Below are positions 1 through 64,000 of a DNA stretch of 64,000 nucleotides, one piece after another. The notes below the pieces were generated by a model that did not search any database, was not told the origin of the DNA, and saw nothing but the letters and a program-made list of their open reading frames with translations. The translations under genes were made by a program, and so were the position numbers. The stretch's first letter is position 1, and every line of letters begins with the position of its first letter. The stretch is from Sphingomonas cavernae (GTDB lineage Bacteria > Pseudomonadota > Alphaproteobacteria > Sphingomonadales > Sphingomonadaceae), in NCBI RefSeq assembly GCF_003590775.1, contig NZ_QYUM01000003.1, forward strand, positions 1,490,501-1,554,500, read 5' to 3'.

Positions 1-348
1 GCCGGTCGTGGGCAACAACGGCAGGAAATGCTTGGCAACCAGCGCGGGGCCGATCGCGTTGATCGCGAATGCCCGTTCCAGGGCCTCGCGGCTGATATCG
101 GCGATCGAGGGATGGTCGACACCGCCCGTATCCGTTGCAATGACCACGAGTGAAGGCGCCGGGCCGGCGCCCACATGCGCGGCGGCGGCGGCGATGCTCG
201 CTTCGTCGAGAGAGTCGATACGTTCGGGGCCTGCGCGATCCCGCGCAAAGCCGTATACCTTGCCGTGCGCGCCTTCATCGATCAGCGCGGCCTCTATTGC
301 TGCGCCGATGCCCTCCGATGCGCCGACAACAACGGCAGTGCCGTTCAT
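1..348 (-). CDS. Short-chain dehydrogenase/reductase (SDR), 3' part missing
   Basis: Only the N-terminal 116 or so residues lie in the window; the gene runs off the left edge. The protein opens with a Rossmann-type glycine motif (GASEGIGA, residues 9-16), and the segment FAINAIGPALVAKHFLPLL resembles the N-A/NxxG helix region of SDRs, so an NAD(P)-binding oxidoreductase is likely. The ATG overlaps the TGA of yaaA by 4 bases (ATGA), so the two are probably co-transcribed and translationally coupled. The substrate cannot be told and the YxxxK active site is outside the window. Confidence 0.75.
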   Translation of the reverse strand, partial: MNGTAVVVGASEGIGAAIEAALIDEGAHGKVYGFARDRAGPERIDSLDEASIAAAAAHVGAGPAPSLVVIATDTGGVDHPSIADISREALERAFAINAIGPALVAKHFLPLLPTTG

Positions 349-1100
349 CGCCGCACGAAGCGCCAGAGATCGCCCTGCGATTCGTCCGCGTCGAAGGCGT
401 AACCGTCGCTGTCGAAGCCCTTGAGCGCCTCGGGGTCGGACAAATGATGCTCGCACATATAGCGTGCCATCATGCCGCGAGCGCGCTTGGCCGCGAAGCT
501 GTTGAAGCGCAGGCCCGCCGGGCCGATCTCGCGAAAGTCGATCGTGATGACGCGAACGCTCTCGGGCAGCCGCCCCTTCACCGCGCCCCAATATTCCTGG
601 CTCGCGAGATTGATGATGGTCGAGGATCCAAGCACGGCGAGGTCCGCGGTTGCCAGATCCGCGATGCGGTTGCCCCAGAAACTGTAGAGATCGCCGACGG
701 CGGGCGCCCACCGGGTTCCCATTTCCAGACGGTAGGGACGGATGCCGTCAAGCGGCCGAAGCAGCCCGTACAGGCCGGAAAGGATGCGCACATGGTTTTG
801 CGCGAAACAAACCGCGTCCTCGCCCAGGCTCCTGGCCTCAAATCCGATATAGACGTCGCCGGCAAAGGCGTAGAGCGCCTGGCGCGTCGGCAGGTTTTGG
901 AAGTTCGCGAACCGCTCAACATTGAGCACCGCAAGGTTCTCCGAAATATCCATGATCGCCTGCAGCCGCGAAGCTGAAAGCTCGGACGCTGCACCCGCCA
1001 GGATCATCGATTCGGTTTCGAAACGCGGGTTCGTTTCCGCGAGAGGGGGTATCACGGACTTGTAGTCGAGCGTTTTGGCGGGAGACAGAAAGGCAAGCAT
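345..1100 (-). CDS. yaaA: Peroxide stress protein YaaA (DUF328 family)
   Basis: 251 residues, the usual length for the family. The start at MLAFLSPAKTLDY (1100) is chosen because this motif is the normal N-terminus; an in-frame upstream start at 1136 would add 12 unconserved residues. Family hallmarks are visible: LSGLYGLLRPLDGIRPYRLE in the middle and FNSFAAKRARG near the C-terminus. YaaA binds DNA and limits intracellular iron during hydrogen peroxide stress in E. coli; that role is carried over from the family. First gene of a two-gene unit with the SDR that overlaps its stop. Confidence 0.93.
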   Translation of the reverse strand: MLAFLSPAKTLDYKSVIPPLAETNPRFETESMILAGAASELSASRLQAIMDISENLAVLNVERFANFQNLPTRQALYAFAGDVYIGFEARSLGEDAVCFAQNHVRILSGLYGLLRPLDGIRPYRLEMGTRWAPAVGDLYSFWGNRIADLATADLAVLGSSTIINLASQEYWGAVKGRLPESVRVITIDFREIGPAGLRFNSFAAKRARGMMARYMCEHHLSDPEALKGFDSDGYAFDADESQGDLWRFVRR

Positions 1101-1291
1101 CGGCGCCCGGTAGCCGAAAGCGCGTCGCCAGGTCAAAGCGATAGCGCGAAAATCGTTAAAGCGTCGTTCAGCGGGGGAACCGCAGGGTTCAACGGTGGTT
1201 GTGAGGCTTGTGTGTCGGGTCGCGCGCGACTAGGCACGCGTCTACGCGCGTGCAGTACGCAAAGGCCCGGCAGCAGCAGGAGAATGGATCA

Positions 1292-2548
1292 ATGAAGGTG
1301 GTTTCGAAGGCAGCGCTCGGTCTCGCGCTTGCGGTCAGCTCAGTGTCGATGATGGCAGCTTTTCCTGCGCAGGCGCAGAAGGACAAGAAGGAAAAGGAGG
1401 CCAAGGGCCCCCAGCTCAAGCTGAGCAAGGAATTTCGCGCCGCCATGGCGCCCGTCGATGCAGCCGCCAAGGCGAACAACCCGGCTGGCGTGTTGACGGC
1501 TGCGGCCTCGCTTGATGCCGCCGCGACGACGCCGGACGAAAAATACGTCCTCAACCAGTATCGTCTCGACGCGGGGATCAAGACCAAGGATCCGAAGGCT
1601 CAGGCCCAGGCGCTTGACGGCATGCTCGCAACCGGGCTCGTGCCCGCGGCCGACGCCGCTAAATTCCAGTTCTATCTGGGCAAATTCGCCTATGAAGCGA
1701 ATGATTTCGCCAAGGCCGATACCGCGCTGACCGCGGCTGCCGCCGGGGGCTATAACAGCACCGACCTGTATCTGACCCAGTCGCAGCTCTATTCGAAGCA
1801 GAACAAGGCGCCGCAGGCGATGGCTTCGCTCGAAAAGGCGATCGCCGCCGAAAAGGCAGCGGGCAAGCCGGTTCCCGACGAATGGTACAAGTTCGGCATC
1901 AGCCAGGCGTATAAGAGCAAGGATATGGCCGCGACGGCGCGCTGGTCGGCGATGCAGCTTGCCGCCAACCCCACGCCCGAGAACTGGCGCCAAGCGCTCG
2001 TGCTCTATCGCGACGGCGGCAATCTTGGGCGCAAGGTCGAGCTCGACCTGTTCCGCTTGATGCGCGCCACCAACTCGCTCGCCGGCGAGCGGGACTATTA
2101 TGATTATGCGTATGTCGCGAACCAGGACGGTCTGCCCGGTGAAGCCAAGACCGCGATCGACCTGCTGAAGGCCAAGGGTTCGGTCTCCAACAGGAGCATC
2201 AACGAACTTTATACCGAGGTCTCGGGCAAGGTCACCGCGGACAAGTCAAGCCTCGCCACCGAAGAGAAGCGCGCGGGTTCCGCGCCCAATGGCGTGCTCG
2301 CCGCGGGAACGGGCAACGCCTATCTCGGCTATGGCGAATATGCCAAGGCGGTTCCGCTGTTGCAGACCGCGCTTACCAAGGGCGGCGTCGACGCCGACGA
2401 GGTCAACACGCGCCTTGGCATCGCACTCGCCATGTCGGGCCAGAAAGAAGAAGCCAAGAAGGTGTTCGCCAGCGTCAAGGGTGCGCGCACCGGCATTGCG
2501 CAGTTCTGGCTGACCTGGCTCAATCAGGGCGCCGCGCCGGCCGCCTGA
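1292..2548 (+). CDS. Exported tetratricopeptide-like repeat protein
   Basis: 418 residues starting at ATG 1292, with AGGAGA eight bases upstream; the longer frame from 1208 has no such site. Residues 1-27 are a signal peptide ending in PAQAQ, followed by a Lys/Glu-rich stretch. The rest is Ala-rich helical repeats (segments such as AKFQFYLGKFAYEANDFAKA and LYLTQSQLYSKQNKAPQA) that read as TPR or Sel1-like units, so a periplasmic scaffold or binding role is likely. No catalytic motif is seen. A terminator follows directly. The exact family is not recognised. Confidence 0.8.
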   Translation: MKVVSKAALGLALAVSSVSMMAAFPAQAQKDKKEKEAKGPQLKLSKEFRAAMAPVDAAAKANNPAGVLTAAASLDAAATTPDEKYVLNQYRLDAGIKTKDPKAQAQALDGMLATGLVPAADAAKFQFYLGKFAYEANDFAKADTALTAAAAGGYNSTDLYLTQSQLYSKQNKAPQAMASLEKAIAAEKAAGKPVPDEWYKFGISQAYKSKDMAATARWSAMQLAANPTPENWRQALVLYRDGGNLGRKVELDLFRLMRATNSLAGERDYYDYAYVANQDGLPGEAKTAIDLLKAKGSVSNRSINELYTEVSGKVTADKSSLATEEKRAGSAPNGVLAAGTGNAYLGYGEYAKAVPLLQTALTKGGVDADEVNTRLGIALAMSGQKEEAKKVFASVKGARTGIAQFWLTWLNQGAAPAA

Positions 2549-2566
2549 TCAGCTAGCGCTAGACAG

Positions 2567-2603
2567 AAAAAGGCGGCGAGCATCGGCTCCGCCGCCTTTT
2601 TTT
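2567..2603 (+). terminator. Rho-independent terminator
   Basis: Inverted repeat AAAAAGGCGGCG ... CGCCGCCTTTTTTT, with an A-run before and a T-run after a GC-rich stem. It lies 18 bases after the TPR gene stop, so it ends that transcript. Confidence 0.88.
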
Positions 2604-2659
2604 GTCCGGGTATCGGGAAAAAGCTGCCTTAGCCGTCGTGCGTTTTATAGGGTTCAGTA

Positions 2660-2734
2660 CTCCTGCGAAAGCAGGAGCCCATTTTCCCGGGCGTATAGTC
2701 GTTTCCGGCATGGGCTCCGGGTCAAGCCCGGAGC
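2660..2734. repeat. Pair of REP-like palindromes
   Basis: Two short palindromes lie 36 bases apart in a non-coding gap: CTCCTGC-GAAA-GCAGGAG (2660-2677) and GCTCCGGG-TCAAG-CCCGGAGC (2714-2734). The gap 2604-2766 holds no gene. Each folds into a perfect stem. They look like repetitive extragenic palindromes, which typically sit between convergent or terminal gene ends as here. Copy number elsewhere in the genome cannot be seen. Confidence 0.7.
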
Positions 2735-2766
2735 ACGAATAGGGATCAGATGTAACGCGCGATGCT

Positions 2767-3246
2767 CTAGCCCTCGCCCTCCAGCGGAACGCCGGGCTGG
2801 AACTTCGAGCGCCGGATCGTCAGCGAGGTCTTGACGCTCGACACATTGGGCGCAGGCGTCAGCTTGGACGTCAGGAAATCCTGGAAGCTTTGCAGATCCC
2901 TGGCGACGATCTTGAGCAGGAAGTCGATCTCGCCATTGAGCATATGGCACTCACGCACCTCTGCCAGCTCCGCGATATGCTTCTCGAACGCCTGGAGATC
3001 GGCCTCGGCCTGACTCTTGAGGCTGACCATTGCAAAAATGGTGATGCCATAACCGAGCGCGGCCTGATCTAGCCGGGCGTTGTACCCCTGGATCACGCCC
3101 GCATCCTCAAGGCTGCGCACGCGGCGCAGGCAGGGTGGGGCGGTCAGCCCGATCTTGGAGGCAAGTTCGACATTGGTCATGCGCCCGTCCGACTGGAGGT
3201 GCGCGAGGATCTGTCGGTCAATATCGTCGATGGTCAATTGGGCCAT
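2767..3246 (-). CDS. Lrp/AsnC family transcriptional regulator
   Basis: About 159 residues from ATG 3246 (an alternative start at 3267 adds MSMDVRY). The N-terminal AsnC-type helix-turn-helix is at roughly residues 5-60 (IDRQILAHLQSDGRMTNVEL, then ASKIGLTAPPCLRRV); the C-terminal RAM/AsnC ligand domain follows, with the FAMVSLKSQ and HMLNGEIDFLLKIV strands. Such proteins form octamers and respond to amino acids. Its regulon and ligand cannot be read from the sequence. It is transcribed alone, divergently from the kinase gene at 3521. Confidence 0.92.
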   Translation of the reverse strand: MAQLTIDDIDRQILAHLQSDGRMTNVELASKIGLTAPPCLRRVRSLEDAGVIQGYNARLDQAALGYGITIFAMVSLKSQAEADLQAFEKHIAELAEVRECHMLNGEIDFLLKIVARDLQSFQDFLTSKLTPAPNVSSVKTSLTIRRSKFQPGVPLEGEG

Positions 3247-3278
3247 GTAGCGAACATCCATACTCAAAACTGCATCGG

Positions 3279-3306
3279 CTTATAATTTAATTACGGCGGA
3301 ATGCAA
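3279..3306 (-). promoter_or_regulatory. Possible sigma-70-type promoter of the Lrp/AsnC gene
   Basis: On the minus strand TTGCAT and TATAAG are 16 bases apart, about 33 bases upstream of the regulator's ATG, in a locally AT-rich patch. This is a motif match only. Confidence 0.4.
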
Positions 3307-3376
3307 TTGTCCCACATTGCGACGCGCCATAAACAATGCTTCCTATCTCGGAACGCGTTGGCTATCGAGAGCGGCT

Positions 3377-3500
3377 AGAGCCTGATCGGTTGAGGTGGAA
3401 GCACTTCGTGCTTCCGCCGATGCCGTGAATCAGGCTCTGTTCAAACGGTTGCGACCTTGATTCACGTTCCAGGCTGATTCAACCTGGAACGATCAAGGTC
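3377..3500. repeat. Nested palindromes between the Lrp gene and the kinase gene
   Basis: Two adjacent stem structures. The first has outer arms AGAGCCTGAT (3377-3386) and ATCAGGCTCT (3429-3438) enclosing an inner hairpin GGAAGCAC-TTC-GTGCTTCC (3397-3415). The second pairs GACCTTGAT (3453-3461) with ATCAAGGTC (3492-3500) and GTTCCAGG (3466-3473) with CCTGGAAC (3483-3490). Neither is followed by a T-run, so they are not typical terminators. They resemble extragenic repeat elements; function unknown. The rest of 3307-3520 shows nothing else. Confidence 0.75.
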
Positions 3501-3520
3501 CGGGGCCCAGGGAGAGAGCT

Positions 3521-5191
3521 TTGCGCTTCGACGACATGGCTGCCACGGTGATTGCGCGAGTCGGCGCAAGCCCCGAGGCGCGCGCTGTCGCCTGGCATCA
3601 GCTCGTCGATCTTGCCGCGCAACGGCGCGGAGACTCCGAGGATCCCGACGCGCTTTATGCCGTCCTGCGCAAATGGCGTTCTGTCGTGCCCGTCGAGCGG
3701 CGGCGCCTGGCTGCCGAATCGCTCGTCGGCAGGCCGATTCCCGCAGCGCTGTTCGCCTATTTCGCGAGCGACGTCCTGTCGGTCTGCGCGCCGCTCGCGC
3801 GCAGCGTGCAGCTCAGCCCCACGGAGTGGCGTGCGCTCCTGCCGCGATTGCCGATCCCGGTGCGCGCGCTGCTTCGGCATCGAGACGATCTTGATCCGGA
3901 GACGGCGCGCGCGCTCGAGAGCTTCGGTCCCGCAGATCGCGTCATTCCTGCGCCCGTGCCGGCCATCGAGACAAAAGCCACGCCGAGCAGTGCGCCCTCG
4001 CCAGCATCGGAGGGCGGCGACGCCGCCATGGGCGGTGGCGTGCAGATTCGCGAACTGGTCAACAGGATCGAGGCATATCGTCGTCACCGCCCTGTACATC
4101 GCCCGCTTGAGCCGCGTGCTCCAAGCAGCTCTGCCGAAGCGCGCGCCGAGCATTTCCGTTTCGAAACGGGGGCGGACGGCGTGCTGATCTGGATCGACGG
4201 CGCGGCACGCGGACCTCTGGTGGGCCTCTCCATCGCAACCCCCGCGGAGCGTGCCGACCACGGCGTGGACGGCTATGCCGCGGGCGCCTTTCGACGCCGC
4301 GCGCCATTTCGGGATGCACGCCTGACCATACCCGGCGCGGGTGAGGTCTCCGGAGAATGGCGAATTTCAGCAGTCCCCTTCTTCAACGCGCATGATGGGC
4401 GCTTCACGGGATATCGTGGCACCGCACGGCGGCCGCGCGTGGACGAGGTCGCGAGCAGCGCCGCCGCGCAGGGGCTCTATGGCTCTGCGCTGCGCCCCGA
4501 ATCGCTTCGCCAGCTCGTTCATGAACTGCGCACGCCGCTCAATGCGATCATGGGCTTTGCCGAAATGATCGACGGGCAGATGCTAGGACCAGCAGCGCAG
4601 GATTATCGGGCGCGCGCACTCGATATCGTGAGCGAGGCGCGCAAACTGCTCGGCGCGGTCGACGACCTCGACACCGCGGCGCGTGTCGATAGCAATGCGT
4701 TGCGGTTGCGCAGCAGCCATGTCGACAGCGCGAGCATGCTCTCGCGCATCTGCGCCGATCTCGCGCCGTTGAGCGGCGAGCGCCGTGTCGCGCTCGACAT
4801 CGCAGTCGCGGGCGATCTCCCCGAGATGACGGTGGATCCCATTGCACTCGAGCGCATGTTCTCACGTTTGCTTTCGGCGATCATCGCGGTTTCCGCGGGC
4901 GGCGAGGCGCTTTCGGTAAGGCTGGTCGGCGAGGCGCGGGATCAGGTCGCGCTCAACGTCGCACGCCCCAAGGCGCTGATCGATCAGGATGAGCGCGCGC
5001 TGCTCGATCCGGGCTACAGCCCTGACGGCGACTGGCCGGACGCGCCATTGCTCGGACTGGGTTTTGCGCTGCGCCTGGTCCGCAACCTCGCAGAAGCCGC
5101 CGGTGGCCGCTTTGTCATCCGCCGCGACGCCTTTGTGCTGGTCCTGCCAGGTGCGGTGGGCAGCGCAGGCGCCGGCGAAGGCAGCGGCTGA
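3521..5191 (+). CDS. Sensor histidine kinase-like protein with degenerate ATPase domain
   Basis: 556 residues from TTG 3521, supported by GGGAGAGAG just upstream; an ATG at 3536 is the alternative. Roughly residues 210-305 look like a PAS sensor domain. The dimerisation/H-box is clear (LVHELRTPLNAIMGF, His334). The ATPase part is weak: the N-box region reads RLLSAIIAV without the usual Asn, no DxGxG G1 box is seen, yet a GLGFALRLV G2-like stretch remains. No transmembrane segment, so cytosolic. It could be a pseudokinase or a divergent kinase. The deacetylase gene starts 5 bases downstream; no response regulator is adjacent. Confidence 0.78.
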   Translation: MRFDDMAATVIARVGASPEARAVAWHQLVDLAAQRRGDSEDPDALYAVLRKWRSVVPVERRRLAAESLVGRPIPAALFAYFASDVLSVCAPLARSVQLSPTEWRALLPRLPIPVRALLRHRDDLDPETARALESFGPADRVIPAPVPAIETKATPSSAPSPASEGGDAAMGGGVQIRELVNRIEAYRRHRPVHRPLEPRAPSSSAEARAEHFRFETGADGVLIWIDGAARGPLVGLSIATPAERADHGVDGYAAGAFRRRAPFRDARLTIPGAGEVSGEWRISAVPFFNAHDGRFTGYRGTARRPRVDEVASSAAAQGLYGSALRPESLRQLVHELRTPLNAIMGFAEMIDGQMLGPAAQDYRARALDIVSEARKLLGAVDDLDTAARVDSNALRLRSSHVDSASMLSRICADLAPLSGERRVALDIAVAGDLPEMTVDPIALERMFSRLLSAIIAVSAGGEALSVRLVGEARDQVALNVARPKALIDQDERALLDPGYSPDGDWPDAPLLGLGFALRLVRNLAEAAGGRFVIRRDAFVLVLPGAVGSAGAGEGSG

Positions 5192-5196
5192 GCACA

Positions 5197-6243
5197 TTGT
5201 CGTTGAACGACGGACGCCTCGCGGTCGGGCAGGGCCGGCTCGACATCCCGCCGCCAAAATCCTCCCTTGCCGCCTATCCGGCCGCGGATTCGCCTCGCTT
5301 CCTCGTCTTCGTCGATACCGAAGAGGAATTCGACTGGCGGGCACCGATCAGCCGCGACGCGCACAGCACGCACCATGTCCGCGCGATTCCCAGGCTTCAG
5401 GAGATGTTCGACGCGCAGGGCATCTCCCCGACCTATCTCGTCGACCAGCCGATCGTGGAAAGCGACGCGGCGCTGGCGATCCTGCGCCCAATTCTCGATC
5501 GCGGCGGATGCGCGATCGGCGCGCAGCTTCATCCCTGGGTCAGCCCCCCGTTCGATGAGGCCCTGACGACTGCGAACAGCTTTGCAGGCAATCTTCCCTC
5601 AGCGCTTGAGCGTGCCAAGATTACGGGGCTCACCCAAAGCATTGCCGAACGCTTCGGCCGTCACCCCTCGATTTACCGCGCGGGTCGCTATGGGATTGGC
5701 CCCAATAGCGCCGCGATCCTCGAGGATCTGAGCTACCGGCTCGACGTCTCGGTGCGCGCAGGTTTCGACTATGCGAACGAAGGCGGTCCCGATTTCACAG
5801 GGTTCACGCCCGAGCCCTTTTGGGCTGGGCCGAGCGGCAGGCTTCTCGCGCTGCCGCTTACCACAGCCTATGTCGGCGCCCTTCGGCGTTTTGGTTCCGG
5901 GCTCAATCGCCTTGCGCTCAGGCAGGGCCATGTTCGCGGACTTCTCGCGCGCACGGGGCTCTTCACGCGCGTTCCGCTTACGCCCGAGGGGGTTTCCGCC
6001 GCGGAGGCCAAGGAGGCGATCCGCGTGCTGGCAGGCGAGGGGCTCCGGATCTTCAGCCTTTCCTTCCATTCGCCCTCGCTCGAGCCCGGACATACCCAAT
6101 ATGTCCGCGACGCCGCCGATCTGAAGGTCTTTTACCGGTGGTGGGACGAAGTGATCGCCCTGTTCCACAAATTGGCGATCGCGCCCTGCGGCGGCGAAGA
6201 TTTCGTCGACATCATGGCGAATGGTCGACCGAAAGCGCCGTAA
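5197..6243 (+). CDS. WalW-type polysaccharide deacetylase family protein
   Basis: 348 residues. The start is a TTG five bases after the kinase stop, and another TTG follows at 5203; the domain itself begins near residue 31. The motif FLVFVDTEEEFDWRAP carries the acidic metal-binding position typical of NodB-fold deacetylases, followed later by IGAQLHPWVSPP (His) and FSLSFHSPSLEPGHTQYV. No signal peptide is seen, unusual for a cell-envelope enzyme. The product is expected to remove acyl groups from a glycan or act in capsule/exopolysaccharide assembly; the substrate is unknown. Operon with the upstream kinase-like gene. Confidence 0.83.
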   Translation: MSLNDGRLAVGQGRLDIPPPKSSLAAYPAADSPRFLVFVDTEEEFDWRAPISRDAHSTHHVRAIPRLQEMFDAQGISPTYLVDQPIVESDAALAILRPILDRGGCAIGAQLHPWVSPPFDEALTTANSFAGNLPSALERAKITGLTQSIAERFGRHPSIYRAGRYGIGPNSAAILEDLSYRLDVSVRAGFDYANEGGPDFTGFTPEPFWAGPSGRLLALPLTTAYVGALRRFGSGLNRLALRQGHVRGLLARTGLFTRVPLTPEGVSAAEAKEAIRVLAGEGLRIFSLSFHSPSLEPGHTQYVRDAADLKVFYRWWDEVIALFHKLAIAPCGGEDFVDIMANGRPKAP

Positions 6244-6294
6244 TGGCCTTGCCATCCGCGACATCCCTCCGCTATCGCGGCCCCGCGCATGGCG

Positions 6295-6370
6295 GGGCCT
6301 GTAGCTCAACGGTTAGAGCTGGCCGCTCATAACGGCTAGGTTGCGGGTTCGAGTCCTGCCGGGCCCACCA
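6295..6370 (+). tRNA. tRNA with CAU anticodon (elongator Met or Ile2)
   Basis: 76 bases including an encoded CCA end. Acceptor GGGCCTG pairs with CGGGCCC, the D arm is GCTC/GAGC, the anticodon stem GGCCG/CGGCT encloses CTCATAA, and the T loop reads GGTTCGAGTCC. G1-C72 is paired, so this is not the initiator. A CAU anticodon may serve elongator Met or, after lysidine modification, Ile AUA; the overall sequence is somewhat ileX-like but this is not decisive. Confidence 0.93.
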
Positions 6371-6483
6371 GCGTAGCGGCACAGGAACAAAAAGGGCGAT
6401 GATCGGCCCATTCGGCGCAAATCACTCAGCCTGCTCATTCCGCTTGGCAAGCTGCCCATTAACGGGATAGAGGACGCCGGCGT

Positions 6484-6560
6484 CGGGGAGTGGCGCAGTC
6501 TGGTAGCGCACCTGGTTTGGGACCAGGGGGCCGTAGGTTCGAATCCTATCTCCCCGACCA
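6484..6560 (+). tRNA. tRNA-Pro(UGG)
   Basis: 77 bases with encoded CCA. Acceptor CGGGGAG pairs with CTCCCCG, the anticodon stem CCTGG/CCAGG encloses TTTGGGA with anticodon TGG, and the T arm holds GGTTCGAATCC. It lies 113 bases after the CAU tRNA with nothing recognisable between, so the two may share a transcript. Confidence 0.95.
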
Positions 6561-6567
6561 ATTTGGT

Positions 6568-7635
6568 TTATCGATCCAGTTCCGTGGAACTGCGCTGCCC
6601 GGCCCTGACCCTTGTCGGCGACGCGGCGAACCAGCGGTTGCAACTCCGCGTCATCACAGATTGCTCGGCAAAGCCCAGCTTTTCGGAAATCGCCGCGAAG
6701 TCGAGATCGGTCTGCTGCAGATAGTAGAGCATGATGTCGCCGCGCACCTCGTCCTTGATCTGCTGGAAGGAGGTGCCCTCGGCCTTGAGCCGCCGGTGCA
6801 GTGTACGCGGATGCAGGTTGAGATCGGCGGCGATGCGCTCGTTCGAGCATTCGCCACTCCATACGCGCTGCATGATGAGTCCGCGCGTCTGCGCATGCAG
6901 GGGCGGATGGTGGCGGGTGAATTCGCGGTCGATAAACGCGGTCACTGCCTCATAGGCCTTTGCATCGGGATCTATGATGGGACAGATCAGATCCCGCTCC
7001 GAAAACGTAACGCCATCCTCATTCTGGCCGAAATGGACGTCACAGCCGAAATAGCGGCGATAGACCGGGAGCGGCGATACCGGCTGATGGCGGAAATGCA
7101 CGCGTCGCACGCGCGCACGGCCCCCTGTAAGTTCCATCGCCGCGAGGTGACCGACCAGAAGGAGCTGTTCCATCGCCTGGCTCTTGTTGGGAATGCGGTC
7201 CAGCAGGATGTCATGACCAACGAACACATGCTTCACTGCCGGGAAGCGTCGCAGCCAGACATGCGCGGCAAGACTGTGCGCGTAGCTGTGCTTGCAGACA
7301 TAATCGAGTGCGTCACCGAAGGTTCTTGAATTGCGCATCGCCAGTCCCAGCGGACCAAACATGCTGCCGCTCTGAAGACTCGCGAGCCGCATACCCAGAT
7401 CGGAACAGCGAAGCTCCGTCGCGGCAAGCTCGATGAGATGAACCATCTGGCGATAGCTGACTTCCGGTTCGCCCTGACAGAGAATGCCCGGCTCCAACCC
7501 GGATTGTTGAAGCAGGTCTCGCAGGTCGCCGCCCAGCTCCTCGACGAGTTCGGGAAAGAAGCGCAAAATCCTGGCATGCACGACCTCGAAATCCTCGGCG
7601 GGCCCGGATTTCTCCTCGATCAGCGATTGCCGCAC
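6568..7635 (-). CDS. AraC family transcriptional regulator
   Basis: 355 residues. Residues about 25-215 match the arabinose-binding-like N-terminal domain of the OruR/ArgR-type AraC group (FGPLGLAMRNSRTFGDAL and VHFRHQPVSPLPVYRRYFG). The C-terminal double HTH spans about 235-335: NERIAADLNLHPRTLHRRL, then FAAISEKLGFAEQSVMTRSC and RWFAASPTRVR. It is divergent from the SnoaL/SDR genes starting at 7805 across a 169-base gap and is the obvious candidate to control them. The effector is unknown. Confidence 0.9.
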   Translation of the reverse strand: MRQSLIEEKSGPAEDFEVVHARILRFFPELVEELGGDLRDLLQQSGLEPGILCQGEPEVSYRQMVHLIELAATELRCSDLGMRLASLQSGSMFGPLGLAMRNSRTFGDALDYVCKHSYAHSLAAHVWLRRFPAVKHVFVGHDILLDRIPNKSQAMEQLLLVGHLAAMELTGGRARVRRVHFRHQPVSPLPVYRRYFGCDVHFGQNEDGVTFSERDLICPIIDPDAKAYEAVTAFIDREFTRHHPPLHAQTRGLIMQRVWSGECSNERIAADLNLHPRTLHRRLKAEGTSFQQIKDEVRGDIMLYYLQQTDLDFAAISEKLGFAEQSVMTRSCNRWFAASPTRVRAGQRSSTELDR

Positions 7636-7804
7636 AATTGCTCTCCTGACGCGATCGGCGTCTTCCTCGCGATACTCTTCCTTGCAGGGACAAGCGTGAG
7701 CATTTGTCCGAAATGGTCAAGCGTTTGTGGCCGCGCGGCCGGTATGGAAGCGGTGAAAACCGCATAAGATCGCCTGAACGTTACAGGCGCCGGAGAGAGC
7801 TGAA

Positions 7805-8344
7805 ATGGACGTCACGACAGAGGAACTCAGGCTGTTTGTCGACCGCGAGCAGATCCGCGATTGTCTGGCCCGCCTTGCGCGCGGCGAGGATCGGCGTGAC
7901 GCCGCTATGATCACCGCGTGCCACTGGCCCGACGCGACAAGCGACTACGGCATCTTCTCCGGAAATTTCGACGAATATCTCGCCTGGGTCGTGCCGGGTT
8001 CGGACGCGATTGCCGCGACCCAGCACATGTTGGGGCAAAGCATGATCGACGTCCGCGGCGACGCGGCGAGGGTCGAAACCCAGGTCATCTCCTATCATCG
8101 GATCAACATGGGCGCCGAGGAGCGCGACGTCAGCATCGGTGGTCGCTACCTCGACCGGATGGAACGGCGCGGGGGCGAATGGCGCATCGCCGCGCGGACG
8201 ATGCTCTATGACTGGTATCAGGACTTCGGCCAGTCGATCGACTGGTCTCAAGGAGTGATGGGCATGGCCTTCAGTGCCGGCCACTTCACCGGCAGGGCGC
8301 ACGGCGACCATAGCGAGGCCTTTTTCGGCAAGTCCGGCGAGTAA
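7805..8344 (+). CDS. SnoaL-like / NTF2-fold protein
   Basis: 179 residues. The start DVTTEELRLFVDREQIRDCL leads into the helix and curved-sheet pattern of the SnoaL_4 group, with GGRYLDRMERRGGEWRIAARTML as the characteristic C-terminal strands. Members act as small cyclases, dehydratases or isomerases, or as partners of ring-hydroxylating enzymes; none of these can be chosen here. GGAGAG precedes the ATG. It is 48 bases before an SDR and paralogous to the protein at 9264, so the two probably act on related intermediates. Confidence 0.82.
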   Translation: MDVTTEELRLFVDREQIRDCLARLARGEDRRDAAMITACHWPDATSDYGIFSGNFDEYLAWVVPGSDAIAATQHMLGQSMIDVRGDAARVETQVISYHRINMGAEERDVSIGGRYLDRMERRGGEWRIAARTMLYDWYQDFGQSIDWSQGVMGMAFSAGHFTGRAHGDHSEAFFGKSGE

Positions 8345-8392
8345 GACGACGCTGACAACGCCGGAAAATGGCGGAATGAACAGGAGAGCAGC

Positions 8393-9274
8393 ATGGGTTC
8401 GCTGACAGGCAAGGTCGCGGTAGTGACCGGGGCAAGCCGGGGTATCGGCAAGGGTATCGCAATCGCGCTCGCCGAGCAGGGCGCCACCGTTTATGTCACC
8501 GGACGCACAGTCGCGGCGGGCACTTACCCGCTTCCGGGCACGGTCGGGGAGACGGCGGCAGAATGCGACAGGCGCGGCGGCAAGGGCATTGCGGTGCAGG
8601 TCGACCACGCCAATGACGAGCAGGTTGCCGCGTTGTTCGAGCAGGTCGCGCGCGAACAGGGGCGTCTCGACATTCTCGTCAACAATGCCTTCGCGCTGCC
8701 CGAAGACCTGACCGAGCCGAAGCCCTTCTGGGAAAAGCCGCTGTCCAACTGGGAAATGGTTGATGTCGGCGTGCGTTCGAACTTCGTCGCGGCCTGGCAT
8801 GCGGCCAGGATCATGACCCCGCAAAAGTCGGGTCTGATCGTCGCCATTTCGGGCTATGTCGGGGTGACCTACACCTATGGCGTCGTGTTCGGCACGTGCA
8901 AGTCGGCAGTCGACCGTATGGCGCGCGACATGGCGATCGAGCTTCAGCCGCATGGCATCGCCTCGGTGTCTCTGTGGCAGGGCCTCACCTTGACCGAGCG
9001 GGCGCAACGTAACCTCGAGCGCAACCCCGACATGAAGAAGCTGACCGTCACCAATCCGCTGGTTGGCTGCTCTCCCGAATTTCCCGGACGCGTGATCGCA
9101 GCGCTTGCGGCCGACCCGGCCGTTATGAAGCGTTCGGGCGGCACATTCATCACCGCCGAAGTCGCGCAGGATTACGGCATCACCGACGTTGATGGAAAGG
9201 TGATCCCGTCGCTCCGCGCCCAGCGCGGGGCGCCGATCTGGCAACCCATCGCGGAGGCCGGCAATGGACGCTGA
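8393..9274 (+). CDS. SDR family protein with Phe at the catalytic Tyr position
   Basis: 293 residues. The cofactor motif GASRGIGKG is at residues 13-21 and NNAF follows the central strand. Ser153 and Lys170 occupy catalytic positions, but the residue four before the Lys is Phe166 (FGTCK) where SDRs carry Tyr. The neighbour SDR at 9875 has Ser153, Tyr166 and Lys170 at the same numbers, which supports the alignment. A Tyr at 162 could replace it, or the protein may not be a normal dehydrogenase. Overall it is closest to the DHRS1-like branch. GAACAGGAGAGCAGC precedes the ATG. Its end overlaps the next gene by 11 bases. Confidence 0.85.
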   Translation: MGSLTGKVAVVTGASRGIGKGIAIALAEQGATVYVTGRTVAAGTYPLPGTVGETAAECDRRGGKGIAVQVDHANDEQVAALFEQVAREQGRLDILVNNAFALPEDLTEPKPFWEKPLSNWEMVDVGVRSNFVAAWHAARIMTPQKSGLIVAISGYVGVTYTYGVVFGTCKSAVDRMARDMAIELQPHGIASVSLWQGLTLTERAQRNLERNPDMKKLTVTNPLVGCSPEFPGRVIAALAADPAVMKRSGGTFITAEVAQDYGITDVDGKVIPSLRAQRGAPIWQPIAEAGNGR

Positions 9275-9809
9275 CCGCCTCGCCCGCATGGACGCACTGC
9301 TCGATAGGCAGGACATCCTCGATTGCCTGACCCGCTTCAGCCGCGGCATGGACCGCTTCGACCGCGACGCGTTCCTGTCCGCCTTCCACTCCGACGCTAC
9401 GATTGCCGCCGGGAGCTTCGTCGGCGGCCCTGTGGATCTCTATGACTGGGCTTCGGCGATGCATGAGGCGGGGCAGGTCGCGACGCATCACAACCTGCTC
9501 AACGTCACCTATGATATCGACGGCGATACCGCGCATACCGAGACCTATTACCTCTTCGTCGGGCGCAATCGAGACGACTCCAACTGGATCGCGGGCGGCC
9601 GCTATATCGACCGGCTGGAGCGCCAGGATGGCGCGTGGAAGATCGCGCTGCGCACGAATGTCATCGAATGGTCGGGCACGGCTCCCACCATGCCGATTCC
9701 CTTTGCCGATGTGGAGGACATCCACGGCAATGGCGCGCCCTCGCGCAGCACCGAGGACCCTTCCTACCAGCGCCCGCTTGTCAACCGGCGCAAGAAACAC
9801 ACGCCGTAG
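9264..9809 (+). CDS. SnoaL-like / NTF2-fold protein, second copy
   Basis: 181 residues. The opening RQDILDCLTRFSRGMDRFDRD and later GGRYIDRLERQDGAWKIALR mirror the protein at 7805, so the two are paralogues. THHNLLNVTYDIDGDTAHTE is the central part of a SnoaL_4 fold. No signal peptide. The gene begins inside the preceding SDR frame (11-base overlap) and is followed 65 bases later by a second SDR. The chemistry is not known. Confidence 0.83.
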   Translation: MDADRLARMDALLDRQDILDCLTRFSRGMDRFDRDAFLSAFHSDATIAAGSFVGGPVDLYDWASAMHEAGQVATHHNLLNVTYDIDGDTAHTETYYLFVGRNRDDSNWIAGGRYIDRLERQDGAWKIALRTNVIEWSGTAPTMPIPFADVEDIHGNGAPSRSTEDPSYQRPLVNRRKKHTP

Positions 9810-9874
9810 CCAACGGAACCGATCCTGGCCGAATGCGACCAACCGGCAAATGTTCTGCGAAAAAAGGATGATCA

Positions 9875-10789
9875 GTGACTGAACGCCGATTCGATGGTCG
9901 CGTGGCCGTCATCACAGGCTCGGGCCGTGGCCTGGGCCGCGAATATGCGCTGCTGCTCGCATCAAAGGGTGCCAGAATCGTCGTCAACGATCTGGGAAGC
10001 GGCATAAGTGGGGACGGCGGTGACGCCGGGCCTGCCGAAGAAGTGGTGCGTGAAATCCGCGCTGCGGGCGGCGAGGCAGTCGCCTGCACCGACTCGGTTG
10101 CCACGCCCGAGGGCGGCAAGGCGATCATCGACGCTGCGCTCGACAGTTTTGGGGCGATCGACATCCTCATCCACAATGCGGGCAATGTCCGCTACGGATC
10201 GCTTGAAGAGATCAGCTACGAGGATTTCCGGGCGGTCGTCGATGTCCATCTGATGGGCGCGTTCCACGTCGTACGCCCCGCCTTTCCGCTGATGTGCAAG
10301 GCGGGCTATGGCCGCGTCGTGCTGACCGGCTCGATCGGTGGCATCTATGGCACGCACAATGTGGTCAATTATGGCGTGTCAAAGGCCGGGACGATCGGTC
10401 TCAACAATGTGATCGCGATCGAGGGCGCGGCAAAGGGCGTCAAGTCCAACATGATCCTTCCCGGTGCGGTGACGCGCATGGCCGAGGGGCTGGACATTTC
10501 GCAATACCCGCCAATGGGCGCAGACCTGGTCGCGCCAGTGGTAGGGTGGCTCGCGCATGAATCCTGCTCGATATCGGGCGAGATGCTCGTGTCGATGGCG
10601 GGCCGCGTCGCTCGCGCCTACGTCGCGGAGACCGAAGGCGCCTATCGCCCTGACTGGACCATCGACCAGGTCGCCGAGAATATCGAGGCGATCCGGGACA
10701 CGGACAGGGAATGGATATTGCCGCCCCTACCGTCGGGGTATCTCGATCACCTGCAGCGCAGCTTCGAGATGGCGCGACGGGGCGGCTAA
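9875..10789 (+). CDS. SDR family oxidoreductase (FabG / multifunctional hydroxyacyl-CoA dehydrogenase-like)
   Basis: 304 residues from GTG 9875, with AAAAAGGA six bases upstream. TGSGRGLGREYA is the NAD(P) motif; VVNDLGSG and the GGDAGPAEEVV stretch are typical of the dehydrogenase part of peroxisomal-type multifunctional enzyme 2, so a 3-hydroxyacyl-CoA or related hydroxy substrate is plausible. The catalytic triad is intact: Ser153, Tyr166, Lys170 (YGVSK). It is the last gene of the SnoaL/SDR unit. Steroid, terpenoid or aromatic breakdown is a guess from family habits only. Confidence 0.88.
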   Translation: MTERRFDGRVAVITGSGRGLGREYALLLASKGARIVVNDLGSGISGDGGDAGPAEEVVREIRAAGGEAVACTDSVATPEGGKAIIDAALDSFGAIDILIHNAGNVRYGSLEEISYEDFRAVVDVHLMGAFHVVRPAFPLMCKAGYGRVVLTGSIGGIYGTHNVVNYGVSKAGTIGLNNVIAIEGAAKGVKSNMILPGAVTRMAEGLDISQYPPMGADLVAPVVGWLAHESCSISGEMLVSMAGRVARAYVAETEGAYRPDWTIDQVAENIEAIRDTDREWILPPLPSGYLDHLQRSFEMARRGG

Positions 10790-10847
10790 CCGGTCCGGGC
10801 CGATTGGCGCGCGGCCGACCACGGATGTGATCAGCCGCGCGTGCCCC

Positions 10848-11096
10848 TTAGAGCGCCGCCGAAACGCCATGCGTGCTGCGGGTGATGACCAGCAGGCCGT
10901 TCGCCCAGGCTCGCGCGATCATATGCGCGCGGTTGCGCCCGCCGACCTTCAGGCGAACATTGTCGATATGACGCTCCACGGTACGCGGCGCGATCGCGAT
11001 ACGGCGCGCAATCGCCTTGGCCGACAAGCCGTGTGACACGAGATCGAGGACCTCGCACTCGCGCGCGGTCAGCCTGTTTTCACCGAAATATTCCAT
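10848..11096 (-). CDS. Solo LuxR-type HTH regulator
   Basis: 82 residues from ATG 11096, which has GGGAGAGG seven bases upstream; a longer frame to 11453 runs through low-complexity sequence and is rejected. The protein is almost only a GerE/LuxR DNA-binding domain: LTARECEVLDLVSHGLSAKA, IAPRTVERHIDNVRLKVG and then NRAHMIARAWANGLL. No receiver, PAS or autoinducer domain is present. It converges with the SDR at 9875 and may regulate this block, though nothing in the sequence proves it. Confidence 0.85.
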   Translation of the reverse strand: MEYFGENRLTARECEVLDLVSHGLSAKAIARRIAIAPRTVERHIDNVRLKVGGRNRAHMIARAWANGLLVITRSTHGVSAAL

Positions 11097-11272
11097 ACCA
11101 GCCTCTCCCGAGGACGGGGTGAGGTGACCCTGGCGGGCGTCCATGCGATGGCGCCGTTGGAAAGCAGGTTTAGTCGAAGCGACAGTGATTGGCTTGCAAG
11201 AAAACGACGTCGCATTTTTCCGATGTCGGGGCGCCGCCACGCGCGAGTCACCGACCAATTCGGTAGACAAAA

Positions 11273-11309
11273 GAAAACGGACGATCCGCTTGGATCGCCC
11301 GTTTTCCTT
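11273..11309 (-). terminator. Terminator of the small lipoprotein gene
   Basis: The stem GAAAACGG-CGATCC with CTT loop pairs with GGATCG-CCCGTTTTC. Read leftwards it ends in TTTTCTTTTG; read rightwards it ends in a run of nine T. It is 44 bases past the stop of the gene at 11353. The rest of 11097-11352 shows nothing. Confidence 0.8.
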
Positions 11310-11352
11310 TTTTTTTGGATCCCGGCCGCCAAGAGCGGCACAGGAACGCAAA

Positions 11353-11604
11353 TTACTGCGCGTTGGTCGTCGCGTTCTCGACGGCGTTCGCGGCGTTCTC
11401 GGTCGCGTTCGCAGCGTTCTCGGTCGCGTTGACGGCGGCATTCGCGGCGTCATCGGTCACGTTCTCAGCAGCGGCTTCGACGTTCTCAGCAGCGGCTTCG
11501 ACGTTCTCGACAGCGTTTTCGACGGCGTTTTCAGCAGGCTTTTCACCGCAGGCGGCCAGGGTCATCAGGCCGGCGGCAGCGAGAACGAAAGTCACTTTTT
11601 TCAT
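11353..11604 (-). CDS. Small Ala/Glu/Asn-rich repeat lipoprotein
   Basis: 83 residues from ATG 11604, preceded by GGGAG. The N-terminus MKKVTFVLAAAGLMTLAAC is a lipoprotein signal with lipobox LAAC, so the product should be lipid-anchored in the envelope. After GEKPAENA the protein is nothing but short repeats such as ENVEAAAENVEAAAENV and NATENAANATENAANAVENA. These would form an amphipathic helix, like LEA-type or Lpp-like proteins. Similar sphingomonad proteins are often mislabelled circumsporozoite protein. The function is unknown. Confidence 0.8.
   Translation of the reverse strand: MKKVTFVLAAAGLMTLAACGEKPAENAVENAVENVEAAAENVEAAAENVTDDAANAAVNATENAANATENAANAVENATTNAQ
11461..11523. repeat. 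21-base tandem repeats inside the lipoprotein gene
   Basis: Two perfect adjacent copies of a 21-base unit (11461-11481 and 11482-11502) and a third degenerate copy (11503-11523). Each encodes seven residues (VEAAAEN in the gene's frame), so the length can change in frame by slippage. Confidence 0.85.
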
Positions 11605-11664
11605 TCGATTTGCTCCCAAGCAAAAGGTTCGCGTATCCGGCCCGAATGCCGTTCGCGAGCCACC

Positions 11665-11693
11665 CAGATAGCGGCGAATCCTGTACCGTCAAC
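11665..11693 (-). promoter_or_regulatory. Possible promoter of the small lipoprotein gene
   Basis: On the minus strand TTGACG and TATCTG are spaced 17 bases apart, about 60 bases upstream of the ATG at 11604. A motif match only; the -10 box is weak. Confidence 0.35.
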
Positions 11694-11706
11694 GATAAAT
11701 TGAAGT

Positions 11707-13062
11707 TTACGGTCGCGCGGTCGAAATATTCTCGGGCGCATTTGCGACGATGGAAAGCATTGCCGTCCATGCCGCGACGTTCTGGCGAAGCGCCTCGGGG
11801 TCGACCTTGTCGAGCGTGTCGTCGGGGGTGTGGTGCAGGTCGAAATAGTGCGTCCCGTCCTGATTGAGGTCGATCGCCGAAACGCCGCCGCGAATGATCG
11901 GACCAACATCGGCGCCGCCGCCGGCCTCGCCCTTGCCGCGCGTTATGCCGAGCGGGGCCAGAGCGGCGGCGAGCCTGTCGGCGACTGGCTTCGCGCCTTC
12001 GGGCAGCTTGACCTCAAAGCGCCAGATCCGGTCTGCGCCGAAGTCGGATTCGGCGGCAACCGCATGATTGTCCGCCTTGTGCCGCTCGAAATAGGCCTTG
12101 CCGCCAAGCACGCCGACTTCCTCGGCGCCGAACCAGACGAGCCGGATCGTGCGTCGCGGTTTGCCCGCATCCATGATGCGTTTCGCGGCCGCCGCGGTGA
12201 TAGCGACGCCCGACGCATCGTCGATCGCGCCGGTGCCCAGATCCCAGCTATCGAGATGCCCTCCGATCAGCACGATGCCGGCCTCTGGATCGGTTCCCGG
12301 CACCTCTGCCACGACGTTGCCCGACTGGCGCACGCCGATGTTGCGGGGAGTGAGCGTCAACTTCAGCCGTACTGTTTTGGTACGGGCGAAAATGCGTTCG
12401 AGATTGTCGGCATCGGGATTGGCGAGCGCAGCCGCGGGAATCGCGGTGACGCCGGCCTCGAAATTGGTGCTGCCCGTGTGCGGGTTGCGATGGCTGTCGG
12501 TGCCGATCGAACGGATGACGATCGCGGCGGCTCCCTTCTTCGCCGCCACATTGGGGCCGGTGAAGCGTGCCTGGCCGTACTGGCCATAGCTCGATCCGTC
12601 CTGCGTCGGCTTCATCGCGTGGCTGACGAACACGATCTTGCCCTTGACCGCGGAATCGGGCGCCGCCTTGAGATCTTCGAAGGTCGCGAAGTGAACGACG
12701 TCGGCCTCAAGCCCGCTCGCGGGCGTAGCGCCGCTGTTGCCGAGCGCGGCAAGAATCAGCGGCTGCGGATAGGGCAGGGTGATTTCCGCCTTTTCTTCGC
12801 CGCGAACCCAGACCGGCATGTCGAAGGGCTCGACGCGGACATTCTTGAAGCCGAGCGCTTTCAACTTCTTGACCGACCAGTCGCGCGCGCGCGCTTCGGC
12901 CTCGGTGCCGGGCATGCGCTGGCCGACCTCGGTGGTCAGGCCTTCGGTGATGTCCCATGCCACATCGTCCTTGAGCGCCGCGTCGCGCAACTCCACGGTC
13001 CTGTCGGGGGCCGCGAATGCGAACGTGGGGATTGCGGATGCCAGAAGTACGAGTTTTTTCAT
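11707..13062 (-). CDS. Exported M28 family metallopeptidase (carboxypeptidase Q-like)
   Basis: 451 residues from ATG 13062 (GGAAAG upstream); the frame extends to 13119 but the signal peptide KKLVLLASAIPTFAFAAP fits 13062. An inserted PA domain lies around residues 110-240. Zinc ligands of the M28 fold are visible: His and Asp in GGHLDSWDLGTGAIDDASG, Glu pair in WFGAEEVGV, Asp in ESDFGAD and His in DLHHTPDDTLD. It should release amino acids from peptides in the periplasm. It stands alone, divergent from ettA. Confidence 0.92.
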   Translation of the reverse strand: MKKLVLLASAIPTFAFAAPDRTVELRDAALKDDVAWDITEGLTTEVGQRMPGTEAEARARDWSVKKLKALGFKNVRVEPFDMPVWVRGEEKAEITLPYPQPLILAALGNSGATPASGLEADVVHFATFEDLKAAPDSAVKGKIVFVSHAMKPTQDGSSYGQYGQARFTGPNVAAKKGAAAIVIRSIGTDSHRNPHTGSTNFEAGVTAIPAAALANPDADNLERIFARTKTVRLKLTLTPRNIGVRQSGNVVAEVPGTDPEAGIVLIGGHLDSWDLGTGAIDDASGVAITAAAAKRIMDAGKPRRTIRLVWFGAEEVGVLGGKAYFERHKADNHAVAAESDFGADRIWRFEVKLPEGAKPVADRLAAALAPLGITRGKGEAGGGADVGPIIRGGVSAIDLNQDGTHYFDLHHTPDDTLDKVDPEALRQNVAAWTAMLSIVANAPENISTARP

Positions 13063-13281
13063 GGAATTGCTTTCCGGACTGGGGATGAGAGGGAGACGCT
13101 GTATCATTCCGGCGCGCATCGGAAACCCCGTTTTTCCTTATCTTTCCACGCTCGGCGCTTATGGTTTGCTTCGGGCTCTGGAAACGGGCCGTGCCCATCC
13201 CATATTTGCCAAGCAGCGGGCGCTCGGCTAGGGCGTCGCGCAAATTTCAGCCGCATTCGATAAAGACGGAGTCACGTGCCG

Positions 13282-14961
<1,680 letters not shown>

Positions 14962-14981
14962 CAGCGGGCTTCAGGGCAAAG

Positions 14982-15017
14982 AAAAAGGGCCGGCACCGCG
15001 AGGCGCCGGCCCTTTTG
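14982..15017. terminator. Bidirectional terminator between ettA and the 15038 gene
   Basis: Stem AAAAGGGCCGGC ... GCCGGCCCTTTT, with an A-run on the left and T-run on the right, lying between two convergent genes so that it can end both transcripts. Confidence 0.88.
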
Positions 15018-15037
15018 CGTGGGCGTGTGCCCGGATC

Positions 15038-15328
15038 TTACTTGATTTTGCGGACCGCCGCATAATCAAGGCTGGTGACCAGCTTGCCTTCGGCTTCGCT
15101 CACGGAGTTCGTCGGAACGCGGACGAAGCGCGAATCGAAGATGATGGTTACGACGTCGGCAGCGACGCGGTTGACCTTGCCGAGGCGCTTGCCATCGGCC
15201 GAATAGAGCGTGACGCCATTCTTGAGGCGCGCAGGCGCCGTGGCAGCGGCGGCGGCATCCTGGGCAATGGCGGCGACGGGAGCGGAAATCGCAAGCAGAG
15301 CTACTGCGGAAGCAACAAACAAACGCAT
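15038..15328 (-). CDS. Small exported protein, PRC-barrel-like
   Basis: 96 residues with signal peptide MRLFVASAVALLAISAPVAAIAQ (cleavage after IAQ or VAA). The mature part contains NGVTLYSADGKRLGKVNRV, the pattern of a PRC-barrel-like beta strand pair, and ends in a basic KIK. GAAAGG precedes the ATG. No enzymatic motif. It shares the terminator with ettA; the 122-base gap upstream to the carbonic anhydrase shows nothing else. Confidence 0.75.
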   Translation of the reverse strand: MRLFVASAVALLAISAPVAAIAQDAAAAATAPARLKNGVTLYSADGKRLGKVNRVAADVVTIIFDSRFVRVPTNSVSEAEGKLVTSLDYAAVRKIK

Positions 15329-15450
15329 ATTGGGACCTTTCTTAAGTGAATGCGTGCGCCTTGCCCCATTGACGTTTACGGAAACAGCAAAATATTGCGC
15401 GCGCAGCCAATAAAATCTTGGCCGCCCCTTATATCGCCTTGGCGGTGAAT

Positions 15451-16083
15451 TCAGGCGGGGCTGAAATTGCCGCTCTGTTCATCGAGCAGATGGAGCACGC
15501 CGTCTGCGATCGCGAAATACGCGCCGTGTATCCTGAGCCGCCCGGCTTCCTCGCGTTCGGGGATGCAGGGGAAGGTGCGCAGATTCGCGATACTGACCTT
15601 CACGGTTTCGAGTTCCAGCGCGTGAATCGCGTCCGGCCCGTCCCCCATTTCGGCGGCGATCCGGTCGCGCGCTTCGTCGAGCAGGTCGATCCAGTGCGCG
15701 ATGAAGCCGCCCGCGCCGGGCGGTGCGTGCTCGAAACGGCGCGAGAGCGCTGCGTGAACGCCCCCGCATGAGCCGTGGCCCATGACAATGATTTCAGGCA
15801 CTTCTAGCTGCGTGACCGCGAATTCGAGCGCGGCCGAGACGCCGTGGCGTCCGCCGCCCAGTTCGAAGGGGGGTACGAGGTTGGCGATATTGCGCACGAC
15901 GAACATCTCGCCGGGCGAGGTATCGAAGATCTGGCTCGGGTCTACGCGGCTGTCCGAACACGCGATCACCATCACCTTGGGGCTCTGCCCCTCCGCGAGT
16001 TTCGACCATCGCTCGCGCTGCTGGGTCCAGCCGGTGGAGCGGAAGCGGCGATAGCCGGTGATGAGATCGGAAAAGTCTGCCAT
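15451..16083 (-). CDS. Beta-class carbonic anhydrase
   Basis: 210 residues, normal for the family. The zinc site is complete: Cys42 and the Asp44/Arg46 dyad in CSDSR, then His and Cys in MGHGSCGG. The enzyme interconverts CO2 and bicarbonate in the cytosol and supplies bicarbonate to carboxylases. ATG 16083 is taken as start; it is divergent from lipA, with 68 bases between. Not operonic. Confidence 0.95.
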   Translation of the reverse strand: MADFSDLITGYRRFRSTGWTQQRERWSKLAEGQSPKVMVIACSDSRVDPSQIFDTSPGEMFVVRNIANLVPPFELGGGRHGVSAALEFAVTQLEVPEIIVMGHGSCGGVHAALSRRFEHAPPGAGGFIAHWIDLLDEARDRIAAEMGDGPDAIHALELETVKVSIANLRTFPCIPEREEAGRLRIHGAYFAIADGVLHLLDEQSGNFSPA

Positions 16084-16151
16084 GAGCGCGTTCCCTAATC
16101 CCCAAAGGGCAGGGGTGGCAACACCGAGCTTTAATCGCTATCTGCGCGTGC

Positions 16152-17084
16152 ATGAGCGAAGCCGATCCCATTTCCGTCCCCCAGCCGCGTCCCGAAAGGC
16201 AGCGCAAGCCCGACTGGATCCGCGTCAAGGCGCCGACCAGTGTCGGCTTTTCCGAGACGAAGGCGCTGATGCGTCGGCTGAACCTCGCCACGGTGTGCGA
16301 GGAGGCCGCGTGCCCCAATATCGGCGAGTGCTGGACCAAGAAGCACGCGACGGTGATGATTCTGGGCGACGTCTGCACGCGCGCCTGCGCCTTCTGCAAC
16401 GTCAAGACGGGGATGCCGCGCAAGGTCGATCCGCTCGAGCCACAGCACACCGCCGACGCGGCCGCCGAACTCGGCCTTGAGCATATCGTTATCACCTCGG
16501 TCGACCGCGACGATCTGCCCGATGGCGGCGCCTCGCAGTTCGTGAAGGTGATCGAGGCGCTGCGTCGCACCACGCCCAAGACGACGATCGAGATCCTTAC
16601 CCCCGATTTCCGCAACAAGGCCGAAGCCGCGGTCGAGGCGATCGTCGCGGCGCGCCCCGACGTCTATAACCACAACCTCGAAACAGTGCCGCGGCTCTAT
16701 CCGACGATCCGTCCGGGCGCGCGCTATTACGCGTCGCTGCGCCTGCTCGAATCGGTGAAACGGCACGATCCCTCGATCTTCACCAAGTCGGGCATCATGC
16801 TCGGCCTTGGCGAGCAGCGACTTGAGGTGCACCAGGTGATGGACGACATGCGTTCGGCCGATGTCGATTTCCTGACGATGGGCCAGTATCTCCAGCCCAC
16901 GCCCAAGCACACCAAGGTGATGGATTTCGTGACGCCGCAGGCTTTCAACGCCTATGCCGCGATCGCGCGCGCCAAGGGTTTCCTGCTCGTCGCCTCGTCG
17001 CCGCTCACGCGTTCGAGCTATCATGCGGGCGAGGATTTCGAGCGCCTGCGTGCCGCGCGCGAGGCGAAACTGGCGAAAGCCTGA
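16152..17084 (+). CDS. lipA: Lipoyl synthase
   Basis: 310 residues. Both iron-sulfur cluster motifs are present: [12 protein letters not shown] (auxiliary cluster, CX4CX5C) and CTRACAFC (radical SAM CX3CX2C). LipA inserts two sulfurs into octanoyl groups on the E2 and GcvH proteins. It starts the conserved run lipA-coq10 with one base between the genes. Confidence 0.97.
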
Positions 17085-17085
17085 A

Positions 17086-17562
17086 ATGCCGCGCCACAGC
17101 GAAACGAGGCATCTTCCCTATAGTCCCGAGCAGATGTTCGACCTCGTGGCCGATGTCGCGCGCTATGGCGAGTTTCTGCCCTGGGTGAGCGCGGTGCGCG
17201 TCCGCTCGAACAGCGATACCGAGATGGTCGCTGACCTGATCGTGGGTTTTTCGGCGTTGCGCGAGAGCTTTACCTCGCGCGTGAAGAAGGAGCGGCCCGA
17301 ACGTATCGAGGTCGACTATCTCGACGGTCCGCTCAAGCACCTCCACAATCATTGGGGTTTCAGGCCCGATGGCAAGGGGGGATCGCTGGTCGACTTCAGC
17401 GTCGATTTCGCCTTTCGCTCCGCAATCTTCGAAAGGCTGGCGGGACAAATGTTCGATCGTGCGCTTCGCAAGATGATCGGCGCATTCGAGGAGCGCGCCA
17501 AGGCTCTTTACGGTGGAGAGGATCCCGGCATCAGCAGCTCGAGTGCTACCAGCGCCGCCTGA
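17086..17562 (+). CDS. Ubiquinone-binding protein, COQ10 / START-like (RatA type)
   Basis: 158 residues from ATG 17086, one base after the lipA stop. The pattern RHLPYSPEQMFDLVADVARY, then EFLPWVSAVRV at the start and the hydrophobic strand VDFSVDFAFRS with long C-terminal helix are typical of the COQ10/RatA family with the START-like fold. Members bind coenzyme Q and aid its transfer in the respiratory chain. It converges with cinA and overlaps its 3' end by 55 bases. Confidence 0.93.
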   Translation: MPRHSETRHLPYSPEQMFDLVADVARYGEFLPWVSAVRVRSNSDTEMVADLIVGFSALRESFTSRVKKERPERIEVDYLDGPLKHLHNHWGFRPDGKGGSLVDFSVDFAFRSAIFERLAGQMFDRALRKMIGAFEERAKALYGGEDPGISSSSATSAA

Positions 17563-18023
17563 AGCCGGACGCCCGCACGGCCAAGATTGCCGAACTCGCG
17601 CTTGTCCGCCACGACGTCCTCCGAATCCCCATCCTTTTCGGCGCGTGCGAAGACGACGGTGCCGACGGGTTTTTTCTCGCTGCCGCCATCGGGGCCGGCA
17701 ATGCCCGTGATCGCCACCGCGACATCGGCGCCCGAGCGCTCTTGCGCGCCGCGCGCCATCGCCCAGGCGACCGCGATCGACACCGCGCCAAAGGTGTCGA
17801 GCACGTCAAGGCTGACGCCGAGCATGCCGATCTTCGCTTCGTTGGAATAGGTTACGTAGCCCGATCCGAACACGTCGGATGATCCCGGTATCTCGGTCAG
17901 CGCGGCGCTGACCAGCCCTCCGGTACAGCTTTCGGCGAGCGCGATCGTCCGGCCCGCCGCGCGATTGGCCTCGACCACCCGGCGCGCCAGCGCCACAAGC
18001 TCGTCGGGAAGAATGTGATCCAT
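17508..18023 (-). CDS. CinA C-terminal domain protein (nicotinamide-nucleotide amidohydrolase)
   Basis: 171 residues from ATG 18023; a start at 18044 is also possible but would run into the preceding gene. Only the PncC-type amidohydrolase domain is present: ALAESCTGGLVSAALTEIPG, then GYVTYSNEAKI and AITGIAGPDGGSEKKPVGTV. It converts nicotinamide mononucleotide to nicotinate mononucleotide in NAD recycling. The N-terminal MoeA-like domain of full CinA is absent, as is common in alphaproteobacteria. Third gene of the ispDF unit; the last 55 bases overlap coq10 on the other strand. Confidence 0.93.
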   Translation of the reverse strand: MDHILPDELVALARRVVEANRAAGRTIALAESCTGGLVSAALTEIPGSSDVFGSGYVTYSNEAKIGMLGVSLDVLDTFGAVSIAVAWAMARGAQERSGADVAVAITGIAGPDGGSEKKPVGTVVFARAEKDGDSEDVVADKREFGNLGRAGVRLQAALVALELLMPGSSPP

Positions 18024-18027
18024 GATC

Positions 18028-18588
18028 CTACCGTGCTTCGTCAAAAGGACAGATATTCAGGTCATCCCCTTGCGAACTCTTTTTCCTTTTCTTTTTGGCC
18101 TTTGCGGCATCTTCCTTGGCGACGATCTGAAGAATCGTGGCGATAGCGCCTGCCATGTTTTCGGGCGGTAGCGGTTCGAACAGTTCGATCATCCGGTTGA
18201 TCGCGCCGCAGTCAGCGGGTTTGATCTCGGCCGACAGTTGCGGGACGAGCATCGCGCGCATCAGTTCCAGGCCCGCATTGTTGACCTCATCCGAATCGCC
18301 CAGACCTGCAATCCGGGCAAAGGCGGCGCGCGCGAGTTCCATCGCGGGCGCTTTCTCAACACGGTAGCGCTCGAAAATCGGGGCATCGGTCTTGCGGAGC
18401 AGCGCTGTCGCCGGGAGTACTGACGCGCAGACCTTGGCGGTCGCGTCGAGCGCCTCGGGCAGCAGCACGAGGGCAATGGCTTTCACCTCGTCGCCGGTCA
18501 CGCAGTCGGCCGTGGCCGCGGCATGCGCCGGGCCGCAAGCGAGGGTGATGGCCGCCAGGCTCGATGCGAATTTCTGCCAGTGCTTCAT
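18028..18588 (-). CDS. Exported hypothetical protein
   Basis: 186 residues. Signal peptide MKHWQKFASSLAAITLACG ending near AHAA. The mature part is helical with three spaced cysteines and ends in a Lys-rich tail (AKKKRKKSSQGDD) and CPFDEAR. No family is recognised. It overlaps the ispDF stop by 4 bases and lies 4 bases before cinA, so it is co-transcribed with them. Confidence 0.82.
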   Translation of the reverse strand: MKHWQKFASSLAAITLACGPAHAAATADCVTGDEVKAIALVLLPEALDATAKVCASVLPATALLRKTDAPIFERYRVEKAPAMELARAAFARIAGLGDSDEVNNAGLELMRAMLVPQLSAEIKPADCGAINRMIELFEPLPPENMAGAIATILQIVAKEDAAKAKKKRKKSSQGDDLNICPFDEAR

Positions 18589-19754
18589 ATGTCCCCTGAT
18601 ATTCTGACAGTTGCGACCGCCTGTGCAGCGATGCCTTCGCCGCGGCCGGTGAAACCGAGCCGTTCGGTCGTCGTCGCCTTGATGCTAACCCTCGCCATAT
18701 CGACCCGCAACAACGCTGCAATGCGGTTTCGCATGGCGTCCCGATACGGGCCGATCTTCGGGGCCTCGCATATGATCGTCAGGTCGACATGCTCGATTGA
18801 TCCGCGCGCTTCCGCCACCAGCGCTGCAGCATGTTCGAGGAAACGGTCCGACGAGGCGCCGCGCCACTGTGGATCAGAGGGCGGAAAATGCATCCCGATA
18901 TCGCCCGCGCCGATCGTGCCGAGCAGCGCGTCGGTCAGTGCATGGAGCGCGACATCGGCGTCGCTGTGCCCCGAAAGCCCCTTGTCGTGCGGGATCAGCA
19001 CGCCGCCGAGCCAAAGCTCTTCGCCCGCGACGAGGCGGTGGACGTCATAACCCATGGCGGTGCGGATGCTCGCCCGGGCGGCGAGCCGCGCCTCGGCGCT
19101 CGCGAAATCTTGCGGATGCGTGATCTTCTCCAGCATCGAATCGCCTTCGACCATTGCGACCTCAAGCTCGACCGCGCGCAGGATCTGCGCATCGTCGGTG
19201 GCCTCCTGATCAACCGGCCAGAGGCGGTGCGCCGCCAATATGGCATCGAAGCGAAAGGCCTGAGGCGTCTGAACGCGAACCAGCCCCGTGCGCGGCACAA
19301 TATCACCGAGCGCCTCATCAGCGGTCGCCAGCGTATCCGCAACCGGCAGCACGGGCACCGCACCCGCCGAACCGTCGAGTTGGGCGAGCAGCCGGTCGAT
19401 CACCGCATGGGGGAGGAGCGGGCGCGCTGCATCGTGGATCAGCACGCGCACCGCGCCGCCAAGCGCCGAAATCGCCTCGAGCCCGGCAAGCACCGATTCC
19501 CGACGTGAAGCGCCACCGTCGACGATGGCGCGCACGTCGCGTCCGTCGAGCGCGACTTCCATCGCCTGGCGCTGGTCCGCGGCCGTCACCACGATTACGC
19601 CGTCGATCGCGGGATGCGTCAGCGCCGCATCGATGCTGTGCGCAACGACAGGCTTGCCGCCGAGCAGCGCAAACTGCTTTGGACGCGCTGCCCCGGCACG
19701 CTCGCCTTTTCCGGCAGCGACGATCAGCGCGACGTTATGAAAACCCGATTTCAT
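18585..19754 (-). CDS. ispDF: Bifunctional IspD/IspF of the MEP isoprenoid pathway
   Basis: 389 residues, a fusion. Residues 1-225 are IspD (VAAGKGERAGAARPKQF, then HDAARPLLP), which joins CTP to methylerythritol phosphate. Residues about 230-389 are IspF (GYDVHRLV, LSGHSDADVALHALTDALLG, the metal Asp/His pair), which makes the cyclic diphosphate. The two steps are not consecutive; IspE lies elsewhere. Fusion is normal in alphaproteobacteria. It heads the unit with the exported protein and cinA. Confidence 0.97.
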   Translation of the reverse strand: MKSGFHNVALIVAAGKGERAGAARPKQFALLGGKPVVAHSIDAALTHPAIDGVIVVTAADQRQAMEVALDGRDVRAIVDGGASRRESVLAGLEAISALGGAVRVLIHDAARPLLPHAVIDRLLAQLDGSAGAVPVLPVADTLATADEALGDIVPRTGLVRVQTPQAFRFDAILAAHRLWPVDQEATDDAQILRAVELEVAMVEGDSMLEKITHPQDFASAEARLAARASIRTAMGYDVHRLVAGEELWLGGVLIPHDKGLSGHSDADVALHALTDALLGTIGAGDIGMHFPPSDPQWRGASSDRFLEHAAALVAEARGSIEHVDLTIICEAPKIGPYRDAMRNRIAALLRVDMARVSIKATTTERLGFTGRGEGIAAQAVATVRISGDI

Positions 19755-20031
19755 GACTGCGCGCCTAGGCCAAATTCCCGGTCGTGCAAACAGCCCACGT
19801 CATGATGCGAGTTGGAAGATGTCCGCCTTGGCGTGGTTTCCGGCCTGTCCGCTTTACGCCGATAGTTGGAAAAAGCAGACGTTCGTCCAAGCGCGGGTGT
19901 TATCGGAAAGCGCTTGTTCTTTCATGTCGAGTGCTGGAGAACATCCATATTTTCCTGAGCCCTCGTGCGGGTATTTCCCGATGTGCACTCTGCTCCCCAA
20001 ACCCTACAAGAGCAGCGAGGAGAGCGCTGCC
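19755..20031. other. Gene-free stretch before the DUF1254 gene
   Basis: 277 bases. No conserved coding frame, tRNA or repeat is seen; the DUF1254 reading frame extends into it without recognisable domain. The composition is less GC-rich than core genes, like the gene that follows. It must hold the promoters of ispDF and of the DUF1254 gene, but no clear boxes stand out. Confidence 0.5.
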
Positions 20032-21390
20032 ATGTCCGACCACCCTGCCACGGAAGACTGGCGTGAAGAATACGCTTACACGTTGGGTGCCCAAGCTTAC
20101 ATCTATGCCTTCCCGTTGGTGTATCTGAGCAAGCTGCGATATGACTGGACGAACGTTTCCGATTCCAGCTTCTTCGCTTCGCTCAATCATTTCCATCACA
20201 AGCGTGTTTTGTCCAACCACATCAACTACACGTCGGGCGGGTCACCAAATCAGGACACGCTCTATTCCTGGGGATGGCTCGATCTGCGCCAAGGTCCAGT
20301 GGTTCTCACCCATCCCGAAATGGGGAACAGATATTTTACCTTCGAGATCGCCGACATGTTCTCTGATAATTTCGCCTATGTCGGCAAGCGGACCACCGGG
20401 GGAGCAGCCGGTGCTTTCGCGATCCTTTCCCCTGGATGGGATGGAGAGCTTCCGTCGGACATCTTAGGCTCGTTCCAATCGCCGACCCGCTTTGCGCTCG
20501 TCTTTGGCCGCACGCTGGTGAAGGACGAAAAGGACGTTGCGGCGGTGAACGCGTTGCAGGACGGATATCATATGATCCCGCTCGCCCTGTGGGGCCAGTC
20601 AGACCCGCAAGTTCCGGAGGGGCGCGACGTTTTCAAGCCGTACGACAGTGCGCACGATCCGCTGGCCGACTGGAAAACGATAAATTCGGCGTGGTCGGAG
20701 AATCCTCTTCCGAAGGATCGGGATACGGAATTGGTACGCCTTTTCGGCGAGATCGGAATTGGCCCGGATTTCACCGCCGAGAGCGTCGACGCGCTGCCGG
20801 AGCCGACGCGGCAGGGCCTCGCCCGCGCAGCAGCAACGACGCGTCCGATGCTTGACGCAATGATTGCGACCGGAGCTTACAAAGCCAAGCTACTGAATGG
20901 CTGGATGTATCCGCCACGGACATTCGGTCGTGCCGGGCTCCATGGCGACTTCGTCGTCCGGGCGTCGGGTCAATGTCTTGGCGGCATCATCTCCAACGAT
21001 GCCGAGGAAGCCGTCTATCTCCCGGCGTTCAACGATGTTGGGGGCGATCCGCTTGTCGGTGGACGCCGATATGCCATCCGGTTCGGGGCCGACGAACTAC
21101 CGCCCGTCGACCAGTTCTGGTCCATTACCATGTACGGCCGGGATCACAATTTCGTGCCGAACGACACGATGCGCTATTCGATCGGGGACCGCACACCCGA
21201 TCTTGCCAAAGCAGCAGACGGCAGCCTGTCCATTTATATTCAGCCCAATCCTCCAACTGATCCTGCGGAACGTGCGAACTGGCTGCCGTCGCCGCGACAA
21301 GGGTCGTTTCACCTCGTGCTGCGAACCTATGGTCCAAAGCAACCAATCATCGATCAGGTCTGGGTGCCTCCGGCGGTCACACCAGCGTAG
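20032..21390 (+). CDS. DUF1254 / DUF1214 domain protein
   Basis: 452 residues from ATG 20032, chosen because GAGGAG lies nine bases upstream and the domain begins right after. The N-terminal DUF1254 part includes LGAQAYIYAFPLVYL, SPNQDTLYSWGWLDL and GPVVLTHPEMGNRYF; the C-terminal DUF1214 part runs from about residue 330 (RYAIRFGADELPPVDQFWSI and LSIYIQPNPP). There is no signal peptide, though many relatives are exported. Biochemical function of the family is not established. Codon usage is visibly less GC-biased than its neighbours, and it separates ispDF from dusB, which are usually adjacent in relatives: both suggest transfer. Confidence 0.9.
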   Translation: MSDHPATEDWREEYAYTLGAQAYIYAFPLVYLSKLRYDWTNVSDSSFFASLNHFHHKRVLSNHINYTSGGSPNQDTLYSWGWLDLRQGPVVLTHPEMGNRYFTFEIADMFSDNFAYVGKRTTGGAAGAFAILSPGWDGELPSDILGSFQSPTRFALVFGRTLVKDEKDVAAVNALQDGYHMIPLALWGQSDPQVPEGRDVFKPYDSAHDPLADWKTINSAWSENPLPKDRDTELVRLFGEIGIGPDFTAESVDALPEPTRQGLARAAATTRPMLDAMIATGAYKAKLLNGWMYPPRTFGRAGLHGDFVVRASGQCLGGIISNDAEEAVYLPAFNDVGGDPLVGGRRYAIRFGADELPPVDQFWSITMYGRDHNFVPNDTMRYSIGDRTPDLAKAADGSLSIYIQPNPPTDPAERANWLPSPRQGSFHLVLRTYGPKQPIIDQVWVPPAVTPA

Positions 21391-21668
21391 CGGAGACGAT
21401 TAGCTCCCTTACACTGAGCGTCAGCTTTCCTTTTTTGCAGTCATCAAAGGCTGAATGAACAGCGGCTTTCAGGGGGCTTGCGTGCCGTCTTCAATGACGA
21501 GAATTGGGTCGAAATTTGACGTTCCCGCGCCTTCACGTCGCGCGCTGCTTTGGTGGCGCACAGGATTGATGCGCTCATCAAAACAATGCCTGGCGGCGAG
21601 TGTGAAGCGGCAAAACTTGCCCCCTGGCCACTTTCCCGCTATGGGGCTGCCTCATTTTTAGGCAGACT
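21391..21668. other. Gene-free stretch before dusB
   Basis: 278 bases with no supported gene. A 68-codon frame (21455-21661) lacks any recognisable feature. Its composition is again lower in GC than the dusB operon. The dusB-ntr promoter must lie here. Confidence 0.5.
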
Positions 21669-22667
21669 ATGACGAAACTCGCTCCCATCGACATCGGCCC
21701 GGTCCGTATCGAAACGCCAGTGATCCTGGCGCCGATGACGGGCGTCACCGATCTGCCGTTCCGCAAGGTCGTCAAGCGCTATGGCTCGGGGCTCAACGTC
21801 ACTGAGATGATCGCGAGCCAGGCGATGATCCGCGAGACGCGCCAGTCGCTGCAAAAGGCGGCGTGGGATGCGGTCGAGGAGCCGATCTCGATGCAGCTTG
21901 CGGGCTGCAGCCCCAAGGAAATGGGCGAGGCGGCAAAGCTCAACGAGGATCGCGGCGCTGCGATCATCGACATCAATATGGGCTGCCCCGTGAAGAAGGT
22001 GGTCAACGGCGATGCGGGCTCGGCGCTGATGCGCGACCTGAAACTTGCCGGCGACATTATCAAGGCGACGGTCGAGGCGGTTTCGGTGCCCGTGACGCTC
22101 AAGATGCGCATGGGCTGGTGCCATGACAGCCTCAACGCGCCCGAACTCGCGCACATCGCCGAGGATCTGGGCGTGAAGCTCATCACCGTCCACGGCCGCA
22201 CGCGCAACCAGATGTACAAGGGTTCGGCGGACTGGGCGTTCATCCGCAAGGTCAAGGACGCGGTCGCGCTGCCCGTCATCGCCAATGGCGACATCTGCTC
22301 GATCGAGGATGCGCTGACCGCGCTCGACCAGTCGGGCGCGGACGGCGTGATGATCGGCCGCGGGGCCTATGGCCGACCCTGGTTGCTGGGGCAGGTGATG
22401 CACTTCCTGCGGACGGGGCAGCGGATCGCTGATCCCACAATCGAGGAACAATATCATCTTATCACAGCGCATTACCGCGATATGCTCGAACATTATGGCG
22501 AGATGACCGGGGTTAATATGGCGCGTAAGCATATCGGCTGGTACACCAAGGGGCTGGGTGGCTCGGCCGAGTTCAGAAACCGTGTGAACCAGCAGCCCGA
22601 AGCCGCCACGGTATTGGCAATGCTCGAGGAATTCTATTCGCCATGGCTCTCCCGGGCAGCCGCCTGA
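21669..22667 (+). CDS. dusB: tRNA-dihydrouridine synthase DusB (NifR3)
   Basis: 332 residues. [20 protein letters not shown] is the start of the FMN-binding TIM barrel; [12 protein letters not shown] and the [16 protein letters not shown] segment carry the conserved tRNA and flavin contacts; Cys in GCPVKKV is the catalytic position. The enzyme reduces U to dihydrouridine in tRNA. It heads the classical alphaproteobacterial nifR3-ntrBC-ntrYX unit; ntrB starts inside its 3' end (25-base overlap). Confidence 0.96.
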
Positions 22668-23776
22668 TCCGGCTTACCCGCAAGCCGGCGAGCGGCGAAG
22701 AGGCGCCATCGGCGTCTGAACTCATTGCCGCGCTTCCCGTCCCGACATTGCTGATCAACCCCGAGGGCAAAGTTGCCGACGCCAACGCCGCTGCAGAATC
22801 GCTGCTGAACGCGAGCCGCACCGCGATCATCGGCAAGCCGCTCGACGCGCATGTCCGCTTTCCCGAGAATATCGCGGCGCTCGAGCGCGAGCGGGCAGGG
22901 TCGCCGCTCAACGCCTTCGATGTGCAGATTTCCAATGACCGCGGCATGAAGCTGCTCGCCGACGTCGCCTTCTCGCCTGTGCCCGATCGTCCGGGCTGGA
23001 GGATCCTGGCGATCCATGCGGGGGCCGCGGCGCATCCCATGGGCAATCGACGCGAACAGGGCAGCGGCGCGCGCGCAGCTATGGGAGCGGCGGCGATGCT
23101 GGCGCACGAGATCAAGAACCCGCTTTCGGGGATCAGCGGCGCTGCGCAGTTGCTCGAGCGCAAGGTGGCGCCCGAGGCACGCGGCATGACGCGGCTGATC
23201 CGCTCGGAGGTCGATCGCATCACCAGCCTGATCGACCGGATGGAAAGCTTCACCGATCCGCGCCCGCTCGAGCTGGTGGCGGAGAATATCTATCCGGTGC
23301 TCGATCATGCGCGTGAACTCGCGCGTCACGGCTTTGCGCAGGATGTCGAGATCAGGGCGGTCTATGACCCGTCATTGCCGATGGCGCTCGTACACCGTGA
23401 CGCCTTGACGCAGATCGTGCTCAACCTGCTCAAGAACGCAGCCGAGGCCTCGGCCGGGGGCCATGAACCCGTCATCCATATCGTTACAGCCTATCGCCAC
23501 GGTGTTTCGGTGCCCGACAAGGACGGCAAGGGCCGCCGCGCGCTGCCGATCGAGTTGTGCGTGATCGACAACGGCCCCGGACCCGCGCCGGAGGTGGCCG
23601 ACCACCTGTTCGAACCCTTTGTCAGCACAAAGCGGTCGGGCGGCGGCCTCGGCCTGGCGCTCGTCGACAAGCTGGTGCGCGACATGGGCGGCATCATTCA
23701 GTTCTCGCGCGAGGGTACGCCCGAACGCACCGTCTTCCGCCTTCTCCTCCAGCGCGCCGGAAAGGATGCCCAATGA
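22643..23776 (+). CDS. ntrB: Nitrogen regulation sensor kinase NtrB
   Basis: 377 residues. A PAS domain is at about 25-130 ([20 protein letters not shown]). The H-box is [19 protein letters not shown], followed by the N-box [11 protein letters not shown]1 DNGPGP and G2 GGGLGLALV. No membrane segment, so cytosolic. In relatives PII controls it and it phosphorylates NtrC when nitrogen is short. Overlaps dusB and ntrC (ATGA with ntrC). Confidence 0.96.
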
Positions 23777-25218
23777 GCACTGGCCGCATCCTTGTCGTCG
23801 ATGACGACGCCGCGATCCGCACCGTGCTCGCCGAAGCGCTGCGCAGCGAGGGGCATAGCGTCTCGCTCGCCGAAAGCATCGCCGACATGGAGCGCCAGCT
23901 CGGCAGCTTCGACCCCGAATTGCTCATCACTGACGTGATTCTGCCCGACGGGAACGGGCTCGACGAGATCTCCTCGGTGCTCCAGCGTCGCCCGGACCTG
24001 CCCGTGATCGTGCTGTCGGCGCAGAACACGCTTTCAACCGCGGTGCGCGCGACCGAGCAAGGCGCGTTCGAATATCTGCCCAAGCCCTTCGATCTCGACG
24101 AGCTGTGTCGCGCGGTCGGCGACGGGCTGCGCAGCCGCGCCAATCGCGGGACCGTAGAGCCGGAGGGTATCAAGGAAGATCTGCCGCTGATCGGTCGGTC
24201 GCCCGCGATGCAGGATGTCTACCGGACGATCGCGCGCGTCGTCGCCAACGAGCTGACCGTGCTGGTCTTCGGGGAGTCGGGCACGGGCAAGGAACTTGTC
24301 GCGCGCGCGATCCACGATCTCGGCCCGCGGCAGAAAAAACCATTTGTTGCCATAAACATGGCGGCCATTCCTCGCGATCTGATCGAATCCGAACTCTTCG
24401 GCCATGAAAGGGGCGCCTTCACGGGCGCGCAAGCGCGCACCGCCGGCAAGTTCGAACTGGCGCAGGGCGGGACGCTGTTCCTCGACGAGATCGGCGATAT
24501 GCCGATGGAAGCGCAGACCCGTTTGCTGCGCGTCCTTCAGCAGGGCGAGTTCACGACGGTGGGCGGAGCGCGCCCGATCCGCGCCGATGTCCGTATCATC
24601 GCGGCAACGCACAAGGACCTGCCCGCGCTGATTGCGGCCAATGGCTTTCGCGAGGATCTTTACTACCGGCTCAATGTCGTCCCCGTTACGCTGCCGGCAC
24701 TGCGCGAACGGCTCGGCGACATTCCCGAGCTTGCGCGTCACTTCCTCGATCGCGCGGCGCAGGAGGGGCTTTCCAGAAAACGCCTCGGCGATGATGCGCT
24801 GGCGAGGCTGTCGGCGCATGGCTGGCCCGGCAATGTTCGCGAGCTCGAAAACCTGATGCGGCGGCTTGCGGCGCTCAGCCGAGAGGAACTGATTTCGGCG
24901 CGCCAGATCGACCTGGCGCTTGCAGGCGGCCCGGGCGAAAGCGTGCCGATACCGTTTATCGGCAAGGGGCTCGAGGACGCGGTCGAGGTGCACCTCGCGA
25001 GCTATTTCGCGAGTTTCGGCGACGATCTGCCGCCCGACGGCCTTTACGACCGCGTGCTGGCGGAGGTCGAGGCGCCGCTGCTCCGCCTGACCCTGGCGGC
25101 GGTGCGCGGCAACCAGCTTCGCGCAGCCGACCTGCTTGGTATCAACCGAAATACGCTTCGCAAGAAGCTGACCGACCACCGAATCGACCCTGCAAGGGTT
25201 CGCCGAGGGAATTCCTGA
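23773..25218 (+). CDS. ntrC: Nitrogen regulation response regulator NtrC
   Basis: 481 residues from ATG 23773, overlapping the ntrB stop (ATGA). Receiver domain with phospho-acceptor in [14 protein letters not shown]+ domain with Walker A GESGTGKE and the sigma-54 contact motif GAFTGA intact; C-terminal Fis-type HTH ([16 protein letters not shown]). It activates sigma-54 promoters of nitrogen assimilation genes when phosphorylated by NtrB. Confidence 0.96.
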
Positions 25219-25285
25219 CCGCGATTTTCACGGTCGATAGGCCGTGCTGCACCAGCGCCCGAAATCGAGGAGATTCCGATAGACT

Positions 25286-27592
25286 GTGTTTGTCTTGCAA
25301 CGCGAATGTTGTAAGAACGCAACGGTGAATGTGGGCTATCGTGACATTTCTGTGAAAGCATCGCGGTGGCAGCGCGTGCTGCGCGTTGTTTCGCGTCGCA
25401 ACAACCTGATGCCCTGGATCGAGCTGGCCACGCTCGCGCTTGCCGTGGCGGTGGCCGTGACGAGCTATTTTGTCGTCAGCGCCGAACCCACGACCGAAAG
25501 GCTGCTTTCGCCGGTTCTGGTTGCGCTGCTGCTCGTGGCCAACCTCGTTCCCGGCGTGGCGCTGCTCGTGTTGCTCGGCCGCCGGGTTGCCAAGAAGCGT
25601 GCGGCGCGTTCGCCCATGGGCGGCGGCGGGCGATTGCACGTCCAGCTTGTCGCGATCTTCTCGGTCATCGCCAGCGTACCGATGCTGCTGGTCGTGATCT
25701 TCGCCTCATTGCTTTTCCAATATGGCGTCGAATTTTGGTTTTCTGATCGCGCCCGCGGGATGCTTGAGAACGCGGCGATCGTGGCGCAGGAGTTCAACAG
25801 CGAATATCGCACGCGTGTCGAGAACAACACGATCGCGATGGCATCCGACATCGTTAACTATCTTGACGAGGCGCCGATCGACACGCCGCTCTTTCAGCAG
25901 GGTTTTGCGGGCCAGGTCTATCAGCGAGAACTCTCCGAGGCCGCGATCCTCGTCATCAAGCCGGGCGTGGGCGAACAGACGCTCGCGATGGTCGATCCCT
26001 ATGATCGCGGGGAGGGCACACGGATCAAACCCGCGCTTCTGGAACGCCTTCGCAAGGGCGAGCCCAGTATCGTCACCGATTCGGGAGACCGCATCGAGGC
26101 GGTGACACGGCTGCCGGTCAACGAAGAAGCCTATCTGTGGACCGCGCGCGTCGTTGATCCCAAGATGCTGGCTCAATCCGAACGCGCGCAGACGGTTTCG
26201 ACCGACTACAAGCGCCTGCTCGAACGGTCGCGTGCGCTCCAACTCCAGTTCAACGTGGCACTGCTGCTCATCTCGCTGCTGATCGTCGGCGCGGCGGTAT
26301 GGATTGCGCTCGAGCTGGCCGACCGGCTCGTCCGACCCGTCAGCGATCTGGTCGACGCTGCGCAGCGTATTGCCGAGGGGGACCTGTCGGCGCGCGTGCC
26401 ACAGCCCGTGCGTCAGGACGAGGTTGGCCGGCTCGCCAATGCGTTCAACCGCATGACTCAGACTATCGAGGAGCAGACCAGCGCCCTCGACAGCCGCCGC
26501 GCCTTTATCGAAACGGTCATGTCGGGCGTCACTGCCGGCGTGATCTCGGTCGATGGCGACCGCAATATCCGTTTGATGAACAGCTCGGCCGCGACGCTGC
26601 TGAAATCTGCGCCCGGCGAGGCTACGGGCAAGGCGATCGACGACCTTGCCCCCGAACTGGCGGAGCTTGTCGCTGCGGAAGACCGCGACGACATCGTTCA
26701 GCTCAACATCGGCGGCGACGCGCGCACGCTTGCAGTCAAGGCTGTGCGCGACGAGGCGGGGCACGTCCTGACCTTTGACGATATCACCCAGCAGGTTCTC
26801 GATCAGCGGCGTGCCGCATGGTCCGACGTGGCGCGCCGTATCGCGCACGAGATCAAGAACCCGCTCACCCCGATCCAACTCGCCGCTGAGCGCCTCCAGC
26901 GTCGCTATGGCAAGCAGGTGACTGACGAGCCCTCGACCTTCGAACAGCTGACCGAGACCATTATCCGCCAGGTCGCCGATCTGCGACGAATGGTCGACGA
27001 ATTCTCATCGTTCGCGCGCATGCCCAAGCCCGTGTTCCGTACGGAATCGCTTACCGATATTGCGCGCCAGGCACTGTTTCTGCACGAGGTCGCTCATCCC
27101 GAGATCGCCTTTTCGCTTGAGCAAGGCGATGGGGTGCACCAGATCGTATGCGACCGCCGCCAACTCGGCCAGGCTTTGACAAATCTCGTCAAAAACGCCG
27201 TAGAAGCTATTGATCAAAAGCGTGAAAGCAATTCAGCGAGCGATGAACGCGGTCGCGTTACCCTGTCAATTTGCCCGGACGAGGCAAGCAAGCGGATCAC
27301 GGTCTGCGTCGCCGACAACGGCATCGGACTGCCCCAGGACCGCGAACGGCTGGTCGAACCCTATGTCACCACGCGCAGCCGGGGCACCGGCCTGGGCCTC
27401 GCGATCGTCAAGAAAATCGTCGAGGAACATTTCGGTATCATGCAGTTCGCGGACAATGCCGGTGGGGGCACCATCATCTGCATGACCTTCGACCCGGATT
27501 TGCTCGCACGATTCATGCGCGGGGAAGGGGACCCCGCACAGGCTGACGGCGAGAAGACACCCACACAACTGACGCACAAGAGGACCAGCTAG
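25286..27592 (+). CDS. ntrY: Membrane sensor histidine kinase NtrY
   Basis: 768 residues if GTG 25286 is used; in-frame GTG codons at 25325, 25331 and 25352 are alternatives and no Shine-Dalgarno site decides. Three or four membrane segments lie in residues 40-140 and around 330-350, with a periplasmic loop between; then HAMP (RLVRPVSDLVDAAQRIAEGD), PAS (about 410-500), H-box [20 protein letters not shown]-box LVKNAVEAI, G boxes DNGIGLP and GTGLGLAIV. It pairs with NtrX and has been linked to nitrogen, redox and envelope control in relatives. Confidence 0.93.
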   Translation: MFVLQRECCKNATVNVGYRDISVKASRWQRVLRVVSRRNNLMPWIELATLALAVAVAVTSYFVVSAEPTTERLLSPVLVALLLVANLVPGVALLVLLGRRVAKKRAARSPMGGGGRLHVQLVAIFSVIASVPMLLVVIFASLLFQYGVEFWFSDRARGMLENAAIVAQEFNSEYRTRVENNTIAMASDIVNYLDEAPIDTPLFQQGFAGQVYQRELSEAAILVIKPGVGEQTLAMVDPYDRGEGTRIKPALLERLRKGEPSIVTDSGDRIEAVTRLPVNEEAYLWTARVVDPKMLAQSERAQTVSTDYKRLLERSRALQLQFNVALLLISLLIVGAAVWIALELADRLVRPVSDLVDAAQRIAEGDLSARVPQPVRQDEVGRLANAFNRMTQTIEEQTSALDSRRAFIETVMSGVTAGVISVDGDRNIRLMNSSAATLLKSAPGEATGKAIDDLAPELAELVAAEDRDDIVQLNIGGDARTLAVKAVRDEAGHVLTFDDITQQVLDQRRAAWSDVARRIAHEIKNPLTPIQLAAERLQRRYGKQVTDEPSTFEQLTETIIRQVADLRRMVDEFSSFARMPKPVFRTESLTDIARQALFLHEVAHPEIAFSLEQGDGVHQIVCDRRQLGQALTNLVKNAVEAIDQKRESNSASDERGRVTLSICPDEASKRITVCVADNGIGLPQDRERLVEPYVTTRSRGTGLGLAIVKKIVEEHFGIMQFADNAGGGTIICMTFDPDLLARFMRGEGDPAQADGEKTPTQLTHKRTS

Positions 27593-27595
27593 ACT

Positions 27596-28984
27596 ATGGC
27601 GCTAGACATTCTGATAGTCGACGACGAGCAGGATATCCGCGACCTTGTCTCGGGCGTACTCGAGGACGAAGGCTTCGCGGCGCGCAGTGCTGGCGGCAGC
27701 GATTCCGCGCTTGAGGCGATCGCCGAACGTCGCCCCTCGCTCGTCCTGCTCGACGTGTGGTTGCAAGGCTCGCGGCTCGATGGCCTCGAACTGCTCGACG
27801 AGATCAAGCAGCGCGATCCGTCGCTCCCGGTGCTGGTGATGTCGGGCCATGGCAACCTCGACACCGCGGTTGCGGCCATCCGGCGCGGAGCGGTCGATTT
27901 CATCGAAAAACCCTTTGAGGCGGCGCAGCTTCTTCATCTCGTCTCGCGCGCAACTGAAACCGAGCTTCTTCGACAGGAGAATGCCTCGCTCAAGGCGCAG
28001 ATGGGGCGGGAGGAGGAACTGACGGGCAGTTCCGCGGCGATCAACTCGGTGCGCGCCACGCTCAAGCGGGTTGCATCCACCGGCAGCCGGGTGCTCGTGA
28101 CGGGACCTGCCGGAGTCGGCAAGGAAGTCGCCGCGCGCCTGCTCCATAAGTGGAGCAATCGAGCGACGGCGCCCTTCATCGTCGTCGGTGCTGCGATGAT
28201 GAGCCCCGAGCGTGTCGAGGAAGAACTGTTCGGCGTGGAGGAGGGCGGCGAACTCGTACGCCCCGGCCTGCTCGAACAGGCGCATGGCGGCACGCTCTTT
28301 CTCGACGAGATAGCCGACATGCCGCTTACAACGCAGGCCAAGATCCTGCGTGTGCTGACCGATCAGAGCTTCACCCGCGTCGGCGGACAACGCGTGGTGA
28401 AGGTTGAGGTACGCGTCGTCTCCGCCACCTCGCGCGATCTGCCTACCGAGATTGCCGCGGGACGATTCCGCGAGGATCTTTATTATCGGCTGAATGTCGT
28501 GCCCGTCCATCTGTCGCCGCTCGCCGAGCGTCGCGAGGATATTCCGTCGCTGATCGAGCATTTCGTCGCACGCTATGCCAGTGAGCGCCGCGTCCGCACA
28601 CCTTTGGTCGCCACCGATGCAATCGCCGCGCTTCAGGCCTATGACTGGCCGGGCAATGTGCGGCAGCTCCGCAACGTCGTCGAGCGCACGATCATCCTGG
28701 CGCCCGGCGATCGGATCAGCCAGATCGACCTCGACATGCTTCCCGCCGAGGTGATGGGCAACCAGGGCGAATCGGGCGTGGGCAATGCTGCCTCAGCGAT
28801 TATGGGAGCGCCATTGCGAGAGGCCCGCGAAACCTTCGAGCGCGAGTATCTGCGGATCCAGATCCGGCGGTTCTCGGGCAATATCTCTCGTACCGCGACC
28901 TTTATCGGGATGGAGCGTTCGGCGCTTCACCGCAAGCTGAAGCTGCTCGGCATGGCCGACGCCAAGCAAGATGGTGATGAATAA
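27596..28984 (+). CDS. ntrX: Response regulator NtrX
   Basis: 462 residues, three bases after ntrY. Receiver with LVLLDVWLQGSRLDG (Asp acceptor); AAA+ domain with Walker A GPAGVGKE; C-terminal Fis-type HTH (TFIGMERSALHRKL). The GAFTGA loop is missing: the place reads LFGVEEGGELVRPG. This matches known alphaproteobacterial NtrX, which works at sigma-70 rather than sigma-54 promoters. A 115-base gap separates it from hfq. Confidence 0.95.
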   Translation: MALDILIVDDEQDIRDLVSGVLEDEGFAARSAGGSDSALEAIAERRPSLVLLDVWLQGSRLDGLELLDEIKQRDPSLPVLVMSGHGNLDTAVAAIRRGAVDFIEKPFEAAQLLHLVSRATETELLRQENASLKAQMGREEELTGSSAAINSVRATLKRVASTGSRVLVTGPAGVGKEVAARLLHKWSNRATAPFIVVGAAMMSPERVEEELFGVEEGGELVRPGLLEQAHGGTLFLDEIADMPLTTQAKILRVLTDQSFTRVGGQRVVKVEVRVVSATSRDLPTEIAAGRFREDLYYRLNVVPVHLSPLAERREDIPSLIEHFVARYASERRVRTPLVATDAIAALQAYDWPGNVRQLRNVVERTIILAPGDRISQIDLDMLPAEVMGNQGESGVGNAASAIMGAPLREARETFEREYLRIQIRRFSGNISRTATFIGMERSALHRKLKLLGMADAKQDGDE

Positions 28985-29099
28985 TCCCCCATTCGGTGGA
29001 CGAGGCGGCCCAAAACACCTAAATAGAGCGCCCCCGACCATGCCTGTGCGAGCAGGCGAATGCGGACCACGATCCGCCAAGAAAAAGGAATGGTAGAAA

Positions 29100-29600
29100 A
29101 TGCCAGACAAGAACAACGCGAAAACCAACAATCTTCAGGACATCTTCCTCAACACGCTGCGTCGTTCGAAGACCCCGGTCACGATGTTTCTGGTGAAGGG
29201 CGTCAAGCTCCAGGGGATCATTACCTGGTTCGACAATTTCTCGGTGCTGCTCCGTCGCGACGGCCAGTCGCAGCTCGTCTACAAGCATGCGATCTCAACC
29301 GTGATGCCCGCGGGAGCGATCGATCTTTCGCCGATCCAGACGGCGTTTGATGAGGGACGCGGCAAATCCAAATCGCTGCAGGAAGTATTTCTTAACGCGG
29401 TCCACAAATCAGGCGACCCCGTGACGATGTTCCTTGTGAACGGCGTCATGCTTCAGGGAGAGATCGTCGCGTTCGATCTGTTCTGCATGCTGCTCCAGCG
29501 CGACGGGCTCGCGCAGCTCGTTTACAAGCACGCCATTTCAACCGTACAGCCCGCCAACCCGCTCAACCTCGCCGAAGAGAGCGGAGACGACGCGGACTGA
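29100..29600 (+). CDS. hfq: Double-length Hfq with two Sm-like domains
   Basis: 166 residues, twice the usual Hfq. Domain 1 (12-69) and domain 2 (92-149) are offset by exactly 81 residues; both end in YKHAISTV (61-68 and 142-149), the Sm2 motif with the uridine-contacting Lys/His. LQD at 12-14 becomes LQE at 93-95. The basic rim patch is RRSK (21-24) in domain 1 but HKSG (102-105) in domain 2, so only half the subunits carry it. Six Sm folds would need three chains. Hfq pairs small RNAs with mRNAs. AAGGAA precedes the ATG; hflX follows after three bases. Confidence 0.96.
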
Positions 29601-29603
29601 ACC

Positions 29604-30905
29604 ATGGCGGTTTTCCAGCGCGGTGAAGATGATGGCCTGGCGCGCGGCGCACGGGCCATCGTCGCCTTGCCCGACACCGGCGGCTCCGGGCGGGACGCAG
29701 CGGCGCGTCTCGAAGAAGCCGCGGGGCTGGCCGAGGCGATTGGTATAGAAGTCGTCGGGAAGCTCCAGTTCCGCCTGCGCCAGCCCAAGCCAGCGACACT
29801 CTTCGGCAGCGGTCAGGTCGACCAGCTCGCGGTCGCTGTGCAACAGGATGAAGCGGAACTCGTCATTGTCGATGCCGCAATGACCCCCGTCCAACAGCGC
29901 AATCTGGAAGACAAGTTAAAAGCGAAGGTGATCGATCGCACCGGCCTGATCCTGGAGATTTTCGGCGAGCGCGCAGCGACCGCCGAAGGTCGGCTTCAGG
30001 TCGAACTCGCGCATCTCGACTATCAGGCGGGTCGCCTGGTCAGGAGCTGGACGCACCTTGAGCGCCAGCGCGGTGGGTTCGGCTTCCTAGGCGGTCCTGG
30101 TGAAACGCAGATCGAGGCCGACCGCCGGATGATCCGCGATCGCATGGCCAAGTTGCGGCGCGAGCTTGCTGAGGTCAGCCGAACGCGCGGTCTCCATCGC
30201 GACCGACGCAAGCGGGCTCCCTGGCCTGTGATCGCTTTGGTCGGTTATACTAATGCCGGAAAATCGACACTTTTCAATCGCATGACCGGCGCTGACGTCA
30301 TGGCGGAAGATCTGCTCTTCGCCACCCTCGATCCGACGATGCGGCAGATCCGGCTGCCCGGAATCGACAAGGCGATCCTGTCCGACACCGTGGGCTTCGT
30401 CTCGGACCTGCCGACGCAACTCGTCGCTGCCTTTCGCGCGACGCTTGAAGAGGTGACGGCGGCGGACATCATCGTCCATGTTCGCGACATTGCGCATCCC
30501 GACACCGAGGAACAGAAGGCCGATGTCGAGCAGGTGCTGCGCGAGATCGGGATCGATATCAGCGGGGAAGGGGGCGTTCCTGTGATCGAAGCGTGGAACA
30601 AGATCGACCTTGTCGATGGCGAGGCGCAGGGTGAACTTCTTGGCGAAGCTGCGCGCCGGGAGGATGTCGCGGTGCTCTCCGCGCTCACCGGCGAAGGTGT
30701 GGACGATCTGCGCATCACCGTCGCGGCGCAACTGACCCAACGCAACCGCATCCGCACCGTGCGCGTACCGCACAGCGACGGTGCGACGATCGCCTGGCTT
30801 CACGCCAATGGCGAGGTGGTTGAGCGCGTCGAGGAAGGCGACCTTATCCGTTTCGAGATCCGCATGTCCGACAGCGACTGGGGCCGTTACGAGGCGCGTT
30901 CGTGA
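29604..30905 (+). CDS. hflX: Ribosome-associated GTPase HflX
   Basis: 433 residues. The N-terminal HflX domain has PKPATLFGSGQVDQL, the linker helix GGPGETQIEADRRMI, and the G domain contains GYTNAGKSTLFN (G1), DTVGF (G3) and NKIDL (G4). HflX splits stalled 70S ribosomes under heat or antibiotic stress. Order hfq-hflX is conserved. The last bases overlap the start of the DUF2093 gene (GTGA). Confidence 0.96.
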   Translation: MAVFQRGEDDGLARGARAIVALPDTGGSGRDAAARLEEAAGLAEAIGIEVVGKLQFRLRQPKPATLFGSGQVDQLAVAVQQDEAELVIVDAAMTPVQQRNLEDKLKAKVIDRTGLILEIFGERAATAEGRLQVELAHLDYQAGRLVRSWTHLERQRGGFGFLGGPGETQIEADRRMIRDRMAKLRRELAEVSRTRGLHRDRRKRAPWPVIALVGYTNAGKSTLFNRMTGADVMAEDLLFATLDPTMRQIRLPGIDKAILSDTVGFVSDLPTQLVAAFRATLEEVTAADIIVHVRDIAHPDTEEQKADVEQVLREIGIDISGEGGVPVIEAWNKIDLVDGEAQGELLGEAARREDVAVLSALTGEGVDDLRITVAAQLTQRNRIRTVRVPHSDGATIAWLHANGEVVERVEEGDLIRFEIRMSDSDWGRYEARS

Positions 30906-31129
30906 ATTCCGCGTCGCAACCACGCCCTGCGGTGCTTCATTACGATACGCCCGAATATGACATCATCGCGCCCGGCGATTTCGTCCTGTGTGCAATATCG
31001 GGCAAACCCATTCCGCTCGAAATGCTGACATATTGGAGCGTCGAAGCGCAGGAGGCCTATGCCGGCGCTGCCGAAGCAGTGCAGGCGTGGCTTCAACGCC
31101 ATCCGCCGAAGTCAGCCCGAAACGATTAA
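30902..31129 (+). CDS. DUF2093 family small protein
   Basis: 75 residues from GTG 30902, overlapping the hflX stop by 4 bases. The central LHYDTPEYDIIAPGDFVLCAISGKPIPLE, split by G-D-F, is the DUF2093 signature; a mostly beta fold is expected. Function unknown. It converges with the AI-2E transporter gene and the two stop regions overlap by 4 bases. Confidence 0.88.
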   Translation: MNSASQPRPAVLHYDTPEYDIIAPGDFVLCAISGKPIPLEMLTYWSVEAQEAYAGAAEAVQAWLQRHPPKSARND

Positions 31130-32187
31130 GGGCTAGTCGGAACAGCGGGCGCCCCATGTGGGTGGCTCGCCTCGTCCCACGCGACGAGCAGCGCAACCAT
31201 GATCACAGGCCCCACGAAAATCCCCACCAGCCCGAATGCCTCGAGCCCTCCAAAGGTGCCGACCAGCGCCCAGAAGAAGGGAAGGCGCGCCGCACCGCCG
31301 ATCAGCACGGGCTGAACGAGATTGTCGCCAATAAGCATGATTGCCGCGCCCCAGCAAAATAGCAGCGTTGCGGCAAGCAGGCTGCCATGCACCGCGAGAA
31401 TGACGGCAGCAGCGGTGAACATGACCCAGGCGCCAAAGGGAAGCATTGCAAAAGCAAATGTCAGCAGGCCGAACAGCACGGGGCGCGGAACTCCGGCGGC
31501 GACGTAACCCGCGCCGATCAATGCGCCTTCACCGAATGCGACGGCAATTGTGCCTGCAACAGTGCCGCGCACCGCATTTGTCAGACGATGCAGAAACTTC
31601 TGGCCGAATCGTCCCAGCAGGCGGCTGGCGACGACCATCGCACGCTCTCCGAGTTTGCTGCCATGGCGCAGCAGGATGAACAGCACGACGAGATCGACCA
31701 GCAACACGAACGAACGTCGCGCGATGTCTGCGCCAATTGTGATCGCCCAATCGGCCGCACTCGCCATGAGAAAGCGGCCCATTGTCGGGCCGGCATGGTC
31801 TGGATCGCTCAGATTGGCCGTCCACCAACGAAGCGCACTGTGGCCAATGCCCGGGATGTCCGCGAGCCAGGCAGGCGGCGGCACGCCGGTCTTTTCAGCG
31901 CGGTCGACCCAGTCGAGAAGCGCCTGGCTGTCCCTGCCAGCTTCGAATACGACGAGCGTGAGCGGTAAAACAACGATCAGACCGATCGCGGCCGTGAAGG
32001 CGAGCGGCAACCATATCCGCCGCGCGTCGGGCGCTTCCGTCCCGGCACAGCGTTTGTAGAGCGGCCACAACGCCACTGCCAGAATGACGGCCCAGACGAC
32101 GGGCAGCACGAAACTTCGTGCGGTCCAGAGCGCCAGGATCGAAAGGGTTGCGACAAGAATGTGACGGTAGGTAATTCGCACCGGCAT
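31126..32187 (-). CDS. AI-2E family transporter (PerM-like permease)
   Basis: 353 residues with about eight membrane helices: pairs at the N-terminus (ILVATLSILALWTARSFVL, VVWAVILAVALWPLY), a soluble loop of about 80 residues, then a C-terminal bundle including GDNLVQPVLIGG, the family's typical motif, and GLEAFGLVGIFVGPVIMVAL. The family exports varied small molecules or sodium; AI-2 transport itself is not implied. It lies 71 bases after mazG and could be read with it. Confidence 0.9.
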   Translation of the reverse strand: MPVRITYRHILVATLSILALWTARSFVLPVVWAVILAVALWPLYKRCAGTEAPDARRIWLPLAFTAAIGLIVVLPLTLVVFEAGRDSQALLDWVDRAEKTGVPPPAWLADIPGIGHSALRWWTANLSDPDHAGPTMGRFLMASAADWAITIGADIARRSFVLLVDLVVLFILLRHGSKLGERAMVVASRLLGRFGQKFLHRLTNAVRGTVAGTIAVAFGEGALIGAGYVAAGVPRPVLFGLLTFAFAMLPFGAWVMFTAAAVILAVHGSLLAATLLFCWGAAIMLIGDNLVQPVLIGGAARLPFFWALVGTFGGLEAFGLVGIFVGPVIMVALLVAWDEASHPHGAPAVPTSP

Positions 32188-32258
32188 ATTGCTCCGTCGA
32201 TCTATCGGGCGAACATTGCCCGCCGGGCAGGTCCGCCGGTATCGGGATTAGTACCGAT

Positions 32259-32996
32259 CTAGCTATCCGCCTGCGCTTTGACTTTGCTCCAGAGCGATTC
32301 CTTCTCGGCGAGCGAGAGGGCGGTGAAATCCTCGCCCGCAAGCTGTTCCATCGCGCGGAACCGCGCTTCGAACTTGCGGTTGGCGCGGCGCAGCGCCGCT
32401 TCGGGATCCACTTTCATGTGCCGCGCCCAGTTGACGCAGGCGAACAGCAGGTCTCCGACTTCGTCTTCAAGTCGGTCGGCAGTAGTTTCCATTTCTATTT
32501 CAGCAATTTCCTCATCGATCTTGGCACGCGGTCCCGATGCATCAGGCCAGTCGAAGCCTGTACGCGCGGCGCGGCGCTGGAGCTTTTCGGCACGCATCAG
32601 TGCGGGCAGGCCCAGCGCGACGTGCGCCATCGCGCTCTTGTCTTCCTTGTTCTGGCGTTCTGCCGCCTTGATCGCTTCCCAGCCAGTGGTCTCACCGTCA
32701 CCGAAAACATGGGGGTGGCGGCGTATCATCTTGTCGCAGATTGCCTGGATAACGTCGCCGATCGCGAAATGGCCGGCTTCCTCTGCCATGCGGGCGTGAA
32801 ACACGACCTGGAGAAGGAGGTCGCCGAGTTCATCCTTGAGCTCCATCATGTCGCCGCGCGCGATGGCGTCGGCAACCTCATGCGCTTCCTCGATCGTATA
32901 TGGCGCGATCGTGGCAAAATCCTGTTGAACGTCCCAGGGGCAGCCCGTTTCGGGATCGCGCAAACGCGCCATGATTTCGACGAGGGGGGATATCAT
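32259..32996 (-). CDS. mazG: Nucleoside triphosphate pyrophosphohydrolase MazG
   Basis: 245 residues with two MazG repeats. CPWDVQQDFATIAPYTIEEA opens the first, whose metal site is EEAHE plus ELKDELGDLL; the second has EEIAEIE and LEDEVGDLLF. The enzyme hydrolyses dNTPs/NTPs to monophosphates and clears damaged nucleotides. mazG follows hflX in many alphaproteobacteria; here it is on the opposite strand, 20 bases after the RND pump gene. Confidence 0.95.
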   Translation of the reverse strand: MISPLVEIMARLRDPETGCPWDVQQDFATIAPYTIEEAHEVADAIARGDMMELKDELGDLLLQVVFHARMAEEAGHFAIGDVIQAICDKMIRRHPHVFGDGETTGWEAIKAAERQNKEDKSAMAHVALGLPALMRAEKLQRRAARTGFDWPDASGPRAKIDEEIAEIEMETTADRLEDEVGDLLFACVNWARHMKVDPEAALRRANRKFEARFRAMEQLAGEDFTALSLAEKESLWSKVKAQADS

Positions 32997-33016
32997 GAGA
33001 GAAATCGGCTCCGGTA

Positions 33017-36000
33017 TCAGTGCTTGAGGGACTCTGCGGCGCGATCGCGCGACATCACCCAGGCCATCAGTGTCGGTAACACCAGAAGCGTCAGCACGGT
33101 AGCAGTCATGAGGCCGCCGACCACGACGGTTGCAAGCGGCTTTTGAACCTCAGCCCCCGCGCCAGCGGCCAGAGCCATGGGGACGAAACCGAGGATTGCG
33201 ACGAGCGCTGTGGTCATTACTGCACGCAGACGGCTTGTGGCTCCACGTATTGCTGCCTCCTGCGGATCCTCACCGCAGGCGCGACGCTGCTTGATGCTCT
33301 GCATCAGCACGAGACCATTCAGGGTCGCAACACCTGACACGGCAATGAATCCAACCGCCGCCGAGATGGAGAACGGCATACCGCGCAGCATGAGGGCGAT
33401 AGCGCCGCCGACGAGCGCCATCGGAACTCCCGCGAACACCAGCGCGGCCTGGGCGATGGAGCCAAGCGCGAGGAACAGGAGCACGCCGATCAGCAGGAAA
33501 ACCAAGGGCACGATGAGCAACAATCGAGCGCTGGCGCGTTCGAGGTTTTCAAACTGCCCGCCCCATTCGAGCCAGCTACCCGGCGGCACTTTGACCCCGG
33601 CGCCGACCTTTTCGCGCGCCTCCCGCACGAACCCGCCGAGGTCACGGTCGCGGACATTGGCCTGTATCACGATCCGCCGTTTTCCATTCTCGCGGCTGAT
33701 CTGGTTCGGTCCTTCGGCGATGTCGAACCGTGCAACCGCCGACAGTGGCACCGTGGGAACGCCGACCGTTTCCTCCTCCGGCAGGACCGGAAGCTGCGCC
33801 ATGATCGTGGGGTCATTGCGCAGGGAATCGTCGAGCCGCACCGTCACAGCGAACTTGCGATCCCCCTCGAGGACATGGCCCGCCTCGCGGCCCCCAAGCC
33901 CAATGGCGAGCGCGTCGGCCGCGTCGCTCGCGTGGATTCCCAGCGACGCGGCCGCCGTGCGGTCGACAGACGCGGTGATGGTCGGTTGGCCGGAAATCTG
34001 TTCGACCCGCACGTCGGCGGCCCCGTCGATATCACGCAAAACGCCGGCGATCTGGTCGGCGGTGCGGGAGAGCACCGCGAAATCGTCGCCATAAACCTTG
34101 ACCGCGACGTCCGAACGGACTCCGGCGATCAGCTCGTTGAACCGCATCTCGATCGGCTGGGTGAACTCATAGCCATTGCCCAGCAGCTTGCTGAGCTTGT
34201 CCTCCATGCGCTCGATCAGTTCGGCCTTGTCGAGCCGGGGGTCGGGCCATTGGTCTCGCGGCTTGAGCATCACAAAAGTGTCCGAAATGCTGGGAGGCAT
34301 CGGATCTGACGCCACCTCGGCAGTGCCGGTCCGCGCGAAAACCAGGGCCACTTCGGGGTTGCTCTTGATGGAGCGTTCGACCTGAAATTGCATCTCCTGA
34401 CTCTGTTCCAGCGAGGTCGAGGGCACACGAAACGCCTGCACCAGCAGGTCGCCCTCGTCGAGGGTCGGCACGAACTCGCGACCGAGACTGAGGAACGCGA
34501 CCAGCCCGATCAGCACGGCGCCGATGCCACCGCAGACGATGATGCCGGGCCGGGCGACCGCCCTGCGCAACAGTGGCTCGTAGCGCGACTGGATCGCTTC
34601 CATCGCTCGGGTTTCGACATGGACGGCTGGTTCGCGGACGAACAGGGCGACCATTGCCGGTACGAAGGTAAAGGACAGAATGAACGCGCCTGCCAAGGCC
34701 AGCATCACGGTCGCCGCCATCGGGCCGAACATCTTGCCCTCGATGCCTTCGAACGCCAGCAGCGGCAGATAGACGAGAAGGATGATCGCCTGACCGAACG
34801 CCGCAGGGCGCACCATTTCCTTCGCGGCGGACGCCGCAAGCGCCAGTCGCTCCGATGTCGTGAGCGCGCGGCCAAGCGAAGCGCGAGACGCACCCAGCCT
34901 TGCAAGACTGTTCTCGATGATGACCACCGCGCCGTCGACGATCAGCCCGAAGTCGAGCGCGCCGAGACTCATCAGATTTGCGCTGATGCCGAACCGGTTC
35001 ATTGCCGTGGCAGCGAACAGGAATGACAGCGGGATCACCAGCGCGGTGATAAATGCGGCTCGAATATTCCCGAGCGCCAGGAACAGCACCACGACCACCA
35101 GCAGCGCGCCCAGCGCCAGATTATGCTCGACGGTTGCGATTGTCGCATCGACCAGCTTGGTGCGATCGAGCGCGGGTCGCACGATCACGCCGGGCGGCAG
35201 GCTCGCCTTGATTTTCAGCAAACGCGCGCCGACGCGGTGCGCAACCGCGCGGCTGTTCTCGCCCTGGAGCATGAGTGCGGTGCCGACCACAACCTCGCGA
35301 CCATTCTCGCTGGCCGATCCCAGTCGAGGCGCGCGGCCGATCTCGACCCTGGCCACATCCGACACTCGGATGACCTGACCGCCGCGGTTCAGGATCGGGG
35401 TCTGGGCCAGTTCCTCGACGGTGCGAATGCGTGCATCGGCGCGCACAACATAGGCTTCGCCGGCGCGACTGACATAGCCCGCGCCCGCGATCCGATTGGC
35501 ATGTTCGAGCGCATCGACTAGCTGGACCAGTCCGACCCGATAGGCCGCGAGCTTCGCCGGATCGGGGTGGACAGCATATTCCTTGACGTACCCCCCAAGC
35601 ACATCGACCCCGGCAACGCCGGGCACTGTGCGAAGCTGCGGCGCAATGATCCAATCCTGGACGGTGCGTAGATAGGTCGCCTTGGCGAGGTCGCCGCTCA
35701 GTTTTTCGCCCTCGGGCGTTACATAGACAGCACCGGGTTTTGCGGCTTGGCCCGTAAATTCGACGGTCCAGATATAGACCTCACCCAGACCGGTCACGAT
35801 CGGCCCCATCGACGGCGCCAAGCCTTCGGGAAGATTGGCACGGGCCGCTTGCAGCCGCTCGTTGACGAGATTGCGCGCGGTGTAGATGTCGGTGCTGTCT
35901 TCGAACACGGCGGTGATTTGCGAGAAGCCATGCCGCGAGAGCGAGCGCGTCCCAACCAGACCCGGCAGCCCGGTAAGGGCGGTTTCGACCGGGTAGGTCA

Positions 36001-36193
36001 CCTGGCGCTCGACTTCTTCCGGCCCCAGAGCCGGCGCCACCGTCGTCACCTGCACCTGCCGGTTGGTGATGTCGGGCACCGCGTCGATCGGCAGCCTCGT
36101 CAGCTCGCGAAGCCCGAACCCGGCGAGTATCAGCGTGACAAGCACCACCAGCCAGCGCCAACGCACGGCAAAATCGATCAGCCGATCAAGCAT
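33017..36193 (-). CDS. czcA: CzcA/CusA family heavy-metal efflux RND pump
   Basis: 1058 residues from ATG 36193 (GAGGA upstream; a TTG at 36199 is also in frame). N-terminal RWRWLVVLVTLILAGFG, then LPIDAVPDITNRQVQV and the VERQVTYPVETALTGLPG segment are typical of the heavy-metal RND class. TM4 carries LIVDGAVVIIENS, where proton-relay acidic residues sit. Twelve membrane helices and two large periplasmic loops are expected. With the CzcB- and CzcC-like proteins it should push divalent cations (Zn, Cd or Co) out across both membranes. Metal specificity cannot be fixed by eye. Confidence 0.93.
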   Translation of the reverse strand: MLDRLIDFAVRWRWLVVLVTLILAGFGLRELTRLPIDAVPDITNRQVQVTTVAPALGPEEVERQVTYPVETALTGLPGLVGTRSLSRHGFSQITAVFEDSTDIYTARNLVNERLQAARANLPEGLAPSMGPIVTGLGEVYIWTVEFTGQAAKPGAVYVTPEGEKLSGDLAKATYLRTVQDWIIAPQLRTVPGVAGVDVLGGYVKEYAVHPDPAKLAAYRVGLVQLVDALEHANRIAGAGYVSRAGEAYVVRADARIRTVEELAQTPILNRGGQVIRVSDVARVEIGRAPRLGSASENGREVVVGTALMLQGENSRAVAHRVGARLLKIKASLPPGVIVRPALDRTKLVDATIATVEHNLALGALLVVVVLFLALGNIRAAFITALVIPLSFLFAATAMNRFGISANLMSLGALDFGLIVDGAVVIIENSLARLGASRASLGRALTTSERLALAASAAKEMVRPAAFGQAIILLVYLPLLAFEGIEGKMFGPMAATVMLALAGAFILSFTFVPAMVALFVREPAVHVETRAMEAIQSRYEPLLRRAVARPGIIVCGGIGAVLIGLVAFLSLGREFVPTLDEGDLLVQAFRVPSTSLEQSQEMQFQVERSIKSNPEVALVFARTGTAEVASDPMPPSISDTFVMLKPRDQWPDPRLDKAELIERMEDKLSKLLGNGYEFTQPIEMRFNELIAGVRSDVAVKVYGDDFAVLSRTADQIAGVLRDIDGAADVRVEQISGQPTITASVDRTAAASLGIHASDAADALAIGLGGREAGHVLEGDRKFAVTVRLDDSLRNDPTIMAQLPVLPEEETVGVPTVPLSAVARFDIAEGPNQISRENGKRRIVIQANVRDRDLGGFVREAREKVGAGVKVPPGSWLEWGGQFENLERASARLLLIVPLVFLLIGVLLFLALGSIAQAALVFAGVPMALVGGAIALMLRGMPFSISAAVGFIAVSGVATLNGLVLMQSIKQRRACGEDPQEAAIRGATSRLRAVMTTALVAILGFVPMALAAGAGAEVQKPLATVVVGGLMTATVLTLLVLPTLMAWVMSRDRAAESLKH

Positions 36194-36195
36194 TA

Positions 36196-37335
36196 TCAAT
36201 CCTCATGCCCGCCTTCGCCCTTGGCGAGTTCGGCCTTGAGGAGAAATGCACCTTTGCCCGCCACGCGCTCGCTCGGCTTGATACCCTGACGAATCTCGAT
36301 CCGTCCCGCGGCCGCATTGCCGGTGACCACCGGGCGTGCCCGGAACCCACCTGCCTCCGCCACAAATACCGAAGGAACGCCGTCGATCGTTTGCACGGCC
36401 TCGCCGGGCAGGGTCAGCGCGTCGCCGGCACCAGCCGAGAGCCGTGCAGACAATACGGTTCCGGCCGGCGGCGGCGCGTTTGTGGGACGCGCGCGCACTG
36501 TACCACCGGCACCTCCGATCCCTGGAACCACCGCGGATACGACCGCGTCGATCCGGCCACCGCCTGGCAGCTCGGCGCGGATCGGCGTGCCGACGTTCAC
36601 GAGGCCGGTGCTGGCGGCCGGAACATCGAACGCGAGCTCAACCCTGTTCGGATCGGCGATCACGGCGATCTCGCCGCCTTGCGTCACGACCGCGCCGGGC
36701 GCGATCGCGATCCGGTTGACGATGCCTGCGATCGGGCTGCGGATGACGACGGTGCCACCGAGGTCGGGTGATCCGAGCGCGGCGATCTGTGCCCGCGCCG
36801 CGCGCTGTTCGGCGTCCGCCTTGAGCGATTCCGCGCGCGCGGTCTCCCAGTCCTGCCGCGCCGAGACGCCCGCATCAAACAGCCTGCGCTCTCGCGCCGC
36901 TGCAAGCTGCGCCGCTTCGGCGGATGCGGAGGATGCGTCGAGCGATGCGCGGGCGGATGCGCCGTCTGCGCTGCGCAGCGTCGCGATCGGGGTGCCCGCG
37001 CCCACCTGCGCGCCGGCAGCTACATGGACGACGCTGATCGCGCCGCCAACCGGCGCGCCGACACTGGCCTGAGCATTCGGGGCGAACACCACCCGCCCGG
37101 CGAGCAGCACCTCGTCGATCGCGGCCTGCTCGGGCACGACGACCTCCACGCCCGCGGCAGGTGCCGCGTCAGGCTTGAGCGGGATGAAGCCGGCTTCGCC
37201 TTCTTCATGATGCTCCTCGTCGGCGGCGCGCTCGGTGCCGCTGTCCGTAAGCCGCGCGGCCGTGAAGCCGATCGCACCCGCGGCAAACAGGCCGCCGCCG
37301 ATCAGCGCCAGAAGCTTGCGATTGATTGTCACCAT
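36196..37335 (-). CDS. czcB: CzcB-like periplasmic adaptor (membrane fusion protein)
   Basis: 379 residues. An N-terminal signal or anchor (LLALIGGGLFAAGAIGFTAA) is followed by a short metal-binding-looking run EEHHEEGEAG, then the biotinyl-lipoyl halves, an Ala-rich coiled coil (about 130-190) and the beta-barrel part (IRAELPGGGRIDAVVSAVVP). It links the inner pump to the outer channel. Stop lies 2 bases before the pump ATG; start overlaps the outer-channel gene by 7 bases. Confidence 0.9.
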   Translation of the reverse strand: MVTINRKLLALIGGGLFAAGAIGFTAARLTDSGTERAADEEHHEEGEAGFIPLKPDAAPAAGVEVVVPEQAAIDEVLLAGRVVFAPNAQASVGAPVGGAISVVHVAAGAQVGAGTPIATLRSADGASARASLDASSASAEAAQLAAARERRLFDAGVSARQDWETARAESLKADAEQRAARAQIAALGSPDLGGTVVIRSPIAGIVNRIAIAPGAVVTQGGEIAVIADPNRVELAFDVPAASTGLVNVGTPIRAELPGGGRIDAVVSAVVPGIGGAGGTVRARPTNAPPPAGTVLSARLSAGAGDALTLPGEAVQTIDGVPSVFVAEAGGFRARPVVTGNAAAGRIEIRQGIKPSERVAGKGAFLLKAELAKGEGGHED

Positions 37336-38561
37336 TTTGCCCCCGCAAGGCTGGCGCCCTGCGACCGTGCGAGTTCCGCCGCAGCCTCGATCCGGGCGAG
37401 GCGTACCTCGATCGTCCGGCTACGGGCCTCGACGAGCGCGCGCCGTGCGCCCAGCAGTTCGATCAACGGCATTTTCCCTCCCTCATATCCTATGCGCGCG
37501 AGCCGATGGGCTTCGGCTGCCGCGGTTTCTCCCTCGATGGCAGCCAGGACGCGCGCTTCGGCCGCCCGGACCCGGGTTCGCGCGGCGAGACGGTCAGCCT
37601 CGGCCACAGCCGCCGCTTCGGCAAGACGCGCTTCGGCAGCCCGCGCAGCGGCGGACGCGCTGTCGACCGACCCGCGATTGCGGTCGAACAGCGGCAGCGG
37701 AACGGACACACCTGCGACCATTGCGGTCGCATCATCGGCTTCGAGCCGGCGAGCGCCGAGGCTGACCGTAATATCCGGGATTGCCCGACGTCGTTCGCTG
37801 TCGATTCTCCACCGTGCGGCGTCGCGCTCGGCACGAGCCACACGCACTGCCGGACTTTCGCCGTCGCCGGTCAGGGCAGGCAGCGGCGCGTCCAACAGTC
37901 CGCCGGCGATGGAGGTGAAGGCGTTGGGGGTCCCGAGGAGAGCACCCAGGCGCGCGAGCGCCGCATCACTTTCAGCCTCGGCGCTTGCAAGGTCTCCCCG
38001 GGCCGCTGCAACCGCAGCCTCAGCCTGTACGGATCGAACGCGCGCTTCGCGGCCGTTCTCGACCAGCAATCGAGCAACGCGTGCGTCCTGCCCGGCAAGG
38101 TCAAGCGCGTCCCGAGCAACGATGACACGGGCAGCCATGGCCTCCGCACTTGCATAAGCAGTCGCGAGATCGCGCGCCAGGTCGACGCGGGCCTGCTCAG
38201 CACGCGCATCGGCGGTCCGGACATCGGCATCTGCTACCGCTGCGCGGGCAGAGCGCTTGCCCCCCAATTCCAGCGGCTGCTGGACCGAGACAGTCGTCTC
38301 GGCCTGATCGAACCGATCATAGGGCCTGCCACCGGCGAAGTTCTCGACTTCCGTGTTGAGCACAGGATTCGGTCGCGTGCGGGCCTGCCGGGCCTCGCCG
38401 CGCGCCGCATCGACATCCGCTTCTCCCGCCGACAGCCGTGGCGAGGACGCTGCGCGCCGCAGCAGCTCGGGGAAAGCCGGTGCAACTTGCGCGACGCCGG
38501 GCGTCGTCGCAATGATCGCGCACCCTGTCAGCAGCCATGCGAGCAGCGAGCGATTAGCCAT
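37329..38561 (-). CDS. czcC: CzcC/TolC-like outer membrane efflux protein
   Basis: 410 residues from ATG 38561. Signal peptide MANRSLLAWLLTGCAIIA contains LTGC, a possible lipobox, followed by VAQVAP, so either lipid-anchored or cleaved. The long Ala/Arg-rich helices, with TRPNPVLNTEVENF and VSVQQPLELGGKR, are those of the TolC family trimers. Overlaps czcB by 7 bases and the CDF gene by 8. Frame upstream to 38675 is the CDF gene's other frame and is not used. Confidence 0.88.
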   Translation of the reverse strand: MANRSLLAWLLTGCAIIATTPGVAQVAPAFPELLRRAASSPRLSAGEADVDAARGEARQARTRPNPVLNTEVENFAGGRPYDRFDQAETTVSVQQPLELGGKRSARAAVADADVRTADARAEQARVDLARDLATAYASAEAMAARVIVARDALDLAGQDARVARLLVENGREARVRSVQAEAAVAAARGDLASAEAESDAALARLGALLGTPNAFTSIAGGLLDAPLPALTGDGESPAVRVARAERDAARWRIDSERRRAIPDITVSLGARRLEADDATAMVAGVSVPLPLFDRNRGSVDSASAAARAAEARLAEAAAVAEADRLAARTRVRAAEARVLAAIEGETAAAEAHRLARIGYEGGKMPLIELLGARRALVEARSRTIEVRLARIEAAAELARSQGASLAGAKW

Positions 38562-39201
38562 GCTGCGCACGAGCCGGGGTGAGAACGCGTTCGGAACGCA
38601 ACTCTGCCCGTGCCTGGCCGATGATCTGGCTGCCGCCCCACAGGCCCAGCCCCGCCATGATCGCAGCGACGACAAGATCAGGCCAGGCCGAGCCCGTTCC
38701 GAACACGCCGAGTGCGGCGAGCATCACCGCGAGATTGCCGATGGCGTCGTTGCGTGAGCAGATCCAGACCGAGCGCATGTTGGCGTCACCCGTCCGGTAG
38801 CGGTAGAGCAGCGCTGCGACACACACATTGGCGATCAGCGCAGCGAAACCGACCACGCCCATGACCTCAGCGTGCGGGACGGCCCCGTGCAGTGCGCTCC
38901 ACACCGTGGAAACAAGGACGGCCAAGCCAAAAAGCAATATTGTCCCGCCCTTGAGAAGGGCTGCGCGAGCGCGCCATGCGAGTGCCATGCTGGCGACACC
39001 GAGGCTGATCGCATAGTTCGCGGCATCCCCCAGGAAGTCGAGCGCGTCCGCCTGCAGCGCCCTGGAGCCGCCGGCCACGCCCGCAATCATCTCGCCGACG
39101 AACATCGCGGCGTTCACGGCGAGCGCGATCCACAGCACGCGCCGCCAGTGTGGGTCGTTGGTCGCCGTCACCTTGTCACTGGCGCAGTTGGTGCAGGCCA
39201 T
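38554..39201 (-). CDS. Cation diffusion facilitator (CDF) family transporter, short form
   Basis: 215 residues from ATG 39201 (GAGAGGAC upstream). N-terminal CTNC is a likely metal-binding motif. Six membrane helices follow; the TM2 metal site reads ADALDFLGDAANY and TM5 SRNDAIGNLAVM. The C-terminal cytosolic domain of most CDF proteins is absent. It should move Zn/Cd/Co from cytosol to periplasm, where the Czc-like pump can take over. First gene of the four-gene efflux operon, directly behind the MerR-type promoter. Confidence 0.9.
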   Translation of the reverse strand: MACTNCASDKVTATNDPHWRRVLWIALAVNAAMFVGEMIAGVAGGSRALQADALDFLGDAANYAISLGVASMALAWRARAALLKGGTILLFGLAVLVSTVWSALHGAVPHAEVMGVVGFAALIANVCVAALLYRYRTGDANMRSVWICSRNDAIGNLAVMLAALGVFGTGSAWPDLVVAAIMAGLGLWGGSQIIGQARAELRSERVLTPARAQHG

Positions 39202-39234
39202 ATCGTCCTCTCGACAATTTCCGAGTCGGACAGG

Positions 39235-39265
39235 CATATGCACCCTGTAGCAACTAGAGGGTCAA
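39235..39265 (-). promoter_or_regulatory. MerR-type promoter and operator of the metal efflux operon
   Basis: On the minus strand a -35 box TTGACC (39260-39265) and a -10-like CATATG (39235-39240) are 19 bases apart, longer than the usual 17 as in MerR-controlled promoters. The spacer carries the imperfect dyad ACCCT...CTAGTTGCTA...AGGGT (39242-39262), very close to CadR/PbrR operators. It lies 34 bases from the CDF ATG and 4 bases from the divergent merR-like ATG. Confidence 0.8.
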
Positions 39266-39268
39266 GCG

Positions 39269-39670
39269 ATGACGACAGCCTTCACAATCGGACATCTCGC
39301 GAGAGCCACCAACACCAAGGTTGAGACGGTACGTTACTATGAACGGATCGGGCTTCTCGCAGCGCCAGGCCGGACAGGGGGCAATTACCGTGCCTATAGT
39401 GAGGACGCGCTTTCCCGCCTGAGCTTCATTCGCCGCGCCCGCGATCTCGGCTTCTCGCTCGACCAGGTCCGCGAACTGCTCGATCTTGCCAGCCAGAAGC
39501 AGCGTGATTGCGGCTCGGTTGACGTGATGGCATTGGAGCATCTCGCCGAAATCGACCGCAAGCTGGCCGATCTGACTGCGCTGAGGCGCGAACTCGGTGC
39601 ACTGATTTCGTCATGCCAGGGCGGGACGATCTCGCAGTGCCGAATTCTCGAAGCGCTGGCGCCACGTTAG
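39269..39670 (+). CDS. MerR family metal-responsive regulator (CadR/PbrR-like)
   Basis: 133 residues. N-terminal HTH: TIGHLARATNTKVETVRYYE, then RIGLL; dimer helix from about 80. Cys81, Cys116 and Cys124 sit where CadR/PbrR proteins have their metal-binding cysteines (35 residues, then 7-9), which points to Cd, Pb or Zn. Such regulators bind the elongated promoter spacer and untwist it on metal binding. Divergent from the CDF gene; the operator lies between them. Confidence 0.92.
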   Translation: MTTAFTIGHLARATNTKVETVRYYERIGLLAAPGRTGGNYRAYSEDALSRLSFIRRARDLGFSLDQVRELLDLASQKQRDCGSVDVMALEHLAEIDRKLADLTALRRELGALISSCQGGTISQCRILEALAPR

Positions 39671-40252
39671 GCTGACTGTAGGGAAGGGGCCTCTCGTCGA
39701 AGAGACCTTCCAACTCACCTTCCAGAGGCGCTGCAACGTCAGCCGCAATCCATGGCCTTTCGACCGGGTGAACTATCGTTAAGTTCGATTCATATCTTAT
39801 TGAAAAAAATATATAAATTGTCATAACTTTACGCTGAACAGTGTAGGTTAGAAGACTGCCCAGACTCAGGTTTGACTTCGGAAGGCGGACGTCTTCAAGG
39901 CCTCCGGCGCGGGCGCAACTTGAGATTATGCTCACGGCGATATTGTTCCAAAAACTGTTTACTTCGTCGATCGTCGCGGCCCGAGCTTGCTGAGTTCCTT
40001 CACGAGGAGGTTCGACAGGGTCCGGTTAGGCGTTCAACCGGCCTCTAGGCTTGTGCCCGTCCGAGTTCCAACGACGCCTGGAGGTCCGAAATTGAAATCT
40101 CTCGCGAAGACGCGCCCATACGGCTTTGACCAGCTAGCGGGGCTTACTGCAATACAGTCTGATAATATACATTATGTTAAATATACTTGTGCTTCATCGC
40201 ATTCGGGTCCACCGGCCCCTGCGCGATCGCTCGCTTCAGGCAAGCGCTCGCT
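39671..40252. other. Gene-free stretch with AT-rich patches
   Basis: 582 bases without a supported gene. Two patches are strikingly AT-rich for this genome (about 39775-39845 and 40140-40195). A weak GGCCTCTCG/CGAAGAGACC hairpin after merR (about 39695-39712) might be its terminator. The 124-codon frame 39987-40361 is low in recognisable features and runs into the next gene; it is rejected. Could be decayed mobile or accessory DNA. Confidence 0.5.
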
Positions 40253-41524
40253 TCAGACAAGACGTGCGCCGACGTGGCAGAGCGCTGCCACAGCAAGTGC
40301 GAGAAGCGTTGCGAGCCAAATATGGCGGCGGAATCGCGCCGATCCCAGAAAACTCGCATAGATGGCCTTGGCGATCATGTTGCTGACCAGCGCGGCACCG
40401 ATCGCCAGTGCCGCGATCTCGGCCGAGATCGCGTTTTGCATGCCCGCTACAGTCACCGTTGCGGCGTCGACATCGGCCAGTCCTGATAGCGCGGAGACCG
40501 CAATCAGACCGGCCTCGCCGAAAATTCGGCTCGCCGCCTGCGCCATGAACGCGACGCCGACGAGCAAGAGCGCCATCTTGACCACGGCATCCAAGTCGAA
40601 AGGATTTTTCTGCTGCTGCTCGGCATGTTCACCGGCACCGCGACGCGTGAGCAGGGCCGCATAGCCGATCATCGCCGCGCCGCCTCCAAGCAGCGCCGGT
40701 AGCAGTCCGGCAGTCAGCGCGGGCGCGAGCGTCGCTACGAGAATGGCCGTGCGGAAGAACGATATCGCTCCCGCTCCGACTGCTCCGGCGGTGACCGCTG
40801 CAGACGCGGTATCTGCCGAACCCGATCTTCGCGCATTGGTGATCGTCACCGCCGTGGATGAAACGATGCCGCCGACCAGCCCCGCAACCAGCTCTCCGCG
40901 CGATGAACCGAGCAGGCGCACCGCGACATATCCGCAAAAGGAAATCGACGCGAGGATGATGACGAGCACGAGGATGCGCGTGGGAGAAATCCCCCCAAAT
41001 GGCCCGATGGGCTCGTCGGGAAGGATCGGCAGCAGCACGAAGGTGAGCGCGAGCAGAATCACTGCCGAGCGCAGTTCCAGCCAACTGAGTCGGCGCATCA
41101 GGCGATGGAGGAACTCGCGGCTCGCCAGAATGGCGAGCAGCACCACCCCTCCCGCCGATGCGAGCGCCATGTCACCGAGGATCGCGAGCGCTCCCAGCGC
41201 AAAGACGAGCATGGCCGCGACGACCGACGTGACGCTGTGACGTCCCTCGGCAACCGATTCGCGATACTGGAAGACCGCAAAGGCCCCGGTCAGCATCGCG
41301 AAGAAGGAGGACAGCACGATACCGGATGCGCCCGGCCCATCGGACAGGTGATATTCGATCAGACCGGCCGCGCCACCGAACATACCGATGAGCGTGAAGG
41401 TGCGTATCCCCGCGGTACGCTGCCCCTCCCTTTCCTCTCGTTCGCGCCAGTGCCGCTCGACCCCGACAACCGCTCCGATCGCTATCGCCAGCGCCATGCG
41501 CCTGAACAGTTCGAGATCTTCCAT
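40253..41524 (-). CDS. MgtC-like / DUF4010 membrane protein
   Basis: 423 residues from ATG 41524. N-terminal MALAIAIGAVVGVERHWRERE, then TAGIRTFTLIGMFGG is the MgtC/SapB-type domain; the C-terminal half holds LVGGIVSSTAVTITNARRS, typical of DUF4010. Around eleven membrane helices. Some relatives are linked to magnesium or other metal homeostasis; the exact substrate is not known. Position near the metal efflux block may or may not be meaningful. It is transcribed alone, away from the secA stop. Confidence 0.88.
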   Translation of the reverse strand: MEDLELFRRMALAIAIGAVVGVERHWREREEREGQRTAGIRTFTLIGMFGGAAGLIEYHLSDGPGASGIVLSSFFAMLTGAFAVFQYRESVAEGRHSVTSVVAAMLVFALGALAILGDMALASAGGVVLLAILASREFLHRLMRRLSWLELRSAVILLALTFVLLPILPDEPIGPFGGISPTRILVLVIILASISFCGYVAVRLLGSSRGELVAGLVGGIVSSTAVTITNARRSGSADTASAAVTAGAVGAGAISFFRTAILVATLAPALTAGLLPALLGGGAAMIGYAALLTRRGAGEHAEQQQKNPFDLDAVVKMALLLVGVAFMAQAASRIFGEAGLIAVSALSGLADVDAATVTVAGMQNAISAEIAALAIGAALVSNMIAKAIYASFLGSARFRRHIWLATLLALAVAALCHVGARLV

Positions 41525-41602
41525 ACCGGCAGTATCTTCAGCCCGGATGGCACGCGTCAACCGTCACAGGCAGAGGCTGATGCCCCTACCCGCGCGGCGC
41601 GC

Positions 41603-44350
<2,748 letters not shown>

Positions 44351-44468
44351 GGATATTCCTGTCTTTATGATCTGGGAGCGGGCGCGCCGCGAAGGGGCGA
44401 CCGACCGCAAGGATGCGTACATGATCGAAGGCGGTCCGCGCGACAGCGCCGGCCCGCCTTTCAGCGAG

Positions 44469-44798
44469 CTATTCCAGCCTGCGCTCGTTTACGCGGCGGG
44501 GGTCCGGCGTCGGGAAGGCGACAGAGCCAAGCCCATGGGGCGGGGCCTGCGTCCGCGTCGAGACGGGCGGGCTGAGCGGCCGAATCGACGCATGAAGCGT
44601 CGGCGCCACGGCGTCGGCCGAAATCTCGGCCACGACGTTCACAGCGACTTCGGCGGCACTTCTCTGCATCTGCGCTGGCTCAGCCTTGCGCTCACCGGAA
44701 ATGACTCCCGTGAGGCCGGTCAGCAGCGCAGAAAGGAAAAGCAGCAGTTCCAAAGGTCGTTCCCGTGGCGTCGAAGGCACCGACATAGTTATTGTCAT
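44469..44798 (-). CDS. Small membrane-anchored hypothetical protein
   Basis: 109 residues (or about 104 from the second Met). One hydrophobic helix [20 protein letters not shown] near the N-terminus, then [21 protein letters not shown] and a Pro-rich tail. No family recognised; coding bias and a clear membrane segment support it as real. It lies between argJ (divergent) and secA, 118 bases before the secA ATG. Confidence 0.6.
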
Positions 44799-44888
44799 GC
44801 CGTTCGTCTAATCAAAAGCAGCCCCTCATCGCGTGGGGGATGCAAATTGCCTGCTGCATGTCGCGCGATATTGCGATAACCGCGCGCC

Positions 44889-46118
44889 ATGACGATCGCC
44901 CGTTCCCCGCTCGCGCCGCAAGGCTTTCCCGATCTGCCGGCAATCCAGGGCGTCGCGCCGCGCGTTGCGCGCGCGCGCTACAAGACATGGGACCGTTGCG
45001 ACCTGACCTTTATCGAACTCACCCCCGGCACCGCGGTTGCGGGGGTAACAACGCAAAGCAAATGCCCCTCTCCCGAGGTTGAATGGTGCCGCGCTGCTCT
45101 GGCGCTGGGCCAGGCGCGCGCTCTTGTCGTCAACGCAGGCAACAGCAACGCCTTTACCGGCAATCGCGGCCGTGCGGCGGTCGAGGCGATCGCGGCGCGC
45201 GTGGCCGGGCATCTCGGCTGCCAGCCTTCGGACGTGTTCGTCGCCTCGACGGGTGTGATCGGCGTGCCACTACCCATCGACAAGGCCGAAGCGGGGCTTG
45301 ATGCCGCGTTCGCAGCGCCCGCGTGCGACTGGGAAGACGCTGCTGCCACGATCATGACGACGGACACCTTTCCCAAGGCGGTACTGACGCGCGCGGTAAT
45401 CGGAGAGAAGACGGTCAATCTGGTGGGCATCGTCAAGGGTTCGGGGATGATCGCGCCCGACATGGCGACGATGCTGGGCTTCATCTTCACCGACGCCGCG
45501 ATCGAGCCCGCCTTCCTCCAGAAGACGCTATCGGCCGCCAACCGGACGAGCTTTTCGTGCATCACCGTCGATAGCGACACGTCTACCAGCGATACAGTGC
45601 TCGCCTTCGCCACTGGCCATGCTGGTAACGCCCCCCTCGCCTCATTTGACGACGCCGGGGCCGACGCCTTTCAAGCCGCGCTGGGTGACATGTGCCTTCA
45701 ACTCGCGCACCTGGTCGTCCGCGACGGCGAAGGCGCATCGAAGTTCATCGAGATACAGGTCGAAGGCGCGGTCTCGGATGAGAGCGCGCACCGCATCGCT
45801 CTGTCGGTCGCGAATTCGCCGCTGGTGAAGACTGCGATCGCGGGCGAGGATGCCAATTGGGGCCGCGTCGTCATGGCAGTCGGTAAGGCCGGCGAACCCG
45901 CCGAGCGCGACCGGCTGGCGATTCGCTTCGGCCCGACGCAGGTCGCACGGGGCGGGCTTGCCGTTGACGGCTATGACGAAGCGCCCGTGACGGCGCACCT
46001 CAAGGGACAAGAGATCGAAGTCGGGGTGGATCTGGGCCTGGGTTCGGGCCGCGCGACCGTTTGGACGTGCGACCTGACCCACGGCTATATCTCGATCAAC
46101 GCCGATTATCGAAGCTGA
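44889..46118 (+). CDS. argJ: Bifunctional glutamate N-acetyltransferase / ornithine acetyltransferase ArgJ
   Basis: 409 residues. The self-cleavage site with nucleophilic Thr is in KGSGMIAPDMATMLGFIFTD, which splits the chain into alpha and beta subunits. NAGNSNAFTG (oxyanion region) is present near residue 80. ArgJ recycles the acetyl group in arginine synthesis. It converges with the TPR gene, with 7 bases between stops; no terminator there. Confidence 0.96.
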   Translation: MTIARSPLAPQGFPDLPAIQGVAPRVARARYKTWDRCDLTFIELTPGTAVAGVTTQSKCPSPEVEWCRAALALGQARALVVNAGNSNAFTGNRGRAAVEAIAARVAGHLGCQPSDVFVASTGVIGVPLPIDKAEAGLDAAFAAPACDWEDAAATIMTTDTFPKAVLTRAVIGEKTVNLVGIVKGSGMIAPDMATMLGFIFTDAAIEPAFLQKTLSAANRTSFSCITVDSDTSTSDTVLAFATGHAGNAPLASFDDAGADAFQAALGDMCLQLAHLVVRDGEGASKFIEIQVEGAVSDESAHRIALSVANSPLVKTAIAGEDANWGRVVMAVGKAGEPAERDRLAIRFGPTQVARGGLAVDGYDEAPVTAHLKGQEIEVGVDLGLGSGRATVWTCDLTHGYISINADYRS

Positions 46119-46125
46119 AGCGCGG

Positions 46126-46638
46126 TCACTCGGCCTTGGTTGCGCCCGGCGGGGGTGTCGTCGATTTGGCCGTCAGCACCTGCGGCGCAGGTCCGCGCGC
46201 GATCGTCGCAGAAAGCGCGACCTGCTCGGCACACCGCGCCACGCAGAGCTTTTCAATGCGCGCCAGATTTTCCTTGGCCTTTTCGACCGCGCCCTTGGCG
46301 ACGAGTGCTTCGCCCTGCCCTGCAAGCGCGTTGACATCGTTAGGCTCGATCTTGAGCGCCTCGCGATAGAAGCGGATCGCCTTGCCGTTCAGTTCCTGCT
46401 TCTGCGCGACCTTGGCCAGCGCGACATAGGCGGCGCGGTTGCGGGGATCGAGCACGAGCGCGCTTTCGATGGTGTCGTTGGCGCCCTGATAATCGCCGGT
46501 GGCCGCAAGCGCTTCGCCCTTCTGCACCAGTTCGACCGAGCGCGGGTCTATCTCCGCATCGGGTTTCTGCCCGTTCACACCGCTCGAAAAACAGGCCAGA
46601 GCCAGGGCAAGCGCGCAAGTTACCGGCGTATAACGCAT
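46126..46638 (-). CDS. Exported TPR protein
   Basis: 170 residues from ATG 46638 (GGAG seven bases upstream). Signal peptide ending near SSGVNGQ with Cys15 and Cys16 region ACFSS that could be a weak lipobox. Residues about 35-130 hold three TPR units (ALAATGDYQGANDTIESALVL, AYVALAKVAQKQELNGKAIRF, LAGQGEALVAKGAVEKAKE). Pro/Thr-rich tail. A scaffold or assembly factor in the periplasm is likely. Last gene of guaB-rsmB-TPR. Confidence 0.82.
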   Translation of the reverse strand: MRYTPVTCALALALACFSSGVNGQKPDAEIDPRSVELVQKGEALAATGDYQGANDTIESALVLDPRNRAAYVALAKVAQKQELNGKAIRFYREALKIEPNDVNALAGQGEALVAKGAVEKAKENLARIEKLCVARCAEQVALSATIARGPAPQVLTAKSTTPPPGATKAE

Positions 46639-46673
46639 AATCGTCTCCAAGAGCGGGGAGCGGCTTTGGGGTG

Positions 46674-47852
46674 TCACGGCCGCCGGATCCTCGCGACGAA
46701 AAAGCCGTCGGTCTGATCCCTGGCGGGGGTGAGCAGAGTACCGTCTCCCCATATACGCCCAACATGGGGCAAAGCTCTTTCGGGCGTCAAGGATGAATGC
46801 CGTCTGAGCGCCGCGGCCACCTGATCCCTGCCTTCGCTGTCCAGCACCGAACAGACAGCGTAGACCAGCGCCCCGCCCGGCCGCAGGAGGGGTACGGCCA
46901 AGTCGATGATCCGCGCCTGAAGCGCGTTGAGCGCGGCCAATCGTTCTGGCGTCAACCGCCAGCGTGCCTCTGGGTTCCGTCGCCATGTTCCCGTGCCCGA
47001 ACAAGGCGCATCGACCATGACGATATCGGCCTGCCCCGTCAGATCGACGAGCTTCTCCAGCTCTCGGCCGCCGTCTAGCAGGCGAAGCTCGATGCCCGAC
47101 GCCCCCGCGCGTTCTGCGCGCGACGGCAGACGATCGAGCCGTGACTTGACGGTGTCGCACGCGATGAGACGTCCCTCCCCCGCCATCGCGGCTGCGAGCG
47201 CAAGTGTCTTGCCCCCTGCCCCCGCGCAGAGATCGACGACGGTCATCCCTGGCGCCGCCCCACAAATTTCGGCGATGAGTTGGCTGCCCTCGTCCTGGAT
47301 CTCGATACTGCCGTCATGCCAGAGCGGGTGCGACTCGACCGCAAAACCCTCGGGCAAGCGGATGCCGTCGCGGGCATGTGCGGTGGCAGTCGCTTCAGGG
47401 AGCGCCGTCAGGACGGCGTCCCGCGTGTTCTTGATCAGGTTGACCCGAAGATCGAGTGGCGCACGCTCCAGGAGCGCCACGCCTTCTCGCTCGCCCAATG
47501 CCGCGATGGCATCGGCAAGCCATGCGGGCACGACGCTTGCCGGTGGGCCCATCTCCTCAGCGTCGATCGGCGCCGGGCCATGCGCCGAGCCATCGAACAG
47601 TGCGGCGAGCCCGTCATCCTCCAGCGCGAGCCCGACCATCGCCGCGCGGCCCGAGGCGGGACGATCTCCGCTGCGCCGGATCGCGGCATAGACATGCTCG
47701 CGTACCGCGCGCCGATCCTTCGATCCGGCATAGCGTCGCGTCTTGAAATAGCGCGCTATCAGCGTGTCGGCGGCCGCCCCACCGTCGCGCGCGGACACGA
47801 TGATCTCGTCGAGCAGCTCGATCGCTGCCTGCACGCGCGCCTGCGGTGTCAT
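46674..47852 (-). CDS. rsmB: 16S rRNA m5C methyltransferase (RsmB/NOP2 family)
   Basis: 392 residues. N-terminal NusB-like helices (QAAIELLDEIIVSARDG), then SAM motif I VVDLCAGAGGKTLALAA, catalytic motif DAPCSGTGTWRRNPEARW, and the second Cys in YAVCSVLDSEG. The two cysteines define the m5C group. Shorter N-terminal part than E. coli RsmB, so the precise target base is not certain. It starts 9 bases after the guaB stop. Confidence 0.93.
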   Translation of the reverse strand: MTPQARVQAAIELLDEIIVSARDGGAAADTLIARYFKTRRYAGSKDRRAVREHVYAAIRRSGDRPASGRAAMVGLALEDDGLAALFDGSAHGPAPIDAEEMGPPASVVPAWLADAIAALGEREGVALLERAPLDLRVNLIKNTRDAVLTALPEATATAHARDGIRLPEGFAVESHPLWHDGSIEIQDEGSQLIAEICGAAPGMTVVDLCAGAGGKTLALAAAMAGEGRLIACDTVKSRLDRLPSRAERAGASGIELRLLDGGRELEKLVDLTGQADIVMVDAPCSGTGTWRRNPEARWRLTPERLAALNALQARIIDLAVPLLRPGGALVYAVCSVLDSEGRDQVAAALRRHSSLTPERALPHVGRIWGDGTLLTPARDQTDGFFVARIRRP

Positions 47853-47861
47853 CGGGCAGCC

Positions 47862-50841
<2,980 letters not shown>

Positions 50842-50950
50842 CGCGGGCCATTGGCAGCGAATTGACATGCCCGCAACCCCCTGCCCCAATTCTGCTTGGC
50901 GCGCGCGCGATCTCAAGGCAGTATCCGCGCGTCATATCCGGGGGGATGGA

Positions 50951-51919
50951 ATGAGCCTGTTCTTTATCGTTGTCGCCGTGCTCGCGATCGCGTTCGTCTT
51001 CGCCGGCGTCACGGTCGTGCGCCAGGGTTACATGTATACCATCGAGCGCTTCGGCCGCTTTACCCACACCGCCGCGCCTGGCTTCAACCTCATTGTGCCG
51101 TTCGTCGATCGCGTTGGTCGCAAGATCAACATGATGGAGCAGGTGCTCGATATCCCCGGGCAGGAAATCATCACCAAGGACAATGCGATGGTCGCGGTCG
51201 ACGGCGTCGTGTTCTTCCAGGTGCTCGATCCCGCCAGGGCCGCCTACGAAGTGTCCGAGCTCTATGTCGCGATCCTCCAGCTCACCACGACCAACCTGCG
51301 CACGGTGATGGGTTCGATGGACCTCGACGAGACGCTGTCCAAGCGCGACGAGATCAACGCGCGGCTGCTCTCCGTCGTCGACCACGCAACGACAAGCTGG
51401 GGCGTAAAGATCACACGCGTAGAGGTGAAGGACATCCGCCCGCCCGCCGATATCGTCAACGCCATGGGTCGCCAGATGAAGGCCGAGCGCGAGAAGCGCG
51501 CGGTGATCCTTGAGGCCGAGGGCAGCCGGGCGTCTGAAATCCTACGCGCGGAGGGCCAGAAGCAATCGCAGATCCTCGAGGCCGAGGGCCGTCGCGAGGC
51601 GGCGTTTCGAGACGCCGAGGCGCGCGAACGCTCGGCCGAGGCCGAGGCCAAGGCGACACAAATGGTGTCAGAAGCGATCGAAAAGGGCAGCGCGCAGGCA
51701 ATCAACTATTTTGTCGCGCAGAAATATGTCGACGCGGTGAGTCAGTTTGCCACGTCACCCAATGCCAAGACGATCCTCTTTCCGGTGGAAGCGACGCAGC
51801 TCATCGGCACGCTCGGCGGGATTGGCGAGCTTGCTAGAGAGGCGCTGGGCAGGGACAGTGGCGACACGCCGCCAGCCCCACCACGCGCCCGCCGCCCCGG
51901 CCCCTTCGAACAGGCCTGA
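50951..51919 (+). CDS. SPFH/Band 7 domain protein (QmcA/stomatin-like)
   Basis: 322 residues from ATG 50951 with GGGGGA before it. One N-terminal membrane helix (LFFIVVAVLAIAFVFAGV), the SPFH domain (QGYMYTIERFGRFTHTAAPG, then RVGRKINMMEQVLDIPGQEI), then a charged Ala/Glu-rich coiled coil (AEGSRASEILRAEGQKQSQI). Such proteins form membrane cages with proteases like FtsH and often pair with NfeD, as here. Confidence 0.93.
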   Translation: MSLFFIVVAVLAIAFVFAGVTVVRQGYMYTIERFGRFTHTAAPGFNLIVPFVDRVGRKINMMEQVLDIPGQEIITKDNAMVAVDGVVFFQVLDPARAAYEVSELYVAILQLTTTNLRTVMGSMDLDETLSKRDEINARLLSVVDHATTSWGVKITRVEVKDIRPPADIVNAMGRQMKAEREKRAVILEAEGSRASEILRAEGQKQSQILEAEGRREAAFRDAEARERSAEAEAKATQMVSEAIEKGSAQAINYFVAQKYVDAVSQFATSPNAKTILFPVEATQLIGTLGGIGELAREALGRDSGDTPPAPPRARRPGPFEQA

Positions 51920-51931
51920 CGGGAGAGCGCG

Positions 51932-52378
51932 ATGCTGGATGTGCTGCCGCTCGAAGCGCACTGGATCTGGATGATCCTCGCGGCGATCCTCGGCACCGCC
52001 GAGATATTGTTGCCCGGTTTCTTCCTGATCTGGATCGGCCTGGCCGCCCTGCTGACGGGCGTGATCACGTTGCTGACGGGTATCGGCGAACCCGCGCAAT
52101 TTGCGGTTTTCGCTACGCTTTCTGTCGCCGCGGTCTATGCGGGGCGTCGCTGGTTCGCGCTCAACCCGATCGAGACGAGCGATCCGCTGCTCAATGACCG
52201 CACCGCGAGGCTGATCGGCGAAACCGTGACCGTTGTGGAGGCGATCGAGGGCGGCACAGGGCGTGTGCGCGTGGCCGACGGTGTCTGGACTGCGACCGGT
52301 GCCGATGCCCCTGTCGGCACGAGGCTGCGCGTCAAGGGCGCGACCAATGGCCGCCTGATCGTGGAACCTCTGCCGTGA
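51932..52378 (+). CDS. NfeD family membrane protein
   Basis: 148 residues, short NfeD1b type without the serine protease part. Two or three membrane helices (IWMILAAILGTAEILLPGFF, LIWIGLAALLTGVITLL), then an OB-fold domain with GRVRVADGVWTATG. The partner of the SPFH protein 12 bases upstream. Overlaps the next gene by 4 bases. Confidence 0.93.
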   Translation: MLDVLPLEAHWIWMILAAILGTAEILLPGFFLIWIGLAALLTGVITLLTGIGEPAQFAVFATLSVAAVYAGRRWFALNPIETSDPLLNDRTARLIGETVTVVEAIEGGTGRVRVADGVWTATGADAPVGTRLRVKGATNGRLIVEPLP

Positions 52379-52713
52379 TCATCCTGCGCCGCTGGACCGG
52401 CCGCATTCGAACCGCTGATCGCGAGGCCTATGTCCGCTATATCGAGGGTACGGGCGGAAGCGACTATCGCAACACGCACGGCAATCTGGGCTTTCAGATG
52501 CTGATGCGCGACCTGGGTGACGAGACGAGCGAGGTCACCACGCTGAGTTGGTGGATCTCGCTCGACGCGATCAAGGGCTTTGCGGGCGAAGACATCACCC
52601 TTGCACGCTACTATCCCGAGGATGACCGCTTTCTTCTCGATCGCCCTGAGCATGTCGAGCACCACGAGGTCATGGTGGGGCGGATGATTCTGGGCGGTTC
52701 GGCAGCGGACTGA
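52375..52713 (+). CDS. ABM-fold-like hypothetical protein
   Basis: 112 residues from GTG 52375, coupled to nfeD (GTGA). IILRRWTGRIRTADREAYVRYIEGT at the start and the YPEDDRFLLDRPEHVEHHEV ending suggest a dimeric ferredoxin-like (antibiotic biosynthesis monooxygenase-type) fold. Activity unknown. It converges with the gene at 52670 and overlaps it by 44 bases. Confidence 0.75.
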   Translation: MIILRRWTGRIRTADREAYVRYIEGTGGSDYRNTHGNLGFQMLMRDLGDETSEVTTLSWWISLDAIKGFAGEDITLARYYPEDDRFLLDRPEHVEHHEVMVGRMILGGSAAD

Positions 52714-53143
52714 GATCGGGTTCGACGAAGCCGCGCCGCGCAGCCACCGAGAACAGTCGCTCGCGGCTGTAGAAGCGAAGCGGCCAGTCGCGGCGCCCCT
52801 TTTCCGAAGACAGCAACATATTGACCGCGTCTACAAGGGGGATTTCCTGTGGATGTGCGTCCAAATGCAGCCGCACGCCAAGCACGAAGCACTGCGTGAT
52901 TGTCTCGTGATAGCCGTTGTGATCGTCGTTCACGCCCCCGACGCTCTCGTTGAAGCGCGCGATGATCGTCGGCAATGCGCGTTCGGCATCAATATCGGGT
53001 CGTTCGCGAACCAGCCAGGTGCAGGCCGCCAGATGCGCCTCATGCGTCCATTCGGGGCGCGTCAGCGTACAGGCGAGCAGCCCCTCCCCAATATGGCGGA
53101 TGACGGCATCGTTCTCGAACAGTCTTGGTAAGTGGTCAGTCAT
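52670..53143 (-). CDS. Conserved hypothetical protein
   Basis: 157 residues. It is His-rich in the first half (WTHEAHLAACTWLVRERP and DHNGYHETITQCFV) and includes RDWPLRFYSRERLFSVAARR near the end. The His/Glu pattern might bind metal, but no family can be named. Its ATG lies in the arm of a perfect hairpin (53142-53180). It follows pckA by 54 bases and may be read with it. Confidence 0.75.
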   Translation of the reverse strand: MTDHLPRLFENDAVIRHIGEGLLACTLTRPEWTHEAHLAACTWLVRERPDIDAERALPTIIARFNESVGGVNDDHNGYHETITQCFVLGVRLHLDAHPQEIPLVDAVNMLLSSEKGRRDWPLRFYSRERLFSVAARRGFVEPDLSPLPNRPESSAPP

Positions 53144-53180
53144 TTCCGGGCTCTCATTTCTTGGCTGAGAGCCCGGAAAT
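53142..53180 (-). promoter_or_regulatory. Perfect hairpin covering the start codon of the 52670 gene
   Basis: Arms of 15 bases, ATTTCCGGGCTCTCA and TGAGAGCCCGGAAAT, with a 9-base loop. On the minus strand the 3' arm ends with the ATG of the downstream gene and includes its likely Shine-Dalgarno region. It lacks a long U-run but sits 18 bases after pckA, so it may be a pckA terminator, a translation block, or both. Confidence 0.75.
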
Positions 53181-53197
53181 TTCCTCTCCGAACCCTC

Positions 53198-54802
53198 TCA
53201 GGCGGCCTTGGGCGCCGCCTGCCTTACGCCTTCATCGACATGGCTTTCGAATTCCTCGAAATTGTCGATGAATTGCTGCACCAGCTTTTGTGCGGTGGCG
53301 TCATATTCGTTCTTGTCCGCCCATGCCGAACGCGGATCGAGGATCGCGCTGTCCACGCCTTGAACCGCCACGGGTACCTGGAACCCGAAATTGGGATCGG
53401 TGCGGAATTCTGCGTCCTTCAGGCTGCCGTCGAGTGCGGCGTTGAGCAGCGCGCGCGTCGCCTTGATGGGCATGCGGCTGATCCCCGGCATCGTTGCCTT
53501 GCCACCCGTCCAGCCTGTGTTGACCAGCCAGCAATCGACGCTACCCTTTGCGATCCGCTCCTTGAGCAGGTTGCCGTAGACCGACGGGTGCCGTGGCATG
53601 AAAGGGGCGCCGAAGCAGGTCGAGAAGGTTGCCTCAGGCTCGGTGACCCCGATTTCGGTACCCGCAACGCGCGCCGTGTAGCCCGAAAGGAAGTGATACA
53701 TCGCCTGATCGGGCGTCAGCTTCGCGATCGGGGGCAGCACGCCGTAAGCATCAGCAGTCAGCATGATCACATTCTTGGGCACGGGGCCCATATTGTGCTC
53801 CGAGGCGTTCGGAATGAAGTCGATCGGATAGGAACCGCGGCTGTTCTCGGCGAGGCTGTTGTCGTCAAGGTCGAGCTCGCGCGTTTCAGGGTCGATCACG
53901 ACATTCTCGAGCACCGTCCCGAAACGCTTGGTGGTGGCATAGATTTCGGGTTCCGCTTCTGCCGAGAGACGGATCATCTTGGCGTAGCAGCCGCCTTCGA
54001 AGTTGAAGACCGCGGTGTCCGACCATCCGTGTTCGTCGTCGCCGATCAGCGTGCGGCTGGCATCGGCCGAAAGCGTCGTCTTGCCCGTGCCCGAAAGGCC
54101 GAAGAATATCGCGGTGTCGCCCTTGGGGCCAATATTGGCCGAGCAGTGCATCGGCATGATGCCCTCAACGGGCAGCTTGTAGTTGAGGATGCCGAAAACC
54201 GACTTCTTCATCTCGCCCGCATAGGCGGTGCCGCCGATCAGGATCAGCTTCTCGGTGAAATTGACCGCGATCACGGTTTCCGAACGGGTGCCATGGCGTT
54301 CCGGATCTGCGCGGAAGCTCGGCAGATCAATGATCGTAAACTCGGGAGCGAAATCCGCGAGCTCGCTTGCCTCGGGACGCACGAGCAACGTGCGAATGAA
54401 CAGGTTGTGCCACGCGAACTCGTTGATCACGCGAACCTTCACGCGGTGCTCGGGCTGCGATCCGCCGAACAGATCCTGGACGAACAGCGTTTCCTTTTCG
54501 GCCACGGCTTTGAGGAAATCGGCCTTCAGCGCCGCAAAATGCGCCGGCGTCATCCCGACATTGGTTTTGCCCCACCAGACGGTGTTTTCGGTTTCAGCGT
54601 CGCGGACGATGAATTTGTCCTTGGCCGAACGGCCGGTATGCTTGCCCGTGGCAACGACCAGCGGGCCATCCTTGGCGAGAACGCCCTCGCCACGATTGAG
54701 CGCAAATTCGACGAGCGGCGCAGTACCGAGGTTCCAGTGCAGTTCGGCACCCGTTTCGATCCCCTGCTGTGCGAGCGTGAATTTGGGTGCGCGATCGGCC
54801 AC
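53198..54802 (-). CDS. pckA: Phosphoenolpyruvate carboxykinase (ATP)
   Basis: 534 residues from GTG 54802, chosen because AGGAG lies eight bases upstream and [15 protein letters not shown] is a normal beginning. Substrate and nucleotide sites: [16 protein letters not shown], Walker-type [22 protein letters not shown] and [14 protein letters not shown]. It turns oxaloacetate to PEP in gluconeogenesis. It is divergent from chvI, a linkage seen in many alphaproteobacteria, where ChvI-type regulators affect pckA. Confidence 0.97.
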
Positions 54803-54980
54803 CTTGTGTCTCCTGAATACCGAACTGATGCGACGCAGCGCCGGGCGCGCGCGCCTTGAACTCTTCTCGGCGCATATCGCAGCAGCGTCCCAGCGCAACA
54901 AGACAACGCTATCAGGGGGATTTGCCCCGGCTCGCATGTTGTTTTAGAGCGGCAAAGGGCAAACGGAGCACCATCATCAT

Positions 54981-55685
54981 ATGTCTGCAACCATCGCGCT
55001 CGTTGATGATGACCGCAACATCCTGACCTCGGTGTCGATCGCACTCCAGGCCGAAGGCTTTGTGACGCGGCTTTACACCGATGGAGAGAACGCGCTGAAG
55101 GCGTTGACCGAAAATCCGCCCGACCTGGCGGTTTTCGACATCAAGATGCCGCGCATGGACGGTCTCGAGCTGTTGCGAAGGTTGCGCGAGAAAAGCAATC
55201 TGCCCGTTATCTTTCTGACATCGAAGGATGACGAGCTCGACGAGGCATTGGGCCTTGCGATGGGTGCTGACGATTACATTTCAAAGCCCTTCTCACAGCG
55301 GTTGCTGATCGCGCGCATCCGCGCGATCCTCAGACGCGCCGAACTGGCCGCGCAACCCGCTGGCGAGGAAGAAGAAGAGGTCGAATTGCTGGTGCGCGGT
55401 CGCCTTGAAATGGATCCTGCGCGCCATCGCGTGATGTGGGGCGGCAATGAGGTAACGCTGACCGTTACCGAATTCCTGATCCTCGAATCGCTTGCGCGCA
55501 GGCCAGGTGTGGTCAAGTCGCGCGATCAGCTCATGGACGCGGCCTATCAGGAGGACATGTATGTCGACGACCGCACCATCGACAGCCATATCAAGCGCCT
55601 CCGCCGCAAGTTCCGCCAGGTCGATGACCAGTTCGATGCGATCGACACCCTTTACGGCCGAGGCTACCGTTTCACCGAAGAATGA
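54981..55685 (+). CDS. chvI: Response regulator ChvI
   Basis: 234 residues. Receiver domain with Asp53 in [13 protein letters not shown] and Lys in YISKPFSQR; OmpR/PhoB winged helix in the C-terminal half ([19 protein letters not shown], then [14 protein letters not shown]). It controls envelope, acid and metabolic genes together with ChvG. A run of Glu (EEEEEV) links the domains. Confidence 0.95.
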
Positions 55686-57228
55686 CGAAAGCGACCTTTC
55701 GCTCCGCTGGTCGGGGCGACTGTCGCTCACGCCCCGCATACTTGCGGTCAACATCTTTGCGCTCGCTCTGCTTGCAGGTGGCTTCTTCTATCTCGACAGT
55801 TATCGCGCGCGCCTCGTCGATGAACGCAGCCTGCAGGCGGTGCGAGAAATTGAACTGATGGCCAGGGCGATAGGAATCGCCGCGCCCGATGCCCGTGATC
55901 CGCTGATCCTGGCCTTTGCCGAGGAAAGCAACGGGCGCCTGCGCCTCTATGCACCTAGTGGTGCGCGCGTCGCGGATAGCTGGCAGCTTGGCCCGCCCAA
56001 TTATTCCCTGCGCGATCCCGCGAGCGAACCGTGGCAGCGTCACGTCGCGCGCTTTCTCGATCGCCTGATCGACCGGGTCGTCTGGGCCGATCGGCTCGAG
56101 CGCTTTGCCGAGCCGCGCGTCGACAACGCCGCTGCCTGGCCCGAGATCGTCGCGACACGCGCCGAGCATCGCCCGACAACCCGGCTGCGCTACGCCCCCG
56201 ACCGCACTCCGATGCTATCTGCGGCGATCGCTCTTCCAAAAAACGGCGGCTGGCTGCTGTTGACCGAGAATACGCGCGACATAACGCGGATCGTTCGCGC
56301 CGAGCGCTTTCGATTGGGCCTGGTGATCGCTGCGGTTGCGCTGGTCTCCATTCTGCTGTCGCTCTTTCTCGCGCGCACCATTGTTCGACCGCTGCGCCGA
56401 CTCGCGCGCGCCGCGGTGCGCGTCCGCCTCGGCCGCGCACGCGATGTCGAGGTGCCCCGACTTCCCGAGCGTCGCGACGAGATCGGGATGCTGGCGCGCG
56501 CGCTGGCCGATATGAGCCATGCGCTCAATGTGCGGATCGACGCGATCGAACATTTTGCGGCGGACGTGACGCATGAACTCAAAAACCCCCTCGCTTCGCT
56601 TCGATCGGCCGTCGAAAGCCTGCAAGCGGTAAAGGAGCCCGCGCTTCAAGCGCAATTGCTCGACATTGTCCGCGATGACGTGTTGCGGCTCGACCGGCTG
56701 ATCACCGATGTAGCGGACGCTTCGAGGCTCGATGCGCAACTGTCGCGCGCTGCATTTGAGCCCGTCGATCTCGGCCCCATGATCGAGCACCTCCTCAAAT
56801 CGCGTGAACAGCGGGGCACTGACCGTGACGTCCACATCGCGTTCGCCCGGCCGCGCAAAGGCACCGCTGTGGTCCCGGGCGATGCGTCGAAGCTTGTGCG
56901 TGTTGTGGAGAACCTGCTCGACAACGCGGTTTCCTTTTCTCCCGCGGGCGGACTGGTGCGCATTGATGCCACGCGTGATGGCGACGCGATCCTGCTTGCG
57001 GTCGAGGATGAAGGACCGGGCGTGCCATCCGACATGCGCGATGCGATCTTCCGACGTTTTCACAGCGACCGTCCCGAAAGCGACGGTTTTGGGCGACATT
57101 CCGGGCTCGGTCTCGCCATAGCCAAGACCATCGTCGAGGGGCATAGTGGCACGATCACGGTTCATGACCGGCCCGATTCGCACCGGGGGGCGCGTTTCGT
57201 GGTCACTCTTCCAGTCGCGGAGCTCTAA
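55636..57228 (+). CDS. chvG: Membrane sensor histidine kinase ChvG
   Basis: About 530 residues if ATG 55636 is used; ATG 55624 is equally possible, and there is no Met between these and the first membrane helix. Either start lies inside chvI (about 50-60 bases overlap). TM1 [19 protein letters not shown], periplasmic domain of about 190 residues, TM2 [24 protein letters not shown]-box [19 protein letters not shown]-box [13 protein letters not shown] boxes DEGPGVP and HSGLGLAIA. It phosphorylates ChvI. Confidence 0.92.
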
Positions 57229-57231
57229 CCC

Positions 57232-57672
57232 ATGGCGTCGCTGTCATCCGAAATGCTGCACGCGTCCACCGTCGAGATCGGCGGGCGCGCGGTGCTGATC
57301 GAGGGACTTTCGGGCTCGGGCAAGTCCGATCTGGCGCTCAGGCTGATCGACCGCGGGGCGCGGTTGATCAGCGACGACTATACGCTGGTCAAGCGCGAAA
57401 AAGGTGGATTGCTGGCCACCGCTGCGCCCAATATCGCGGGCAAGATCGAGGTGCGCGGACTCGGGATCATCGAATTGGGCAATGTCGAGGATGTGCCCGT
57501 CGGGCTCATCGTGACGCTTGGAGAGCCGGTCGCAAGAATCCCCGGCGCCGAAATGACGCGCAAGATCGCCGGGGTCGCGGTGCCGGTCGTGGCGCTCAAC
57601 GGTCTCGAAGCATCGGCCCCGGTCAAGGTCGAGCTCGCGCTGCGCCAGATCGGGATGCCGGCTTCGGCATGA
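57232..57672 (+). CDS. hprK: HPr kinase/phosphorylase, catalytic domain only
   Basis: 146 residues; only the C-terminal kinase domain of full HprK is present, as is usual in alphaproteobacteria. Walker A GLSGSGKSDLAL, then SDDYTLV and IEVRGLGIIELG, the K/P loop hallmark. It should phosphorylate and dephosphorylate a Ser of HPr (Ser48 in the protein at 59018). It lies 3 bases after chvG and overlaps rapZ by 4. Confidence 0.94.
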   Translation: MASLSSEMLHASTVEIGGRAVLIEGLSGSGKSDLALRLIDRGARLISDDYTLVKREKGGLLATAAPNIAGKIEVRGLGIIELGNVEDVPVGLIVTLGEPVARIPGAEMTRKIAGVAVPVVALNGLEASAPVKVELALRQIGMPASA

Positions 57673-58595
57673 GCGACGACGCGCGCCCCAAACGAATTCT
57701 CCTTGTCACCGGCATGTCCGGCGCGGGCAAATCCGTTGCGATGAATTGCCTTGAGGACATGGGCTGGGAAGCCGTCGAGAACCTGCCGCTGGGCTTGCTC
57801 GACCGCCTGCTTGCAACGCCTCAGGCGCTGGGGGCCACCGACAGTGATCGGCCGCTTGCGCTTGGCATTGACAGCCGCACGCGCGGTTTCGACGCCGACC
57901 GCATCATCATGCGCATCAAGCAGTTGCGCGAAATTCATGGCCATGTGGTCGAGACGTTGTTCCTCGATTGCAGTGGTTCCGAGCTCCAGCGGCGCTTTTC
58001 GGAAACGCGTCGGCGCCACCCGATGGCGCAGGACCGGCCCGTTTCCGACGGGATCGCGCGCGAGCGTGAGTTGATGGCGCCCCTGAGACACTGGGCCGAG
58101 CATGTCATCGACACCACCGAAACCAGTTCCAACGAGCTGCAGCAACGGATCCGGGCGCGTTTCGGCGGCGCGATGGGCGAAGAGCCGACGCTGACCGTTA
58201 TGTCCTTCGGCTATGCCCGCGGTGTGCCCCGCAGCGCTGACCTCGTCTTCGACATGCGCTTCCTGCGCAACCCCCATTGGGTGGAGGATTTGCGGCCGTT
58301 GAGCGGGCTCGACGAACCTGTTGGCGCCTATGTGGCGCAGGACCCGGCCTATGATCAGGCGCTCCGCCAGATCGAATCGCTGCTGTTGCTGCTGCTTCCG
58401 CGATACCGCCATGAAGGCAAATCCTATCTGACCATCGCTTTCGGCTGTACCGGCGGGAGACACCGCTCGGTCCATGTCGCCGAACGTGTGGCGGCACGGT
58501 TGCGCTATGAAGGATTTTCGCCCACGGTCGCCCACCGCGATCTGGCCTCGACTCCATCCGATGCGATGGAGGGAGGTCCGGACAATGGGTCGTAA
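57669..58595 (+). CDS. rapZ: RNase adaptor RapZ (YvcJ-like nucleotide-binding protein)
   Basis: 308 residues. Walker A GMSGAGKS at 15-22, LFLDCSGSELQRRFSETRRRHP in the middle, and the C-terminal ligand domain with FDMRFLRNPHW and IAFGCTGGRHRSV, the strongest family signature. In E. coli it brings small RNA GlmZ to RNase E and so sets GlmS; the alphaproteobacterial role is less clear. Coupled to hprK. Confidence 0.96.
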   Translation: MSDDARPKRILLVTGMSGAGKSVAMNCLEDMGWEAVENLPLGLLDRLLATPQALGATDSDRPLALGIDSRTRGFDADRIIMRIKQLREIHGHVVETLFLDCSGSELQRRFSETRRRHPMAQDRPVSDGIARERELMAPLRHWAEHVIDTTETSSNELQQRIRARFGGAMGEEPTLTVMSFGYARGVPRSADLVFDMRFLRNPHWVEDLRPLSGLDEPVGAYVAQDPAYDQALRQIESLLLLLLPRYRHEGKSYLTIAFGCTGGRHRSVHVAERVAARLRYEGFSPTVAHRDLASTPSDAMEGGPDNGS

Positions 58596-58616
58596 GACAA
58601 GGATACGGGACGTTTC

Positions 58617-59021
58617 ATGATCGGTTTGGTGTTGGTTACCCATGGCCTTCTGGCGAAGGAATTCGTGGTGGCCATGGAGCATGTGGTCGGACCGCAAGAC
58701 GCCATCGCGCCGATATGCATCGGGCCCGATGACGACATGGACCTGCGCCGGCAGGACATCGCCGACGCCATCGCCAATGTCGACAGCGGCAAGGGCGTGA
58801 TCCTGCTCACCGACCTCTTTGGAGGAACGCCTTCCAACCTCGCGATTTCATTGATGAAACCGGGTCATATTGAAGTGATCGCCGGTATCAACCTGCCCAT
58901 GCTTATCCGGCTTGAGGGCGCGCGCCGCACGATGAACGTCAAGGATGCAGTCGCCGCCGCGCGCGAGGCGGGCCGCAAATATATCAGCGTCGCATCCGAG
59001 GTTCTGGGGGAATCGGTTTGA
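58617..59021 (+). CDS. PTS system mannose-type EIIA component
   Basis: 134 residues. The phospho-acceptor is His9 in LVLVTHGLLAKE; LLTDLFGGTPSNLA is the conserved loop. No EIIB, EIIC or EIID part is present nearby, so it probably acts in regulation rather than sugar uptake. Overlaps the HPr gene by 4 bases. Confidence 0.95.
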   Translation: MIGLVLVTHGLLAKEFVVAMEHVVGPQDAIAPICIGPDDDMDLRRQDIADAIANVDSGKGVILLTDLFGGTPSNLAISLMKPGHIEVIAGINLPMLIRLEGARRTMNVKDAVAAAREAGRKYISVASEVLGESV

Positions 59022-59290
59022 ACGGGGTCTCGCGGACGGTCCAGATCACCAATCGGCGCGGCCTGCACGCGCGCGCCAGCGCCAAGTTCGTCACGCTCGC
59101 GGCGCAGCAGGGTGCGATGATCGAGGTCGAGAAGGACGGCTCCAGGGTAACCGGCACATCGATCATGGGGCTGATGATGCTGGGCGCGGCGATGGGCGAT
59201 CATGTGACGATCAGCGCGCGCGGCGACGGCGCCGATCAGGCAGTCGCCTTGCTTGCGGAGCTCGTCGAGGCCAAATTCGGCGAGGAATGA
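59018..59290 (+). CDS. HPr family phosphocarrier protein
   Basis: 90 residues from TTG 59018, overlapping the EIIA stop (TTGA), with GGGGGA a few bases upstream. His17 in NRRGLHARAS is the PEP-dependent site; Ser48 in TSIMGLMMLG is the site for HprK. A carrier between EI (not in this window) and EIIA proteins. It ends 4 bases before the methyltransferase start. Confidence 0.95.
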   Translation: MNGVSRTVQITNRRGLHARASAKFVTLAAQQGAMIEVEKDGSRVTGTSIMGLMMLGAAMGDHVTISARGDGADQAVALLAELVEAKFGEE

Positions 59291-59294
59291 GCGC

Positions 59295-60098
59295 GTGCCG
59301 CGCGAAATCACAGGCTTTTCCAATCCGCTGATCAAGCGCGTCCGGAGTCTTCGCGACAAGAAGCACCGCAGGCGCGAGGGGCTGTTCCTGGCTGAGGGGC
59401 TGCGCATCCTTGCGGAGGCCGAAGAAGCAGGCTTTCTGCCCGAAATGCTGTTCTACGCACGCGAATCGGCCGAACATCCGATCGTTCGACGCCTCGTGCG
59501 GGCGACCGAGGCGGCCGGTGGCGACGTCATCGAGACGATTCCCGATATTCTCCACAAACTGTCGGGCAAGGAAAACCCGCAGACCGTGATCGGGGTCTAT
59601 CCCGAACGGATCGTTCCCCTGAGCGCCCTCGATCGCAGTTCTGCGGATATCTGGATCGTCGCGCAATCGCTGCGCGATCCCGGCAACCTCGGAACGATCC
59701 TGCGCACGGGGGACGCCGTCGGCGCGGGCGGGCTCATACTGATTGACGACTGTGTCGACCCGTTTTCGGTCGAGGCCGTGCGCGCAAGCATGGGTGCACT
59801 GTTCACCCAAACCATCGCGACCGCGCGCTGGGATGAATTCGTCTCCTGGCTGCGCGCGGGTCCGGGGCAGCTCATCGGCACTAGCCTCAATACCGATCAG
59901 GACTACCAGATGCCGACCTACCAGAGACCGTGCTTTCTGCTGGTTGGCAATGAATCCCAAGGTCTTCCGACAACATACGAGAAAGACTGCGATATCCTTG
60001 TAAAAATTCCGATGCTGGGCAAGGCGGACAGTCTCAACGCCGCGGTCGCGACCGCGGTGATGGCCTATGAATTGCTCAACCAGAGACGCGCCCGGTAA
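59295..60098 (+). CDS. TrmH/SpoU family RNA 2'-O-methyltransferase
   Basis: 267 residues from GTG 59295 (GAGGAA upstream). N-terminal substrate-binding part (ITGFSNPLIKRVRSLRDKKH), then the SPOUT domain with DIWIVAQSLRDPGNLGTILRTGDA, LVGNESQGLP and KIPMLGKADSLNAAVATAV, the knotted SAM site. Methylates a ribose in rRNA or tRNA; target not assignable. Probably the last gene of the chvI-led run. Confidence 0.93.
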   Translation: MPREITGFSNPLIKRVRSLRDKKHRRREGLFLAEGLRILAEAEEAGFLPEMLFYARESAEHPIVRRLVRATEAAGGDVIETIPDILHKLSGKENPQTVIGVYPERIVPLSALDRSSADIWIVAQSLRDPGNLGTILRTGDAVGAGGLILIDDCVDPFSVEAVRASMGALFTQTIATARWDEFVSWLRAGPGQLIGTSLNTDQDYQMPTYQRPCFLLVGNESQGLPTTYEKDCDILVKIPMLGKADSLNAAVATAVMAYELLNQRRAR

Positions 60099-60131
60099 GG
60101 AACCATCGCCAGGTTTCGTTGTTGAAGCGAC

Positions 60132-60845
60132 ATGAAAACCGCGCTTCCTGTCGCAGCTCTGCTGCTCGCCGCCTGCTCCCCCACCCCGCCTGCGGGTGAT
60201 GCGCCCCCGCCTGTGGTCGGAAACTATCGCGCGATTGGCACGGAGCCGGGCTGGACGGTGACGATCACGCCGGGACAGATCGAATATCTGGGCAATTATG
60301 GCGAAACGACGATCGTGACCCCACGCCCCGAGCCACGCGCGACCTTCAATGGCCATCGCTACGAGGCCAAGACCGAGGCTCACTCGCTCGTTGTCGACAT
60401 CACGCACGGCCAGTGCAGCGACGGGATGAGCGACCGGACGTATCCTGATACGGTGATGGTCATCGCGGACGGCAAGACCGTGAAGGGTTGCGGTGGTCCG
60501 GCGGTGCCGCCCGCGAAGCTTGCGGGGACCAGTTGGACGATCATCAGCATCGGCGGCACAGCCGCTGCGGGCGACAGGCCTGGCACTCTCGCCTTCTCTG
60601 AGGACCGCCTGAGCGGCAGCAGTGGCTGCAACCGGTTTTCGAGCCCCTATGCGCAGACGGGCGACCGGCTCAGTATCTCGGCCGTGACGTCGACCAAAAT
60701 GGCGTGTCCCGGTCCCGCGATGGAGCAGGAGAGCAAGCTTTTCGAGATTTTCGCCAGTGAGGTCAGGGTCAGCTTCCGTGACGGCGATACGCTCGTGATC
60801 ACGGGAGGCAATGGCGGACAGGTCGTGCTGAAGCGCGCAATCTGA
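60132..60845 (+). CDS. META-domain lipoprotein (HslJ-like)
   Basis: 237 residues. Signal LPVAALLLAACS with lipobox LAAC. Residues about 28-115 form a first domain (NYRAIGTEPGWTVTITPGQI), of the COG3650 type; from about 125 comes the META/HslJ domain (LAGTSWTIISIGG and SGSSGCNRFSSPY, MACPGPAMEQE). HslJ-like proteins are tied to stress resistance; biochemical role open. It converges with rmuC, 6 bases apart. Confidence 0.9.
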   Translation: MKTALPVAALLLAACSPTPPAGDAPPPVVGNYRAIGTEPGWTVTITPGQIEYLGNYGETTIVTPRPEPRATFNGHRYEAKTEAHSLVVDITHGQCSDGMSDRTYPDTVMVIADGKTVKGCGGPAVPPAKLAGTSWTIISIGGTAAAGDRPGTLAFSEDRLSGSSGCNRFSSPYAQTGDRLSISAVTSTKMACPGPAMEQESKLFEIFASEVRVSFRDGDTLVITGGNGGQVVLKRAI

Positions 60846-60851
60846 CCGGCG

Positions 60852-62270
60852 CTATTCGGCCGCGTCCTGCTTGCGGTCCTCTATCTCTGCGGGAGAAGGC
60901 AGAAGTTCGGGCGGCTGGCGGGCGAGCGTGTCGACGCTCTCGATCGCTTCGATTTCGCGGGCGCCTGTCTCGACATTGAGGTCTCGGAATTTGCGGCCTG
61001 TGACGAGCACGCGCCCCTCGAAGCTCGCGACAAACTTGTTGTAGTTGTCGACTGCGCTGTTCAGCCCACCGCCGACGCGCTTGAGATGCCCGGCCGCGGT
61101 TGCCAGCCGCTCATACATTTCCTTGCCCAACGCACCGATCGCCTGCGCCTCTTCGGCCAGTTTTTCCTGCCGCCAGACACTTGCGACTGTACGTGCGATC
61201 GCAACGAGGTTGGTCGGGGTCGCAAGCAGCACGCGGCGCTCGAACGCCCAATCCCAGAGCGAGTCGTCCTGTTCGAGCGCGGCCGACAGGAAGTGCTCGC
61301 CCGGGATATACATCACCACATAGTCCGCGGCCTTGCCAAAGCGCTCCCAATAGCCCTTCTCACCAAGCTGGCGCGCATGGTTGCGGATCGACGCAGCATG
61401 CATTTTCAAATGGTTGAGCCGTATTGCTTCATCAACTTCTTCAGACGCATCGAGATAGGCGTTGAGCGAGCATTTGGCATCAATCACGAGTTCGCGGCCA
61501 CCGGGCAACCGCACGATGACGTCAGGGCGCAGTCGTCCGTCATCGGTGTCGACCGAAACCTCGGTGCGGAAATCGGCGTGCGGCGAAAGCCCGGCCTGTT
61601 CCAGCACATTCCTGAGTGATTGCTCGCCCCAGCGCCCGCGCGCCTTGGGACTCGACCGAAGCGCGTTGACGAGCCGTGCCGCCTCGTCCTTGACCTGCCC
61701 CTGCCCCACGCGCACCTGCTCCATCTGCTCGCGCAGACCGGCGTAGCTGTCAACGCGCTCCTTCTCGACGCGCTGCAACCCTTCCTCATAGCGTTTGAGC
61801 GTCGTCTCGACGGGGTTGAGCAACGCTTTCAACTGCGCCTCGCTCTTCTCCCCCGCCTGGTGAAAGCGCTGGTCTGCCCGATCGAGAAACTGGCGCTGCG
61901 CTTCGCTGAGCAGCTTTTGTCCGACCTCGCTGAACTGAGCGGAAAGCGCATCCTTGGCTTCGAGCAGCGCCTTGATCTGGTCCTGAAGCGCCTGTTCACG
62001 CGCGGTGCGCTCGGCACGCAGCGCGGCGAGCTCGGTCCGCGCTGTCTCGCGCCCCGCCGAGACATCGGCAAGCGCTTGCTGAAGCTGAGGAACCGCCTTT
62101 GCGCGCTCCTCGGCGCCCGCCAGATCGGTGATCGCCTTTCGGAAATTGTCGAGATGATGATCGCGCTCGCTGCGAACCGTGGCAGTGCCCCGGCCTCCCA
62201 GAAACCAGCCAAGGGCCAGCCCGGCCAGCAACGCCACCACGATCGCAACCATCACCAGAGGCGTTTCCAT
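60852..62270 (-). CDS. rmuC: DNA recombination protein RmuC
   Basis: 472 residues from ATG 62270 (GGGA upstream; ATG 62291 is an alternative). One N-terminal membrane helix (MVAIVVALLAGLALGWFLGG), a coiled coil of about 140 residues, then the nuclease-like core: RWGEQSLRNVLEQAGLS, RPDVIVRLPGGRELVIDAK and YVVMYIPGEHFLSAAL. RmuC limits DNA inversions and may cut DNA. The conserved Asp/Glu-x-Lys-type site is in VIDAKCSL. Confidence 0.94.
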   Translation of the reverse strand: METPLVMVAIVVALLAGLALGWFLGGRGTATVRSERDHHLDNFRKAITDLAGAEERAKAVPQLQQALADVSAGRETARTELAALRAERTAREQALQDQIKALLEAKDALSAQFSEVGQKLLSEAQRQFLDRADQRFHQAGEKSEAQLKALLNPVETTLKRYEEGLQRVEKERVDSYAGLREQMEQVRVGQGQVKDEAARLVNALRSSPKARGRWGEQSLRNVLEQAGLSPHADFRTEVSVDTDDGRLRPDVIVRLPGGRELVIDAKCSLNAYLDASEEVDEAIRLNHLKMHAASIRNHARQLGEKGYWERFGKAADYVVMYIPGEHFLSAALEQDDSLWDWAFERRVLLATPTNLVAIARTVASVWRQEKLAEEAQAIGALGKEMYERLATAAGHLKRVGGGLNSAVDNYNKFVASFEGRVLVTGRKFRDLNVETGAREIEAIESVDTLARQPPELLPSPAEIEDRKQDAAE

Positions 62271-62435
62271 CGCACAATCCCAAAGGAACATTATGGGAAC
62301 CTTTGCCCGTTCGGCGGACGGTTGGCAACGGTTCTCGGAGCAGAATTGTGCGAGCGATACGGCTCGTCGCGCGGTCGCCCCGCCCCGGCACGGAAAAGGG
62401 TGGCACAATGGCGCTCGTCTGTGCAGGATGCCGGG

Positions 62436-62882
62436 ATGAAGCGCATTTCCGTCGCACTCGCCACGCTGGCTCTGCTCTCCGCCTGCCAGAAATCCGAACC
62501 TTCGCAGAATGATGCGGCCGCCAATGTGTCGCCGCCTGCTGCCAACGCGACCGTCGCACCGACGCCCCCGGGATTGCCGCCGGCTGACGCCAATCTGCGC
62601 TTTATAGGAGTGTGGGCGGCCGAGCCGGGGCTATGCCAGGAAGGCGCGTGGCGCTTCAGCGAGCGCGACCTCGCCACCGCGGGTGAGGTGTCGTGTGATT
62701 TCGACCGGATCAATCCCGTGCCCGGCGGCTATGATATTGCAGCGATGTGCACTGCCGAGGGCGACGAGACCAAGAACACCCTCAGGGTGCGCTTCGCCGA
62801 GTCGGTACACGCGATGAGGCTTGAGGCCGATCGCGTCCTTCAGCCCGTGAGCCTCATCTATTGCGGGCCAGCGCCGGGCTGA
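62436..62882 (+). CDS. Small lipoprotein, hypothetical
   Basis: 148 residues from ATG 62436. Lipoprotein signal MKRISVALATLALLSAC with lipobox LSAC, a disordered Ala/Pro linker (about 28-50), then a domain with RFIGVWAAEPGLCQEGAWRF and paired cysteines. A secreted beta-rich domain is likely; the family is not recognised. It converges with def. Confidence 0.8.
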   Translation: MKRISVALATLALLSACQKSEPSQNDAAANVSPPAANATVAPTPPGLPPADANLRFIGVWAAEPGLCQEGAWRFSERDLATAGEVSCDFDRINPVPGGYDIAAMCTAEGDETKNTLRVRFAESVHAMRLEADRVLQPVSLIYCGPAPG

Positions 62883-62892
62883 GGCCCAACGA

Positions 62893-63420
62893 TCAGGCTG
62901 CGTTCCTGCGCGCCTTGGCGATCTTCTTGAGGATCATGTCCTTCTTCAGCTTCGACAGATGGTCGATGAAGAGAATGCCCTCGAGATGGTCCATTTCGTG
63001 CTGCAGGCACGTCGCAAGCAGGCCGTCGAGGCGCTTCTCGTGCTGCTTGCCGTCACGATCGAGCCACCGCGCGGTGATCTCCGCGGGGCGTTCGACATCG
63101 GCATATTGGTCGGGAACCGACAGGCAGCCCTCGCTATAGACCGACATTTCCTCGGATGGATCGAGGATCTCCGGATTGATGAAAACCAGCGGCTCGCGGA
63201 CTGCCGGGCCGCCCTCTTCCTCGGGCTCCTGCAGGTCGATCACGAGGACGCGCTTGGGCACGCCCACCTGGATCGCCGCAAGCCCGATGCCCGGCGCGTC
63301 GTACATCGTCTCGAACATGTCGTCGATGAGCGCGCGGAGTTCGTCGTCGACCGTGTCGACGGGCGTGGAAATCGTACGCAGACGCGGATCGGGCGTCTCA
63401 AGGATCGGTAATATGGCCAT
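62893..63420 (-). CDS. def: Peptide deformylase
   Basis: 175 residues. The three metal-site motifs are complete: [17 protein letters not shown] (Cys ligand) and QHEMDHLEG (two His ligands and Glu). It removes formyl groups from new proteins. It lies 36 bases downstream of recR and is probably read with it. Confidence 0.97.
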
Positions 63421-63456
63421 GGCGCCTAGCTAGGCCGTGAGCGCCAGATTTTCAAC

Positions 63457-64000
63457 CTACCCAATGGGGCGCCGCGCCCTGAGCGCCTGCGCCAGCGTGC
63501 CCTCGTCGAGATAGTCGAGTTCGCCGCCGACAGGCAGGCCATGCGCGAGCTGGGTAAGGCGTACGGGATATTGCTCGATCCGCTCGGCGATATAGTGCGC
63601 CGTCGTCTGTCCCTCGAGCGTCGCGTTCATCGCGAGAACGACCTCGTCGATTCCGCCCGCCGCGATCCGCCGGATAAGACTGTCGATCGCCAGATCTTCG
63701 GGACGCACGCCTTCAAGGGCCGAGAGACGCCCGCCAAGAACATGGAATCGGCCGGGAAAGAGACGCGAACGATCGAGCGCCCAAAGATCGGATACCTCCT
63801 CCACCACGCAAAGCGCCCGCGAGTCGCGACGCGGATCGGTGCACACGCCACACGGGTTGCTGGTATCGACGTTGCCGCAAATGTCGCAGGTCGCGAGCCG
63901 CTCGTTGACCGCCTCAAGCGCGCGCAACAGCGGCGCCATCGCGCCCTCGCGCTTCTTGAGCAGGTGGAGCACCGCGCGGCGGGCCGAGCGCGGCCCCAAA
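63457..64000 (-). CDS. recR: Recombination protein RecR, 5' end outside window
   Basis: About 181 C-terminal residues; the gene enters from the right edge with [15 protein letters not shown], the helix-hairpin-helix part, so only some 15-20 residues are missing. The zinc finger [16 protein letters not shown] and the Toprim domain ([16 protein letters not shown] and [17 protein letters not shown]) are present. RecR works with RecO and RecF to load RecA. Confidence 0.95.

Follow-up and report, generated by a model that had tools for sequence, protein, structure and literature searches.

The hfq locus of Sphingomonas cavernae raises the question of whether an Hfq made of two fused Sm domains presents the same RNA-binding surfaces in both halves and, if it does not, what kind of ring it would build. 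In the window analyzed here, a stretch of 64,000 nucleotides, hfq occupies positions 29100..29600 of the + strand, on which all features given below are located, and its open reading frame translates into a double-domain RNA chaperone of 166 aa plus stop. The protein matches the NCBIfam model NF010691 (PRK14091.1) at 295.2 bits, the cut-off being 270, with positions 15-175 of the 176 in the profile covered. Domain 1 (residues 12-73, 29133..29318) is a canonical alphaproteobacterial Hfq core scoring 105.4 bits against the Pfam Hfq model PF17209 (cut-off 27 bits), and domain 2 (residues 93-155, 29376..29564) is a diverged core scoring 85.0 bits. With TIGR02383 the halves score 105.4 and 80.8 bits, each above the cut-off of 61.7 bits, and their core identity to the single-domain consensus is 0.83 and 0.71, respectively. 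An earlier note on this DNA, made from the letters and their translation, had described two Hfq folds 81 residues apart, both with YKHAISTV. This was borne out, the motif starting at residues 61 and 142, so that the Sm2 motif YKHAIST is present in each half; the translation also confirmed LQD with RRSK in domain 1 and LQE with HKSG in domain 2. The two YKHAISTV copies differ in codons at several places. More broadly, the halves share their amino acid at 41 positions, with the codon also shared at 21 of these and not at the other 20, and fourfold sites agree at 11 of 25, which argues that the second domain is neither a recent nor an artefactual copy. A profile search of the S. cavernae genome gave no further Hfq match beyond the double hfq.

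The gene lies between an NtrX-type sigma-54 response regulator upstream (27596..28984; Pfam Response_reg, Sigma54_activat, HTH_8) and an HflX GTPase downstream (29604..30905; Pfam GTP-bdg_N, GTP-bdg_M, MMR_HSR1, HflX_C), and the gene order is thus ntrX-hfq-hflX. This order is widely kept: among 213 double loci a same-strand NtrX match was found in 210, a same-strand HflX match in 211 and both in 208. The five exceptions are L224 and L292, without HflX, and L246, L093 and L094, without NtrX; three of them (L224, L246, L292) are truncated close to a contig end. In L093 and L094 (genus code g36, 2.1 Mb genomes) HflX is found downstream and an NtrX match is absent within 1500 upstream bases, and the domain 2 rim of both reads MQQQ, with zero basic residues. 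A promoter/terminator scan around the S. cavernae hfq returned 0 promoter-like sites and 1 terminator-like site, not above shuffles, and the GC profile shows a small drop at the gene (0.56-0.57). The only Rfam matches of the window at the gathering threshold are two tRNA genes, at 6295-6367 and 6484-6557 (+).

Fused double Hfqs were confined to one family in all samples searched (order, class and phylum). The order sample comprised 296 genomes, 213 of the window's own family and 83 of other families (family counts tallied by hand from the table). Within the family, 202 of the 213 genomes carry two Hfq matches and 11 carry one; elsewhere in the order 76/83 have one match, 6/83 none and 1/83 two. 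In the last of these (G001) the second match ends early at a contig end; its Hfq copies (L139 and L140) are located on two short contigs and are identical over the available piece of L140, so the pair is probably an assembly or strain duplicate. The class sample of 289 genomes included 285 outside the family, of which 232 carry a single match and 52 lack one, the remaining genome having two on different contigs. The phylum sample (398 genomes, overlapping the order and class samples) included 379 outside the family; an Hfq match was found in 276 and two matches in 7, and in all seven cases these belong to distinct, unfused genes that lie far apart or on different contigs. The two domains share one open frame in 142/142 two-domain loci that were fetched, a subset of the two-match genomes. 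Carriers include Sphingobium, Sphingomonas, Sphingopyxis, Novosphingobium, Erythrobacter and Qipengyuania, family and genus names being derived from named loci. Separate and more divergent second Hfq genes with longer frames were seen in five non-sphingomonad genomes (L312-L316, family code f209 and others), and the second Hfq of family f209 may be Burkholderia Hfq2. A genome of a different alphaproteobacterial family (G354) also holds a divergent second copy (L142) with FKRAIST, H39 and no basic rim, on a different contig from its canonical hfq.

The trees indicate that the fusion arose once. An NtrX+HflX tree built from 51 selected rows unites all 34 doubles in a single clade (support 100/100) and leaves the 9 same-family singles outside it; no reversal from double to single domain was seen in this tree. 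A quick HflX tree of 81 rows had grouped one double, L194, with the singles at low support, which implied two transitions to the double state, but L194 sits within the double clade in the more careful NtrX+HflX tree, for which the long-branched outgroup rows L295, L007 and L004 were removed. The domain tree (77 rows) recovers domain 1 as one clade (99/98) and domain 2 as one clade (100/100); it comprises 70 columns only, and the singles do not lie on one side of a branch, 5 rows being misplaced. Taken together, the trees support a single tandem duplication and fusion inside hfq as the source of the double Hfq of the sphingomonad crown group. Several duplications, or gene conversion between the halves, were rejected on the domain tree and the fixed half-specific residues. 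Secondary loss of domain 2 in the 11 single-domain genomes of the same family was also rejected, since singles keep the ancestral N28 (82/82) and branch outside the doubles.

The two halves were compared in a domain-wise alignment, in E. coli numbering, of 202 distinct doubles (from 213 double ORFs) and 82 distinct singles (from 89 single ORFs). The doubles include L292, cut at a contig end, and nine decayed proteins of the genus coded g13; the singles include the fragment L140 and the divergent copy L142, and lean to high-scoring genomes (the best 30 loci per listing). For each fetched protein the start was set at the closest suitable ATG preceding domain 1, so that N-terminal lengths are approximate. 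Rim net charge was calculated from positions 16, 17, 19 and 47', the last being the equivalent of Caulobacter R49. In S. cavernae the domain 1 rim is RRSK (residues 21-24, E. coli 16-19, 29160..29171) with Arg52 at 47' (29253..29255); R16 is present in all 202 domain-1 rows as far as the rounded percentage shows, and R at 47' in 196/202. The corresponding stretch of domain 2 is HKSG in the translation (residues 102-105, 29403..29414) with Gln133 at 47' (29496..29498), a position occupied by E in 149, Q in 37 and R in 5 of the 202 domain-2 rows. Positions 16/17/19 of this protein are thus R, R and K in domain 1 and H, K and G in domain 2.

This inequality is a trait of the clade and not a local exception, as the survey of relatives revealed. 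Rim net charge is higher in domain 1 in 200/202 doubles and equal in 2, the means being +3.95 for domain 1 (n=202), +3.91 for singles (n=82) and -0.40 for domain 2 (n=202). By genus (43 genera, 138 rows), the charge order is true for every row in 42, g13 being the exception. If the basic residues at 16/17/19 alone are counted, domain 1 exceeds domain 2 in 197 doubles, equals it in 4 and falls below it in 1; all three positions are basic in 196/202 domain-1 rows and 81/82 singles, and domain 2 has none in 36, one in 99, two in 66 and three in 1. Over the whole core (positions 7-65) the mean net charge is +3.87 for domain 1 and -0.52 for domain 2. The domain 2 rim is variable at positions 13, 16, 17 and 19, with an acidic residue (E or D) at position 17 in 88/202 rows. 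The earlier note had considered the domain 2 rim patch lost; its positive charge is indeed strongly reduced, but loss is too strong a term in general, given that Arg16 is kept in 136/202 rows, and in many species the domain 2 rim is weakened rather than absent. HKSG and LQE, which it had read in domain 2, hold for this protein and do not generally carry over to the family: the exact HKSG occurs in just 3/202 domain-2 rows, and the LQD versus LQE distinction is not consistent (domain 2 has D in 133, E in 66 and another residue in 3 of 202).

Confining the asymmetry to the rim, as the note had done, proved too narrow, for distal positions 28 and 31, proximal position 41 and the C-terminal tail are also unequal. 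On the distal face, Lys33 of domain 1 (position 28, 29196..29198) is a derived residue found in 202/202 domain-1 rows, N being present in 82/82 singles and 201/202 domain-2 rows. Met117 of domain 2 (position 31, 29448..29450) is likewise derived, with M in 195/202 domain-2 rows and K in 82/82 singles; in domain 1 this position is K or R in every row (n=202). The combination of K/K at 28/31 in domain 1 with N/M in domain 2 is found in 193/202 doubles, and N/K in 82/82 singles, so the number of lysines per domain pair is conserved and the lysines are shifted to domain 1. Residues 28 and 30 line the distal N pocket according to the available text of a structural source (PMC8121710). On the proximal face, Leu127 of domain 2 (position 41, 29478..29480) is L in 170/202 domain-2 rows, N being present in 81/82 singles and 180/202 domain-1 rows; this position makes a base contact, as stated in the accessible part of an Hfq review (PMC10628458). 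Q63 is a further near-fixed derived state of domain 2 (195/202). The pockets themselves are largely kept: all five proximal pocket residues are canonical in 194/202 domain-1 and 190/202 domain-2 rows, and all seven distal ones in 199/202 and 191/202. Median dN/dS is 0.102 for domain 1 and 0.214 for domain 2, with 0/1278 pairs above 1 (pairs with dS 0.15-1.2 in both domains, taken from a randomly chosen quarter of the total), and pairwise identity among doubles is 0.855 and 0.723. Both halves are under purifying selection, domain 2 about half as strictly, and drift may account for some of the divergence of domain 2, given a rate of evolution about double that of domain 1.

The ends of the two domains also differ. 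In the alignment of the 202 proteins, the linker (residues 71-92, 22 aa, 29310..29375) replaces the acidic tail of domain 1, and an acidic C-terminal tail follows domain 2 in the sequence (residues 152-166, 29553..29597). Linker length ranges from 15 to 24 aa and is 20-23 aa in 186 of the 202. Mean net charge is +0.06 for the linker and -5.59 for the domain 2 tail (n=202), compared with -4.04 for the tail of single-domain proteins; the linker is net negative in 74/202 and positive in 81/202, and the tail in 194/202 doubles and 81/81 singles is net negative. In 192/202 doubles the tail exceeds the linker in acidity, and in 2 the two are equal. A weaker test is whether the domain 1 rim goes with the tail: it is exactly +4 in every one of the 192 doubles whose tail exceeds 8 aa and carries a net charge of at most -2. 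The nine g13 doubles have tails of 0-5 residues that are not acidic, and their domain 1 rim is +4 in 2, +3 in 4, +2 in 2 and +1 in 1. These nine (L143, L148, L149, L150, L151, L153, L158, L159, L160; genomes of 2.1-2.6 Mb) have lost the tail, have a shorter linker (offset about 74-76), often FKH for YKH in domain 2 and G for W38 in domain 1, and still carry K28 in domain 1. The five of them present in the HflX tree form one clade (support 99). As they represent one lineage with decay in both domains, the erosion of their rim may belong to that decay, and they may reflect a declining Hfq network.

We consider it somewhat probable (about 0.6) that this family of double-domain Hfqs goes back to one fusion and forms an alternating ring of three chains with specialized halves, in which rim and tail are coupled and the tail docks on the rim of a neighbor; of these elements, the number of chains, the alternation, the docking and an altered annealing are what we infer. 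Three chains would close a six-domain ring with domains 1 and 2 in alternation. Domain 1 would bring the extra distal lysine K28 and the basic rim responsible for annealing sRNA to mRNA, and domain 2, with a neutral to acidic rim, M31 in place of the distal lysine and an altered proximal contact at L41, would supply pockets and ring closure. Most of the tested residues of the uridine pocket (proximal) and the ARN pocket (distal) would be retained at all six positions of such a ring. The conversion of the domain 1 tail into the linker would have removed its acidic tip, and the domain 2 rim, which such a tip would guard, would have lost its charge; with the tip lost where the rim was lost, acidic tips and basic patches would stay equal in number. 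The acidic tail after domain 2 would then dock on the domain 1 rim of the next chain and gate annealing, and the ring would keep three tips for three patches. In the available sections on Caulobacter Hfq, rim residues R18/K19/K21 are the site on which the neighboring monomer packs its acidic C-terminal tip, in competition with RNA (PMC6561178), and an acidic tip on the rim in competition with RNA is likewise described for E. coli Hfq in the consulted part of PMC5606850. The S. cavernae protein carries both sequence features that tip gating would need, namely an acidic tail after domain 2 and a basic domain 1 rim. Since annealing scales with the number of rim arginines, as stated in the accessible portions of two sources (PMC6561178, PMC10628458), each ring would be predicted to have roughly half as many annealing sites, together with a distal face of unequal N pockets. 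In E. coli, R16A nearly abolishes sRNA-mRNA chimeras and the effects of K31A are milder, according to the available part of PMC12262471.

A ring of three chains, as proposed in the earlier note, is plausible and was already posed as a question in print by Yang et al. (2010; PMC2877685). The interface residues listed in the accessible part of PMC11770335 (F11, L12, I24, L26, V54, I59, V62) remain hydrophobic in domain 2 across the alignment of 202 doubles. An AlphaFold2 single-chain model (mean pLDDT 88.8, pTM 0.84) predicts a defined arrangement of the two domains without naming which arrangement it is, and its pTM may be high because AlphaFold has learned what Hfq rings look like. Covariation between the halves did not recover usable ring contacts, kinship dominating the signal (effective number 49).

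The same observations can be read in other ways. After fusion, half of the rim, tail and pocket contacts might simply have become dispensable, domain 2 drifting without any new function and being held only by ring completion. The twofold higher median dN/dS of domain 2, its lower pairwise identity and its variable rim at positions 13, 16, 17 and 19 are what such asymmetric decay would produce. However, drift does not predict new fixed states in both halves, and these are found: K28 is fixed in domain 1 (202/202), and M31 (195), Q63 (195), L41 (170) and E47' (149 of 202) are derived and, to varying degrees, near-fixed in domain 2. We regard decay as an unlikely explanation of the whole pattern.

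It is distinctly unlikely, in our opinion, that six chains instead form stacked rings, a homotypic domain 1 hexamer joined by six linkers to a domain 2 hexamer, each with its own RNA surfaces. Linkers of 15-24 residues would be long enough and the hydrophobic interface of both domains would allow each to close its own ring, but the narrow range of linker lengths and the defined, though unnamed, two-domain arrangement of the AlphaFold2 chain speak against it, and a domain 2 ring close to neutral or acidic (-0.52 vs. +3.87) would be at odds with its kept pocket residues. The acidic rim of domain 2 might also be a docking site that recruits a protein partner, e.g., a nuclease or the ribosome, rather than a vacated RNA site. 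The frequency of E at 47' and of E or D at position 17 is in line with this proposal; however, the acidic positions differ between genera and no partner emerged from this analysis, and we find it very improbable. The alternating ring of three chains with coupled rim and tail remains our preferred reading. It may tentatively be carried further, to an asymmetric Lsm-like ring encoded by one gene, with annealing and non-annealing subunits in alternation, one autoinhibitory tip per patch, paired distal lysines that prefer A-rich six-nucleotide (double ARN) steps, and tip and patch lost as a linked pair; we hold this extended form to be possible, if rather doubtful.

The importance of such a protein lies in the symmetry of the usual one. 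Hfq is a six-fold homo-oligomer in which a mutation hits all six subunits, so that the number of patches or tails needed is hard to test. In the double Hfq the halves are in one chain and separately mutable, and throughout a large clade patches and tips have already been halved naturally. A real coupling would be evolutionary evidence that the acidic tip guards the basic rim, as proposed for Caulobacter and E. coli Hfq. The sRNA biology of sphingomonads, which are employed in aromatic degradation and ethanol production, would also need reinterpretation. Our literature search found no oligomer or RNA data on double Hfq; the consulted parts of two Zymomonas papers (PMC9797736, PMC5770649) contain no statement on oligomeric state, and in those of a Tn-seq paper (PMC10725011) hfq appears in the reference list only. 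Neither was a description of the asymmetry between the halves found in the main texts of the open-licence literature, and one may exist elsewhere in print. The double architecture is already known, while the clade-wide asymmetry of three faces and the coupled loss of tip and patch seem to be new.

With respect to known systems, the two-domain architecture is that of NF010691 and of ZMO0347, as the full-length match over the curated cut-off indicates. The earlier note had mentioned double-length Hfq from some sphingomonads, correctly so: the available text of Yang et al. (2010; PMC2877685) describes it in Zymomonas mobilis (ZMO0347) and in six further species of the Sphingomonadales, and raises the question of a ring made by three chains. 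Our analysis goes beyond that text in the unequal RNA surfaces, positions 28, 31 and 41, and the tail and linker, which are not discussed in the part available. The closest solved relative is Caulobacter crescentus Hfq (PDB 6GWK; 111.8 bits over residues 8-77). As far as the accessible account of that protein extends (PMC6561178), its rim is the same as that of domain 1 and its CTD is acidic like the tail after domain 2; however, it has one domain and a tip on every chain, whereas the double Hfq has one tip per two domains and a domain 2 without most of the rim charge. Domain 2 resembles in its few basic rim residues the Gram-positive type of Hfq without a rim arginine patch, a state tied to weak annealing in the consulted part of the review (PMC10628458), but in that type the patch is missing from every subunit and here, if the ring alternates, from every second domain. 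Burkholderia Hfq2 and other second hfq genes also provide a second Hfq-like domain per genome, as separate genes rather than fused. Eukaryotic Sm/Lsm rings are built from the products of seven genes, as seven unequal subunits in a fixed order. In the double Hfq one gene would provide two kinds of subunit and, if the ring alternates, unequal Sm subunits would likewise stand in a fixed order, as in the heteromeric rings that are mentioned in the available text of PMC2877685. If the asymmetric ring is real, bacteria would have reached a division of labor like that of eukaryotic Lsm rings via fusion and not via many genes.
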